Assembly (NCBI GenBank): GCA_029339195.1
Contig: JAPTJF010000208.1
Span: forward strand, 37,957-101,956
DNA length: 64,000 nucleotides
From: Micractinium sp. NFX-FRZ
Lineage: Eukaryota > Chlorophyta > Trebouxiophyceae > Chlorellales > Chlorellaceae
Reading direction: 5' to 3'
In this document: piece after piece, positions 1 to 64,000 of the stretch
How the letters are laid out: every line of letters starts with the position of its first letter
Numbering within the stretch: position 1 is the stretch's first letter
The notes under the pieces: generated by a model
The model's input: only the letters and a program-made list of their open reading frames with translations
Told to the model about the DNA's origin: nothing
Database searches by the model: none
Program-made: the position numbers and the translations under genes

Positions 1-97
1 CAGCGAGTGCAGCAGGACAGCAAGCAGAGTCCCCTTGGGACTCAGCAGGGCAGGCAAGCGGCCGCTGCAGCTGGGTTGGCGCCGCGCCCCAGCTTAC

Positions 98-251
98 CGG
101 TGCCGCCCTGCTGCAGCCCTGGTGCTTGCTCCGGGGCGTAAGCCAGGCCTGCCACTGGCAGGCCCTCCCCCAGCAGGCTCAGGCGCGCAATGGAATCCTC
201 CAACGGCGAGTCGCCCATGGCTGCGAGCCTCAAATCGCGCGCGTTGGGCAA
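98..251 (-). CDS. 5' coding exon of an unidentified gene running off the left edge
   Basis: On the minus strand a frame opens with ATG at 251 (a second in-frame ATG is at 218) and reads a plausible N-terminus beginning MGDSPLEDSIARLSLLGEG after the second Met. It ends at 98 in front of a strong splice donor, CCG|GTAAGC. The exon leaves one base over, so the rest would continue in an exon left of the window. The codons look like neighbouring genes (GC-rich third positions). No domain is recognisable in about 50 residues. It could be a chance frame, but ATG, sensible amino-acid mix and consensus donor together favour a real first exon. Confidence 0.45.
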
Positions 252-1027
252 TATGCTTCAGCAAAGGTCAACGTGAGGCGGAGGAGGGCGATGGAGGAGA
301 TGGTAGGAAGGCCAGGAGGCTCGCTGTCCTTTCCTCCACACAAGTCCAGCAGCCCCCTCGGCATGGGCCACCTCTTAGCCTCAAGCTTGCTTCATGCCTC
401 ACATCTGAGCTGGCTCTCCTATTCTGAACTTGGTTTGAAGTATGCAGAGATGCGAGGAGGCCTCGTGCAGGGCCGCACCTTTGCTTGTCACCGGCAGCAG
501 CGGCTGGCGATCAGTACCAGCGGTTGCCGTGCCACGGTACCAGTAGCACCCAGTGCCCAGCTGGCAGAAGCACCTGCTACCTCTCGAACTTTGAGAGCCT
601 GTGGACGTGAGATGTTCCCTTACAATGCAGTTGCGTTTCAAATCAACGAAGCGATAGCGTTAGGCTCAGAACAAGTGGGGCCAGGCGCGCTAATGCTGGC
701 CAGAACGGCAGAGCTGCTGCCGGCGCGACACGAGGCGGCAGTGCCGCATCAGCACATGTCGCAGGCAGAGCTGCTGCGTGAGTGCATTATATACATGAGA
801 GGTTCAAGCTGTCTCTCGGGAAAGTCCCATGCCCGTCTTGGAACTGCGTTGTGCTTGCTCAGGCATTCAGTTGATGCCTGTGTGTGGGTCAGTGCAGCCG
901 ACACGTAGAGGGGCCCGCCACTGCTGTGCAGTCGGCCGCACCCGTGCCGCCGTGGTGCCGACGCTGCGGCCACCGAGGCTGCCGCCCCGAGGGACAGGGC
1001 TGCTGCTGCCCGCCCTGGCGCGTCTGA
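252..1027. other. intergenic stretch, no gene seen
   Basis: About 780 bases of mixed composition between the left-edge gene and the 3' end of the next minus-strand gene. Open frames occur on both strands, but none combines a good start, splice sites and protein-like composition. It probably holds the 5' flank of the left-edge gene and the 3' UTR of its neighbour. Confidence 0.4.
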
Positions 1028-2310
1028 CTAAGCCGGGCCCAGCCTGACCACGTATGTGCTGATGGTGCCGCCCACGTGGGTGTAGCTCACCACGCGGTGC
1101 CCGGCGTCCTCTGCAGCCCGGTACACGGCGCGCCGCAGCTCGCCCAGCTGGAACTCGCGCTCCTCGAAGCGCACATTGGACAGCGTGGGCTGCAACACCA
1201 GGACGGCTCGCGGCAGCAGCACCCGCGCCGCCAGCATGCGGCGCACCATGTCCACCAGGCTGGTGCCCTGCCTGTTGACAGCCCAGGTGCCGGGGTCCAG
1301 GTACATGGCACCAATCTTCTTCTTGCCCCAGGCACGGTCCTGGCACATGCGCCCCACCTCGCCGAAATAGACGTTCAGGTCGCGCAGGCGCCTGGCATGG
1401 GGGAGGGAGGAGAGGGGGCAGGTGTGCTGCTGCGGAGTCAGGCTCTGATGTATGATTGTGGTGAGGCAGGACCCGCTTGGGCATGGTGTGTCTAGCTGAC
1501 TACCCGCACGAGCCGAGCTGGGTGGTGCAGCTGCCACTGTGCTTGCAGGCGACCTGGAGTGAGAGGCGCATGCAATGGAAGGAGAGCTGTCAGGGGCTGA
1601 GAATTGTGACATGGCAGACCTGGGAAGCATTCGCAGCCCCAATGGCAAACGCCTACTCACTGCTGATCGTGTGCGTTGTCGACGAGGTGCACAAAGTCGC
1701 AGGCGTTGTTGGTCACAGCAATCACGTCCCCCATCGGGTAGCCAGCGCCCGCCAAAGCCTGAAGGGGGCAGGGAGCGGGGGATGCAGAAGCCGGGAACGA
1801 GCATGAGGTGTTTGAGTGGGTAGTTAATGAACCAATATCCAAGCTGTACATGTATGATCAAGCTATGTGATTAAGCTATGCCTTTCCCTGCTAGACACAG
1901 GGAACGGAGGCCACGGCCACGGGCACAGCCGTGCACAGCCTCGTGCACAGCCGTGTGCACAGCCGTGCCCCAGCGGTGCCCTCCAGCATGCGCCTCACCT
2001 CCACAGTGCCCAGCAAGCCCGACTCCAGGCACACTGCCATGCCGGGGGTGTCGATGAAGAGCCCGGCCACAAAGGCATTTAGGCCGGCGTTGTCTATGTA
2101 GTGGGCAGCGCCCCGGCGGGCAGCGCCCCGGCGGGCAGTGCCCCGGCGGGTGTAGGAGCGTGCGATCTCGGTGCGGTCGGTGCGGTGGGCCAGCATGTTG
2201 TCTACGCCGTGCAGCAGCTCCCTGGCGCTGCCCACAGGGTGCACCTGACCCTCCACGCTCTCGTCCTGCACGGCCAGATGCCCGAAGGCTTCCAGCAGCG
2301 CCTCGGCCAT
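1028..2310 (-). CDS. conserved-looking protein of unknown function, 3 exons
   Basis: Model complement(join(1028..1391,1661..1758,1999..2310)). The phases close and give 257 aa. Start is ATG 2310 (MAEALLEAFGHLAVQDE). The same frame stays open upstream to another ATG at 2364, so the start is not certain. Donors are GAG|GTGAGG and CA|GTGAGT; acceptors are CCTTCAG and ATGCCAG. The protein is soluble-looking with no membrane segment. It has a DTPG-containing stretch, a GDVIAVTNNACDFVHLVDNA segment, a basic GKKK stretch and a C-terminal half with mixed helices. A short Arg/Ala repeat (RRGA three times, about residues 60-72) comes from a 15-bp tandem DNA repeat. I do not recognise the family. It is divergent with the gene starting at 2495. 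Confidence 0.65.
2101..2150. repeat. 15-bp coding tandem repeat, three copies
   Basis: The unit gggcagcgccccggc is repeated about three times with one substitution. It lies in frame within the minus-strand gene and encodes the RRGA repeat. The unit is a multiple of three, so copy-number change keeps the frame. Confidence 0.8.
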
Positions 2311-2494
2311 GGCTACTTCCACACCAAATGTAGGTGCGGGCTTAACACGGCCAGGACAATCCACGCCGACAGCAGCCTTTCAAGGGTTTCAAGGGTGGGG
2401 CTGCTGCCCTTTCTTCACGCGTGCCTACTCAGCTTCCTTGCCCTCCCACGTTGCGCTTCTTTTCGGAACCTCCGCGGACGCCGTGAGCAGCAGC
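2311..2494. promoter_or_regulatory. putative bidirectional promoter
   Basis: Only 184 bases separate ATG 2310 (minus) and ATG 2495 (plus). Both 5' UTRs and promoters must share this space unless one starts inside the other gene. No TATA box or other clear motif is visible. Inference from gene arrangement only. Confidence 0.4.
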
Positions 2495-4327
2495 ATGTCG
2501 TCGTGGCGCTCACAGGACGGTACTGAGGTTGGGCTGGCAGGAGTGGGCTCGCCCGCCCTGGTGGCGCAGACTGCGAGCGGGCTGCCACGCTGCCAGGGAA
2601 TCACCCTGGCGGGCAGGCAGTGCAGCAGGTCGGCCAAGCATGACGCCTACTGCTGGCAGCACAAGCCCGCCGGCAGTGCCGCCGCTGCCGCTGCCGCCGC
2701 CGCCGGGGCTGCTCAGCACGGTGCGCGGCTCAGCGGAACCCCTGGCAGCAGCAGAGCAGCAAGCAGCAGCGGCTCGGCAAGGGGCAGCCAGGTGGGCTCT
2801 GGTGTCTGGCACGCAGTTGAGCTGCCGCAAGCACCAGCTAGTGCAACGAGCAGCGGCAGCCGTTGCGGCGGCAGCTGGGCAGTACAGGGCAGCACCGCTT
2901 CCGGCAAGAGAGGAGAGACATTGCTGTCAGCAGCGGCGCCCACAGGCGGCTTGGATCTGGCGACAGTGGAGGCGGCAGCATCGGCGGCGGCTGCCGCTGC
3001 CGCGTCAGCCACCATTCGCTCGCTCCTGCAGCCCTCGACTCCTGAGGCAGCACGGCATCACGAACAGCAGCAACGCCTGGCCGCGGCCATTGCCACGCCC
3101 ATCCCCTTGCCCGCACGGAGCAGCGGCAGCAGCATGGCAGCTTCCGGGTCGGCAAGGTTCGGGGGCAGTCCAGCAGCGGCCCTTCCCCTCCGCCCTCCCA
3201 CGCCCTCAAGTGAAGCCTGCAGCAGCGGCCACGGCAGCGGCCACGGCAGTGGCAGCGGCAGCGGCAGCCCCTCTGCTGAGGTCGCCACCTGGCGTGAGCG
3301 CTACCTGCTGCGCCTGCTCGACCTCGTAGCAGCGGGGGAGCTGGGAGCGGGGCAGGCGCGGCGGCTGGGAGGCTGCCTGCTGCTGTTCAGCAACCTGGCA
3401 CTCGAGCGGTTGGACCTGGGCCCGACCCGCACAGGTTCGCGGGTGGGGTCCAGGGCAGCGGCCATCCCAGCAACTGCTTCTGTGCTGTTAGGGGGCTTGC
3501 TTCCCCATACATGCCTGCTGCCAGCACTGATGCTCTTAGAGGGCCTGCTGCGGAAGCCGCCTCTTCTGCAAGAAACCGCTGTGCGGTACTGCCTCTTCTC
3601 AGCGCCCCAGATTTTACTGCCAACCTGCACTTTCCACCCTTTGCGCAGAGTCCCAGGGCGGCGGCGCAGGCTATCTGCTGGTCTACTCGGCAGCAGCAGC
3701 AGGGGAGATGGGCGGGCACGCAGGCGCGCTGCATGCAGCGGGCCCCTTCCGCCTGGCACACACCAAGCGGGAGCCTGCTGAGCGCATGAGGGAGCTGCAG
3801 GGCGAGCACCGGCAGCCGCTGGAGCTGCTGTGCGCTGTGCGTACCCTGCACAGGTGGGGGAGGGATGCTGCCAAGGCATCTGGAGTCGGGAGGATAGCAA
3901 GATGTGTGCAGAGCATCCAATGTGAGGGACAGCAGCAGCAGCATGGTGCAGCTGCGGGTTCCTGCTCATCTGCAGGGGGGAAGGGGAAGGCACGCTGGGT
4001 GTGGAGCACTGGTGTGCCGGACAGCAGCGTGGTGCAGCTGTGGGCTGCTGCCCAGCCCCTCCCTGCCAGTGCATGAACCTTCCCTCCAAGCCCCCACGCT
4101 GCCACCCCGCTGGCACCTCACTCCCACCTCGCTGCCTCCCCACTGCCTTGCCTCCCCGGCCTCCCAACGCATCCCGCAGGTACACCGCATCCACGCTGCT
4201 CACCCGCCACCTCAAGCAGTTCACCACGCCTGACAACTGGTGCTCGTGCCCGCTGCACTCCTTGGAGCGGTGCGTGGACGGCGCAGCGCTGCTGGCAGAC
4301 TCCCCGCTGCTGCTGCCCCGGCCCTGA
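2495..4327 (+). CDS. Cys/His-motif protein with GIY-YIG-like (T5orf172) domain
   Basis: Model join(2495..3434,3649..3853,4180..4327); phases close at 430 aa. Residues about 30-60 hold a likely zinc motif, C-x9-C-x9-C-x2-H (CQGITLAGRQC then YCWQH). Such a motif precedes T5orf172 domains in many fungal and algal proteins. A long Ser/Ala/Gly low-complexity linker follows. The C-terminal third starts GYLLVYS and contains HTKREPAERMRELQ and QPLELLCAVRTLH, which fit the T5orf172 pattern (strand, KIG-like R/K-x-x-ER helix, E-L-L strand). T5orf172 belongs to the GIY-YIG nuclease-like superfamily, but a catalytic Tyr/Arg set is not certain here, so activity is unproven. Splice sites are CACAG|GTTCGC, CACAG|GTGGGG, GCGCAG and CCGCAG. 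The stop lies at the start of a local tandem duplication. Confidence 0.65.
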
Positions 4328-4500
4328 CCCCCCGGCTGTGCGCTGGTGCTCCCCGCGACAGAGCAAGTGCGGCGTGGAGGGCAGCGCTGCTGGCAGAGTT
4401 ACCGCTGCTGCTGCCCCGCCCCTGACCCTCCCGGCTGTGCGCTGCTGCTGCCCCGGCCCTGACCCACTGGCTGTGCATTGCTGCTCCACGCATCAGAGCA
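4281..4500. repeat. degenerate tandem duplication of the gene's last codons and 3' flank
   Basis: The segment around the stop (GCAGCGCTGCTGGCAGA through CCCCGGCCCTGACCC) at about 4281-4352 recurs at about 4380-4452. A partial third copy lies at about 4453-4500. Each copy carries the same 'LLLPRP-stop' reading. The repeats lie in the 3' UTR. Confidence 0.75.
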
Positions 4501-5241
4501 AGGGCTGCGTGGTGGCCCCGGCAAAGTGGCAAGCTCAGTTTGCTCCTGCCCCGGCCATGAGCTACCGGCTGCCCACATTGCACACGATGCTGAGGAGCAG
4601 GGGCGGTGACCACAGCAGCAGCTGCTGCCAGTGGCCAGGCCCGACCCATATGGGCACACCACCCGACTGCTACTGCTGGCGCCAGGTGCCTGAAGTTGAG
4701 GAGGCTCACTCCTGGGGACGCTCGGCAGCATTCAGCCAGCTGGCAGGCAGGGGAGCACCGCCTCACTGCTGGCGCAGGCCCGCGGCAGTGCCGCCCTCTC
4801 TTGGAGGCAGCATATGTGCACATGGGGAGAACCGCCACCCCCGCCAGCCGTCCCGGTAAAGGACCATGTTTCCTCAACCCACGCCCAAGGGCGCACACTT
4901 CTACTTCTTCTTGGAGGCATCTGTGACCCTCAAGTTCGTGTGTCTGATGTAGTCCTGCTGCCCAGCACATTTGTCCTGGTTCCACCTGGTGCTCATCTTT
5001 CCAGCTTGAGGAGGTAAAATTTCAAACAAACGAATTCAACAACAAATTTCGAAACGAAAAGGGAGGATTTGGCGGTTTCCACGGAAGTAATTAGGGTTAT
5101 AAGGCAGTGCAACAGAGGTAGTAGGGAAGGAGCTTGACGATGAAAACAATGTGGGAGAGAAACTGAGGGGGTGCTTGTGGAAAAGGGCGTGGAAAGAGTC
5201 AAGTCTGAACCCCTTGCCGACGGCTGCCAGGGAGCAGTCAC
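4328..5241. other. convergent 3' flanks with an AT-rich tract
   Basis: No gene is seen between the plus-strand stop at 4327 and the minus-strand stop at 5242. It contains the tandem duplication, a diverged copy of the dispersed short element (about 4810-4910), and a conspicuously AT-rich tract at about 5015-5105, most likely 3' UTR of the membrane protein gene. Confidence 0.5.
4810..4910 (+). repeat. diverged copy of introner-like element
   Basis: Within this interval, tttcctcaacccacgcccaa and the run cttctacttcttctt match the core and pyrimidine end of the element at 18578-18667. Both lie in the same orientation relative to the plus strand. A 9-base direct repeat, ttggaggca, occurs at 4801-4809 and 4911-4919 and may be the target duplication. 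This is the weakest of the four copies. Confidence 0.5.
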
Positions 5242-6573
5242 TTACATCAGCAGCACCGCCACCTCCAGGGCGGCCCACACCAGGGCGCCCGAGGGCAGCA
5301 GCAGCAGCAGCCAGTGGAGGAGGTGGGACACAAGGTGTGGCAGCCGTCTCAGTGCCAGAGGCCCGGGGATGAAGGACGGGGCTGGCCAGCGGCGGAAATG
5401 AGTGAGAGCGGTGGAGCACGTGCTGCTGACATCAGAGGCATACAAGCCTGCTGGCAGAGCGCTGCGCAAACAGCTGCTGCCGCTGCTGACGACGCCGCAT
5501 GCACCGCCCTGCTGCGCATGTGCAGTGCAGCATGTGTCGAGCCGTGCCCGAGCTGCCACCTGATGCCGCCGCAGTTGGGCGGCCTGCTTGCGCCGCGTTT
5601 TGGCAATCAAACGGCCCGGCTGCTGCTGACCCGCAGCCTGGTGCTGCTGCCACCAGTGGGCGTGCTGCGCCAGCGCCGCAAGCACAGCGGTGGGCAGCAG
5701 GTAGCCGATTACAACTGTGACCCACACGTGCATCATCCAGCAGCTATGCTCCGGCTGCAGGAGGGCTTGCTGCTCAGCACCGCCGGGCAGCACCGCCAGC
5801 AGCGCAAGCCGTGCGCAGCGTGCAAAGCACGCACAGTTGGCGGCTTGGTGCGGCAGCGCGGCGTGCAGGCCGGCCAGCTGGCGCATGCGTGCCAGCACCG
5901 AGCGCAGCGCCAGCGCCTGGCACCACAGGTGGTGCTCGAGGGGCAGCGGCAGAAGCAGCGGCAGCGCTGCCAGGAAAATGGCCTGCACACGGCAGGAAGA
6001 GAGGGGGAGGGGGGAAGGGGAGGGGAAGGGGTGGGTGGGGGTGGGGGGGTGGGGGGGTGCACCTGCAGGTGCTCTGCTGGTACAGCTGTCTTGTAAACCT
6101 GTGTAAGGCTTCTGTACAGATCTCTGGCACCAGATTCTGCGGGAGTTGAGCGCACCTTGTACACACACTGATGCCAGACATCCTCCCAGCCGCCCAAGCC
6201 TGCATGCATGCCTCCTTACCTCTGTGCTCAGCCAGGCGGCAGGAGCGGGTGCCAGCTGGAGGAGGTATGCGTGCGTCGGCAGGGCCAGGCATACAGGCGC
6301 CCAGGTGGCAACCACCGACGCCCCGCCCACGCGGAGCGCCGCCAGTAGTAGCGCGGCGCTCGGGTGAGTGCCGAGGCTGACGCTTCTCGCTCGGAAGGCC
6401 ACCCAGCATGCCAGGGCCAGACCAGCCAGCGTCAAGTGCACGGCCCGTGCCGCCTGCTGCTGGCTGGGTTGGTGCAGCGCAGGAACCGCCGCACCGCCGC
6501 CCTCCCCGGCAAGCATGCCTGCACGGCAGGGCGGGTCGCATCGACAGGCCGAGCACAATCCGTCGCACGCCAT
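5242..6573 (-). CDS. multi-pass membrane protein, paralog 1
   Basis: Model complement(join(5242..5982,6220..6573)), 364 aa, intron phase 0 (GAG|GTAAGG to GTGTGCAG). Several hydrophobic segments look membrane-spanning: ALHLTLAGLALACW-like near residue 45, AIFLAALPLLLPLPLEHHLW at the exon 2 start, a CWMMHVWVTVVIGYLLPTAV segment, and a C-terminal HLLHWLLLLLPSGALVWAAL. A paralog with the same intron position is at 15701-17010. The strongest shared block surrounds PEHSCWMMHVW. I do not recognise the family; it may be lineage-specific. The start is uncertain: an upstream exon may join at the CCGTGCAG at about 6521. The stop TAA lies inside a consensus splice donor (ATGTAAGTG), so the last exon could be further downstream. 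Confidence 0.6.
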   Translation of the reverse strand: MACDGLCSACRCDPPCRAGMLAGEGGGAAVPALHQPSQQQAARAVHLTLAGLALACWVAFRARSVSLGTHPSAALLLAALRVGGASVVATWAPVCLALPTHAYLLQLAPAPAAWLSTEVRRHACRLGRLGGCLASVCVQGALNSRRIWCQRSVQKPYTGLQDSCTSRAPAGAPPHPPTPTHPFPSPSPLPLSSCRVQAIFLAALPLLLPLPLEHHLWCQALALRSVLARMRQLAGLHAALPHQAANCACFARCARLALLAVLPGGAEQQALLQPEHSCWMMHVWVTVVIGYLLPTAVLAALAQHAHWWQQHQAAGQQQPGRLIAKTRRKQAAQLRRHQVAARARLDTCCTAHAQQGGACGVVSSGSSCLRSALPAGLYASDVSSTCSTALTHFRRWPAPSFIPGPLALRRLPHLVSHLLHWLLLLLPSGALVWAALEVAVLLM

Positions 6574-8530
6574 GAGTTTTCAGCACGCCCGTGCCTGAAA
6601 GTGTCACCGCGAGCCTCCGGTCACCGGCGCCTGGCCGGTCCGATGGCTTCAGGGCACAGCCAGCTCCACGTTTGAAGCTTGTTTCAAAACACGCACTGGA
6701 CAGGGCTGACCCGCGTGCGGCAAGTGAGAGGGCCTTGTTGAGGTGGGCCCTCCTCAGGTCTGCATTCACAGGTGGCGGCGAGCTCCATGAAAAGCCCGCT
6801 GTGGAAGGGATGGGAACCCACCTGCCGTACAATATCAAGAGCAACACAACAGATTGAGTGCATTTTCGTGTCGGGTGCGATCTTTTGGAGGAGGGCGCAT
6901 GGTCTCTGAGGGGGGCCATGCGATGCGCGGCGGCCTCAGTCGCACCGCTTTGCCCAGGCGACCCTCTCCCCCTCGTCTCAAGAGCTCACCAGGAGCGGTG
7001 CTGGGCAAACTTGGGACAGCCTGGCCTTGCAGGTTCTATGCACACCGACCAACTCCAACTGGCCAACCACAGCACACTAGCACCGCTGCTGCCAGGATGC
7101 GACAGGGGTGTGCGCAGCTCCCATGCCGGTGGGTGGCTTTGCCCGCCACCCTGGCAGGCACAGCTCCCCCCACCTGATGCCCATTTTTGCAGCGGATGCT
7201 GCCGACCAACCGAGCCGGGGGCCAGCCTGCAAGGCGCTGCTCGCCTGGGTCGCCGGAGCGCAGCGGCAGCTGGTCATGTGAGCTGCAGCGCTCCCTCATC
7301 ACTCCTGGCGATGTGCCGTAACTTTGACTGCTGCTAAAACCATTGTTGACAGCCACATATGCCAGGGAGCCTACATGGATGGCAAAGCGAACCGCCTGGC
7401 AAGCCCTGCCGGCCACATGTGGCAACCAGCCGCTGGCTACGTTCGTGAGGGGGTGCCCAACTCGGCGGCCAATTTTCAACAGCACGCGCAATAATAGCCG
7501 TATGTGTCGTAATATACCTAATAAGTCTGCATTCAGGTCAAGGGGGAGAGCGCAGCCGCTTTCGGGCATGCTCCCTCGCCATGGCCATGGCGGCGCCATG
7601 TCTCCCTCTTAGGTACTTTGAGGACGACTCAGATGCTTCCCAGGGGGTAATGGAGGATTGTGGCACATCTTGTGATGTGCCAGAAGGGTCTGACGTGGCC
7701 GAAAGACGCGACTCGGGTGTGCAACCTTCGTGTAGTAGCCGCCCTGGCAGGGCAAGGAAACCCCAACCCAATTCAGACATTTACATATTGTTTTGTAGAC
7801 CTTAGAAACTGGGATACATGCACATACGTGGAGGAAGGCGTGGCGACGAGCTGGCAGCAAAACGCTTGCTGCCTGCGTTAAAATAAGCTCATCTCCTCAA
7901 TCTGACACCTGAGCACCGTGTCAGATTCAGGAGGTAGGCTATAATTATAGGGTTTTTGCACGTTTTGGGGCTGGCACTGGTTGGACGCCCTCTACAGAGC
8001 ATGTGCAAGCATCCCAAATTTTCAGGTCTCAAAAATTCGCGAATTTGACCTTCCTGGTGACATTTGGCTCAGGTTGGCCACCCACAGCAGTGCATGGTGG
8101 CACCCCCCCCCACGAACGTAGCCCGCTGCCAGCACCGCTCATGGCTGGTGCCGGCGGCGCCGCCTCTTTAGTGGTGCTGGCCCGCTGCGGACCGCCGTTA
8201 CAGGCAACCGGTGGCTCAACGTCTTTCGCCGGCCTGGCGGCAACGTGTGGGTCGACGGTGTGAGAAACCACTGACAAGCGGGAGCAGCAGCGGCAAGCGC
8301 AGACAGCGGCTACCTTTTTTAGCCATGGTGAGGATACGTTTTCCCGGTCCCAAAGTGTGCACGTGACCCAAGGCCTCGGCTTGTTTGCGAAGCCCTTCTC
8401 TCACACGCGGCTCTCTCACACGTGCCCTACATGTGGAAACTAGAGTAAGAAACATCGCCTGATGCGCCGCAGGACCGTGCACGGCACCCTCGCCAGCGCT
8501 GGCAGGCGGCACCCGCCGCTGCACCTGCAG
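6574..8530. other. intergenic, no convincing gene
   Basis: Nearly 2 kb between the membrane protein gene and the F-box/LRR gene. A 187-residue open frame on the minus strand (7036-7599) and shorter ones lack splice context and protein-like composition. The stretch is less GC-rich than coding regions, has AT-rich patches near 7780-7970 and 8010-8060, and holds a perfect palindrome at 8033-8046. The 5' exon of the LRR gene is probably inside it. Confidence 0.4.
8033..8046. promoter_or_regulatory. 14-bp perfect palindrome in AT-rich sequence
   Basis: AAATTCGCGAATTT is its own reverse complement and lies about 500 bases upstream of the F-box/LRR coding exon. In GC-rich sequence such a site is unexpected and could bind a dimeric factor; the TTCGCG core resembles E2F-type sites. 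Only the palindrome is seen; the role is inferred. Confidence 0.3.
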
Positions 8531-10431
8531 GCCCCCCCGCCTTCCCTGCCAGCACCCTCCTCCTGGGCTTGCCCGGGGACACTTTGGCGCTCATCGCCTC
8601 GCTGCTGCCGCTGGGCGACCGGGTCAGCCTGGCAGCTGCCTGCAAGGCGCTGCTTGCCAGCTCAACGGAGCACAGCGGCGGCTGGTGGGGCAGCATAGCG
8701 CCGCCCCGCTTCCTCTTGCCGGAGCAGCTGGCAGCGCTGAGCGCCTGGCTGGTGGCGCGCCGCCCGGCAGTGCGGCAGCTGAAGGCGGTCGCTGGGAAGC
8801 TGGAGGGTGGGCTGTGCACCGGCATCACGCTGCCCTCGCCCCCACGTGAGCGCTGGCCATGCCCTGCCTGTGGAGTTGCTGCAATCCCGCCTGGCTTGTC
8901 ACCATCCCGACCCCTGGGGTGGGGCAGCTGGTCCCCATGCCCTGCCTGCCACCGCTGGTGCAAGGCTGCTTGCCTGTCCCCGCTGCTGCCCCCTGGTGGC
9001 ACCAGCAACGCTAGTGGTATGCATCTCTCTGCAACCCTTGCCCTGCCCAGCGCTGCCTTGCCCACACACCCCCTGCCTCTGCTCCCTGCCTTTGTCCTCC
9101 CTGCCTTTGTCCTCCGCCCCGCCCCGCAACCCTGCCCTACCACCCTGCCTCACCCTCTGCCCTGCCCTGCAGTTCCCTCCCTGGAAAGCCTCTTGCTTAG
9201 TGAGCAGGCGCTTGATGGCGCCATGCTGGCAGCACTCGCGGCACACACGGGGCTCACACGGCTCGTGCTGGCAGGCTGCCGCCTCGCCCCGCTGCCGCTC
9301 TCGCTGGCCGCCCTCCCCCGCCTGGCGCACCTCGACCTGACGTGCATCGGCCAGCTGCAGGGCACCGAGGTGCTGGGCTCCCTAGCCACCAGCCAGCTGA
9401 CCCACCTGTCGCTGCGCACGCGGCGCCTGCAGCACTCCGCTGCGGTCTTTCGCGCCTATGCCGCGGTGCCGGCGCTGCCAGCGGGCGCCGCAGTACACGT
9501 GCGCCAGCTCAACCTGTGGTACAACGCGCGGCTGTCGGCCACGGGGCCCGGCGTGGACCCCGGCTGGTCCCGCCTGGCCGGCTTCACCGCCGTGTCGGAG
9601 CTCTCTCTGGGCGGCATCCGCCTGCCCGCCCAGCTGAGCCTGCTCGCCTCCCTGCAGGCGCTCACCTTGAGCACCCACACAGTGCTGGGTGACGCCGACT
9701 CCCTGTCAGCGCTCGCCCCGCTGGCGCGCCTCACCCGGCTGGACCTCTCCCGCTGCCACATGGTTGCCGTTCCGCCTGCCCTCTCCGCCCTCACCACGCT
9801 GCGCGACCTCAGCGCACAGTTCAGCGACACGGCCGGCCTGCCCCATGTCTGCTCCCTGCGCCGCCTCACCCGCCTCGACCTCAGCGTGAGGCACCAGGGC
9901 CCCACGCAGCTGCCGCAAGAAGTGTCCGGCCTGTCGGAGCTGCACACGCTCAAGCTGCATGCCCGCGTGGCACGGCAGAGCTGGCGCCACCTGGCGGCCC
10001 TCCCAATTGTCCACCTCACCGCCTCGGATTGCGGCATCAGGGAGCTGCCCCCCGGCTTCACCCTGCTCACCCGCCTGCAGACCCTCGACCTGTCGGGCAA
10101 CGGGCACGCGGAGGGCGGGCTGCAAGGGCTGGAGCGCCTGGCGCACCTGCCAGGCACGCTGCACGCGCTGAGCATGCGCGGCTGCAACCTGGCTGCAGTG
10201 CCACCAGCGCTGCGCAGCCTGGCTGGCTTGCGGTACCTCGATCTGCGGGACAATGAGGAGTTGCGGGAGGGTTTCGGCCTCCTGACCGCGCTGCCGCAGC
10301 TCGAAACCCTGAAGCTTCCCCCGAGCTGCGGCCTCCTCGGCATTCGCAAGCTGGACAGGCTGGTGGCCCGCAGTGCCAGCTGTCCCGCTCCTCCCAACTT
10401 TGACACCACCTCGTATCAGCGCTGGTTTTAG
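8531..10431 (+). CDS. F-box-like / leucine-rich-repeat protein
   Basis: Model join(8531..8845,9173..10431), 5' end unresolved. The frame is open back to 8449 with no ATG, so translation probably starts in an upstream exon spliced at a CAG ending at 8530. The intron is CCAC|GTGAGC to CCTGCAG|TTCCC. An F-box-like segment opens the protein (LLLGLPGDTLALIASLLPLG, then D-x-V-S-L-A-A-A-C-K). The rest is a series of LRR units of the L-x-x-L-x-L type, e.g. LTRLVLAGCRLAPLP, LTRLDLSRCHMVAVPPAL, LQTLDLSGNG and LRYLDLRDNEEL. The protein ends FDTTSYQRWF. Known proteins of this plan are substrate receptors of SCF ubiquitin ligases; the substrate is unknown. A plain LRR protein remains possible because the F-box match is short. 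Confidence 0.75.
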
Positions 10432-12020
10432 GCACACTTTCTCTTGCGCCCTCTGCCGCCAATTTGCACTGTTGACCCTGCCATCGTGCTCCCTGCACCC
10501 TGCCCTTCCGTGGCCGCCTCACATTTCCGCTGTTGTTCTCAGGTGTCTGCCCATGCTGCCCTGTCTCTCCTGCCTTGCTCACTCGTGTGCTCCTGTTGAC
10601 CGCGCACCTGCTGACCTGCATGTTGCTCACTGTCAAAATTTACACACGGAAGCAGCTGTGCAGAAGATGTGTGGGAGCACGCAGGATATATGGGAGCACA
10701 CAACCTCCCTCAACGGCGGGTCATTGACAGTGGCACGCTCTGGGCTGGTGGGCTGGTTTCTGCATGCTGCATGGGGACCGGATGTTTGGGCAGGGTGAGA
10801 TGTGCACAGCTAGGCTCGTGGCCTGTAGGGCATTGCGCACCTAAAATGAGAACTAGCGCCAGTCAGGGAAGCAGCGCCAGGGGGTGCATGCCCTGGGCAG
10901 CAGCCTGCCAGGCGCGCATATTTGTCAAGCCACCGCAACCTGTGCAGCGGGAGCACAATGCGCAACCAACTGCCGCGGTGATGGGCTGGCCGTATCTGTG
11001 GAACAGTGGACTTTGTATGCTGCCGCTCCTAGATGCAGCACTCCGTCTTTGCCGGCAGTCCCCGCTTCCTGCTCCGGAGCAAACCCCGTGCAAGACCAGC
11101 AGCCGTGGTGGGGGCCGAGGCTGCGGCCGCCTAAGCAGTTGCCTGCTTGATGGAGCCAAGGATGTATCCTTACGCAGGTGACCCTGGCTGGACTGCAGCT
11201 GGCAGTGGCTGCGGCAGCACCCACTTGCCTTGGCAGCCGGCGGGGGTTGCCGCCGACCGCCACGACCTGTGCGTGTGCAGCTTCAGCCACAGCAGCCCGC
11301 AGCCTGGCCAGCGCCTCGGCATCCACCCTCCAAGTTGCCACCTAGCAGCGTCATGCTCAGCTCCACCTGCGCAGTGGGACAGAAGAGCTGGGTGCACCAG
11401 CTGGGTGCTGGGCATGGCACCCGTGCAGGGAGGCGAGCAGGCACTGGCAGGTGCACCACAACACTGCGGCTGCACCAGGTAGCCCTTTTGGCGCGGTGTT
11501 GACCAGGATTACCACGGCGTGGAACAGTCATTCCGTGGGAGCAGGGCCAGAGCGCAGCGGCGGCGGAGCACGCGGCAGCAGCAAGGGTGCCAAATGACGG
11601 GCGGCAGCGGCAGGCACGGCAGCTGTCTGGGTGGCGCCAGCCGGCTGCTCGCCAGATGCCTTTGCCGTCACCGGCTTAGCTGCAACGTTAGATATGCAGA
11701 CCATGGCGACGCAGCGAGAAACCGGCGCAAATTCTTCCGGCGGCGGAAAGACTGGAGGTCGCAGGGAATGGCAGCGTGTGCTATTATTATTGAGCCGTGA
11801 AATCTGGAGGCAAGGGGCGCGGCTCCCCGCCCATTGCATTGCACCGCCACGTCAGCCCTCGACAAGAATTCTAGATTCTTGATGGCTACTCTTTGTAGGT
11901 GCCCTCTGTCGCATACTGCCCCGTCTGGCGCCAGATTAGGCCCACAGGACGGCAAGCCTCCGGCTGGGCAGCGGGCCGGCGGGCATAACTCACGCTGTTT
12001 GAGAGCGGCAAGCTCACAGG
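10432..12020. other. intergenic with a possible unresolved minus-strand gene
   Basis: Most of this interval shows no clear gene. On the minus strand at about 11170-11840 there are coding-like pieces: a Met-start segment with transit-peptide-like Ala/Pro/Arg composition (MVCISNVAAKPVTAK), a stretch reading VVILVNTAPKG, and VELSMTLLGGNLE joined to VDAEALARLRAAVAEAAHAQ. I could not close a frame across them, so no CDS is called. Confidence 0.3.
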
Positions 12021-14899
12021 ATGTTTGGGTTCGATGGGAAGAAGCAGGTGATGCCTCATGGGGCCGCGCCGCCAAGGCGCCAGGCCAGCGACGCAAGCCG
12101 TCTGCCGCCGCCTGTCGCCGCCACCGCGCCGCCCGCCCGTCTCCCTGCCCCATTGTCCCATCCCTCATCCCATCCACCCGCCCATTGTGCAGGCCAAGTG
12201 CTCCCAAGACGATGAGAATTTTGAGATGATCAAGGCGTGCTACAGCCCCGCAGGGAGCCCCGTAGCAAACCAGGTGAGTTGAGCACCCACGTCCCCCTTC
12301 TGCTGCAGCGGCACTCAGCTGGCTGCCGCCAGCACGTGGCTTTGCGGCTGCGTGACTTTGGCTGGAGATTTGTGGGTGCACAGCCGGAATGCTACTGCTG
12401 CCAAGGATTAGTCATGCTGCAGCAGCCTCCTCAACGCCCCAAACCGCCGACACTGCGTGCAGGTCGGCGCCGGCAAGCGCCATGGCGGTGGCGTGCTCAG
12501 GCTGGGCGGGTCCTGGTTCCGGCCTTTCCTGGGCTTCCTGGCGCTCTGCACGGCGCTCACGCTTGCCATGGCAGTGACGTGGACAGCCGGAACTGGGGGG
12601 GGCAGGGGCTGCGGTGGCCCCTGCAGCGCCCAAGCAGGTGGACAGGCGGGCGCGAAAGAGCTGCAAGCCGTGGCAGAAGGCCAGTGGGGTTGGGCAGGGC
12701 TGCGCTCTACGCGCGTGGGGCTCGCAGTTGCAGAAGCGGTTGCGGCATGTCACGTTGCTTACAAAAACAGCCGGCTGGGATGCCTGACACTCTGCACCCA
12801 TCTGCCTGCAGAGCGCCGATGCCTGCTGCTCTGTGCCTGCACACTCATGTACTGCCAGCTCATTCTGTGCTTCTGCTGCAGGGCAGGACGGCACTGCCAG
12901 CCAGGCAGGCCCCTTCCTCTTCATCGGAATATTGTCGGGTGCCGGCTTCAGGGAGCGCAGGGACGCAGTGCGGGTGGCGTGGTCCGATGCGGCGCAGCGA
13001 CCTCCAGAGGTGGGTGCTGCTGCGGGCGGGGTCCGCTGTCTCAACAGGGCACAGCACAGCACAGCACAGCGCAGCTCAGTGCAAGCGATTGTGTGCCCTT
13101 CCGCGCCCTGCCCTGCAGCTGCCTCCATGGCAGCCTCGCCTTGCACTCCTCCACCTTGTTCTGAAATCCACAACCTGCAGGTGGCCTGCAAGTTTATACT
13201 GTCAGAGGCGGAGCGCAGCCCAGAGAGCGAGGCTGAGCAGCAGCGGCATGGGGACTTGCTGTTTGCACCGCTGGAGGCGGGCGTGAGCCCAGAAGAGGCT
13301 TCCAGCTACCGCAGCATCCTGCACAAGACCTTCCACGTGAGGCAGGCTGGTGGATAGTGTGAGGAAGCCTTGACAAGTGGGCAGGGGTGTAAAACCGTGT
13401 CCTGGACATGGCACTGGCCCGCTGCCGCCAGAGCTCGTTGTGCGGCCATGCAACACAGGAGGGCGGGGGCAGATGTGGGGCTCCCTGGCCGACCCAGGGC
13501 TGGCCTGCCTGATGGCTGCGTGCTGCTCCTGCTGCTGCTGTGCTGCCTGCAGGTGCTGGAGCACGCGGCGCGGCAGCACCCCGACGTGCGTTTCGTGCTG
13601 AAGACTGACGACGACGCGTGGGTCAACGTGCCTGCTCTGCTGCGCACGCTGCGCACGCTGTGCCGCACCCCCGACTGCTCCCGGGAGGCGCTGTACATGG
13701 GTTACATGCTCAAGGGCGCGCCTGTGGTGACGACAAAGGGCCACAAGTGGGCGAACGAGGCGTTTGCTAATCACACAGGTGTGTGGCACCTGTGTTGCTG
13801 CACCCAGCAAGCCGCTGGGGCCTGCAGCCCATTCGGGGCGTGCTGCCTTCGCAGGCTGGCAAATGCTGGCGCAGCCCAGGCCGCACCCCTTCCAAGCCCT
13901 AAGTTATGCCTGCCCCCCACCACTATAGCTGCTGCCTGCTTGCTCCCTGCCAGCCCTGCCCTGCCCTGCGCTGCCCCACCTTGCCTCACGAAGCACCATG
14001 ATCGTGGTCATGCCCGCCCGCTCCTGCACCCGCTGCTTTATGCAGGCCTGGCACGCTACCCACGCTACGCCTCGGGTGGCGGGTACGTGCTGTCTGGCGA
14101 CCTGGTGCGCAGCCTGGTGCAGACGCACAGGCAGCACGTGCCTCTCAAGTTCACGTCGGCTGAGGACGTCAGCGTGGGCATGTGGCTGATGCAGGTGTGC
14201 GGGATGGAGCACGGGCGTGGGGGCGAGGGGCTGTGCTGCAAAATGGACGGTTGTTGAGGAATGCGTAAGGCAATTGTACCCAGTGGGGAAGGCACGAAGG
14301 CCATGCGCACTTATGGCGCAGCGTGAGTGGCGTCCCCGCCATGCAGTCAAAATAGGGTCAAACTGATGACGGTTTGCTGCTGCCGGGGGATGCAACTAGC
14401 TTGCTCTCTTGCCACCTGGCTCCACCGGGTGCAGCGACTTGCACTCCCAACCAGCTCTGCCCCCCTTGCACTGCTGCAGTACGACCTGCGGCAGGTGCAC
14501 TCCGACCGCTTTCACACGGTCGCCAGGCCCTGCTGCTTCTTGGACGTGCGGCGGGGGGGCGCGGGCAAGGAGGGCAGTGCAGGCAGCACAGGCGGAGCAC
14601 AGCAGGCGGGCAGCCTGCAGGGGGCGGGGACGGCTGGCCGAGCACAGCAGGCGGGCAGGGCTCAGAAGGCGGGCAGGGCACCTGCTGCGGGCTCGCGTGC
14701 GCTGCTGCAGGCGCAGCAGCCACAGATACAGCAGCCACAGGTGCAGCAGCCTTCAGTGGGTTCGCCCCTGCGCATGATGCCAACATTTGAGAGCCAGCTG
14801 TGCGGGCCGACGCCCTTCCTGGTCCTGCACAAGCTCGAGCCTGAGCGCCTGCGCATTGTGGCTGACCGGGCACACGCATGCCGCACCATGGATGAGTGA
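12021..14899 (+). CDS. beta-1,3-galactosyltransferase-like protein (GT31), 8 exons
   Basis: Model join(12021..12047,12193..12273,12463..12637,12882..13009,13181..13336,13553..13778,14046..14194,14480..14899); phases close at 453 aa. It is a type II membrane protein: short cytosolic N-terminus (MFGFDGKKQ), then a signal anchor at about residues 57-76 (FLGFLALCTALTLAMAV). GT31 hallmarks follow in order: FLFIGILSGAGFRERRDAVR, a YRSILHKTFH segment, the acidic metal-binding motif KTDDDAW at about 206-212, YASGGGYVLSGDLV, and TSAEDVSVGMW. The family transfers galactose (or GlcNAc) from UDP-sugars in the Golgi; plant members act on arabinogalactan and other hydroxyproline-rich proteins. After YDLRQVHSDRFHTV comes an unusual Gly/Ala/Gln-rich tail of about 120 residues. 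The exon 3 donor (AGCAG|GTGGAC) was chosen because only that phase fits. The exact acceptor cannot be read from sequence. Confidence 0.88.
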
Positions 14900-15700
14900 G
14901 CATGCCATTCCATCAGCACACATCTATTCGTGATTCTCATTTCTTTTTATATCCGAGTGAGGCTGCTGTGTGGCTGAGCAGGCATGCGCCTGCCGCGCAG
15001 CAAGAGGAAGCAATTCCTGCATCGCTTCAGTATTTTCTTTATTGTACAACAGGCCTCCCTATCTCACTGTATCTGTTTGAGAACAACACCGTCTGAACTC
15101 ACAATTTTGCTCAACTTGCCACTGGTGGCTCCATGCCAAGGAGATGCCGGGGGTCAGCGCTAAGTTGGCGACAGGTGGGCGGCGCCAACGTGGCCGGTGC
15201 CCCGTACGTAAGCATTTGCCGCCACATGCCACTCTTCTGCTGTAACACCCTGCTGCCACCCAACATCTGAACGTGCTACGTAATCCCATGAGGAATGCCA
15301 GCTGACGGGCTTGGAATCCCCTCCCCTCCTGCTGTGCCCAGTACCGTTGCACTGCATGGCAGTGCCTGCTCGTCTCAGCTCACTGTTGTGCAGCATTCCT
15401 CTGTTCACAGGCACCTCGTGACAGCGCTGACAGAATGAAAAGAGAGTATACAAATACAAACTGAACTATTATTATTAAGTCGATACGGAGAATTATACAA
15501 AGCAAGCCACGTCATGTCAAGAGTAAGCTGGTATGGATAGATTGTAAGTACCGGGCGAGGGAAGCGATTGCTTGTCCAGCTGGGGGACACACGAGTAAGA
15601 TTGCAACTGTATGGATGAAGCCAGGTCGGAAGGGAGCAGGGAAACAACATCACACACGCACGCACACGGGCAAGTCAATCGTTGAAACACGTTGTGGCAC
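14900..15700. other. convergent 3' flanks
   Basis: No gene is seen between the galactosyltransferase stop and the membrane protein stop. The stretch is AT-richer than average and includes an ATTATTATTA run near 15467. A TGTAA at 15241-15245 is the plus-strand green-algal polyadenylation motif and could serve the galactosyltransferase. Confidence 0.45.
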
Positions 15701-17010
15701 TTACATCCACCGGACGGCCACCTCCAGGCAGGCCCACACCAAGGCGCCCGACGGGAGCAGCAGCGGCAGCCAGTGGAGGAGCCGCAAGATGAGGTGGGGC
15801 AGCCGGCTGGGGGGGTCTGGGACAAAGGTGTTGAGGCCAATGCTCAGTAGCGAGGTGGGGGTGGGGGAGGGTGTGCTGCTCACATCAGAAGCAGAGATGC
15901 CAGCTGGCAGCAGGCTGCTGTCGCTGCCGCTCTTGCTGTGCCTGCTGTCACCGCTGGCAGCGCCTGGCTGCTGGCCCGCAGGCGCGGCTTCCGCTCCCGT
16001 CCCTGTTCCATAATGATGCCAACGAGCCTGCTCGGGAGATGGGCTGGGGCTTGTGCTGCCCTGCTGCCCCGCTGCTGCCTGCTGCTGCTCCTGCTGCCAC
16101 CAGTGGGCGTGCTGCGCCAGCGCTGCCAGCACAGCGGTGGGCAGCAGGTAGCCGATTACAACTGTTAGCCATACGTGCATCATCCAGCAGCTATGCTCCG
16201 GCTGCAGGGCATGCTGCTGCTGCTGCTCCGGGCCGCCTGGGACTAATGCCAGCAGGGCAAGCCGTGCGCAGCGTGCAAAGCTGGCACACTTGGCGGCCCG
16301 GTGGGGCAGCGCGGCGTGCAGGCCGGCCAGCTGGCGCATGCGGGCCAGCGCGGAGCGTAGCGCCAGCGCCTGCACCCACAGGTGGTGCTTGAACGGCAGC
16401 GGCAGCAGCACCGGCAGCGCTGCTAGGAAGAGGGCCTGCACGGGAAGAGAGGTGGATAACGGCAGGCAGGGTTCGGGCTCAGGTGACTTGCTGGTTCGTG
16501 CTTGCTCTGCGTCCCGTGCATGCCGGCCTCCTCAGACCAGCCAAGCAGCTGATTTGAGCCTACCACTGCCAGCACTTGGGGAGGTGTGCCCCCCAGTTTG
16601 TGCGCCTCCGGAGCGGAACGCCCCTGGATTGCGGCAAGGAATTCCGCCATGTACCGGCAGGCAGGCGAGGGCTGGAGGGCTGCTGACGAGACAGGCAGGC
16701 GCACCTCAGCGTTCATCCATCTGAAGGGTGCGCCAGACGCTAGCGCGCGAGCATACGGCAGCAGGCCGGCGCACACAGGCGCCCAGGCTGCAGCCACCGA
16801 CGCCGAACCCAGGCGTAGCGCGGCCACGACTGCTGTGCGGTCTGGGTGCACGGCGCCAAGCGTGAGGCCTCGCCGGCGGAAGGCCAGCACCCAGGTCAGG
16901 GCAAGCGCTGCCAGCGCCAAGTGCAGGGCACGCGCCGCCTGCTGCGACTTAAACCCTGGCGACGGCAGGCGCGGCGCCGCTGCGCCGTCGGCCTCGCTAC
17001 CAGCTATTGC
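15701..17010 (-). CDS. multi-pass membrane protein, paralog 2
   Basis: Model complement(join(15701..16435,16705..17010)), 5' end open; 346 residues are readable. The exon 1 fragment (SQQAARALHLALAALALTW) and exon 2 (ALFLAALPVLLPLPFKHHLW, EHSCWMMHVWLTVVIGYLLP, HWLPLLLPSGALVWA) align along their length with paralog 1. The intron sits at the same place and in phase 0 (NAE|ALFL versus STE|AIFL). The first readable exon starts after a CCCCTGCAG acceptor and has no Met, so a first coding exon lies upstream. The central loop between hydrophobic blocks is longer and Ser/Gly/Gln-rich. As in paralog 1, the stop TAA is embedded in GATGTAAGTG, a consensus donor. Function unknown; probable membrane localisation from hydrophobicity alone. 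Confidence 0.6.
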
Positions 17011-18369
17011 CTGCAGGGGAAGTGGCCCATGGGCGGCCAGCAGCCCTCAGTGGGCGTCAGCAAGACCTGAAACCGTGACGAGTGCTCGGAGGGTTGAGCC
17101 ACACTACTGGCACGCTGTGGGGTGGCCCACTCCCAGCCTGGCTCACCATACTGCCCGCCCGTGGACCGAGGGCAACTCAGATGTATGCGTGGACAGGTCA
17201 AGGCGTCGGTTCGGCAGGGAGGTGCACACTCATGGAGCGCCTCAAGCGGAGGCTGTCAGGGGCAACCCGCCTTCCCGTGGGGCTGGCAGGCTCGAGGCTT
17301 TGCCCGAGGCAGTGGAGGTCGGCCCCCAATCGATAGACGCCCCACGCCTAGCGAGGAGGGAGGACGAGTGACAGGGTAGTCTAGAGACTGGTCAGTCCAA
17401 GTAAAACTCTTGATAGGTTGTGAGCGGGGAAGGCGGCCCAGTTGTCGCACATCTGACAAGGCGTTAGGACCGCCCGAAGGCCTAGGCGGGGGCGCGCATG
17501 CGAGGTTTGCCCCCAGTACTGTATGCTTCGCCAGCTTGTTGGCACCAGCGTTGCTGTTGGGTTGGGGCAAACAACCGCCCTGCTGCTTATGCGTCGAATG
17601 CAGTTGGACGAAGGGCGCCCCACGCGCCGTCGAGCAGCTGGCTTTGCAGCCGACGGACCGGCAATGGCAAGCTTGGCCACTGGTCCGGGGGAGCTCTCCC
17701 GGGCTGCGCCCCTTCCATCAGGAAGCTCTAGACCATACTTGAGTAACGCTATACCATGCAGGGGGTGGACTACGCATCTGAACATGGCTCACACTGGAGA
17801 GCGGCAGGTGCGGCGCTACCGTCCAGGCGCCTAGACCCCCGGCCGTCTCCACAGAATTGAGGTGAGCACTGGAGGCTCCCCCCTGGAAAAGTAGGCCTCC
17901 TCAATGCTGCTGGAACACTGCAGGAAGCTTCTGCAGGTCGCCGGCTGTCTGCTGCCTGCATGCGGAGGAGGCGCTCGACAGCATGCGCAGCTGCATGCAG
18001 GTCAGCCGATGGTCGTCACCTTGTACTCTTCCCACAGGCCATGTGTGGTCCCAGAGGGCTGAACCAGCAGTGAGACTTCACGAGCAACAGCGGGCGGGCG
18101 GGCGGGTAGGGGCAAAGGGCTCGCACGCTCGAGTGCAGCTGATCAATGTCCCATGAGCGGCATGTTTGCAACCATCAACGTCATTAACAATTAACCGGCC
18201 ATTGCTTGATGACTTGCAGGAAGCCGGCACATTGCAGGCGGCAGGGTGACAGCGCCGGCCGCAGACACATCTGGCATCGCCCCGCCTGCGCTTGCCCCGC
18301 CCTGCCTGCCCGCCTGCCTGAGGCGCGCTGCCCGGGCCCGTCGTGCGTGCCCCATCCCCGCACCTGCAG
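17011..18369. other. unassigned region, AT-richer, probably 5' exons and promoter
   Basis: It must contain the missing first exon of membrane paralog 2. From about 17160 to 17830 base composition differs from the surroundings. One coding-like fragment, LHAEEALDSMRSCMQ before a GTCAGC, sits at about 17955-18000 on the plus strand and may be an upstream exon of the next gene. No frame could be closed. Confidence 0.35.
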
Positions 18370-19180
18370 GGCGGGACAGCGCCCACCGCTCTCCTCTCCA
18401 AACAGAAGATGCTTCCCCGGCGGAGTGGCCCAGGGCACACCGCCCTTCGGCAGCGCAGCTCCGAAAGCCCCGGGCCAAGTAAGGTGCAGTGCCGCGCCTT
18501 GGACGCACACTTGACCGACCCCTAACCCGCCTTGTGTGTCTTGGCAGGCGCAGCGCTGAGTCAGCTGGTGCCGCCTGGTAACTGACTGGTGCGTTTGGCT
18601 TGAATTCCTGTTGGCTTCCTCAACCCCACGCCCTCGGGCTGTAGCCTTCTTCTACTTTCTTCTTCTTCAGCTGGTGCCGCCTGCATGAGCGCGCGTGGAG
18701 CGCTGCGCAGCGCAGCGCAGCAGCCGCTGTCGCTCGTGGGCGGGGCGCCTGCAGGCTGCCTTGGAAGCAGGTTGCTGCACATGCTGCTGAGGAGCTTTGC
18801 AGCACGAGCGCCCCTGAATTACCCCCGCAATGACCGCCCCGGCGCTGCGTGCACTGCAGCGTGCTGGCAGCTGTGCGCCCGTCAGGCAAGTGGGCTGGGC
18901 CATGCGGGGCAGTGGGGGTAAGTGCGGAGCTGGCAAGAGCAGGGAAGCCTGGTTGAGTAGCACGCAGCCTCATCGGCCCAGGCTGGCGTTTGCCTGGGCA
19001 GGTGGACTTTATTTTGGTGCAGTGCAAGTGTAACGTTGATCGCGATGGTCAGGCTGTCCACTTCTTGCCTTGCCCGTGCAGATTGAGCTCCTGAGCAGCG
19101 AGTGCATTGCGCGGCGCTGCTCCCGCGCGCTGCCACCGGCACCAGCGCTGGAGCACCTGGCAGCGCCTCAGCCGGCCTGA
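18370..19180 (+). CDS. unidentified gene, 3' part, with an element-derived intron
   Basis: Tentative join(18370..18478,18548..18577,18671..18885,19082..19180), 5' incomplete. The phase is consistent through all junctions and ends at TGA 19178-19180. Exons read SKQKMLPRRSG, AALSQLVPP, LLHMLLRSFAARAPLNYPRN and IELLSSECIARRCSRALPP. The second intron is the inserted element at 18578-18667. An alternative donor inside the upstream repeat copy (CTG|GTGCCG, after 18567) would also work; it keeps the other exon frame and adds just one codon to the pre-insertion sequence. The last intron would use a GC donor (CAG|GCAAGT). No domain is recognised. The frame of the first two exons is therefore not settled. 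Confidence 0.4.
18578..18667 (+). mobile_element. introner-like element forming an intron
   Basis: A 90-base insertion is bounded by a perfect 16-base direct repeat, cagctggtgccgcctg, at 18562-18577 and 18668-18683. The insert begins GTAACTGACTGG and ends in a pyrimidine tract (ttctactttcttcttctt). With the first bases of the downstream repeat (cag) this makes a complete GT..AG intron. Its core matches three other places in the window (4810-4910, 47113-47189, 48455-48540). Insert-plus-repeat structure and intron shape together are what defines introner elements in other algae; the family itself I cannot name. Confidence 0.75.
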
Positions 19181-20484
19181 TGCTTCGCCCGCCTGCAGTG
19201 CCCCTACCCTCGCGTGCTGCTCTCTTCTCAACCCATTTTAGTCCTGGACTTCTGTCCGCCAGCTCACAACCCCCGACCACAGGTGTGCGTGTGTGTTTTG
19301 GGCTTTTGGGTGGGGCACGCCAATGGCTGGTTGGGTCGCGGGGGGCAGACGGACAGGCAGTGCTGCTCCCTCCTTGGGCAGCACAGCTTGTCCTCCCCAG
19401 CTGCGAAGGCCACCGCTCTGCTTCCTGGCCGGTTGCAGCCGTCGCACCCAGCCCCAGGCCGGCAGCTTCCCCTGCTCCACTCAGCCATGCATGTGCGCAC
19501 CCACCTGTCCTGCTATTTGTCGCGTTGCAGGTCCCTGCCCAAGGTCGCCAAGCCAATGTGAGCTGGTGCCTCTTGGATGCCAGCTTGCCTCGTGAGGGCA
19601 GCGATGCATGCCGGCGCGTGGCTTGGCTCGGCTGCAGCCAAGCCTGCCAGCTGGTGAGCGGCGTCTGCAAGGCGAGCTCCCGTGGTGGTCGTCCCCGCTG
19701 CGCCCGTCGTGCCAACGCGGGGGGCGGCACTTGGAGAGCAGGGAATGCGCCGGCGGGCTTGGGGGGGTGACGGCAACATGTGTACGGACGGCCGTGTCGG
19801 CTAATGCTGTGATACCTTAGCAGCAGCGCATGCCTGCCCAGCTGTTTCAACACAGTGTGTGTCCCATACCATACACGCATACACCTAAGGCCCTGCACCG
19901 CATGGCAGTCCTCTGCCCGGCCATCCCAAGGCCTCCTGCCTCTACCTGCCACCCTGCTCTCGCTGGTCCGCCTGCCCTTTCCTGTCTTGCCCCACACCCT
20001 GTGCTAACAAAGAGGTGCGCTGTGGGTGTAACACATTGGACTGTAATTGCAAAGGACGCACAGAAGGGCTACTCGGCTTCACTGCGCCCTGCCCAGAAGG
20101 AGGAGACAGGCGGGGAGGGGGAGCGGCGAGTGGAGAAGAGTCCGGGGGTAAATAGTGATGTGTGTGTGTGTTCCAGCCAGCGGTAGCAGACTGGTGGTTG
20201 CTCTGGGCAATGGAGAGTTGCAGCGCCCCTTGATCATGGCGCCCCATGCCGGCGTGCTGCGCTGTGCTGTGGGTGCTGTGCTGCGGGTGCTCGGCAGCCA
20301 CCCAGCAGCCACTACCGTGTGCAGCAATTGACCCCGCAGGGATTGCGGCTGCATCGCCTGCTGCTGCAAACCCCACATACCAGCCGCGCCCGGCGCAGGG
20401 CTGACCAAGATTGGTCGCAGCGGGAGCCACATGCGCGCACGCCGCGGCAGCATGCCACCGCCAGCTCAGCGCGCCACTGCCAGC
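19181..20484. other. intergenic, no gene called
   Basis: An open plus-strand stretch reads VPAQGRQANVSWCLLDASLP after a GTTGCAG at about 19530 and could be an exon, but neighbours in phase were not found. A short (gt)n run lies near 20159. Otherwise this looks like convergent 3' sequence. Confidence 0.35.
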
Positions 20485-22504
20485 TCAGCGCGCGTCGGCG
20501 TACAGGCTCTTGGGCAGGAACTCGTAGTAGGTGCGCACAAACTCCAGCTTGGCCTTCTCAGTGGCCATGCCCTGCAGGGGTTTAGGGTTCAGGGATTAGG
20601 GTGTAGAGTGTTACCGACTATGAGCAGCATGAAGGAAGGTGGGCAGGTAGGTGCCAGCGAGGATGCCGGGCCCCAGCCACGGCACGCCAGGTGGTGGCGG
20701 GCAGCTGCAGCAACATCATGGGCCAGAGCAGAGCCGCTGTGCATGCCCAAGTCCTGGGCGCATGCAAGCAGCACTCCATGCGCTTCCCTGCGCACAGGCT
20801 GGCTGCCATGCCCGCCTTGGTCGCACTCCACACCCCGCACCCCGAGCCACGGCAGTTGGCAGGGGCTGCCGGCGGCCTCATTCACGCTGTCTTCTGAAAG
20901 TAAATGAACTCACACCCTCGAGCTGCAACCTTCCTCTCCTTCATCCTCAGGTACTCCGAACCATCCCCCACCCTCTCACCCCTCACCTCAATCGCGGCCC
21001 GCACGCCCATGCACCCGCCGTGCCCCCATCCCCTCTCACCCTAAAATCCTGCCCTTCACACGCACCTTGACCGCGGTCCACGCATCCCACCGCGAGCGCC
21101 CATCAAAGTCCAGGCCTCCCTTCTCAGCCCACATGGGGCGCTCCGCCGTGTTATCCCCAGACGCCGCCTGCTTGTGCAGGCTGCAGGGCAGGCGCCGGGG
21201 AGAAGGGGGGCAGGCGGAGGGGCACAGGTGGTGAAGATGGGGAGGCACCGCCTGCTTGGCAGGCTGCAGGGCAGGCACCGGCGGGCGGGTGGAGACAGCA
21301 CGGGTGGAGGGGATGAGGGACGCCGCTTGGGCAGGGGGCAGTGCTTCATGTGCAGGTTCAATCGGGGTCAGTAAAGCAAGGGGCAAGGATCATGGGAGGA
21401 AGGGCGAGTGGCTGGACAGGCTGCTGGTGCAGATGTGGGCCCCTGGTGCGCCGGGCAGCCGGTCTTAAGCCGGTGTGAAGGGCAGCTGTGTGGCTGCGGC
21501 CGGCCGGCAGGCTGGTGGGCGGCAGCTTGCCGATTTCAGCAAGGTAGCAGCGGCCCCTCACCCGTAGAGAGTGTAGAAGTCATCTGGCTTGACGGTGGCA
21601 CCACCGGGCTTGCTGCAGCAGCGGAGGACCAAGGTGGGCACGTCTCAGGAGGGCATGGGCTGATGGGGGCAGCGCCAGTGGCGGCTGAGCAAGAGAAGCG
21701 GCGGACGCGCAGGCGCACAGACCAGGAGCCATGCAGCCACAGCCTGGCCCTGCCTGCCGCACATTGCTGGAGAACCACAGTCCTCAGTGCACTGAGGTGT
21801 GGAGCACACACCTCGCTCTGCGTCATGCTGCCGCCCAACTGTGTCTATGCTGCCGCCCTCCTTTCCATGCTGCCGCCCTGCGCTGCAGCGCCCCCCCACC
21901 CACCTGATGATGCGCCAGTTCAGCTTCTCGTACTTCTCCACCAGGGCATCAAACTCCGCTGCATCGTAGCTCTGCGGGGAGGCAGGGGGAGGGAAGGGCG
22001 AGTGGCGGGTGTGGGCGGGCAGCAGCACGTGCTGGGAAGGCAAGCGGGCAGACGGTGTGCGGTGGTAGCAGTCGAGCAGCGGCGACCCCCCTGTTGCACA
22101 CAGATGGCAACCGCGCGGCTCCAGATGCCTCAACGCTTGCAACACACGCGGCCGCGACTTCTCCCCTGCCCCACCTCCTTGCAGTGGGGTGAGCGCTCCG
22201 TCGACTTGCTGGCCTCTGCAGCGGCGGCGCTCTTGGCCGCCGCCTCCGCTTTCATCTTCTTCAGCCGCGTGCGCCCCGCTGCGCACAGGATGTCGGTTAT
22301 CATGTGAGCACTATCGCAGCTGGCCGGCGACTAGCAAGCGCGGGAAGAGGAGCGGCAGGCTGAGAACCTCAGCGCACCTCTCAGCTTCTGCCGGTCCTCC
22401 CCCGGGACGTTGTCCAGGAAAGCGGCCTGCGCGATAGCCGCCTCCAGCGCCTCGATGTCCTTGGCCGCAAGCAGGGCGGCCACCGCCGCTGCGTTGTCCA
22501 CCAT
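20485..22504 (-). CDS. acyl-CoA-binding domain protein, 6 exons
   Basis: Model complement(join(20485..20571,21066..21180,21562..21612,21904..21971,22175..22278,22378..22504)); phases close at 183 aa. The N-terminal 75 residues are an extension: MVDNAAAVAALLAAKDIEAL, then a Lys/Ala-rich helix (LKKMKAEAAAKSAAAAEASK). The ACB domain covers about 78-178. It includes FDALVEKYEKLNW, KPDDFYTLYGLHKQAASGDN, FDGRSRWDAW, and GMATEKAKLEFVRTYYEFLP. The YGLHKQA and RSRWDAW blocks match the ligand-binding helices of the ACBP family. These proteins bind long-chain acyl-CoA esters and buffer or transport them. No signal peptide or ankyrin repeats are seen, so a small cytosolic form is likely. The 494-base last intron carries a telomere-like motif next to its acceptor. 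Confidence 0.9.
20581..20602 (+). repeat. three degenerate telomere-like units
   Basis: TTTAGGG, TTCAGGG and ATTAGGG follow one another. TTTAGGG is the plant and green-algal telomere unit. The tract lies in the last intron of the ACBP gene, about 10 bases from its 3' splice site, where the minus-strand copy (CCCTAAACCCC) may simply serve as branch point and pyrimidine tract. Confidence 0.5.
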
Positions 22505-23046
22505 CGCCGGTCTTTGCCGCTGACTGACGCTCCGCGTTGCACTGAGCGTTGCTTTTACCTTCTGACGACAATTTAGTGACTTTGAGGGCGACAGAAGAGA
22601 GACAGAGAGGAATAGAAAGAGCAGTCCAGCTGCTGGGAGGTGACGGGTCAGGACTGGAGCTGGGCGGGATCCTGCCTGGACAAGAAAGGGCCAGCGGAAG
22701 GCATGCGCAAAGGTGACATTTCCGGTAAACCCAGGCTGGGTAGCACGACTCATTGGCTGGTGAATCCTTGGGAAACATATCCACTGCATACACGCTCCAG
22801 GCTGCACGCCTGCGCCAAAAGTGTCCCTTCAGCTTCTGTGCATGGCACCCGCTACCTGACGCCGGGCTTACACAGGCAGGCACGCAGGCAGTATAATACA
22901 GTTGCAACTCAGGTTCATGGATGGTCATTCCAGTGGTGTTTCAAAATCTGTGTCTCGTGTCTGTGGAAGGTGTCATCGGCTGGCGGCAGTTGGTGGTAAT
23001 ACTGAGCAGAGCGGCAGCACGGCTGCGCTCCAGGCTACAGCTGCGC
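22505..23046. other. spacer between tandem minus-strand genes
   Basis: Holds the CAP-D2 3' UTR and the ACBP promoter. No coding signal is seen. A TTACA at 22868-22872 reads TGTAA on the minus strand, the usual green-algal polyadenylation signal, about 175 bases after the CAP-D2 stop. Confidence 0.5.
22868..22872 (-). terminator. putative TGTAA polyadenylation signal of CAP-D2
   Basis: TGTAA on the minus strand, about 175 bases downstream of the CAP-D2 stop codon. TGTAA is the dominant poly(A) signal of chlorophyte nuclear genes. A five-base match alone is weak. Confidence 0.35.
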
Positions 23047-26000
23047 TCAGCCTTCCGGCTCTGGCTTCACCCGCACTGCTGGGATGCCGCCCTCCTCCTC
23101 CTCGTCCATGTGTGCCGACCTGCAGCACCCCCCAGCACAGGAGCAGCCGACTCAGAGGTGCAACACAGGATATTTTGGCTGCACACATCCTGCAGTACCG
23201 ACCCGCCAAACATGCCAGCATCCGGCCCACATGCGCTGCCTGCCACTGCTGCCTAGGCCCCACCACCTGCTTACCTGCGGGTGCCGCGCCGGCCGGACTT
23301 GGCAGCAGGAGCCGCCGCCTGCTCCTCTCCAGCAAACTTGGCTGCCAGTGCCGCCACCTTGCCGCGCCCCCGCCGGGCGCTGCGGTTGGCTGCCGCGGGC
23401 TCCTGCTCCTGCTGCTGCTCCTCCTCCTCCGGCTGCTCCGCTGCCTCCTCCCCCTCGCTCTCCCCATCCTCCACCACCGCAGTCCGCCGCCGGCTGGCAC
23501 GCCGCGAGGGCTTGGCGGCAGCAGGTGCCGGTGCCGGTGCCGCCGCAGCGCTGCGCCGACTGACGCGCTGCGCCGGCCGCGCCACAGGCTGTTCTGCCTC
23601 CCCCTCAGAGTCTGCACCCGCCTCTGGCTTCACCCGAGGCTTGGCCGCAGTTCCAGACATCTGCTCAGAAGCTGCCGGCTGCGGGCCAGCCGTCTCCTCC
23701 CCTGCCGCCGCCTCCTGCTCCTCCCCTCCGCTGTAGTCATCCTCGCTCATCGCGTCGCCGCCCTCCGCCGCCGCCGCTGCACTGTCGCCGCCGCCCTGCT
23801 GCAGCTGCGCCTCTGCCTCTGCACCTTCCTCCTCCAGCTGCATGCCGCCCAGCTGGCGCCGCATGTCCGACACCTCTCCCGTGTCAGCCCGCCCGCCCAT
23901 CTGGGACGTCTGCTGCTGGCTGGCGCGCTCGGCCGCCGCGCGCCGCTCCTCCGCATGCTGCCGCGCCTCCTCTGCTGTCCGCTTCTCGTCTGCACGCTCC
24001 TGAGCACAGTCTGCGATCTTCTGCTCAAAGGCCTCGATTTCAGACTGCAGCCGGAAGGTGAGTGTGGCGGTGTGGTAGCAGAGGCAGATGTTGCATCACG
24101 CCGTCAGGGTCATGTCAGGGGAAGGGATGATGCAAAAAGGCAGAGTGAAGTGCTGCACGCTGGCCTGTCCAGGCCACAGTTCCACCTCACCGCTAGCACA
24201 CCCCCTCACCCCCCGGCAATCGCACCCGCCATCCAGTCCGGAGCCCAAGCACAGGGCGGCGCTGTGTTCTAACAGCGCCGCTTGCAGCCTGGATTTGATC
24301 CACACCGCTGGGTGAGGGTTGGGTTCAGGCTCACCTTGAGCTCCGCCTTGTTGCTGCCCTTCTTGGCCTTCTGGACGATGCTGGTGATGGCGGCGGCCAC
24401 CTGGCGCAGGACAGGGGACAGGACAGGGAGGGCAGGAGGCACGCTGAGCACGAGGGGCAATTGCGTTCGCGCCAGTGAAGGCCGCTGTGCAGGGGTGGGG
24501 GGACCTCAGCCCAATGCACGTCCATCAGGTTGACACACGCCTCCCGCCGGTCGCCTCATGAACATTTGCCGCCTCAGCGCTCCAGGGTTGTCAGCACCGT
24601 CAGCCTGCCTGTTCTGCCTGCCCCGCACCCCACCCACCTCCTCATCCTCCAGCGCGTGCTTGTAGAAGCGGAACGACTCGCTCAGCTTCTTCAGGCCCTT
24701 GTCGCTCAGCGGCAGCTGCACCACAGCAGGCACAGCGGGCGGGGCGGTTGAGAGGCAGCCAGGTCGTCTTGCTGGGGCACAGCCGGCACGCATCGCAGGC
24801 ACACCTCACAGCGGCCCAGCTGCTTGTGAGCCGGCTGTCCTGCCCCCCAGCCAGCCAGGGTGAACTGAGGATGCAAGGCAGGGGCGGGAGGCAGCAACAC
24901 ATCAGAGGCCGCGCTGATCCGCCCCGCACCCCCGCACCTGCGTGAGGCAGAAGGCGATGCTGTGCCACTGCGCCGCATCCTCGCTGGCTGCAAACCGCTG
25001 GCACAGCTTCTCGATCAGCGAGTCGCCCTGCTTGTCCTTCTTGATGTAGCCCAGCAGCTGTGTGGGGGGGAGAGGGATTGGGGTGGCAGGGAGGGGCGGG
25101 CACAGGAGCAATGCGTGACTCATGGCAGAGCATTGAGGTGGCAAGCTGGCTGCCTGCGCCTACTGCCCAGACCGCTACTGCCCATCCCACAGTTCCTCTT
25201 TACCCTGACACACTCCCCAGACATCCTGCTGGGCACGACCAATGCCAGCGCTACCAGCGCTGCTCCCACGGCAGTTGCTGCGGCCTGTGGATCCCCTGCT
25301 CACGTGCTGCATGATGGACTGGAACTGCGCCTTGGAGAGGCCGCGCTCCTTGGACAGGTTGGACAGGATGTCGGGCAGCAGGTTGTAGATGGGGCTGGTG
25401 CCCTGCGGCCACAACAGTGCAGTGCAGGCGAGGTTAAGGCGCGGGTCAAGCCAGGGTGCGACTTGGGGCAACGGGAGGAGAAGCCAGACTCGCAAGCAAC
25501 CACTCTCCTCCTTCAGCTCCTCCCCAAGAGGAGCCCCCCACGTGGCACCCTCACCTGACTGCGCAACCCCCATGCGCCCATCCACACCCACGCTGTTTTC
25601 TGGCCCAGCATGGAGAGACAGCTGGCCCACAGCCACAGCCCTCTTCGGGGGGTCCACCTGTCCAATGCAGCCTGTTATTGGCAGCCATCTGAGCAGGCCC
25701 CACCTTGTACTCCTTCTTGGCCAGCTCGTGGAAGAAGAGCTGGGCCAGCGCCGCGATGCGCCCGTCCTCGTCCTCCAGCCGCATTGCCATCTTGGCAATG
25801 TGCCCCTTCACCTGCGGGGCAGACGGGGATGGTGGGGCTTTGATGCATGTGAGTTGGGATGGAATCTGTTTGCCCTCCAGCAGCATTGCCATCTTGGCAG
25901 GACGATGCCAGCTGCAGGTCGGGCAGGGCATGTGGGTCCCTGGGGCATCCACCAGCCACCCACCGACTTGTTGCAACCATTCCGCAGCAGGATGCTTCCC

Positions 26001-29000
26001 AACCCCGGCCGTGTCGCCGCCAGCCACGTCAGCACCACGACCGCACCCGGCGCTTCCAGCCCCATCCCTGCCGCCCACCCCCCACCTTCATCATGTCGTT
26101 CAGGATGAGGTGGGTCAGCACCATGACCGCATTCTTGCGCACAGACAGGTCGCTGTCGTCCAGGGCGCGGTACATGTACTCTGCGGGGGAGGGGTTAGGG
26201 CCAGCGGGGCGGGATGCAAGGAGACAGGGTGGAGGTGGGTGAGAGAATGACCAGGAGTACGTATTGGTGCGTCGCTGCCGCCCACTCTGGAAGATCGTTT
26301 GGGCACCCAGCCTGGGTGTGCGCATGCTGGAGGAGATGGCCCAGCTGTAAGCAGCTGAACCCATGCTCCCTGCCAGTTGCCTGCCTCCACACGGCCGTCC
26401 AGCCACCGCCACATCTGCATCATGGCCAGCGCTGCCATGGTGCACTGACACTCAAGCCCAACCATGTTCAACTCGTGTTCCACCGGCCCCACCCCCACCA
26501 TGTTGCACTGACCCGCCCCCCACCCACCCGTGTATGGCTCCAGCAGGTTGGGGAAGCGAAGCGCCAGGTCACCCAGCGCAATGATGATGTTGCACCGCAG
26601 CTGGGCGCTGCCCGTCCTGTAGGCAGCAAAGCAGGCAGGTGGGGGTGGCATCAGCCCACTGCAGGCAGCACGGGCAGGTGCGGGAAAAGCGCAAGCACGG
26701 GCAGCGCTGTGCAGGAGATCATGCGGCAGCAGCTTGCGCCGCTGCCAGTGCAGCAGGGGAGCCTCTCAGATCAGACGCCTGCACCACATGCACATGCTCC
26801 CGTTCCCTCCATACCCTCCAAGCCAATCCAAACTGTGAGCACGCTCTTGCCACACACCCCAGCCGCACCGCCTCACTTTTGTGTGAGCAGGGAGAAGAGG
26901 AGGTCCAAGTTGGAGATGTTCTTCCTGGCGTGGCGGTTGAACACCTGGCAGGGGGGAGGTGGAGAGAGGGTTGGGGGCGGGCGGGGAGGGAGTTGGGTGC
27001 AGGTGGGTCGGCCAATGGCGTGACAAGGTAGCGAGGTGCGAGATAATTGGTAGTGGCCCAGCTTGAAACGCTGCTGGCAGCCGCAGGCCCTTCACCCTTG
27101 GCACATGCCAAGCTGGTAGCCCCATACACTGCCCGCACACACACCCCAGCCCCCAGCCTGTACCTTCATGTCACAGAAGGAGGCGTCCACAATCATGAGC
27201 TTGGTGAGCGCCAGCAGGGCGGCGGGGTACAGGCGTGCGTCGCCCTTGGCACCCCACAGGTTGTGGCACACCGAGGCCACCACGCGCGCATGCGGGCCCA
27301 GCAGGCTGCGAGCTGCCAGGATCTGGGCCTCAGCCTGTGGAAGGGGAGCGGGCGGGGCAGGTTGGCACGCAGGTGGGAAGCGGAGTGAGAGGGCATCAGC
27401 CTCATCTGGGGATTCAAAAGCTGCAGGTCAACACCACGGCACACATGTTATCCCTGCCGCTTGCCGTGCAAGCACAAGTCGCACAATGTGACGCTTCATC
27501 CCTCACCCCTCGCCTTCACCACCGCTTAACCCCACCCACCTCCTCCTTCATCGCGTCCAGCTCAGCATCCGCCGCCACGCTGCCCACCCCCAGCTCAGCA
27601 TTGATGTCATCCTCCTTGGCGCCGCCTGAGGGTGAGACAAAAGGCATGCAGGGGGTGAGAGTGAGGGAAAGGTACAGCTGCAGCAGTGTAGCCCTCCCTG
27701 GTGACCCTTGGGGGAGGGGGGAGAAAATATGATTTTGCACTCTGTGGAGGGGAAGATAGGACTACACAGCAGGATGGGAGGGCTCCAGCACGGCAGGGCA
27801 AGAGCACATGTTGGGCCGCGGAGCAAGGGGCAAGGGCTGGGGCAGCCAGATGGCCATGGAGAATGACGAGGGCGCACAGCCACCCACCACCCGCCGCCAG
27901 TGCACCCGCCTCCCACTCTCGCTCACTCACCCGGGGTGCGCCCTGCCGCCATGTTCTCCGCGCGCTCCTCGGCGGCACGCTTCTCACGCTCCATACGCAT
28001 GCGACGCACCGCTTTGGCAGCACGCTCGATGAACACCTGCAGAGGGGGGGGGGGGGGGCAGGGCAGGGCAGGGCAGGATGAGAAGAGGTGGGCGCAGGTG
28101 ACGTTGAGATGCAGATGTGAAGTATGGTGAAAAGGTGCACATGCACGAGATTGGAAGTGCAAGCCACAAGGCGGTATAGTTAGCAAACAGTGGGTGGTGG
28201 AAGGCTGGGTGGGCATGGCGGCATAATTGTCAGGCCCCAGGCGAGGCACGGACATGCCCTTGGCTGCCCCGCCTGCAGCACATCTCGTCAGTCCGAACTG
28301 AGCGCTCACCAGGTGCTGCAGCGCCACGTGGCCCAGCGCAAAGAAGAAGCGGGTGACCGCCTCCACGCTGTGCATGCTGCGCGGCACATGGCTGCCGCCT
28401 GCTGTCTGCTGCGACTCGGCTGGCTGCGCAGCCCCCTCCTCCTGCTCGCCCTCGGGCTGCTCCTGCTGGGCAGCAGGCTCAGCAGGCTCAGCGCCCTCCG
28501 CCTCCATCTGCTGCGCCCCTTCGACGCCCTGCTCCTTGGCATCCGCACCGCCCGCAGCCGGGCCCTCTGCGCCGGCGGGCACGGCGGTGAAGGCACGGCG
28601 TGCCAGGTGGCGCAGGATGGCAGCAGACAGGTGCTCGGGGGCGGGGTGCAGGGAGTAGAGCGCGGTGAGCGCGCTCTCAGCGGCGCTGTACCACGCGGCC
28701 TCAGGCAGCGGGGAGGCCACCACCACGCGAGTGAGTGCAGCGTAGATCTGAGGCAGGATGCCGTCGTAGGTACTGCAGGCAGGGGATAGCAAAGACAGGC
28801 AGGCAGGGCGCTGAGGTGTACAGCAGATGGGGGATCTGTCAAACGTCGCTGGTTTGCAGGCAGACAGCCAGACCCATGGCAACGCATGGTCTGCAGCTAT
28901 CAGCATGTCATGCTGCGTGACACCCAGCGGCAGGCTCCAACTTTCTCAGCTTGGCAGCAATATAGACACTCCCCCGCCCCCTGCCACGCATGCAGCACTG

Positions 29001-32000
29001 AAGCAGCCCGCCTCCCCATTCTCCCCCCATGTGCCCCTGCCCGCAGGCACGCACCCCGCGCGGAAGTTGGCTGCCAGGCGCTGCAGCATGACGCAGGCGT
29101 GGCGCGTGATGAGCGCGTCCGAGTTGGCGCCTGCGCCCCCCAGCCCCAGGCGCAGCAGGTCCTCCACATGGTCCTGGGTGAAGGCCTCGGGGCGGGTGGC
29201 GGCAGCCATGGACAGGATGGCCAGCGAGGCGCGCAGGTCGCGGTGCGCCCTGTGCGGGGTGGGCAGCAGCGCGGCATCAGGCATCAGGCTAGAGTTGCAC
29301 CATGCAGCACGCATTCAGCCAGGCAGTACAGCGGGAGATGGCTGGGCACAGAAACAGCGCACCCAGCCAAGCTGCGGGTCTCGTTTTCCCCGCGCGCCTG
29401 CCCCCCTGAGCCCCGGCCCCGGCAGCCGCCCCACCTCTCGGCGCCGGCATGCCGGCTGGCTGCTGCGCGGCTCTGCATGGCGGAGTGCGCACGCCGCGCC
29501 ACCTCCCACAGCTCGTGCAGCATGACGGGGCGCAGGAACTGCTTGTGGATGAACTCCTTCACCACCTCCTCCAGCGAGCCCAGCTCGCCTGCAGACGGCA
29601 GAGGGTTGGGGAAGTATGGTGGGTGCAAAGGACTGAGGAGGGTGCGAGGCACGGCAGGCAGGGGTGGAAGCTGAGGAGCGGCTGCAGGCAGCCGGCAGGC
29701 GGAGGGCCCAGGGCCGGCACCAGAGAACATTGCACAGCCACAAGAGGCACCTGCAACCCACAGGCATGCCGGCACAATTTCACCATGACAAGCCAGAAGA
29801 AGGCCACCTCTGGGCGCCTGCACCGCCTTCACCCGTGACCGCCCCTAGGCCTTGGTACCAGCGCGCGCACCTAGCGTGGCGCCGGTGGCCAGGTCGATGA
29901 GGTTGCGCGCTGCCTGGGCGGAGCTGAACACGTTGCCTGCCCAGCCGTTGATGTACAGCTGGTCCAGGGCCTCCACAATGCGGTCCTTGATGGCTGCACA
30001 GGGGCGCGGTGTGGTGTGGTGTGTTGGTGGGATGGGGGGGGCGAGGTGCAGTGTAGTGTGTTGTGGGAATGGGGTGTGTGGCAAGGGTGGGTGGCAGGAG
30101 GTGCACTGCTGGTAAGGAGCCCAGATGGGGCGGCCATGGTAGCTGCAGCGCGCGGGCTCTTGGGGGCGCAAGAGGAGATTCGATGAAAATGCGGTTATAT
30201 GTGGCGAGGTGCGGGTGCAGTCAGGGGACTCGCAAGCGGAGGGAGGCGAGAGTGGGGCATGCGCACGGATGGTGCAGGGAGGCTGCAGGAGGGCATTGCA
30301 TCACATGATTGCACCACATTACCTGCGCATGTGGCAAGAAACTCACACACACTCTTGCCCATGCGGGACGACAACCGGCGACCCTAGCCTGCTGTGCCCC
30401 CGTGCCCACCCACCCTGGTCCTTGGCAAAGATGAGCGGCAGCATCTTGCGGATGGTGTCGGGCGCGCCATCCACCTCAAACTGCTTGCAGGTCAGCAGCA
30501 TGGCAATCGACTCCTGCACGTCGCTGATGGTGGAGGATGCCAGCAGCTGCAGGGACAGGGCAGGCCAAATGGGGGGCCAGGCAGAGGAGGCGCTCAGAGG
30601 GCAGCGGGCATAGCAGGGAGACTGTCCATGCAGATGGTCTACCACTGTCTTCTGGCGCCAGCCTGCACCCTGCACGCTCGATTGTGTCTCATTGCTGCCC
30701 TGCATCGCAGCACTCCAGCCACTTCCCACCATTACAAAATAGGGGTCAGTAGCCTCTGAGCCCACCTGTGTGATGGTGGGCATGCACTTGGTCATCTCGC
30801 GGGAGAAGGTGGCTGCCAGCTCCAGGGACGCCACCAGCGCCTGCAGCTCCTCCAGGGTGCCGTCCCACCCCACCTCAGCCGCTGCAGCACGGGGGCGGGG
30901 GTTGGTGAGTGATCCTTGAGGCGGAGTGAAGGCGTGCAGGTGAGAGGGCTTGCGCTAGGCCATGCAGGCGAAGGCACGCGGTGCATTTTAGTCCACCGCA
31001 TAGCTGACTGCTGCAAGGCACACGCGAGAGACAGCAGAGGACAGCAGGAGACAGGGAACAGGCCGGCACTACACACACGACTTGCAGTACCGTGCTTGCT
31101 TACGTGAGCGCATGGGCTGGGCAGGCACTGCCTCCTCAGGGGCCTCCTCCTCTGCCGCCGCAGCCTCCTCCTGCTCCTCCTGCTCGCCCTCTTCATCCAC
31201 CTCCATCTCCTCTGCAGACGCCTCCGCCTTGGCGACCACAGCTGCCTCGCCCTCTGCTGCCTCACCCTCTGCTGCCTCGCCCTCTGCCCCCTGGCCCTGC
31301 ACTTCAATGTTCTCCTGGATGGCGTCGCCGTCAGGCGGCACCAGCTGATCCAGCATGGCGCGGTGGGTGGCCAGGGAGGCGTCGAAGCGGTCCACGGGCA
31401 GCTTGGGGCCAAAGGGATTGTGCAGCATGAGGGCCTGCAGCAGGCGCAGCGCCTCCTTGCGCACCAGCGAGGACTTGTCCTCCAGGCGGCCTGCTCGGGT
31501 GCGTGGGCAGGGCGGGGCGGCAGGATGACAGGGTTTGAGAAAGGAACCGCGACCAAAGCATCGCAGCAGCGGCACCACGCCATATCCAGCAACGGACCAG
31601 CAGTCCGGCCAGCATAGCCACGCGGTGCAGCAGCACAGCACAGCACTTCCAGTCCGCCAGCAGCAGCAGCAGCAGCAGCAGACGAGCGGCACAGGGTGCC
31701 GCCCCAACTGGGACTCCACCACACCCAGCACACCTCCACACCCACAAGGAGCCCCCTCACGCCCACAGCACACGCACCAGTCGCGATGTTGGTCACCATC
31801 TGCCAGTGGCCCAGCGGGATGGCGCGGTGCTCAGCCAGGTACTCCCACGTCTGCAGCACCGCCACGCGTGTGTAGCTGCTCTGGTCCCTGCACAATGCGG
31901 CACCAAAACGGGCAGCCACGGTGGATAGCTGCTGGGGCAGTACAAGCGTGGAGGCAGCTGCCAGGCACAGGCACAGGCACACAGGCAGCTGGCATGCCGC

Positions 32001-34570
32001 TGTACCCCCAACGCATCTGCCATGCAGCAGAGGGCAGCAGCAGAAGGAAGGGGGGGCACCTAGCTGTGCCCACAGTGTGGAGAGCAATCTCACCGGATGC
32101 GCTCGCACAGCAGGTCCAGCAGGTGCTGCTTGGACCGCAGGCGGGCCTGGGCGCCCTGCGCATCTGCTGCATCCGTTACAGCATTGCTGCAGGCGAGCAA
32201 GCAAGGAGAGCACAGGCCGAGCGGCACGTCATCAGGCAGAAGAGCACACTGGACAAATGTCAGGGTTGGGGCTGGGCTGCACACGGTGGCCATGCACCCT
32301 GTGGTCAGGTAGCAGCCCGGATCAGCGCAGTGCAGCGCAGTACAGCCAGGCCCACCTGTCAAAGGCCTTGTGCAGCAGGAAGCCGATGGCGTGCACGATG
32401 GCGCTGCGCAGCGCATAGGCCTTGCCGCCCAAGTGCGGCAGCAGCACCGCGATTTGGTGGCCCATCAGCCTGTTTGCGCGGGGAAGAGGCACGTAGGCAG
32501 ACTGGCGGGTGAGTGGCTGCAGCGTGCACCAAAGAGCCAGCCTGGACAGCACAAACATGCATGCTAATGCAGGCAGCATCAGAAACCAACCAGCCTCTTA
32601 GAAACATGAACACTATAAACACAGCATGTACCGACTGCCTGTGCCGCTGCTGGCTACACACATGGCCACCCCTGCTTATCACACTCGACCCACCTGGGCA
32701 GATGGCTGGCCATCTCCTTGACAAAAGCCGCCACGCTGCGCACGCCCGCCTTCTCCCCCGATGCATTCTGCTGGCGCTCATACTCTGCTGGGTCCACCGC
32801 CGCAACCTCGCCCAGCACAGCAGCGGCCTGCATGGACAGTCGCAAGGGGATTGCCGGACTGGTGCCAACATGCCGCAGACACGGGTCTCCACTGCCTGAA
32901 CCCCCAAGGGTTGGCCATGCATGCAGCTGCCCATCGCAGCCTTGCGTATTGCTGCAAAGGAGCCACAGGGGGTGTGGTCTGACACTCACAACCACACCCA
33001 GACGCAACCTGCCCCTGCCTCACGTACCAGGCGGCCATCGTCCCACTGCTGGATGGTGTAGCGCAGCGTTCCCGCCACCAGCACCGGGGTGTGCTCATAC
33101 TTGGTCAGCAGGTCCACCAGGGCGCCTGCCGAGCAGAGAGTGCATCAGGACGGGGCCACATGGGCGACATTGGCAGGCAGCATGGCAGGCAGGCACATCT
33201 GCTGGCAGGCAGCACGCAGTACTCGTGTTCCACAAGCGGAGTGGCGCACCACCCTGTGCACCGATACAGCAGGACCGCTGCCCTCCGCCACCCATGCTGG
33301 CTCTGCAGCAGTCCTGCGCTCCGCCCACCGCACCCGTCACGTTGTCCAGCTGCTGATACTTGAGCGCCGCCAGCGCCAGGATGTGTGCCGCGTTCACCGC
33401 CTGCTCCTCGCACTTCACGCTGGCCGGGTCCTCCAGCGCGCTCGTGGCCTGGCAGGACCGGGGGGCGCAGAGCAGCAGTGCAGTAGCGTGGCGTGAGCTA
33501 GCTGCCAGCAGGCAAAAGGCCATGCATGTACCGTGGGCACATATGGCTGGCCCAGCACCAGGCCATCCCATGCGGGCAGGGTGTGGTGTGCTTGCTGCCA
33601 TGCGCCTGCTCCCCTGCAGTCCTTTGCAGCGCCTTGCAGCGCTTCAAGAACCACCAGTCATGCCAGAACGCAAGAGGTGCCTCACCAGCTGCGTGGCCTT
33701 AATGAGCATGGCCTCGTCGGGGCCAGAAGGGCGGAAGAGCGCCCAGAGGTCGGTGTTGAGGGCCTGCGCCACCGCCTTGACAATCTTGGGGAACATTGTC
33801 CCCCAGTCCCAGCCGGCCATACCGCCCGCGGCGGCCGCCTTCTTCTTGCGCCCGCGCCCGCCAGCGGCGGCAGCTGTCATCTGCGACAGCTGCGAGGCCG
33901 CGTCAGCCTCCCCGCCCGCGGCGCCGCCTGCGGCCTCACGTGCCGCCACTGAGCTGATCCAGGCCAGGAAGAAGACATAGGCCTTGTAGGCAGAGCGGTG
34001 CTGGCGCACGGAGTCGGCGTCCTGAGCATCAGCTGGCACGGCCAGCAGCTTGTCGATCCAAGCGTTGAGGCAGGTCAGGCTGGAGCAGAGCGAGTCGATG
34101 AGCTGGCGGCGCTTGGGCCCCTCAATGCGTGGCCACACCGCCACCAGGCTGCATAGCTGGTCAAAGTTGGCCTGCTCCACCACGCAGAGTGGGTCTTGGT
34201 CGCACAGAACAAAGGCCAGGTCTGCGGAGGCACACAGGGGAGGTAACAGGGTGTGGACGGTGACGCCGGCAGGTGGCGGCGGGCGGCAACCAGTACTGCA
34301 GCCAGCGGCTGCGCCTCAACCATCGGATCGGGCGGGCTCAGTTAAGCGGCGTTGCCCCGACGGAGCGCCCTGCTGCGCCTCCGCCACCACCCCGCAGCGA
34401 CAGCCCGCGTGCAGTTGAAAAGCTGGCCGCAGCTGCGCACTCTCTGCGGCGTCTCCAATCTCCTCGGCCGGGGCCTCCGACAGCTCTGCAAACGCCTCGC
34501 AGCGGAAGGCGAGCTCCGAGTCCAGCGCCCAGAGCTGTTCTGGCTCGCCAGGTATGGCGAACTCATCCAT
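23047..34570 (-). CDS. CAP-D2: condensin complex subunit 1 (CAP-D2), 28 exons
   Basis: The hand-built model has 28 coding exons, from 34441..34570 (first) through, for example, 33686..34221, 31104..31490, 28310..28772, 26528..26616 and 23275..24044 to 23047..23119 (last). All phases close at 4830 nt, 1609 aa. CAP-D2 is the HEAT-repeat regulatory subunit of condensin I, which with SMC2/SMC4 compacts mitotic chromosomes. The family signature is at about 1113-1140 (LRCNIIIALGDLALRFPNLL), followed by RALDDSDLSVRKNAVMVLTH, GHIAKMAMRLEDEDGRIAAL, LFFHELAKKEY and YNLLPDILSNLSKE. The protein is longer than the roughly 1400 residues usual for animals because of acidic or Ala/Glu-rich insertions (about 517-570 and 860-930) and a charged tail of 280 residues. 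The tail ends in an exon encoding DEEEEGG and VKPEPE. The start at 34570 opens a good frame; the first donor (GAGA|GTGCGC) is weaker. Confidence 0.92.
28044..28060. repeat. poly-G run followed by GGGCA repeats in a CAP-D2 intron
   Basis: A run of about 17 G with minor flanking interruptions, then several (gggca) units, lies just upstream (on the minus strand) of the exon at 27931-28036. It forms a C-rich pyrimidine tract on the sense strand. Confidence 0.6.
31235..31300. repeat. 18-bp coding tandem repeat in CAP-D2
   Basis: About three and a half copies of an 18-base unit (ctctgctgcctcgccctc-type) encode AEGEAAEGEAAEGEAA in an acidic linker. The in-frame unit length means copy number can vary without breaking the protein. 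Confidence 0.75.
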
Positions 34571-35875
34571 TGTCTGGGTGCAGCTTGGTTCCCTCGGGCA
34601 GCGCCCAGTAGAGTGGGGTGTGGGAAGTGCGCCTGATGCCGTGGCAGCTGGGAGGTGCCAGCTGTGCTTGAGCTGGCCAGCGCTGTTGGCGCCGCTGGTG
34701 CCGCTGGCGCAGTGGCGATGCGGACCCGTAGGGCATCAGCACGACATCTGCAAGCTTGTCTCACTCACGCCACTTTGTCCTCCACTGCATGTAAGGGCCC
34801 AGTTATAAACCTGCCCGGCACTCTTCGGCCCAGGTATGAATCTGCGCGGCACTCTTCACAGCCGTACTACAGTAGACATGTGTTCGGCACTTGCAGCAAT
34901 GGCAGAAGCGGCGGCAACAGAGAACAGCCTTGAACCAATGCCAGTGCTGAGCACATTACACAACACACTTCTGACTGACGGCTAGCAGCAGCTACGTTGT
35001 TGCATCGGGGTTGGCTCGTCAACGGTGCGTGCGTTGCAATGCGCTGCTCTTGCTTTCAGGTCAAAATCTTTAGCTGGTCACCAGAGTCACCGTGACGCTT
35101 GACGCTTGGATGCAAACACATTTGAAATGCGAAAATGCCAGCTAGTGTTTGCCCACAGGCCCGCCCTGACTGCCGCTGCCGCTGCCTTGAAGGCAGTGCC
35201 TTCTACTGCCTTCGGCGGTGGCAACACCACCAGTGGTGATTCCCGAGGTGGCACCGACTGGCGCGGTCCACGATGTGCATCCCACGTTCTGAAATCCCTG
35301 CGGCCGCCTGAAGCTGAGGTTGCAGCTGTGCGAAGCAGGCTGCAGCCCAGAGCGGTAATTAGGTAAGGCGCGATCAGGCCGCCTTCAGGCCGCCTTAGCG
35401 GCACATCTGAACAAATCGCTAAACATTAATACCCTGTGCTGAGACCAATTGCAACAGTCGCGAGGGCACCGTGCTGAGAGTGAGGCGGGACGTCCGTGCG
35501 GTTGCATGCTGTGTTCAGCAACCAAGATCAACAGGCGTAACCCGAGTCCAGCTTACGGAGCGGTGTCCGGTGACCAGCACCGGTGCGCGAGCTGCGCACT
35601 CTCGCCAGGACCGATGTGCCAAGCGCGCTTCCCTGCTGACAAGCTGAAAATCACCTGATCCACTTGGTGCAGTGCGTAAGCCGCAGGTGAGCCAGCGACT
35701 CGGCCGGGCCTGGCGCGCCGCCGCCGCCGCCGCCGCCGGGTGGCTGCAGCTGGCGGCAGGCAGCATGTGCCGACGCCACCGTCTGCATGCCCAGCCTGCG
35801 TTCCAGCGCCCTCCCTTGACACGCTGCAACTCTTGGCTGCCTGCAGAACAGTGCCGCTAGCAGTGGCCCGGCAGC
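34571..35875. promoter_or_regulatory. divergent intergenic region, CAP-D2 / GT77 gene A
   Basis: 1.3 kb between two divergent ATGs. No gene is seen. It is AT-richer around 34980-35110 and 35400-35450. A (ccg)n run near 35720-35738 lies in the 5' flank of gene A. Promoters of both genes should be here; no motif is clear. Confidence 0.45.
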
Positions 35876-38800
35876 ATGCGGCTCAAGCAGCAGCAGCGAC
35901 GGCAGTCGCTGTTGGGGCCGCTCGTGCTGGTGCTGGGCATCGTGTGCGTGGTGCAGCTACAGCTGCTGCTGCGGCCACGAAGCAGGTGGGAACTACCTGA
36001 TTTGGGCGCAACCTGCATGCCTGTCTGCAACGCCTGCCCCTCCCACCCGCCCGCATGTGTACACATGCATAGTTCACGCTGCCGCCGCCCTGTTGGGTGC
36101 GTCCTCCGAATGCAGCGGGTTTGACAACCAAGGCGGCCGCGCCGGCAGCGGCTCCGACTTGCTGTTTGGAGGTGCAGCGCAGCAGCAGGGGCAGGGGAAG
36201 CAGGAGGGGCCGCAGCTCCTTGAGGATGGGCAGCTGTCCTACGAGCTGTGGGTGCAGGTGCAGCGGCTGGAGGCTCGGGCGATACAGGCAGCCAAGGATG
36301 GGGATCTGGAAACAGTGGACAAGCTGTCCCTCAAAATAGCGCAGCTCACTGGCCACGACGTGGGTGCTGGCGCCAGCAGCGCTGCCAGCGACAGCCAAGG
36401 GGCGCAGGACGCGCACACGGCGGCTGCGGAGCAGCTGCGCGGCGCATCCATCGTGTTCGTCAGCTTTGCCAACGGCGCCTTCAACGACTTCATCTCCAAC
36501 TGGGTGCTGGCGGTTCAGCGGCTGGGCTTCCCCTTCCTGGTGGGGGCCCTTGACAAGGACATGGCCACGGCAGCAGAGGCGGCGGGCTGGCCGCACCTGG
36601 ACGTCTCCAAACTCGTGGGCTCCAACACGTCCTTCTTCCGGGCAAACTTCAACGTGTTTAGGAACATGGGGGCCACCAAGGTGGGCCGGGCAGCGGGGCG
36701 GGCCGCAGCGGGTGCTGCTGGGGTGGATGCTGAGCGGCGGGGGACGCTGCGGGGTGAGGGGGTGGGGCAAAGTAGGACAGCTGGCAGCGTGGCTCATGGA
36801 CGTTGTGCAGGGTGCCCAAGGGGGAGTAGGCCTGCCGCCTGCTTGGCTGCCCCCATCCCCTTGCCTGCCGGCCTCTCCACCTCCTCAGCCGCCCTCTTTT
36901 TGAGGCCTTTCTGGTGCTGGCAAACGCACAATGTGTGCGTTCTTGGCCAGTTTGCTTACTGCCCAGCTTGCCCTCCGCAGGTCCAGCTGGTGCTGACGAT
37001 GCTGGAGGACCTGCAGGTTGAAACGGTGGTGGTCTCGGACTCAGGTGGGCTACTCTCTCATGTTTTAAAGGTCCCATCCATGTATTGTGTTTCTGTGACT
37101 GCTGTCCGGTCACGTGCTGAGGCGCTGGCAATAGCATGCCAAGTTTTTTGCCCTACAACCTGCGCTGCGCCGCTCGCTCCAACCTGCCGCCTGCAGACAC
37201 CGTCTGGCTGCATGATCCCTCCGAGTATTTCGACCAGCACCCAACAGCCGACTGGTTCATCTCCACAGACTGCCTGTCGCACCAGGTGGGGGCGGGGGGA
37301 GGGGAGGGCTGTGGCGGAGTATGATGGAAGTGGGAGAGGAGCCTGGGAGTTGGGAGTGTGAAGAAGCAAGCAACACCGGCAGCTGAGGGGTTCATCTCCA
37401 CAGACTGCCTGCCTGCTGCATCAGGATGCAGCAGCGGAAGGGCAAAGGGGATGTGGGGAGGCCCGGAATCTTTCTTAGGGGAAGAGGGCATCCAGCACCT
37501 GCCGGAGGTCACCTCGAAGCTGCACCTTGCACCCGCTCCCACCCCGGGTGCCGTGCCTGGGTGCTGGCTGAGCTTGCTTGAGAGCAATGCCACTTCCTTC
37601 CGTGCTTGCTGCCCTGCCGTTTGCTTGCCCTCTTCCTGTGCTGCGCGCTCCCCTCCCTCTGCAGCCCTGTCATCATGCGTTGCGGTGGAAGCTGCACCCT
37701 GCATCTCACATGCCCTGCCCCCCCCTGCTCCGGTGCACGCAGACGGAGGCTGCGTGGAAGCCGTGGCACAACCAGCCGCGGTGCGGGCATGTGCCCAAGA
37801 ATGGATGGGGCAAGGCCTTCAACACCGGCGTGTTTGCGGTGCGCAACCGCCCCGCGGCCAAGCAGCTGCTTGGGCTCTGGCGCGACTTTCTGCTGGACCC
37901 CTCGCGCACCACAACGACCGTGAAGAACTCGACCACGATTCTGGGTGTCACCGACCAGCTCGCGCTCAACATCCTGTTTGATGTAAGTGTGGGGCGCTGG
38001 GGTGGCTGACGGGGACGGGGTGAGCGAACGGGTGGTGGGTGTGTAAGGGTTTTGGTGGGCGGGTGCATGGGTGTGGGGATCAGAGTCGCGTGGTTGGGCA
38101 AGCGGCAAGGGTGCGGAGAAGGAGCGGCGAGCTGGGCGGGCACCTGCAGGCTGCTGCCGCTGTCCCGGCTGCCTCCCCACTAATGTCTGTCTGTCCACTC
38201 CCCAATGTGTGGCCTCGTTTGGAGGGCCGAAGCCGCGGCCTCACCCGCCCATCAGCCCGCTCACCTGCTTCCTCTCCGGCCCCCTGTGCTGGACAAGCCA
38301 TGCCCAGTGGAGATGGCCAGTGAGGCTGAGCGAGTGCTGCATGCACACTGGAAACCGTGTACTGCCTTTCGGCACTGGTGGCACTGATGCTCGCAGGGAG
38401 GCAAGCCGGGCCCGCTGGAGGCAACACCAGAGGACGAGCGCGTGCTGCTGCTGCGCAACGGCACGCTGCGCCTGCACCCGCTGCCGGTGCTGCAGTTTGC
38501 CAGCGGGCACGTCGCCTTTGTGCAGCGCCTGCCATGGAAGTGAGGCGGGGCGGGGGAGGGCGGGCTGCGAGGGTGGGCCCTGCCAGCCTGCGCCGCACGC
38601 CTGCCCAACCCTGCACAGCCCCACCCGCAAACCAACACTCATGCACACACAACGACAGAGGCATGTTTCCACACCACACGACGCCATGCCCACATGCAGG
38701 TACGGTGTGGACCCCTACGTCGTGCACGCCACCTTCCAGCGCTACCCCACGCAGATGCACCGTGTCGGCAAGCGGGGGCGCTTCAGGTGGGCGGGAGGAA

Positions 38801-41800
38801 GGGCGGGAGGAAGGGAGGGAGGGGAGGGACCAGAGGGCCGGTCAGATCACTGCGGTGAGCGCAGTGCCACTCACCAGTGGTGGTTTGGCATGAATGAGCT
38901 GCCTCGCTGGACGCGTTGGGTCGGCAGCCAGGCGGGAAGGAGGGGAGGGCCGAGCGGGGGAGTGTGCTGCCTGGGCACTCGGGCATGTCGTCCGGAGTCC
39001 CGGCCTCACCGGAGGGGCCAGCACTGCGCCAGGTTGCTGGTTTGGGCTCCGGCTCACTGCCCTCTCTGCACTGTGCCCCTTTGCTCCGCTTTCAGTGTTC
39101 GTTTCTGCGGCGTGTGACAGTGTGCCGCGCACCGCGTGCCACGCCTGCCTGTCCTGCAGGGAGTTTGGCATGTGGTTCCTGGATAGTGAGGAGTACTATG
39201 CAGCCCCCGGGGCGCGCTACCTCACGTACGACAACGATGTGCGCCGAGTGGTGGCGGGCCTGCGCCTGCAGCAGTTTCCCGCGGGCCTGCCGCTGCTGTA
39301 CAAGCACCTGGCGGCGGTCAGCTACCAGCTGGCGCTGTTCAGGTGACAGCGGGGGAATGCGAGGTGGTTTCAGCACGGGGCAGGGGGGAGAAATGTATGT
39401 CATCATTGATCAGGCTGAGGAGGAAGGACCGAGTGGGTGTGCCGCTCCGCAGGTGCTGCTGATGCGCAGGACAGGGGTGGGACCTGTGAAGAGCATGGCA
39501 GGAGTGGGTCGGCAGTGCAGGGCAGGGCGGTGATGAGGCGAATGATGAGGGGAGGTCTGCGGGTGGCACAGGCACGGTTCGGCTGCAGTGCACGGCACCC
39601 GTGCCTGCGCACCGCACACCCTGGCACAGATAGCTGCCGGCATCACTGCAGACAGCGCCCTCCCCTGGCGCCCTGCAGGGATGCGCTGGCTGTCGCCCAG
39701 ATGCTCAACCGCACGCTGGTGCTGCCCAAGAGCTGGTGCTGGTGCGACTACGACTGGACGCCGCACGTGCTTGAAAAGTGCAAAATCAGGTGGGGCTGGC
39801 TGGATGACAGGCGGTTTGTGAGCGCGGGATGGGGCAAGAAGAGCCGACCCTGTGCTGCGCTGTGCCGTGCTGCGCTGCACAGGAGCAGCAATGTGGAGCT
39901 GTCTTGAGTGGAGCTGTGCCTGTTCCCTTCTGTGCTGTGTTCGATCGCCTGTCTTGCCTTCCATTCATGCCGGCCATGCTGCTTCAGGGGCAGCGACCTG
40001 GAGCTGCCCTTTGAGTGCCCCTCCGACTTCGTGTTCCAGCTGCCTCATATGGAGGCGCAGGGGCTGGACTTCCGCATGCCCGGATTCCTGGACAACCCGC
40101 AGGTGGGCGCTGCGCTGCGCTGTGGCATGATCATGCTGTGCTGTGCTGTGCTGTGCTGTTCGATGTGAACAACCCGCAGGTGGTTGGGCCTTGTGCGCGA
40201 GGCTTGAGTGGGCACATGTCATGCCTGCTCTGCCACGCATGCATGGAGCCCTGCAGGTGAGCCATGTGTGAAGGCGAGCAATTGTCCCATGAAGGCGGGA
40301 ATATTGACAGATAAAGAGGCAGGCAGCAGGCAGGCAGGCAGGACGCTGGGCTGACCTCCTGTGTGTCTCATCCGTTCGCACGGCATCTGGCGGGCCGCCC
40401 TGTGTGCCAACCCGCTGCTGCTCGCCGCGCCTGCCACCCCTGCCCTGCGCCGGTGCACAGGTGCCCGAGGGCGTGCGGCGGTGGCGTGCAGACGTGCCGA
40501 TGGTGGCGGCAAAGCCGGAGGCCCCGCGCGTGCTGCCTGCGAGCACTGGCGTCACAGCGGTGGTGCTGCGCGCTGCCGTGCTGTGGCCGGGCATGGCGCA
40601 GCAGGAGCTGGAGGAAGCGCTGCGGCCGCTGAATGCGACAGCGGTCCTGAACATACAGTGAGTGGCGCCTGGACACAGGGGCTCCTGAGTCTTGTCTTGA
40701 CAGATGTAGCCACGTTCAGCAGTGGTTGGTGGGCCTGCCTCCTGCCCTGCATGCGGTGTGGCACTGGCAGGGCGGGGCACCCAGCCGGAGCGCGCCGCCA
40801 GCATGCTGCTGCCCCGCTGCCCGGCCCACGCGACGTGGTACTTGCCCGCCCACCCTTCCTGGCCACCTCTCCTGCCCCATCCCCTCCTGCCCACCTCAGC
40901 CTGTTTGCCCCCGCATGCCCACCCAACTGCATCCTGCACCTCCCACTGCCCACCCCACCCGATCTCTGCAGCGGCATGCAGCCCGGGCTGGTGAAGGGGT
41001 TCGCTGACCTGGCACGAAACAAGGCATTTGATGCGGCCTACACTAATGCCACACGAGAGTTGTACTGGTGAGACATCAGATGTTGGTCCGTGAAAGTTAT
41101 GAAGGCGCGCGGGGCGTGACGCATGACGCGCCTGCACTACCCTGCCCCACCCAGAAAGTACCTGCCACGTCACTGCAGCCCAACCTAGCCGCCTACACGA
41201 CTACCACAACCTCTTGCAGGTGCTGCGCCGCCGAGGGGCGCGTCGACTGGGCCGCGTTCCCATATGCAAGGCCGCGCCCCTTTGCAGGTGCGGGTGTAGG
41301 ACGTTTTGTAGTGTGCGTATGGTGGTGGGCACTGGGGTGGTCTTGCTTGTGGGCCACCTTTCCGTGCGCCAGGCATTTCCAGCCCACCCTGGCCTCTGCC
41401 TCTGCCCTGATTCTGCTGCAACAGCGCACTCGCAGCTAGATGTGCTGCGTGGGCACCCCCGGTGCTTGAGTGGTGCGTCATCCCTCTCTTCCCCTACCTC
41501 AACACACACACCTCCCCTCCCTGCCCTGCTTCTTCCTGCCTCCTTGACACCCCCCGCCACAGCTGGCTATGCCGCATGGACTGCCCCGGTTCTTGAGGTG
41601 CCAAAGTGGTGCGACATTCCACTGGGGCCGCCCAAGCTTAAAGAGAACACAGAGTATGGTGAGCGGCAGGGGCTGGGTGGGTGTTGGGCCAGGAACAGGG
41701 ATTGCGTGAGCTGGCGCCTGCCCTGCGCTGCCCAGCTGGGGCCGCCTAAAGTTGATTGTGGTCAAGTATGGTGAGTGGATGGTATTTGGAGACTGCTTGG

Positions 41801-41971
41801 GGCGGGGGCACGGATGAAGCATCTGCCTGCCTGCCTGGCACATGCCGCCATGCTGCCCGCCCACCACCTACATACCTGCCCGCCCCCCCTGCTTCAGTGC
41901 GCTACTCCAACCACCCCTGCCAGTTCCTGCGCAACTCCACGGCTGCTGAGCTGGCGGCAGCGCTGGGATAG
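35876..41971 (+). CDS. GT77-type (Nucleotid_trans) arabinosyltransferase-like protein A, 15 exons
   Basis: Model join(35876..35985,36116..36680,36981..37044,37197..37285,37743..37982,38397..38539,38700..38786,39160..39342,39679..39789,39988..40102,40461..40657,40972..41067,41220..41287,41563..41658,41898..41971); closes at 745 aa. It is a type II membrane protein: signal anchor at about residues 12-32 (SLLGPLVLVLGIVCVVQLQ). The catalytic Nucleotid_trans region follows: FVSFANGAFNDFISNWVLAV, FPFLVGALDKDMA, FFRANFNVFRNMGATK, the metal/nucleotide motif VVVSDSDTVWLHDP (DSD at 245-247), NTGVFAVRNR and TDQLALNIL. A C-terminal region (MLNRTLVLPKSWCWCDYDW, FECPSDFVF) resembles Arabidopsis XEG113, a GT77 enzyme adding arabinose to hydroxyproline-linked chains of extensins. 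Substrate here is inferred. Start 35876 is preferred to the in-frame ATG at 36057, which lacks the anchor. Tandem paralog follows at 43223. Confidence 0.85.
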
Positions 41972-43222
41972 AAATGGCCCAGGAGCATGCCCGGCACCTG
42001 TGCTGCAACCTGGCCTCGCCGGCGCAGCCTGCGGGGTGCGCTCAGGCGCAGCAGCGTGCACTGTATTTCCCCCTCCAGCACTGTTTCCTGTTCCATACAC
42101 CTAGTGTTGTGCCCCTTCCCAGCATTGATGACCGCCCATTTTTTCTGCAAGAACTCTCGCACGTGTGACTCAAGCGTCTGGATGGGGAGTCGTTATGGAA
42201 CGAGGTGCAGTGGGGTGCACAGCGGTCTCTCCCGAGCTGGGGAGATCGGCATCTGTGATCGGCATCTGTGGCTGGGAGATGGTGGCTCCATGCACTCGTG
42301 AGCCTGCTTGTGCCTGCCGCTCTCTGCCAGTCACCACCGCACGCACCCTAGCCGAGGGGCTTCAACAAGCAGCAGCCTGCTCTACAGCCTGCAGGCAGAG
42401 ACAGGGATCGAGCGGCAGCTGCGGCCGTCCGCGGCGCAGGCGGTCGCTCTGTGCGGCGGGCGGCCGCCCGCCGCGGCAGCCAGCATCGTCTTCACCCCGC
42501 CCGCCCGCCGTCGGGCCGTGTATGAACAGCTCGTAGGCCGCCGCAAGCTTGCGTTTACGGCAAGAGAGTAGGTCCGCCAAGAAGGCGGTCGACCTGCTGG
42601 ACCCTTCCGGTCGGGGGCTGGGAGGTGGCTACTGTATCGACACGACTCCCATCGCACCCGCATAAGCTCAAATTGCCATTCGGCCACAGGATCTGTGTAC
42701 GTGGGAGATCGGTCCCCTTTTTCGGGTTGCCCGGCCGGACCTTCTCTCGCTTTCAAGCCCCGCCAGGCCTCGCAAACACTACCGATCACGCTTCGAACCC
42801 GGCGAGTAAGCCTGACCGGAGGACCATCTCCAGCCGGCCATCAGCTTCCGACTTCTCAGAATGCGATAGCACCTCCCTCCGCTAGAGGCCCAAGATGTCG
42901 CTCTGATTCAGCCGGCAACGCGCCTGTGACTTTTATACCAAGCTTGTTGCAACACCAGCAGGGGAAGAGGCGTGGGCGTGGGAGGGTCGCTTCCCCAGGG
43001 CCTCTACTCCCAAACGCCCAATATGGAGCCGTGGCGGCACCTACAAACGTCTTAACAGGAGTAGCGGAGCTTTTAGGTGAGGCATAGGCTGGCAGGGAGG
43101 GCGGAGGCGACGAGCGGGCGGCTGCAGATAGCCAAGCTTCGCGGCCCACCGCTTCCAGCGGTCGGGAACCTCACTCTGGCATTGGTGACGCTTCCTTGCA
43201 GGCGCAGGGCGCGCCGGGAGGC
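41972..43222. other. spacer between GT77 paralogs, unusual composition
   Basis: No gene is called. From about 42590 to 43060 the sequence is less GC-rich and lacks the local codon pattern. A 135-residue minus-strand frame (42382-42789) has no family match that I can see. The stretch may be relict inserted DNA or simply the gene B promoter. Confidence 0.4.
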
Positions 43223-46200
43223 ATGCAGCGGTTCGCCGTGGGGGGCTCTGCAGGCCGTCGGGCCGCCCCCCGTTGGTGTCGTGCAGCGCTGCCGGCCGGC
43301 CTGGCAGCGCTCCTGCTCCTTACTGTGCACGTGCTGTCAGCTCTGCACTCATCAAGGTGCGCCTTAATGGTTCCAGGGGAAGGTGGTGCATGGACGCGCT
43401 CCGGCGTCGGCTTGGGCAGTGTTCTAAGCCCCACTTCATGCGAACCGTCACAACCTCGCCAGCTGCTTAGCATTGACTGCGCTGTGGGCGCAGGCTGCAC
43501 TGGCAGCCCTGCTTCATTTCACACGCACCTTGGAGGCGACCGCTGCGCCACAACACTGCCGCAGCAGGTAAACAGACCCGCCGCCTAGATGCCCGCCCAC
43601 CGTCTGCCGCCCCCGCTTCCTTTGCCCGCAGCCACGTTGACTGGGACGCTGATGTGGCGTTTGGCAGCGACACGGGCGCCAACGGGGAGGGCACGGGCAG
43701 CCACCGGCTGGAGATCTTGATGCGATCCATGGGGCGCAGGCGGCACCGGCGGCAGGCCGCCTCCATGCCCATCACAGGCGCCAGCCTGGCGGCGGCGCTT
43801 GCCAGCGGCGCGCACGCCGGCGGCACGCTGCAGCCGCCGCGCATGGGCGGCGGCGGCGGCGGGGGCGGCGGCAGCACCGCCGACGCGGCGGCAAGCACAG
43901 CAGCGGCCGCGTCCCAGCCCCCGGGCAACGTGCTGTTTGTCACGTTTGGCAACACAGCCTTCTTTGACTTCACGCACAACTGGGTGCTGAGCGTGAAGCG
44001 GCTGGGCGTGCCCTTTCTGGTGGGCGCACTGGACCGGGGGATGACGGAGAAGTGCAAAGCCGCCGGCTTCCCGGTGCTCAACTTGTGGCAGCAGACGCAG
44101 GTGGGTGAGGTGCCATGTCCCTGCTGCTGTGCCGGGAGGAACAGATGGGTGCTGGCAGTGGAAGGGCGCTGGTGCGGCACTCTACCTGAGGCAGGACAGC
44201 AGTGGTTGGTAGTTGGGGTAGCAGGATAGCAGTGGGTGGTGGTTGGGGTGGCAGGAAAGCAGTGCTTGGTAGTTGGGGTGGCAGGATAGCAGTGGGTGGT
44301 GGTTGGGGTGGCAGGAAAGCAGTGCTTGGTAGGTGGGGTGGCAGGAAGAGGGGGGTGCGACGTCTCCTACCTGCAATGCGCTGAAGAGCAGAGCAGCCGG
44401 GGGTGCCAGCACACGCAGCGCACGAGCCAGCCGCTGGGAGCATGCGCGCCTGGCTCACTGCCGCCAGCCCAGCTGCCCGCACATCAATCTCCAACATCAA
44501 CCTCTCACTCTCATGCACACCGCCGACCTTCCTGCCCTCCCTGCCCGCTGCTGCTGCTGCAGGGCGGCGATGGCACCGATGACAGCAGCAGTAGCAGCAG
44601 CAGCGGCAGCGGAGGTGGCGGAAAGCAGGGCGGCAGCAGCTTTGATGCAGACACGCAAGGCGAGAGCGGGGATACCTCCAACTTCTTCCGAGCCAACTTC
44701 ACCACCTTTAGGAACATGGGGGCGTCAAAGGTGGGCGGGGCGCTGAACCACAAACAGGCAGCGGGGCAGGTCGTTTGTGTGTTGGCGTTGCTCTGTTCAA
44801 CCTCAACACTCCCACTTGGGAGGGCATGGGTCGGTCGGGGTGCTGCCGCCCCTTGGACGCGTCAGCTGCGCCGCCAGCGCTCTCCCAGGCAGCCCAGGGT
44901 GCAGCTCCTGCAGCGACAGCCGATGGCCGGGGCAGCGTGGCCCGGGCCTCCAACATGCATGCATGCTTGATGACGGGCGCCATGTCATCAAGGCCCAGCT
45001 GCTGCGTGGCTGCTGCTGGCCGTCCTTGCGCCTTGTCAGCTAAGCAGCCCTGCCCGTTGCCCTGCGCCCCTCTGCCCCTCAGGTCCAGCTGACGCTCAGC
45101 CTCCTAGAAGCAGACAACGGAATAGACGTTGTGGTGGTCTCCGACTCTGGTGGGTGCCCGCCCGCCTCCCCCTGGCCTGCCAGGGGTGGCCCGCCCTGCA
45201 TGCCCCGCCCCGCCGGCCGGCCGGCTCTCCCGCCCAGGCCACGCGTGATCGCCGGTTGGGTGCACTTTTTGAGGCACCTCTCTGGCCCCTGGGCATGCAT
45301 ATCCATGAGGCAGCCATGCGGTGCACTTGTTTGCCCCGCAGCTGCGCACCTCACGCCCTTCCGACGCTGTGCCTGCTGTGCATGCTGCTACTTCCATTCT
45401 CCCTGAGGCAGGGCAGGTGGCCCAACGGCTGTCCCACTGCCCTCGCTCCCTCCTGCCTGCCCGCCCGCAGACACGGTATGGCAGCGAGACCCCTCTGACT
45501 ATTTTGAGCAGCACCCAACCGCCGACTGGCTCATCTCCACGGACTGCCTGTCGCACGAGGTGCGTGCTGTGCGGTGCTGTGCCATGCTGTGGCAGGCTGC
45601 GCTGTGACGCTGTGATGCGTTGTGCTGTGCTGGCGAGCATGCCTTTCAGTGCAGCAGTCCGAGCACGGTGCTGCCCATGCCCTACTCCTCACCCGCTCCT
45701 ACTGCGGCCACCTTGCCCTCCCTCCTGCCCAGCTGCCCGCCCGCGGGACCCCCGCCCACCTTGCCCACCCGCCTGCCTGCTGTGGCTGCTGTGCTTCGGC
45801 TGCGCTGTGGTGCACCAGCTGGGCAGCGATGCTTATGGCACCTGGCCCTGTCCTCTTGCTCACTTGCTACCCCCACCAGCTCTCCTCCCCTCCTGCCCAC
45901 CCTCACCCCCGCAGCTGGAGCTGGCTTGGGCGCCTGGGCACAACCAGCCTCGCTGCGGCCACATACCAGGCAACATATGGGGGAGGGCATACAACACTGG
46001 CGTGTTTGCGGTGCGCAACCGCCCCGCGGCCAAGCACGTGCTGGGGCTGTGGCGCGACGTGTTGCTGGACCCCTCGCGCACCACAACCATGGTGAGCTGA
46101 CCCTGTGCCTGCCTGCCTGCCTGCAACCCTGCCTGCATGCAGACTTTGACTGCCCTCTGCCTGCCTGCCTGCAAGCCTGCCTGCACATTTTGTCTTGTCT

Positions 46201-46477
46201 GCCTGCCAGCATGTCCGCCCGCCAGCCTCCCCGCGGTGAATCGCATGCCGCCGTGGAGACTCGTGCCGATGACACGTGTACCCCGTACCGCTGTCCTCTG
46301 CCCTGCAGGGCGGCACGAACAGCACGTTTGGCATCACTGACCAACTAGCGCTCAACATACTGCTGGAAGAGGCAAGTGGGGTGTGGGTGTGGGTGTGTGT
46401 GTGTGTGGGGCCGGGGGGCAGAGGGGGGCGTTCAGGGTGGGGGCCAGTAGCCAGGGAGTCGCGGCATGATTTGGCAT

Positions 46478-46543
<66 letters not shown>

Positions 46544-49500
46544 AGGTTGAGGTAGGGGCAGGGGGATACGAAGAGGGAGGGGAGAGGAGGGAGAAGAGAG
46601 GGGTGAGGGGAGGGCTGCCAAATGGCATTTTGGGGGCCAGGAGCGTCACCGCCCAGCGGGCGTTCACGGTGTGTGTGGGGAGGCGGGCGAGGGACGAGGG
46701 GTAGGGGAAGTGCTATCAGTGTGCCAATACTAACAACTAATCTTGCCGGCCCCCCTGCTCGCCCCTGCAGAGCAGCGAGTGGAAGCTGGATGCTGATCCA
46801 GAAGACGTGCGCACCACGCTGCTTCGCAACGGCACGCTGCGCCTGCACCCGCTCCCGGTGCTGCAGTTTGCCAGCGGGCACGTCGCCTTTGTGCAGCGCC
46901 TGCCCTGGAAGTGAGGCGGGGCGGGGCGGGGCGGGGCGGGGACGGGGCGGGGAAGTTCGTGGAGAGCAACAAGCAGGGGCGGGCAGCGGTGGGGCAGGGG
47001 CGAGGGTCGGGGGGCAAGGGTCGGTGGCGTGTGCCTGTGTGCGCGCAGCCCAGGGCAGGTCGCCGGTGCCTGCATGCCACACTCCGGCGCTGGCATCACA
47101 CCACGTCCCCAGAAGCAGCAGAAGATTGCAGCCCGAGGGCGTGGGGTTGCGGAAGCCAACAGGAAACGAAGCCAACGGCACCATTCTTACCATGTCCCCA
47201 GCCATGTTTGCCATGCCCCCCTCGCATCATTCCACCCACGCCCAAGGCACACACAAGCTTGCTCAGGCCTCGCACTGCCCTCCGTAGCATAGGCGGGCCT
47301 AGGTTTTGACCTTCTGTGCTTCCAAACGCCAGGGAGGTGCACAGTCTGCTCTTAACCCATGCATCACCCACGCCCCCGCTGTGTGCGCAGGTACGGTGTG
47401 GACCCCTACGTCGTGCACGCCACCTTCCAGCGCTACTCCACCGGCCTCTCCCGCTACGGCAAGCGTGGCCGCTTCAGGTGGGCAGCCGGGCGGGACGGTG
47501 GAGGACGGAGGGGCCGCGGAGGGGTGGGGGGGTCTGGCAAGGCTCCTCACAGCAGGATTGAGCGAGGGGCAGCGGGCAGACTTGAAAGGGTGCCAACCAT
47601 CCCTTGCCTGTTCACTGTCATAGGGGATTGTTGCGGATGGCTCGCCAGGTTGCATGCAGCAGTACAGTACTAGCGGGCTCCGCTGGCTGCAGCGGTGTGC
47701 TCACGTGTCGGCCTGTGGCCTCCCCTGCCCTGCAGACAGTTTGGCATGTGGTTCCTGGACGGCCCGGAATACTACTCCCCCGCCGGCGCCCGGTACCTCA
47801 CGTACCAGAACGACGTGAGGCAGTACGTGGACGACCTGACCAAGAGGCAGTTCGATGGCGCGCTGCCCCTGCTGTACAAGCACATCATCGCCGTCAGCTA
47901 CCAGCTGGCGCAGTTCAGGTGTGGCGGGGTCACATTCAGGGGCCCGCTCTTGAGCGTGGGATGCATGGGTCTTCTGAGCAGCATGGCCCCAGAACTGGGT
48001 GACTAGTGTGGGGGCCCATCACATGCACACATACATGCCAGTCATGCCCATTGGGATCGGCCACGTGGGCAATGGGAGGAGGGGCGGCGCTGTGGGACGA
48101 TGTGCTCCAGCAGCACATCGTCCCAGGTCAACTGCCAGCTGGTGCAGTTCGGGTGCACGAGGGCAGCGGGAGGGCAGATAGACGCGCTTCAGACTCACAG
48201 CAAGGAGCGGGGGCAGCTTGAGTGCCGCCGCACCCGCTTGCATGGCGGTGTTCAACGGGCACCTTGCTGGCAGAACGCACCACTGTCCCCCGGCTTTCTT
48301 CCCGCCCTGCAGGGATGCCCTGGCGGCCTCACAGATGCTCGACCGCACGCTGGTGCTGCCCAAGAGCTGGTGCTGGTGCGACTACGACTGGACGCCGCAC
48401 GTGGTGGAGAGGTGCAAGATCAGGTGGGTGGGTGGGTGGGTGGGGGCTGGGGGGAAGAAGAAGAAGATTACAGCCCGAGGGCGTGGAGTTGAGGAAGCCA
48501 ACAGGAAATTAAGCCAAAGGCACCAGTCAGCTACCATGGGGGGGGCTGGGGGGCGCATGTTTGCAGGCTGGGTGGCGTAAGTAAGTGTGCAGGCTGGGTG
48601 GCGCATGTGTGGGGTCTGGATGGGGTGCTTGCGTCATCAGGGGTGCATGGTGCCGGCTCAAGCAATTCGATCTGTGCAGCACACACCGGCGCTCTCTGTG
48701 CTCATGCCACGGGGCTGTGCCGCGGGGCAACAGCACCCGCACTCGGCACCAATGGCAGCACCTCTCTCGCCGCGCATGTGTGGAGGCTGGCCTGCCAGGG
48801 GCAGCGCCCTGCACCCGACCCCTTCCGGCTCCCTAACCAGCCAGCCCACCTGCCGTGCCGTGCCGTGCAGGGGCAGCGACTTGCGCCTGCCCTTTGAGTG
48901 CCCCGCCGACTTTGTGTTCCACATACCCTTCATGGACCTCCACCCAGACCTCACATCAGCCTACCGGGTGCCCGGGTTCCTGGAAGATCCAAGGGTGAGG
49001 CCGGCTGTGCAAAGATGGCGTGATGCTTAGTTTTTGTTTGTTGTTTGTTTTGCTTTGCTTTGCTTTGTTTTCGGCACTTCTCTCGTGTCACGGGCTGCCT
49101 GCCTGCCTACGAAGGCAGGCATCATCGTGCTGCCTGCCACGCTTCGCACGACCCTCCGTCATGCCCCGCCCTCCCACCCGCCCCCGCTGTGCACGCCCCA
49201 CACCTCCCAGGTGCCAGCCCCTCCCCTCCCCACTGCACGAAACGGAACTCCAACCAAATCCCTCTCTGCACTGGACCCCGTCCCTCGTTTGCAGGCGCCC
49301 GCAGAGCTGCGCCTGTCCCGCGCCGAGGTGCGCGTGTCGGACCGCCCGCGCCAACCTGGCGGCCTGGCTGGCGGCGCCCTCGGCGGCGCGGCAGCCGACC
49401 GCGCTGTGCTGGCAGCGTCCGATGCGGCGGCGGGGGTGCTGTACCTGGACTCGACACAGCAGGAGCTGCTGGCAGTCACAAACCCGCTGCAGGCGACCGC

Positions 49501-50530
49501 TGTGTTAGAGCTGACGTGAGTGTTGGGGGGTGCGTTGCACCTGGGTGCACGCTGCCGTGCTGGGCGGTGCTGGGGGGCGGTGGGCTGGTGTGACGAGTTG
49601 CTTTGCTGTGGTTGGCACCTGCATGAAGCAGTGGGCCATACAGGTGGCGTGACTGTGTGACTGGCTTGGGGAATGCCTGCTTCGTTTCGGGCGTGGGCAC
49701 AGCATGCTGCCACCGAAAGCTTCTCCACCTCAACGATCGCTCACGCGCCCCCTGCCTGCCTGCTCCCCCCCTCCTCCCCCCACTCGCGCGCTTGCAGGCA
49801 CATGCGGCCGGGCCTGCTGCGCGGGTTTGACCGGCTGGAGGACTCGGTTGCCTTTGACACCCTGTACAGCAACATCACAGCCGAGCTGGTGAGATAGGGG
49901 GGGGGTGCCGGTTTGTGGCTTTGGGCTGTCGAGAAGGGCAGGGCTGGCTAGGTGAACGCCGGCCGGGGGGCGGGGTCGTGCTGCTGGGGGAGCAAGGAAG
50001 GCAACGGTGGGGTGGAGGCTTCCTTCCGAGTGTACCTCTGAGTGTACCTCTGAGTGTACCTCTGAGTGTATCTCTGAGTGTACCTCACTGTGTGCACATC
50101 AACACATCCAGCAAAGCCGGCGTCATGAGAAGGCGGGGTGTGTGAGCGATTGCGGGATTGCGGAGCCCCAGAAGGGAGGAGGGCGCCGCGGTGCACGGAG
50201 CCACGGCGCACAGCGACGTGCAGCACACCCACCCGGCCGTCCCCCGCCCGTGCCCCCCCCCATGCCCCCCGCCTGCCGCCGCAGTACTGGTGCTGCGCCG
50301 CAGAGGGCGGTCTGGAAAAGGCTGCCTTTTGGTACGAGCTGCCCCGCCCCTATAGCGACATGCACATCAACGGGTACAGCCCCTGGGCGGCGCCCACCAT
50401 GCAGCGCCCCACCTGGTGCGACGACCCAGACTTGACAGAGGAGGAGCGCGAGTGGAGCGCGTACGCCAACCACCCCTGCCAGTTCCTGGGCAATGCCACG
50501 GCGGCGGCCATCGCAGCGGCGCTGTCATAG
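43223..50530 (+). CDS. GT77-type (Nucleotid_trans) arabinosyltransferase-like protein B, 15 exons
   Basis: Model join(43223..43356,43632..44100,44563..44730,45083..45149,45471..45559,45915..46091,46309..46371,46771..46910,47391..47477,47736..47918,48313..48423,48871..48994,49295..49515,49798..49888,50285..50530); closes at 789 aa. Signal anchor at about residues 24-41 (ALPAGLAALLLLTVHVLSAL). It has the same block order as gene A: FVTFGNTAFFDFTHNWVLSV, FFRANFTTFRNMGASK, VVVSDSDTVWQRDP (DSD at about 278-280), NTGVFAVRNR, LPFECPADFVF, HPCQFLGNAT. Differences are a Gly/Ser-rich insert (about 202-240), a conserved NGYSPWAAP tail stretch with no clear counterpart in A, and a single last exon where A has three. 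Intron 7 appears to use a GC donor. Role as for gene A: Golgi glycosyltransferase acting on secreted glycoproteins, inferred. Confidence 0.85.
44191..44340. repeat. 30-bp minisatellite, five units, in GT77-B intron 2
   Basis: Units start at 44191, 44221, 44251, 44281 and 44311, each beginning gcagga and ending ttggggtg or a close variant. Units 2/4 and 3/5 are near-identical, so the array has a 60-bp higher-order period. Confidence 0.9.
46478..46542 (+). repeat. 65-base uninterrupted poly-G tract
   Basis: All bases are G, on the sense strand of an intron of GT77 gene B, preceded by a (gt)n/G-rich stretch. It could form quadruplex structures in RNA and coding-strand DNA. Exact length may be an assembly estimate. 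Confidence 0.9.
47113..47189 (-). mobile_element. introner-like element copy, antisense in GT77-B intron
   Basis: Contains the core cagcccgagggcgtgg and ggaagccaacaggaa, matching the other copies, with the purine end (aagcagcagaag) upstream. It is flanked by ccacgtccccag (47101-47112) and ccatgtccccag (47190-47201), a 12-base direct repeat with one mismatch. Relative to the 18578 copy it is inverted and lies inside an existing intron, so it does not supply the splice sites. Confidence 0.65.
48094..48124. other. perfect 13-bp inverted repeat, 5-base loop
   Basis: gggacgatgtgct and agcacatcgtccc are exact reverse complements separated by ccagc. The hairpin lies in intron 10 of GT77-B immediately before a degenerate copy of the preceding exon's end. 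It is not followed by a T-run, so it is not a terminator. Confidence 0.8.
48455..48540 (-). mobile_element. introner-like element copy, antisense in GT77-B intron
   Basis: Best-preserved antisense copy: aagaagaagaagatta, core cagcccgagggcgtgg, gaggaagccaacaggaa, and end caccagtcagctacc. It is flanked by a perfect 13-base direct repeat, gggggctgggggg (48442-48454 and 48541-48553). Inserted 31 bases after the exon ending at 48423. Confidence 0.7.
50029..50086. repeat. 12-bp tandem repeat, about five units
   Basis: Unit agtgtacctctg repeated with one substitution, in the last intron of GT77-B. Confidence 0.9.
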
Positions 50531-51741
50531 TGGAGGCCCGGGAAAAAGATTGACAGCTGCACCACACGTGGCATGCAGCTACTTGTATTGCTGCTGCTGC
50601 TGCTGCCGCCGCCTCCTGGCAGGAAGCTGCCGGGACCGGCCATGTGCCTGTGCCTGTGCCTCCCCGTTTTTGAGTGCCCTCCTTGTTTTCCCTCTGCCTG
50701 CGCCTACCCCTGCCCTGTACTGCTACGCGTGCCCAAGCCCCCCCCCGCACCGCCCTCGGTCTTTTCCCCTCCCAGCCTACGTGTCCCTACCCCAATATGC
50801 GAGCGCCCCTCTTCGCGTGTCCCAAGACCCCCCACCTGTGCTTTCCCTGCTCACGGCCCCCCGCCCCCCAGCTGCGCCGCTTGCCCCTTCCCGCTCGTAC
50901 CTATGCTCTGCTCTGCCCTGTGTCGCCACTGCCTCCAATGTCTCCACCCTGTCCTTCAGCATTCATTCAACATTCAAGCGTGCGCCACATATCCGGCCGC
51001 AATCCAACACGCCTCCATCTTGCACCATGCCAACTTGTTTTATTCTCCTCTTCCCTGCACGCTGCCTCCCCCTGGCCCATCCTGTCCTGCCTCCCCTCTC
51101 TCACTCTCTGATCCCTTGCCCCAAGCGCCGCCAGAGGCACCCCTCGGTGCACCGCCCGCCTCATGACACGAATACGCCCCGCCTCCCACCAGCCCGGCGG
51201 GTGTAGCATACCATGCAGCATGCTGTAACTCCGCTATCACCGGACACACTTGAAAGCAGCCCCACTGCCTGTGCAGCCCTGCTCTGTGCGTGCCCAGCAG
51301 AGGCATATGCATGAGAGCAGGCAGGCTAGCTGGCGCCAGGGCTGGCTGCCAGGGCTGGCACATGGCACCGCCCCATGCCTGCCCTGTGTTTTGCTCTCGA
51401 CTTGATCTTTTGATTGACAATGGCGAAATGGGAGGGGCCGAGGCTCAGGAAGGCATGCCACTCACAGCATGCCACTCACAGCAATCCGGCAGCTGCCTGC
51501 TGCAGCACGCTGCACCTCCTGCCCGCATCCCTGCCTGCCTGCTGTGCCTGCCGTGGCTCCATGCCATCCCTCTGCTCAGCCAAGCTCCCTGCCCGCCTGA
51601 TGCTCTGGGCAGCTGGCCGCCAGCCGCGTGCACTGCCTGGCAGGCGGATGGCGGAGGGGCTGCTGGCCGCGGCAGGCCTGACGCACGTTTCACACCATGG
51701 GTTGGGCGTTGCTTGCGCCCTCCCCCTCCCCCTGCTCTCTG
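50531..51741. other. convergent 3' flanks of GT77-B and REX1-B
   Basis: No gene is seen. The first 600 bases are pyrimidine-rich on the plus strand, typical of a long 3' UTR here. A TGTAA lies at 51224-51228 (plus), a possible distal poly(A) signal of GT77-B. Confidence 0.45.
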
Positions 51742-54045
51742 TCACTGCTCCAGCAGATCGGCAGCAGCCTGCTGCACCTCCTCCAGGGCTTCGTTGATGG
51801 CGGTGATGCAGGCCTGCAGGGGGTTGTGCGGATTCCCATTGAGAGGGTGTGGTTCAGCAGGACAGCAAGGGCTGCAGGTGTGCGGGCATGCACAGGGTGC
51901 ATGCGAAGGGGAAGCCTCCCCCGGGCATGTGCGCCGCTGCACGGCGCTGTTCAAAGTGCAGGGCGTCGAGCAGGCGCGGTTTGGTGGGCAGCGAGCAGGG
52001 GGGGGGCACGAGGGGGCATGTGGTGCGCAGCGGGCTGGCGTGGGGCACGGGGGGCAGGCGCTTGTGGGCGGCAAGCCCCGCCACGCCGCCTCCCACCACG
52101 GCCACTCGTGGGGGCGGGGCGGCTGCGGAGAACGTGTGTGCCATCACCGCTTGAGAGCGCGCAGCAGCTCAAGAGATGGTGCACGCATGCTGCCAAGTAG
52201 GGGTCACCTGTAGCAACTGGAATGTCTCACGCACAGCCGCTGAGTACTCGGCCTGCAGCGCACCGGGCAAGCAGGCAGGCAGGGTAAAAGGGGGCGTGGC
52301 AGATGCATGAATGACGCTTGCTGCTGGCACAGGCTTGGCAATGTGTGCTCCGCCTGCTGTGCGTGCTACTGTATGCCTGCTGTGCCTGCCATGCCTGCCG
52401 CACCTGCGTGGGCTCGTCCGTCGGCGCCTCGTGCATGCAGCCAACGCCGCACAGGTGCCCCTGCAGCAGGTCGGCCACGCCGGGTGCCAGGCTGGCAGCA
52501 GCTGCCTCCTCGTGCTGCCAGCTGTGTAGAGGGCGGGGGGCAGGGGGCAGCGGCGGGGTGCATGGAGGGGAAGAGGGGAGGCAGGGGATCGTTGACGCAT
52601 GGGTCAGACATGGGCGGCCTTGTGTGTGTGCAGCATACAGAGGCAGCAGCATGGCGGGCTTTGGAGAGGCAGCGGGCAGACCGGGTGCTGTCCAACCCCA
52701 GTGGATAGCCAGAGTGCCGCCCAAGCTGCCTTGAGCAGAGCGCTCCCAGCATGTCTCCCTGGCTTGTGAGGTAGGCAAGCAGGGGGCACAAGCCACCGGG
52801 GAGGTGGCCGCTGTACTCCCCTTGGCCAGGGTGGCAGAGGGCTGCTCTGTGGCACCCCTCAACAGACGGCTCACTACAACACCACGCTCGGGCACACGCG
52901 TGAAGCGCTGCTGTGAGTGGTCCATTTCCAGAGCCTGCAGAGCTGCACCCAAGCCTTTGCAGTCATCCTACCTCCCCACAGCACATGCATGCACACACAC
53001 ACCACCTCACCTGAAGCGCTGCTGCGAGTGCGCCGCCTTGAGCGCCTGCAGCGCCAGCGTCAGGCGCAGCTTCTCGCGCTCGTTTTCCTGTACCGGCAAG
53101 GCAGGGCGGGGCAGGGGGCCAGGGGCGCAGTTTGGAAAGCATGCACATGGAGCAGGTGCCCGCTCTCCTTCACGGGTGCCTGCCAGGTGCCATGCTGCTG
53201 ACAACCCAATGTGCGCCTGCCCGCCCTCTCTCAAGGGTTCCAAACCACACACACGCACGTCTCAGGCCCAAAGCAAGCACCTGCACCGTGCGCAGCAGCC
53301 CCGCCAGCTCCTGCTGCCCGCCCTCCGCCAGCGCCGCCTCTACGGCCCGCACGCGCCCGCTCAGCTCCTGGAACTGCCCCGTGAGCTCCACAACCACGTA
53401 GCTGCACGGGGTTGCATGGGATTGCATGGTAACGAGGGAGGGGGTCAGTAACAAAATGTAGACAGCACTGATTGGCTAGAAATGCTCCGTCCGCCCCCCC
53501 CAGCCACATAGCTGCACCGGGTTGCATGGGATATCTGAAACAGAGGCTGCAGGATGGCTAGCCAGGCGGCCGCCCGCTGATCTTGTGAGGCTGCACTGCC
53601 AGCACAGCAGCCATGCGGCGACACGGCGGAGGCCGACGCAGGGAGCAAGGGAGGGAAGAGGCAGGGCAGGGGGGAGGCATGCCGTGCGTGCACATGCCCC
53701 CACAATGGCGCCACCCTCGGCCGGGCCCCCGCCCCTCCATGCACGATGTCAAACGCCTCACCGGTACGGTCCCTCAGCCTTGGTCTGCAAGTACGCCCTG
53801 AAGGCAGCGTCAAAGCGGCGGTACGCCGCCGCCCGCTCCCGCTGTACCGCCTGGAACGCATCCACCAGATCCAGCATACCGCCCCTGCCGCCGCCCCCTG
53901 GGCTGCCACCGCCTGGGGCGCCGCTGCCATTGCTGGTGCCGTTGCGTGCATCAGCAGCAGCCTGCTGCTGCTGCTGCTGCTGCTGCTGCGTGCCCTGCTG
54001 CGCCTGCTGTGCGCCGGATGCCGGGGGCAGCACCTGCGGGCTCAT
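51742..54045 (-). CDS. REX1-B: REX1-B DNA-repair protein, 6 exons
   Basis: Model complement(join(51742..51813,52208..52252,52404..52521,53011..53087,53281..53401,53762..54045)); closes at 238 aa from ATG 54045. The frame is open upstream with coding-like residues (QEEQAAAERE), so an earlier start or exon is possible. It has a poly-Gln/Gly/Ala N-terminus, then the REX1B domain: LVDAFQAVQRERAAAYRRFD, FRAYLQ, LTGQFQELSGRVRAVEAAL, ENEREKLRLTLALQALK, and an acidic C-terminal helix region (ETFQLLQ, INEALEEVQQAAADLLE). In Chlamydomonas REX1 is needed for excision repair of UV-type damage, and its locus encodes a small and a large protein. Here the gene directly follows TFB5 (REX1-S) on the same strand. 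Mostly helical, soluble; mechanism unknown. Confidence 0.8.
53955..53990. repeat. CTG/CAG repeat encoding poly-Gln in REX1-B
   Basis: Nine or more CTG triplets on the plus strand, read as Gln in REX1-B (about residues 20-28). Likely variable between strains. Confidence 0.8.
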
Positions 54046-54264
54046 CTCTCTCTCGGCTGCTGCTTGCTCCTCCTGGCTGCTGCTGTGCTTGTGAACCTGC
54101 TGCGGAGCCGCCCGCCTGCCTGCCCACCTGCCTGTAGCACCACCTGGTGACCTGGCTGTGTGGCTGACCCGCCTGGCGGAGTTGGTGGCTGTCTGGCTGT
54201 CTGGCTGGAGCTCCAGGCACTGCCACTCGCGCCGCCCGCCTCGCTGCCGCTCGGTGCTGCCGCC

Positions 54265-54834
54265 TCACTGCTGGTCCCTCTTGGGCTCAAAGCGCAGGCC
54301 CTGCTGCCACTCCAGCACCTTGTCTGACACCCACTGCGCCCACTTCTCCTGCACCCGGCAGGGCGGGCAGCAGGCAGGCTTGGGCACATCCGAGCATGCA
54401 GCCTGCTGCCCCTTGTGTCGCATGCCATGCGCATTCGAGCAGACGTGGTAGGGTTTGCATCACGCGCAAGCCAGGGCAGCATGGCCCCAACCACGCCTAT
54501 GCAAGCACAGGCCGCCACCAGGCCTCTGCCTACCTTGATGAACAGGTGCGTGTCGTCCAGAGATTCAATCACAAAGCGGTCTGCCGGCGGCTGCTGCTCG
54601 TTCAGGGCTCGGATGTACTCGATGAGAGCGACGTCGCTGCAGGAGTGAAGCACAGGAAGCAGGAGGCGAGGGGTGGGCAGTGCTGGGAAGCCATGCTGCA
54701 AAGGGGGTCGGCAGAGGGGGTCGCTCTGGCTGGCTGTGGGGCTGGCGAGGCTTGCATGGAAGGGGTGAAGCACACAGGCAATGCTTCCTGCCAACTCACC
54801 CAGTGAGTAAGAAGCCCTGGGTTGCAGTCACCAT
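54265..54834 (-). CDS. TFB5: TFIIH subunit TFB5 / TTDA (REX1-S), 3 exons
   Basis: Model complement(join(54265..54348,54534..54636,54800..54834)); closes at 73 aa, the normal length for TFB5/GTF2H5 (about 70-72). The start MVTATQGFLLTGD and the block RFVIESLDDTHLFIK match the family pattern (MVxxxKGxLxxCD, KFIIxDLDDTHxFI). A helix, WAQWVSDKVLEWQQ, follows. TFB5 is the smallest core subunit of TFIIH; it binds p52/TFB2, stimulates the XPB ATPase and is required for nucleotide-excision repair. Human defects cause trichothiodystrophy A. The Chlamydomonas homolog is REX1-S. Only 219 bases separate its stop from the REX1-B ATG, so a shared transcript is plausible. A CTGCAG directly before the ATG may be the acceptor of a 5' UTR intron. 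Confidence 0.9.
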
Positions 54835-55249
54835 CTGCAGGATTTTAGAACAAGGGCAGGCGCAGGGCATGTATCAGCTCTCGCGCAGTGGGCAGGCGGC
54901 GGCCAGCGGCCAGCGGCAACGGCCAGCGGCGCAGCCTGCTCTGGCGTCCCCATCTCGTAGCACCAGCGATGAGTGTCTTATTCTCGACAAGGCAGCAGTT
55001 TACCAGCAACCCCAAGGCGAGGTGATCAATGTGTGCTCACTCAGCAGCGATGCCAGCGGCTTGCCAAGCCTGCGAGCGGATGCCCTGTTCGTCAAGGGGT
55101 GACAATTGCTCTGCCAAGACCGCGACCGGCGTAACAAGCGCAGGCCAGCACGCAGCACGACCTTGGCGCGCTCCTTCCAGGGCTTTGCACGGGTCCCTGG
55201 CATGGTCCCTGATCACAGTCATGGCTGATAACTTCTCACATCCCAGCAG
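54835..55249. promoter_or_regulatory. divergent spacer, TFB5 / helicase-like gene
   Basis: Contains the presumed promoter of the TFB5-REX1-B pair. No clear gene or motif was found. Small tandem duplications (ggccagcggc) occur near 54895-54930. Confidence 0.35.
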
Positions 55250-56290
55250 GGGGCGTCTCCGACAGCCGGGAGCTGAGGCTCCGCGCCCAGAGCGCATTGG
55301 AGGACGCAGGCCTGGAGTTGCAGCTGGACAGCTATCAGCAGGCGGCTTGGTGCGCCGGGAGGGCCCCCATGCTTGCGGAGAGGGAGAGGTCGCGCTAGCA
55401 GGGGGCGGGGCAGATGCGGCACTGCGAGCGGCGGCAACAATCTGCTGGCCTCTTTGCTGCATCCCCGGCCACGCACGCCACCTGGCAGCCGCCTGCATGC
55501 TTCCAATTTCACGTGCAAAGAGCCAGCCCCAGGCCTCACTTGAGCTCCGCCAGGTTCCGCTGCTCCTGCGCGTGGGCCAGAGCACGCGCCCGCCCGCCTG
55601 CCCACTGCCCACAATGCAACGCCTCTGAGCTGGCTGCCTCCGCGCGGCTGACCTACCACACACAAGCCAAAACACTTGCACCCGTGTGGCCACTACCTGC
55701 AGGCGCGACATCCAGTCTGGGCACAATGCGCTGGTGACGGGGCCAGCGGAACGGGCAAGAGCGCCCTGCTGAGCCACGTCACTCGCCAGCTGGAGGTGAT
55801 GGGGCGCGAGTATGCACTCACCGCCCTCACCGGCCAGGCAGCGGAGCTGGTGGGCGGTGCCATGCTGCACTCCTGCCTCGGTGGGTGGGTGGGGTGGGTG
55901 GGGGGCTGGTTGGTGGGGATCAGCTGGGGCGGGCGGGCGGCGGGGGGTGGCGCTGGCGCAGGCCAGGCAGTGGAGCGGGTGAGCGGGGCACTGCTGCACC
56001 CCTGCTGCATGGTTTGCTGCGCGACGGCACGGCAAGGGTGTTCGGGGCTCTGCCGGGCGGGGAATGATGGAATTGGGGTTGGGGCCACACGCACACACAC
56101 GTCAAAGTTCTTGGATCAGCCTGCCGTCGATTGCTGTTCTGCACCCTCCCATGCACGCCTCACCCTGCATCCCCAACCCTGCCCCAGGTTGGAGCAAGCC
56201 GCAGACTGCGAAGGATTTTTACATTGACGCACGCCGCCACGCGTGGCTGCACAGGCTGCGGGTGCTGATCGTGGACGAGGTGTTGCTCAG
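55250..56290 (+). pseudogene. PIF1-like helicase N-terminal part with frameshift
   Basis: Three exons are visible: 55250..55388, 55703..55880 and 56188..56290. Exon 1 reads ALEDAGLELQLDSYQQAAW, the Q-motif-like start of PIF1 helicases. Exon 2 begins RDIQSGHNALVTG in phase with exon 1. The Walker A residues SGTGKSALL then follow in another frame: one base is missing at the G-run 55739-55742. Next come ALTGQAAELVGGAMLHSCLG (motif Ia, strongly PIF1-like), then YIDARRHAWLHRLRVLIVDE (Walker B). I do not see the later helicase motifs (e.g. GDFxQLPP). PIF1 enzymes are 5'-3' DNA helicases in telomere and replication maintenance. Either a decayed copy or a one-base sequence error in a homopolymer; 5' start not found. 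Confidence 0.5.
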
Positions 56291-56786
56291 GTGGGGCAGT
56301 GGCGGTGGATGAAGTGGTAGTACCCCGGCGATACATATAGCAAACAAAAGACTCGCACACTCGTGGCTGAAGTAGTGGGAAGGTCGGGAGGGATGCTTGT
56401 GAGCAGGGCGGGCAGGAAGGGGAGGGGGAATCAAAGACAGGGAGGCAGGAGTTGTTGTATGGAATTAGGCTAATGCTCGAAGCACATTGCAATGGACTTG
56501 CCAGCTGATGCCCTCATCGACGCCTCGTTGGCTACCCCAGCCGCTCAGCGCCAGCTGCTCTACCTCTGCCGGCCGTGCATGCCCAGGAGAACCCACCCTG
56601 CGTACCCACCCACCCACCCACCCCTGCCCGCCCTCCCACACCACGCTCCTCCCCTATTGGCAGGGCATGGAGCGCGTCTACCTCGCCATTCACACGGTGG
56701 CACCCAAGGCCTACTTCAACGATGGCCCAGGTGGGGCGCAGAGGGGGCTGCAGAGGGAGGGAGGGGAGCGAGCATGCCAGTGTATG

Positions 56787-56819
<33 letters not shown>

Positions 56820-58682
56820 TGGCTCTGTCAATCAAGTTGAAGGCATGCCCTGCAAGGAAAAGAGGCGGCTGCAGCTGCAGGCCATGTACTGTGCGCCTCC
56901 CCCCCGCGTCACTTTCCTCGCGTCGCCTGCGCTCTCTGCTGCAGGCGAGCAGGAGGAGCAGCGGCGGCAGCTGCAGGCCACGATGCCCGCGGTGCTGCAG
57001 GGGCACCGCAAGATCACGGAGACGCTGGAGCTGAAGCAAGGGGCGCAGGCAGGCAGTGACAGGGTTGCGCGGGGTGCCATGCTGCCATGCTGCCATGCTG
57101 CCCTGTCCCTGCACTCTGCCTACCCCTCCCGCCAAGCCAGCGGGGCGGTTGCCTCGCAACCTGCCCATCTGCCTCTCAACTCCTGCATCGCCCCTCCCTC
57201 CCTCCCTCCCCACACGTTCCTTCTCTTTTGCCAGGTCGTCGAGGCCCTGCCCAGCACCTGGCGCCGGAGCTGGGAGGCACTGGCCATGCTGACCTAGGCC
57301 AGGTGCGTGCTTTGGGGTGGCCATGCGCTTGCTGCACAGCGAGCACACCGAGCAGGCGCGTGTGCCTGGCAAAGATGTCAGGTGAAGGAGGCGATGTGAC
57401 GGGGGGATGAGGGGGCCAGGCATGATCTGCGCATGCCGACCGGGCTACGACTGGGCAGGGTAGAGTGGGTGTGTTGAGAGCTTCTTGTGCCGGGGGGCAC
57501 AAGGAGGGAAAGATGCTGGCAGCGCATGGTGCGGGAGGCGGCAGCGGAGGGTAGGGGGCACGGGCAGGGTGGAGCAGACAGGCGGGGAGTGGGCAGGCGG
57601 GCCAGGCGGGAGGGGGGCACAGGATATGGGCGCACACTGGTTTCCTTATGCAACCGAGTAAACCTGCGAATTACCCTCCCTGCCCCTTCTCCTGCCCCGT
57701 CTGTCTGCAGTGTCGGCAGGCCTGCCATGGCGTTGCGCTGCGGCATGGCGTGGCGGCGCGGGCAGGGTGGGCACGGTTCCTCCTTCAATGTCGTCCCGCC
57801 GTCCCAGCAGGTGCAACAGCGAGGGCAGCAGCAGCAGCAGCAGCAAGCGGGGACAGGACAGGCATCGGGAGCAGCAGCAGCTGCAGCAGCAGCAGCAGCG
57901 GGGACAGGACAGGCAGCGTGGCAGAGGGAGGTGAGGAGGCACCACAGCAGCCGAGTCGGCAGCGAGGTTCCGCAGCTGTCGGCAGACGTGCGGGGCGGCG
58001 CCTCATTCTGGCATCACCCATCACAGCTGGAGCGCTCAGCGCCAAGCGTGGTACGGCCGTGGAGCTGGGACAGAAACTGGCAGGGGCGGTCTGGGTAAGG
58101 CGGAGGACGAGGGCCTTGCCTTGGGATGGCTGCAGGCAGGCAGCTGTCAGATTGCGGGTTGCTGGATGGCAGGCACAGCGCAGTTGCCAGCAAGCAAAGA
58201 GCTTGTAGGCTGCAGTCCTGCAGCACCTGTGCCTTCCCAGCGGTGGCCCTACCGTTTCACTGCGCGCCCCCCCGCCCCAACCCGATGGCCCCTCCATTGC
58301 CGGCTGCAGCGGAGGACAGCTGGCGCTCACAAACCGCCATCCCGCACCTGCTGCAGCATCCCGACTTTGCGGCGGCGCTGGCCTGGATGTTACTACGCAC
58401 CCTCCCGGGCAGGTGATGTTTTGGTTTTTGGGTGCTGTGCTTGCAGGAGTGCTGCTGCGTGCCTGGGTGGTGGTGGGTTCCCACCTTGCCAGCGCTCGTG
58501 CTGGGTGCGCCTGTTGCCTGCCAGGGCTGCGGGCTGGGAGGTGTCAGCCGCCTTTCGGCGCTGTGTTGCTTGCCATGCTGCTGCCGCTGCACTTGCGAGG
58601 CAGGGTTGCTGCGCGTGATCTGCCCCTCTGCTGTGCTGTGCTCCCTTTCCATCGCGCAGGCAAGAGCAGAGAGTCCGAGTGA
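56291..58682 (+). other. exon-like fragments, possibly downstream part of the helicase-like gene
   Basis: Coding-like pieces with flanking splice sites include MERVYLAIHTVAPKAYFND (about 56667-56730), EQEEQRRQLQATMPAVLQG (about 56946-57035), an exon 57711-58094 with poly-Gln/Ala and RRLILASPITAGALSAK, and 58310-58412 reading SWRSQTAIPHLLQHPDFA. I could not join them in one phase or assign a domain. They may belong to the helicase-like gene or to a decayed gene. A (cctg)n repeat lies at about 56787-56818. Confidence 0.3.
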
Positions 58683-59397
58683 CGCCTCCCGGCCCCCTCA
58701 CTCCTGCTGGCACATGCTCTGGGTGACCGGCCTGCACAGCCCCCCCTCCCCAACTGCGTTCCAGACAGCCCAGGGCAGCTGCTTGCTTGTCAGCATGTGT
58801 GTGCCCTCGACTGAATTTGACGCATAGTTTACAGCGCGATACTGGCACGCGTGAATCGGAAGGCCAGGCAGAGCAGAGAAAGGGCCCGTCACGTGGAAAA
58901 TCTGCTGTGGCAGAGGACAGAGGACAGGTAACCGAAGGCTCTAAAATCATGGGCAGTACAGGAGGCAGGTACCGGTAGCAGAGAATACACAAGCCTTGGA
59001 GGAGTGGGCGGTTTGGAGCCCACAGGCAGTTAGGGCTGTACACGCTGGTCATAAATACTACTTGCCATGTGCATGGATCGATGTCTCGCTCACAAATCAG
59101 CGCTCAAGGAGCGGCGTGTTGGAGGGCAGGAGCGGAGTAGGGTTGGTGGGTGCAGATACACAGCGGACTGTGGCAGCGGAGGAGCGGGCACCCCATGGGG
59201 CACCCGCCCCTGGCAGCGCAATGGCCCCAATATAGAACTGGATTGGCGCCCGCACTGCCCCACCCACGTGGAATCCTGACCTCGCTGCAGCAGAGAAACT
59301 TGCACCGCGGAGTGAGGCTGGAAGGCTGGCGCGAGCTGGCGAACCGACTTTCAAAAGCAGTGCCTGCTGTGTGGCCTGCTGTGGCGCGGGCTGAGCC
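58683..59397. other. intergenic, no gene seen
   Basis: Mixed composition, AT-richer around 58800-59100. Presumed promoter of the Ala-rich gene downstream. Confidence 0.4.
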
Positions 59398-60342
59398 ATG
59401 GAGTTGGCAATCCCGTTCGGGTGCCCTTCGACTCACAAGGCAATCACACTTGCAAACGGTGAACAAGCGGAGGGGGCCGCACGCCCACAGCTCGCCGGCA
59501 CCATGCTCGCCGCTACCACCCGCCCAGGCCCAGCCTGGCCCCACACACAGCTGCAGCATCACCTACGAGCCTCAAGTATGACGGTGCCTGGGCGCGGGCG
59601 CTGCCGGCTGCGGGTTGCGGCAGCGGCGGGAGCGCCAGCAGGCTGCGACGACGGCGCGTCGGCAGGCAGGCCACCACCTTCGGCCCCCAACCCCGATGAT
59701 TACCGGCAGGCATACCAAGCATTCGCGGCCGAAGAAGCAGCATACGGCAAAGCCAGCAATGCAGCGCGGGATGCATGGATGGCTGAAGTTGATCGGCTGA
59801 TCGCCGATTCAAAGGCCTGGAGCCAGGAACGTGCGGAGCGCATGCGGGCGCATGCGGAGAGCCTGCGGGCGCGTGAGGCCAGCAGCCAGGCATTTGATGA
59901 CCTCATGGCCCAGTGCTTCAAGGTGCTCCTGCCAAAACTTGCACAGTCACCAGCACCCGCCTCGCCCTCCTCCCCAGCGCCTGCACAGCTCCCTCCCCTG
60001 TCGGCCGAGTGGCCACCGCTTGCGGCGGGCGAGGCGCCGACAGCAGCACGCACAGCCGCAGCAGAGACTGCTGCTGCTGCGGCGGTCTCCTTTGCCAGCG
60101 TGGCCGCCGGGCATGAGGCAGCGGCTGAGGCAGCGCAGGCGGCTGCAGCCACCCAGCCGGCAGTAGCGCTGGTGCGGGCAGGTGAGGAGTTTGTGCGCGC
60201 GACGGCGGCGTGGCGCATGGCGTTTGATGCACTGGAGGCGGCGCGGCAGGCGCAGCCCGAGGCGCCAGCGGTGGTTGAGGCTGAGGCGGCGGTTGAGGCG
60301 TCGCGGCGCTTCAGGCACCAGCGGCAGTGGCTGCGGGAGTGA
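59398..60342 (+). CDS. Ala-rich, probably coiled-coil protein of unknown function
   Basis: A single open frame of 314 codons. ATG 59398 is the longest start; ATG 59578 (MTVPGRGRCRLRVAAAAGAP) gives 254 aa with an N-terminus like an organelle transit peptide and is a good alternative. A folded-looking helical segment, YRQAYQAFAAEEAAYGKAS through MRAHAESLRAREA, is rich in Ala/Glu/Arg heptad-like spacing. A Pro/Ala/Ser linker and a second Ala-rich helical segment (GEEFVRATAAWRMAFDALEA) follow. No known domain is recognised. No introns are needed, unusual for this window. Stop 60340-60342. Confidence 0.6.
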   Translation: MELAIPFGCPSTHKAITLANGEQAEGAARPQLAGTMLAATTRPGPAWPHTQLQHHLRASSMTVPGRGRCRLRVAAAAGAPAGCDDGASAGRPPPSAPNPDDYRQAYQAFAAEEAAYGKASNAARDAWMAEVDRLIADSKAWSQERAERMRAHAESLRAREASSQAFDDLMAQCFKVLLPKLAQSPAPASPSSPAPAQLPPLSAEWPPLAAGEAPTAARTAAAETAAAAAVSFASVAAGHEAAAEAAQAAAATQPAVALVRAGEEFVRATAAWRMAFDALEAARQAQPEAPAVVEAEAAVEASRRFRHQRQWLRE

Positions 60343-61663
60343 CGGGCTGGAGGGAGCAGCCTTGATGAGGCATGCCGGCTCTCAGAGGCGGCAGCCTGGG
60401 CCCACCGTGGTATGCCCCATGCCGCCTCGCCCGCAGCTGCCACAATGTTGCTCTGAGCTCACAAACTTCAACCAGCTGAGGCTGTGAGGCACCACACCTG
60501 CCTGTCCCCCCGTTGTTGCTGCTACTTGACCCACCATGGTTGAATCCACATGTTGCATTGTTGGTTGCACCTCTTGCACACCTGTTGCATTGCATTCTGC
60601 ACAGCTCACTCCCACCTCTGCCCTTGCACCCCCTCACCCCGCGCTCCTCCCGACTCTCCTGTAGCAAGTTGCTGCCACCCACGCTTTGCCTTGCATTCCC
60701 TCTCCCTGTTCCCTCTCTCAACACACCACCTGTAGCATTGTGCTTCCATCCCGCTTTCAGGGCAGGGAGGCGGGGTAGGGAGCAGAAAGGAGGCTCAGCA
60801 TGTGAAGAGAACAGAGCTATGCAGTACAGCACAGCGCGCCAGCTGGGCAACTTGATCCTTCCCTCCTTCATCCCTGTGCATGACTGTTCGGTTTGCTGTG
60901 CTATTCTGGGGGCAGGTGAGCGTGCTGAATCAATGCTGTATGCATAACCAGGGGTGTCCAGCAGTGGGGCAGTGCTCACATGGTTGGCGGGGGGTCCTGA
61001 AAGGAAGGACTGGCACGTGTGAACATATCCTGGGAGGGGTGGCGGCACCGTGCCACCCCTCCAAGAGAACCTTTTGCACAATTGCCATGCCCGAGCTATC
61101 AGTTGTTGCATGCTCTTGATGCTACCTGGCATTGGCGCACAATTTGGGGGTGATTTACGCTGTGGGTGAGACGCGGTCTATGCAGGCAACCCTATTGGGC
61201 GCCGGCGGCAGCATGGTACCTGTGGCGGCGACCCTGCTGGCAGCGCCGCACATGGTCAGCAACGGGCTACCCCCGTGGGAAATCAACGTACCGTGCCAGG
61301 TACATGAAACCTGTGTTACCTCTGGATAGCAGCCAGCGGCACAGCGGCATTGGCGATCGCACCGTAGCATAGAAGACGGCGCATGAAAGCAGCATGCATG
61401 GCACTCCCTGTGTGTCACTGTGCTGATCTGGCCTCCATTTTAGCACGCCCACATGCTGGCCTTTGCACTGAATATTTTCAATTGCACAACACAGGGCCTG
61501 CTCCCACTCAGTCGCATTGCGTCTCTGCAACCAACCAGAGTCAGCTTTTACAGCAACTGGGTGCTCACAGGTGCAAGGGACAAAGATTCAAGCAGTGAAG
61601 GGGTGGCTGCTCTCAATTGTGCTGCCTGCGCTGGCGCTATCATGCAGCACCCACCAGCAGCTC
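60343..61663. other. convergent 3' flanks, no gene seen
   Basis: 1.3 kb between the Ala-rich gene stop and the minus-strand stop at 61664. AT-richer than coding regions, with T-rich stretches (tgttgcattg motifs near 60550-60600). No supported coding exon on either strand. Confidence 0.45.
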
Positions 61664-62891
61664 TCATGCCGCTGCCAGGGCCGGCGCTGGCGCAGCACCC
61701 ACAAGCAGCCTCAGCATGCCGTGCATCTCTCGGCACAGCGCCTCCAGTGTTGCCACTCGCCCCTCCAGGCGCTGCAAGGCAGCCGCTGTGTCGGACTGCT
61801 GCTGCTCTGGCTGCTGCAGCTGCCCTGGTGCTGCTGGTGCTGGTACAAGCGTCGCTGCAGCTGCTGCAGCGCGCTGCTGCTCGAGCTGCTGCTGTTGCTG
61901 GTGAGGCTGCTGCTGCTGTTGCTGGTGAGGCTGCTGCTGCTGTTGCTGGCGGGGCTGCTGCTGCAGCACAGACCTTGCGATGGCCGCCATCAGCGCACGC
62001 TTTGGGTCTGCGGGCACCGCTGGGCTGGTTGCTGAGCTGGTGCCACCTGTTGCTGAGCTATCGGTGTGCTCGCCTGCTGCCAGCCGGCTCAGCATGGCCC
62101 TCACCTCCTCCATTTGGGAGCCCCCCCCGCCTGCTGCTGCTGGTAGTGCGCCTGCTGCTGATGCTGCCCCTTCTGCTGCTACCGCTCCTGGCCCTGCATT
62201 GCCTGCCTCCTCCAGCTGCCCTGCCGCTGGGCCGGCAGCTTCAACGCCGGCAGGCGGCCTGCCAGCCTCACTTTCAGCCGCCCCTGGCCCTGTGCCGGCA
62301 CCCGACGATGGCAGCAGCGGCTGCAGGCTGTGCAGGTGCCAGGAGTCTCGGTCGGCCAGCGACAGCAGGCGCAGCACAACTGCCGGTGCCCGCTGCCCTG
62401 CCGGCCACCGGTGCTCGATCCACCACAGCTGCTGCTGCGGCTGGCACTTTGCAGTTGCCTCGGGCTGCTCTGCCAGGTGGCTGGGTACTGCTCCTTCTGC
62501 TGCCGCCTCGGGGACGCCACGCAGGGAGCAGGCATAACTGCGTTCGCCACCGGGGCCCAAGACGTACAGTTCACAGATCCGGGCGGTGCTGACCAGCTGC
62601 AAGCCAACCACGCCCTGGCAGTTGGAAGAGTTGGGAAGAAAGCGCAGGGTGAGTGCGCAGGCAACGAGTGGCGGAGGAGTGGCAGCGGGCGGGCGGGCGG
62701 GCGGGCGGCGGCGGCAGGAAGGATCGTCGGCTGGGCCTTCCGGGCTATCTTATCAGTGTCATCCTTGCCTCTGAGGCGTCTGCAATCGTTAGTTCGCATT
62801 GAGCCTGGCCCCCTGGAGGCCGCCTGTAGACGCGCGACTGCCCCTCTCCCCGCGCCTCCTCTCCTGGCCAGGAAACCTTGTATTCCAACAT
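61664..62891 (-). CDS. Gln/Ala-rich protein of unknown function
   Basis: Model complement(join(61664..62614,62877..62891)), 321 aa. The five-codon first exon (MLEYK, donor AAG|GTTTCC) joins GVVGLQLVSTARICELYVLG in phase; this short exon is inferred. The N-terminal 100 residues look globular (YVLGPGGERSYACSL, WIEHRWPAGQ, RDSWHLHSLQPLL). Then comes a Pro/Ala/Gly linker, a poly-Gln region with a QQPHQQQQ repeat, and a C-terminal helix LQRLEGRVATLEALCREMHG that looks like a short coiled coil. No family is recognised; nuclear or RNA-related roles are common for such composition but unproven here. ATG lies 211 bases from the divergent RS-rich gene. Confidence 0.55.
61885..61960. repeat. 24-bp coding tandem repeat (poly-Gln/His)
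   Basis: Units of ctgctgctgttgctggtgagg type repeat about three times and encode QQPHQQQQ in the minus-strand protein. Confidence 0.75.
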
Positions 62892-63102
62892 CGAGCAACG
62901 TGCTGCTGCCAATCTTGCTGGACTGTCCTTCAAGCGGCCGTCCTGCGTGCGGCGCGCAACTTTTGCGCAGCACGCATCTTGGCGCGCAGGTCTTGGCGTG
63001 CAGGTCTTACACGCTGCAATCTCAGCTGTTGCTAGAAGAGCCGCGTGACCAGCGGGCTCCCCACCAACCGAGCCCCCGAGCAGCCGCAACCTGCAGCAGA
63101 AA
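62892..63102. promoter_or_regulatory. putative bidirectional promoter
   Basis: 211 bases between the divergent ATGs at 62891 (minus) and 63103 (plus). Contains the repeated motif cttggcg/cgcaggtctt near 62980-63005. Role inferred from arrangement. Confidence 0.35.
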
Positions 63103-64000
63103 ATGGGAGGAGGCGAGGAGGGGCGGTTCACAGGCAGCAGGGAGGAGCGCAGACAGCGCAGCCAAAGCCCGCACGGGCTGCGTGGGGACCGCCGAGACCG
63201 GTCACCGCCGCCTCGCAGCGGTGGCGGCGAGCGCGGCCAGCACCCAGGCTCACCCAGGGATGGGGAGCGCGGCGGCCGCCCTGCCGGCAGACATCCAGGC
63301 CCATCACGGGACTGGGAGCGCGGTCCGCCTGCGGGGAGCAGCGGTGGTGGGCCCGACGGCGACTGGCGGGCAGGCCGCAGGCCGCACCAACCGCCGCAGT
63401 TTGGGGCACCTAAGCTGCAGGCTGACAGGTCTTCCGTGGGCAGCAGGCGTAGACCATCACCTGAGCGGCGCAGCGGCAGCGAAGCCGGCAGGCGCAGCCC
63501 ACCGCCCGAGCTGCCCCAGGATGTGCGGCTGCCCAGCGGCGGCGGGGACAGGTCCCCGAAGCGCCCGCGCGGCGGCAGCGGGGGCGACCGTCAGCACGGC
63601 GAGCCAGTAGAGCGGCAGCAGCAGCAGCAGCACGAAGGGGCCCTCAGGGGCATCAGGCAGAGTGCGTCGGCTGAGGGGCAGCCTGAAGCCAAGCGTCCCA
63701 GGAGCGCCAAGCGAAGCCCGTCACCGCAGCGGCGGCAAGAGGGCAGCCCACGCCGGGGCGGCAGGCGCAGCCCATCGCGAGTTGAGGGCCCTGCCGGGGC
63801 AGGCACCGGGCGCAGCGATTCTCCTGATTACACGGATGCGGGGCCTACGTCACGGCGGCCGCAGCGCTCTTCCTCTCCCCCAAGGGGCCGCCGGGGCGGC
63901 GACAGCGGCGGCGGCGGCAGGCGGCCGCCCTCGCCCCCACCGCGGGGCAGCTGGGGCGGCGACAGGGGCAGCGGCAGGCGCTCGCCCCCGCCGCCGGCAG
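63103..64000 (+). CDS. Arg/Ser-rich (RS-domain-like) protein, runs off right edge
   Basis: From ATG 63103 the frame stays open to the last base (299 codons). It reads MGGGEEGRFTGSREERRQRS and then many SP/RS/RD and GG units: RDRSPPPRSGG, RRPSPERRSGS, GDRSPKRPRGG, KRSPSPQRRQ, RSSSPPRGRRGG. Such composition is typical of SR-like splicing or RNA-binding factors and of nuclear proteins phosphorylated by SR kinases. No RRM or zinc knuckle is in view; it may follow beyond the window. A CTGCAG sits 6 bases before the ATG, so this could instead be an internal exon. Low-complexity Arg/Gly/Pro could also arise by chance in very GC-rich DNA, but the sustained RS/SP pattern argues against that. Confidence 0.6.
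   Translation, partial: MGGGEEGRFTGSREERRQRSQSPHGLRGDRRDRSPPPRSGGGERGQHPGSPRDGERGGRPAGRHPGPSRDWERGPPAGSSGGGPDGDWRAGRRPHQPPQFGAPKLQADRSSVGSRRRPSPERRSGSEAGRRSPPPELPQDVRLPSGGGDRSPKRPRGGSGGDRQHGEPVERQQQQQHEGALRGIRQSASAEGQPEAKRPRSAKRSPSPQRRQEGSPRRGGRRSPSRVEGPAGAGTGRSDSPDYTDAGPTSRRPQRSSSPPRGRRGGDSGGGGRRPPSPPPRGSWGGDRGSGRRSPPPPA

Follow-up and report, generated by a model that had tools for sequence, protein, structure and literature searches.

The locus and its repeat-flanked insert

The 64,000-nucleotide stretch of Micractinium DNA analysed here (hereafter the window) has a GC content of 65.5% and, according to Pfam, contains a leucine-rich-repeat coding stretch at 8449-10431 (+) and a galactosyltransferase-like coding stretch at 13358-14257 (+). 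At 18561-18577, and again at 18667-18683, the window carries a perfect direct repeat of 17 nt, TCAGCTGGTGCCGCCTG (100% identical), and the 89 nt enclosed between the two copies (18578-18666) start with GTAACTGACTGG and end in a run of C and T. The CAG at 18668-18670 is supplied by the downstream repeat copy. A perfect repeat of 16 bases around an insert of 90 had originally been described: the repeat claimed is the present one minus its first T and the insert is one base shorter, while the perfection of the repeat, the start of the insert, its pyrimidine-rich end and the position of the CAG all stand. When upstream and downstream flanks are randomly paired between copies of the element, the 99th percentile of the repeat score is 8.8; the window repeat scores 17, far beyond chance, and bears out the proposal of an insertion with a target duplication. 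The features concerned, together with two further copies of the element in the window, are as follows.

18561..18577 (+): upstream copy of the target-site duplication, 17 nt (TCAGCTGGTGCCGCCTG); direct reading, repeat search and flank-pair control
18578..18666 (+): copy of the element, very probably a SINE-like retroposon, 89 nt, 91% identity to the family consensus; family comparison
18647..18666 (+): 3' tail of this copy, a degenerate (TTC)n; direct reading, with variable TTC runs in other copies
18667..18683 (+): downstream copy of the target-site duplication; the CAG at 18668-18670 behind the tail scores as a typical acceptor
48454..48537 (-): second window copy, lying antisense within a predicted intron and flanked by an imperfect duplication of 16 nt; 98.8% identity to the consensus
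47112..47193 (-): third window copy, with an 8-nt duplication; 86.9% identity to the consensus

At the first copy, the last bases of the upstream repeat double as bases 2-3 (TG) of the consensus. The second and third copies sit 1.3 kb apart and are perhaps of different ages.

The insert had also been read as being itself an intron, that is, as an introner, whose insertion into an exon would create a spliceosomal intron with its donor in the element or the upstream duplication and its acceptor in the downstream duplication. The insert does start with GT, and of the GT..AG signals proposed for it the acceptor at 18670, formed by the tail and the CAG (TTTCTTCTTCTTCAG followed by C), is good, scoring 3.92 against a median of 3.94 for 288 predicted acceptors. 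The proposed donors, however, are poor: against a 5th percentile of 0.08 for 278 predicted donors, the first GT (CTG/GTAACT, the slash marking the splice point) reaches -0.69 and the alternative after 18567 (CTG/GTGCCG) -1.13. A fair donor score of 2.88 (25th percentile 2.53) is obtained for an internal GT at 18589 (CTG/GTGCGT), 11 bases inside the copy. Since this donor lies in the normal range and the acceptor is median-like, the window copy could be spliced if transcribed, an 82-nt intron from the 18589 donor to the 18670 acceptor being possible. At the places of the first GT and of the GT at 18589 the family consensus has GTAGCT and GTGCCT, respectively.

The surroundings of the copy do not look coding. 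In the annotation by the gene finder described below, the interval that holds it, 17150-20484, is a gap flanked by minus-strand genes. The bordering exons are 20485-20571 and 16705-17010, the latter accompanied by a start piece of 3 nt at 17147-17149, and the predicted genes are identical for the filled and the empty versions of the site. The best codon-scored stretch over the empty site reaches 3.3, as against a median of 8.9 and a 25th percentile of 4.4 for plus-strand predicted exons of at least 60 nt. The original prediction had further proposed that splicing from the donor after 18567 to the acceptor at 18670 would restore the pre-insertion sequence plus one codon, CTG; the arithmetic is correct but the coding premise finds no support in the predicted gap. 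The copy in the window probably sits in non-coding sequence and is likely to be inert.

A dispersed family with (TTC)n tails

The genome searched comprises 66.07 Mb in 838 contigs. A first look gave 137 candidates, and all 40 of those scored match the insert at 84-100% identity. Pattern searches with a 14-mer from the 5' end of the insert found 66 places (14 for the reversed control), a 5' 27-mer found 88 and a 27-mer from the 3' core found 85 (no places for either reversed control), and a tail 23-mer found 106 (4 for the control). When merged, with only the 66 tail places having at most two mismatches taken in, the searches give about 136 distinct places, 12 of them reached by the tail alone and three lying in the window; the suggestion that the insert belongs to a multi-copy family is thus confirmed genome-wide. 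The same genome holds 49 matches to the chlorophyll a/b-binding family.

Sequence flanking the element was analysed for 58 copies out of the approximately 136 places. These were fetched by similarity to the window copy or by near-exact patterns, so the sample leans toward young copies. Four of the 62 pieces defined by BLAST, at no more than 50 bits, were excluded before the motif, gene-context and duplication analyses.

The family has a consistent anatomy. In an alignment of 42 copies the mean column identity is 89%, and the consensus starts with ATGGTAGCTGACTGG and ends with GGGCTGTAATC(TTC)n. The 45 near-full copies have a median identity of 92.9% to this consensus and start at the same position or no more than three bases from it, while their TTC tail runs, like those of the other copies, differ in length. 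By-eye reading of 30 loci fetched with the 3' core finds the 5' part clearly absent in five (L069, L071, L072, L091 and L094), a further five (L075, L079, L081, L090 and L095) having an internal deletion or being ambiguous. Among 30 loci fetched with the 5' end, 27 are family copies by the same kind of inspection, and a recognisable 3' end is present in 25 of these, L061 and L044 being doubtful.

Target duplications were assessed against mismatched flank pairs. The 95th percentile of these is exceeded in 37 of the 58 copies, where about three would be expected, and the 99th in 25; the remaining 21 copies have no significant duplication. In the 37 significant copies the duplication has a median length of 14 nt (range 7-21), although TTC bases shared with the tail blur where it begins, and its first two positions are 78% C or T. 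Only L072 and L094 among the five clear 5' truncations have a significant duplication. At two loci part of the element recurs in the 5' flank, namely L041 at about 1485-1524 (GTGCCTTTGGCTT before ATGGTAGC) and L085 at about 1440-1465 (GTAGCTGACT before TGGTAGCTGACTGG), an arrangement suggesting that the template was jumped or restarted at the 5' end.

A fixed 5' end, 5' truncations, a simple tail and duplications of variable length are together the signature of target-primed reverse transcription, as in LINE and SINE retroposition. The present family combines variable-length duplications, a fixed 5' end with truncations, intact 3' ends and a variable (TTC)n tail, and these point to that mechanism. 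The insert is therefore, with high probability, one copy of a short non-autonomous SINE-like retroposon of about 84 nt including a short tail, and not an intron maker. The label 'SINE-like' is preferred to SINE because a Pol III head and a partner LINE remain putative. Matches in the element resembling an A box (one mismatch) and a B box (two mismatches) are no better than those in shuffled sequences (0.33 and 0.72, respectively); Rfam gave three weak matches on four loci, none of them on the element; and no conserved RNA fold was found (5 pairs, -0.57 kcal/mol; single-sequence z of -1.25). For the reverse transcriptase, the genome contains 20 RVT_1 matches above the cut-off. Two strong ones, C824:3161-3997 (-), in an open frame of 1574 aa, and C321:892-1371 (-), are candidate LINEs. 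Downstream of the 21 tested, no listed family place occurs within 6 kb, tail places being counted up to two mismatches.

As a SINE-like retroposon, the element would be copied from an RNA ending in (UUC)n. An enzyme from another element, presumably a helper LINE, would nick the strand opposite a pyrimidine-rich stretch, and the (UUC)n tail may then pair at the nick. Target-primed reverse transcription from there would insert the copy, with a target duplication of roughly 7-21 nt and a TTC tail that differs in length between copies, some of them also being truncated at the 5' end.

A miniature DNA transposon (MITE) whose target duplications are long would likewise be short and non-coding, with a perfect duplication at its flanks such as the window copy has. 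The element, however, contains no inverted repeat of at least 12 nt, and its duplications vary in length where a MITE would have a fixed one. Together with the 5'-truncated copies and the variable-length (TTC)n tails, this makes a MITE an exceedingly improbable origin, and it was rejected on the truncations and the variable duplications.

Gene context of the copies

Genes around the copies were predicted with a home-made two-strand gene finder, seeded by exons read from homology and rough splice weights of our own, and Viterbi-trained on 236 kb in 59 stretches, of which a few overlap, so that it annotates the loci on which it was trained. The trained splice signals are CAG/GTGAG and TGCAG/G. 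An earlier codon model seeded on two ORFs had drifted to proline-rich frames and was dropped. By-eye acceptors that the gene finder missed in L023, L049, L054 and L090 are left out of all counts. Among 50 single ORFs submitted to Pfam, 10 from the window and 40 from beside copies, 12 have matches at E values of 0.01 or less.

For each of the 58 copies, the element and, where the duplication was significant, one copy of it were removed and the resulting empty site annotated. Introns hold 39 of the sites, 25 with the element in sense and 14 with it in antisense orientation; the other 19, that of the window copy among them, lie outside predicted genes. (The window copy, L083, enters this count once and the filled-site annotation twice, so that 20 non-genic copies there correspond to 19 places.) Predicted exons, which account for about 21% of the flanking bases, contain none of the sites; by chance some 12 of the 58 would be expected there. 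This absence argues against an intron-making habit. It does not establish a target rule, because selection against exon insertions would also leave few of them. The copies examined lie in pre-existing introns or outside predicted genes, and 36 of the introns are closed on both sides with sequence beyond the element on each, three others running off the locus.

The introns themselves also do not look like those of an introner. None of the 25 sense introns is predicted to begin at the element's GT, contrary to the proposal that the element is itself an intron. The first GT of the element has a median donor score of -2.0 over 44 copies, against 3.7 for predicted donors, and only in the second piece of L084 (0.84) does it exceed the 5th percentile of the latter.

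Protein homology provided a separate check on the introns. Thirteen of the 36 exon pairs, picked because they resembled known proteins, were joined and compared, and in 10 (L018, L030, L033, L045, L069, L071, L072, L078, L080 and L081) at least one search supports a known protein across the junction. The element is sense in six of these and antisense in four, and the supported introns reach 28-620 nt past its 5' side. Pfam matches span the junction in seven of 10 joined pairs: Na/H exchanger (L045), molybdopterin oxidoreductase (L069), DnaJ (L018), protein kinase (L078), HMG box (L081), glycosyl hydrolase 9 (L072) and Trp/Tyr-tRNA synthetase (L080), for which a tryptophanyl-tRNA synthetase structure aligns across the junction too. 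Solved structures aligning across it were likewise found for L071 (DRG1), for L033 (RNA helicase A; no Pfam match) and, weakly, for L030 (kumamolisin, E value 6e-5). Of the other three pairs, L094 has an ankyrin Pfam match that does not span the junction, L034 has a sulfatase Pfam match that does not span it and a best structure match that ends before it, and L025 has no matches against solved structures.

These results bear on the introner interpretation as a whole. In its favour are the splice-like features of the window copy set out above and the many sense copies that end near an acceptor; moreover, passages of Gozashti et al. 2022 (PMC9860276) describe introner families in which one splice site comes with the element and the duplication provides the other, and some that alter transcript length. 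Against it stand the empty exon class, the donor scores, the supported junctions, the non-coding position of the window copy and the orientation of the genic copies, 14 of 39 being antisense. The interpretation was rejected on the exon test, orientation and donor strength and is, in our judgement, very unlikely. The family is real and mobile, but new introns do not appear to be its product.

The two kinds of element have points in common, judging from the same passages of PMC9860276: introners too form dispersed families of short elements in microalgae, with target duplications, and here as there element and duplication together can give a 3' splice site. They differ in that introner duplications are given there as 3-9 bp and of DNA-transposon type, whereas those of the present family are 7-21 nt and accompanied by tails and some truncations; and no copy examined here splits a predicted exon. 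The nearest described kind appears to be the SINEX-1 to SINEX-6 families of Chlamydomonas reinhardtii, which in the relevant part of Ohshima 2013 (PMC3747384), tabulating Cognat et al. 2008, are short, have simple-repeat 3' tails and heads of tRNA or unknown origin, and are partnered with RandI or L1 LINEs. Compared by description only, they resemble the present family as short green-algal retroposons ending in a simple repeat; their tails, as listed there, are (ATT)n, (CTTT)n or (A)n in place of (TTC)n, and partner LINEs are listed for them. A literature search recognised no paper describing the (TTC)n family, a result of little weight since it covered open papers only.

Tail ends and splice junctions

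Within predicted introns the copies tend to have their tail near an exon. In 15 of the 36 closed introns the 3' junction of the element lies within 40 nt of an exon boundary, against 5.2 expected under uniform placement (p 0.0004, 5000 simulations), while the 5' side does so in four, again against 5.2. Restricting the count to copies with a significant duplication retains the excess (9 of 24 against 3.3, p 0.0024), and a direct comparison of the two sides gives 16 of 38 for the 3' side and 4 of 37 for the 5' side (p 0.012). Among the 25 sense copies, the tail ends within 40 nt before an acceptor in 10, one of them in an intron open at the other end. In antisense copies the tail end neighbours the donor, the complement of which is pyrimidine-rich.

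Several duplications involve the acceptor itself. The duplication contains the acceptor AG in L024, L033 and L054 and reaches its A in L026, L034 and L046, so that in these loci the tail is now the pyrimidine tract before the acceptor. At L033, in an RNA-helicase gene, the duplication CTGCCTGCAGGGGCGCA (about 1481-1605, in element orientation) straddles the intron-exon junction, and both acceptor copies stand, the second behind the tail. For a sense copy just upstream of an acceptor, the tail can stand in as the polypyrimidine tract without any new intron arising, the AG behind it still being that of the old intron, whether retained or duplicated.

One explanation is that the retroposon targets splice junctions by choice and not through survival alone, its (UUC)n end priming on pyrimidine tracts and so renewing old 3' splice sites. 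The placement of the tail junctions, the six loci in which the duplication includes or abuts the acceptor AG and the pyrimidine-rich start of the duplications are consistent with this. Other measures fit it less well: the element is nearer the 3' exon in only 21 of the 36 introns (in 23, p 0.13, if it is left in the sequence), which is not significant; nor is the ratio of 25 sense to 14 antisense copies (p 0.11). A motif profile that uses no gene models lacks a sharp acceptor peak. In the 20 nt immediately downstream of the element TGCAGG occurs at 5.2 per kb, most other bins having about 1-4, and [CT]GCAG at 10.3 compared with about 6-9, the latter motif being densest at 40-60 nt; the rise in acceptor-like motifs near the element is thus weak. 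The boundaries, moreover, come from the home-made gene finder trained on the same loci, and the TTC bases common to tail and duplication obscure where the latter begins. Targeting by choice is accordingly regarded as doubtful. Its fullest form, in which the element acts as a self-copying 3' splice site that lands on the pyrimidine tracts of splice junctions, supplies a fresh tract and sometimes duplicates the AG, seems to us equally unlikely. Non-LTR elements selective for particular sequences and for microsatellites were reportedly described by Kojima and Fujiwara in 2004. Insertion guided by a simple target sequence would follow the same principle, whereas the bias seen here is statistical and toward splice junctions. 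The best reading remains that of a SINE-like retroposon of known kind, a preference for splice junctions being unproven.

Were such targeting real, the element would remodel existing introns; on the rare occasions when it entered an exon beside a usable GT, a new intron could result, and a retroposon would thereby come to behave like an introner. As it stands, the family illustrates that a SINE-like element in an intron-rich alga can mimic an introner when seen at one locus, because it carries a GT, a pyrimidine tract and a duplication that supplies the AG. Surveys that recognise introners as families of similar introns can be checked by empty-site and orientation tests of the kind used here. 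If the junction bias holds on all copies, it would link the tail sequence of a retroposon to the turnover of splice sites.
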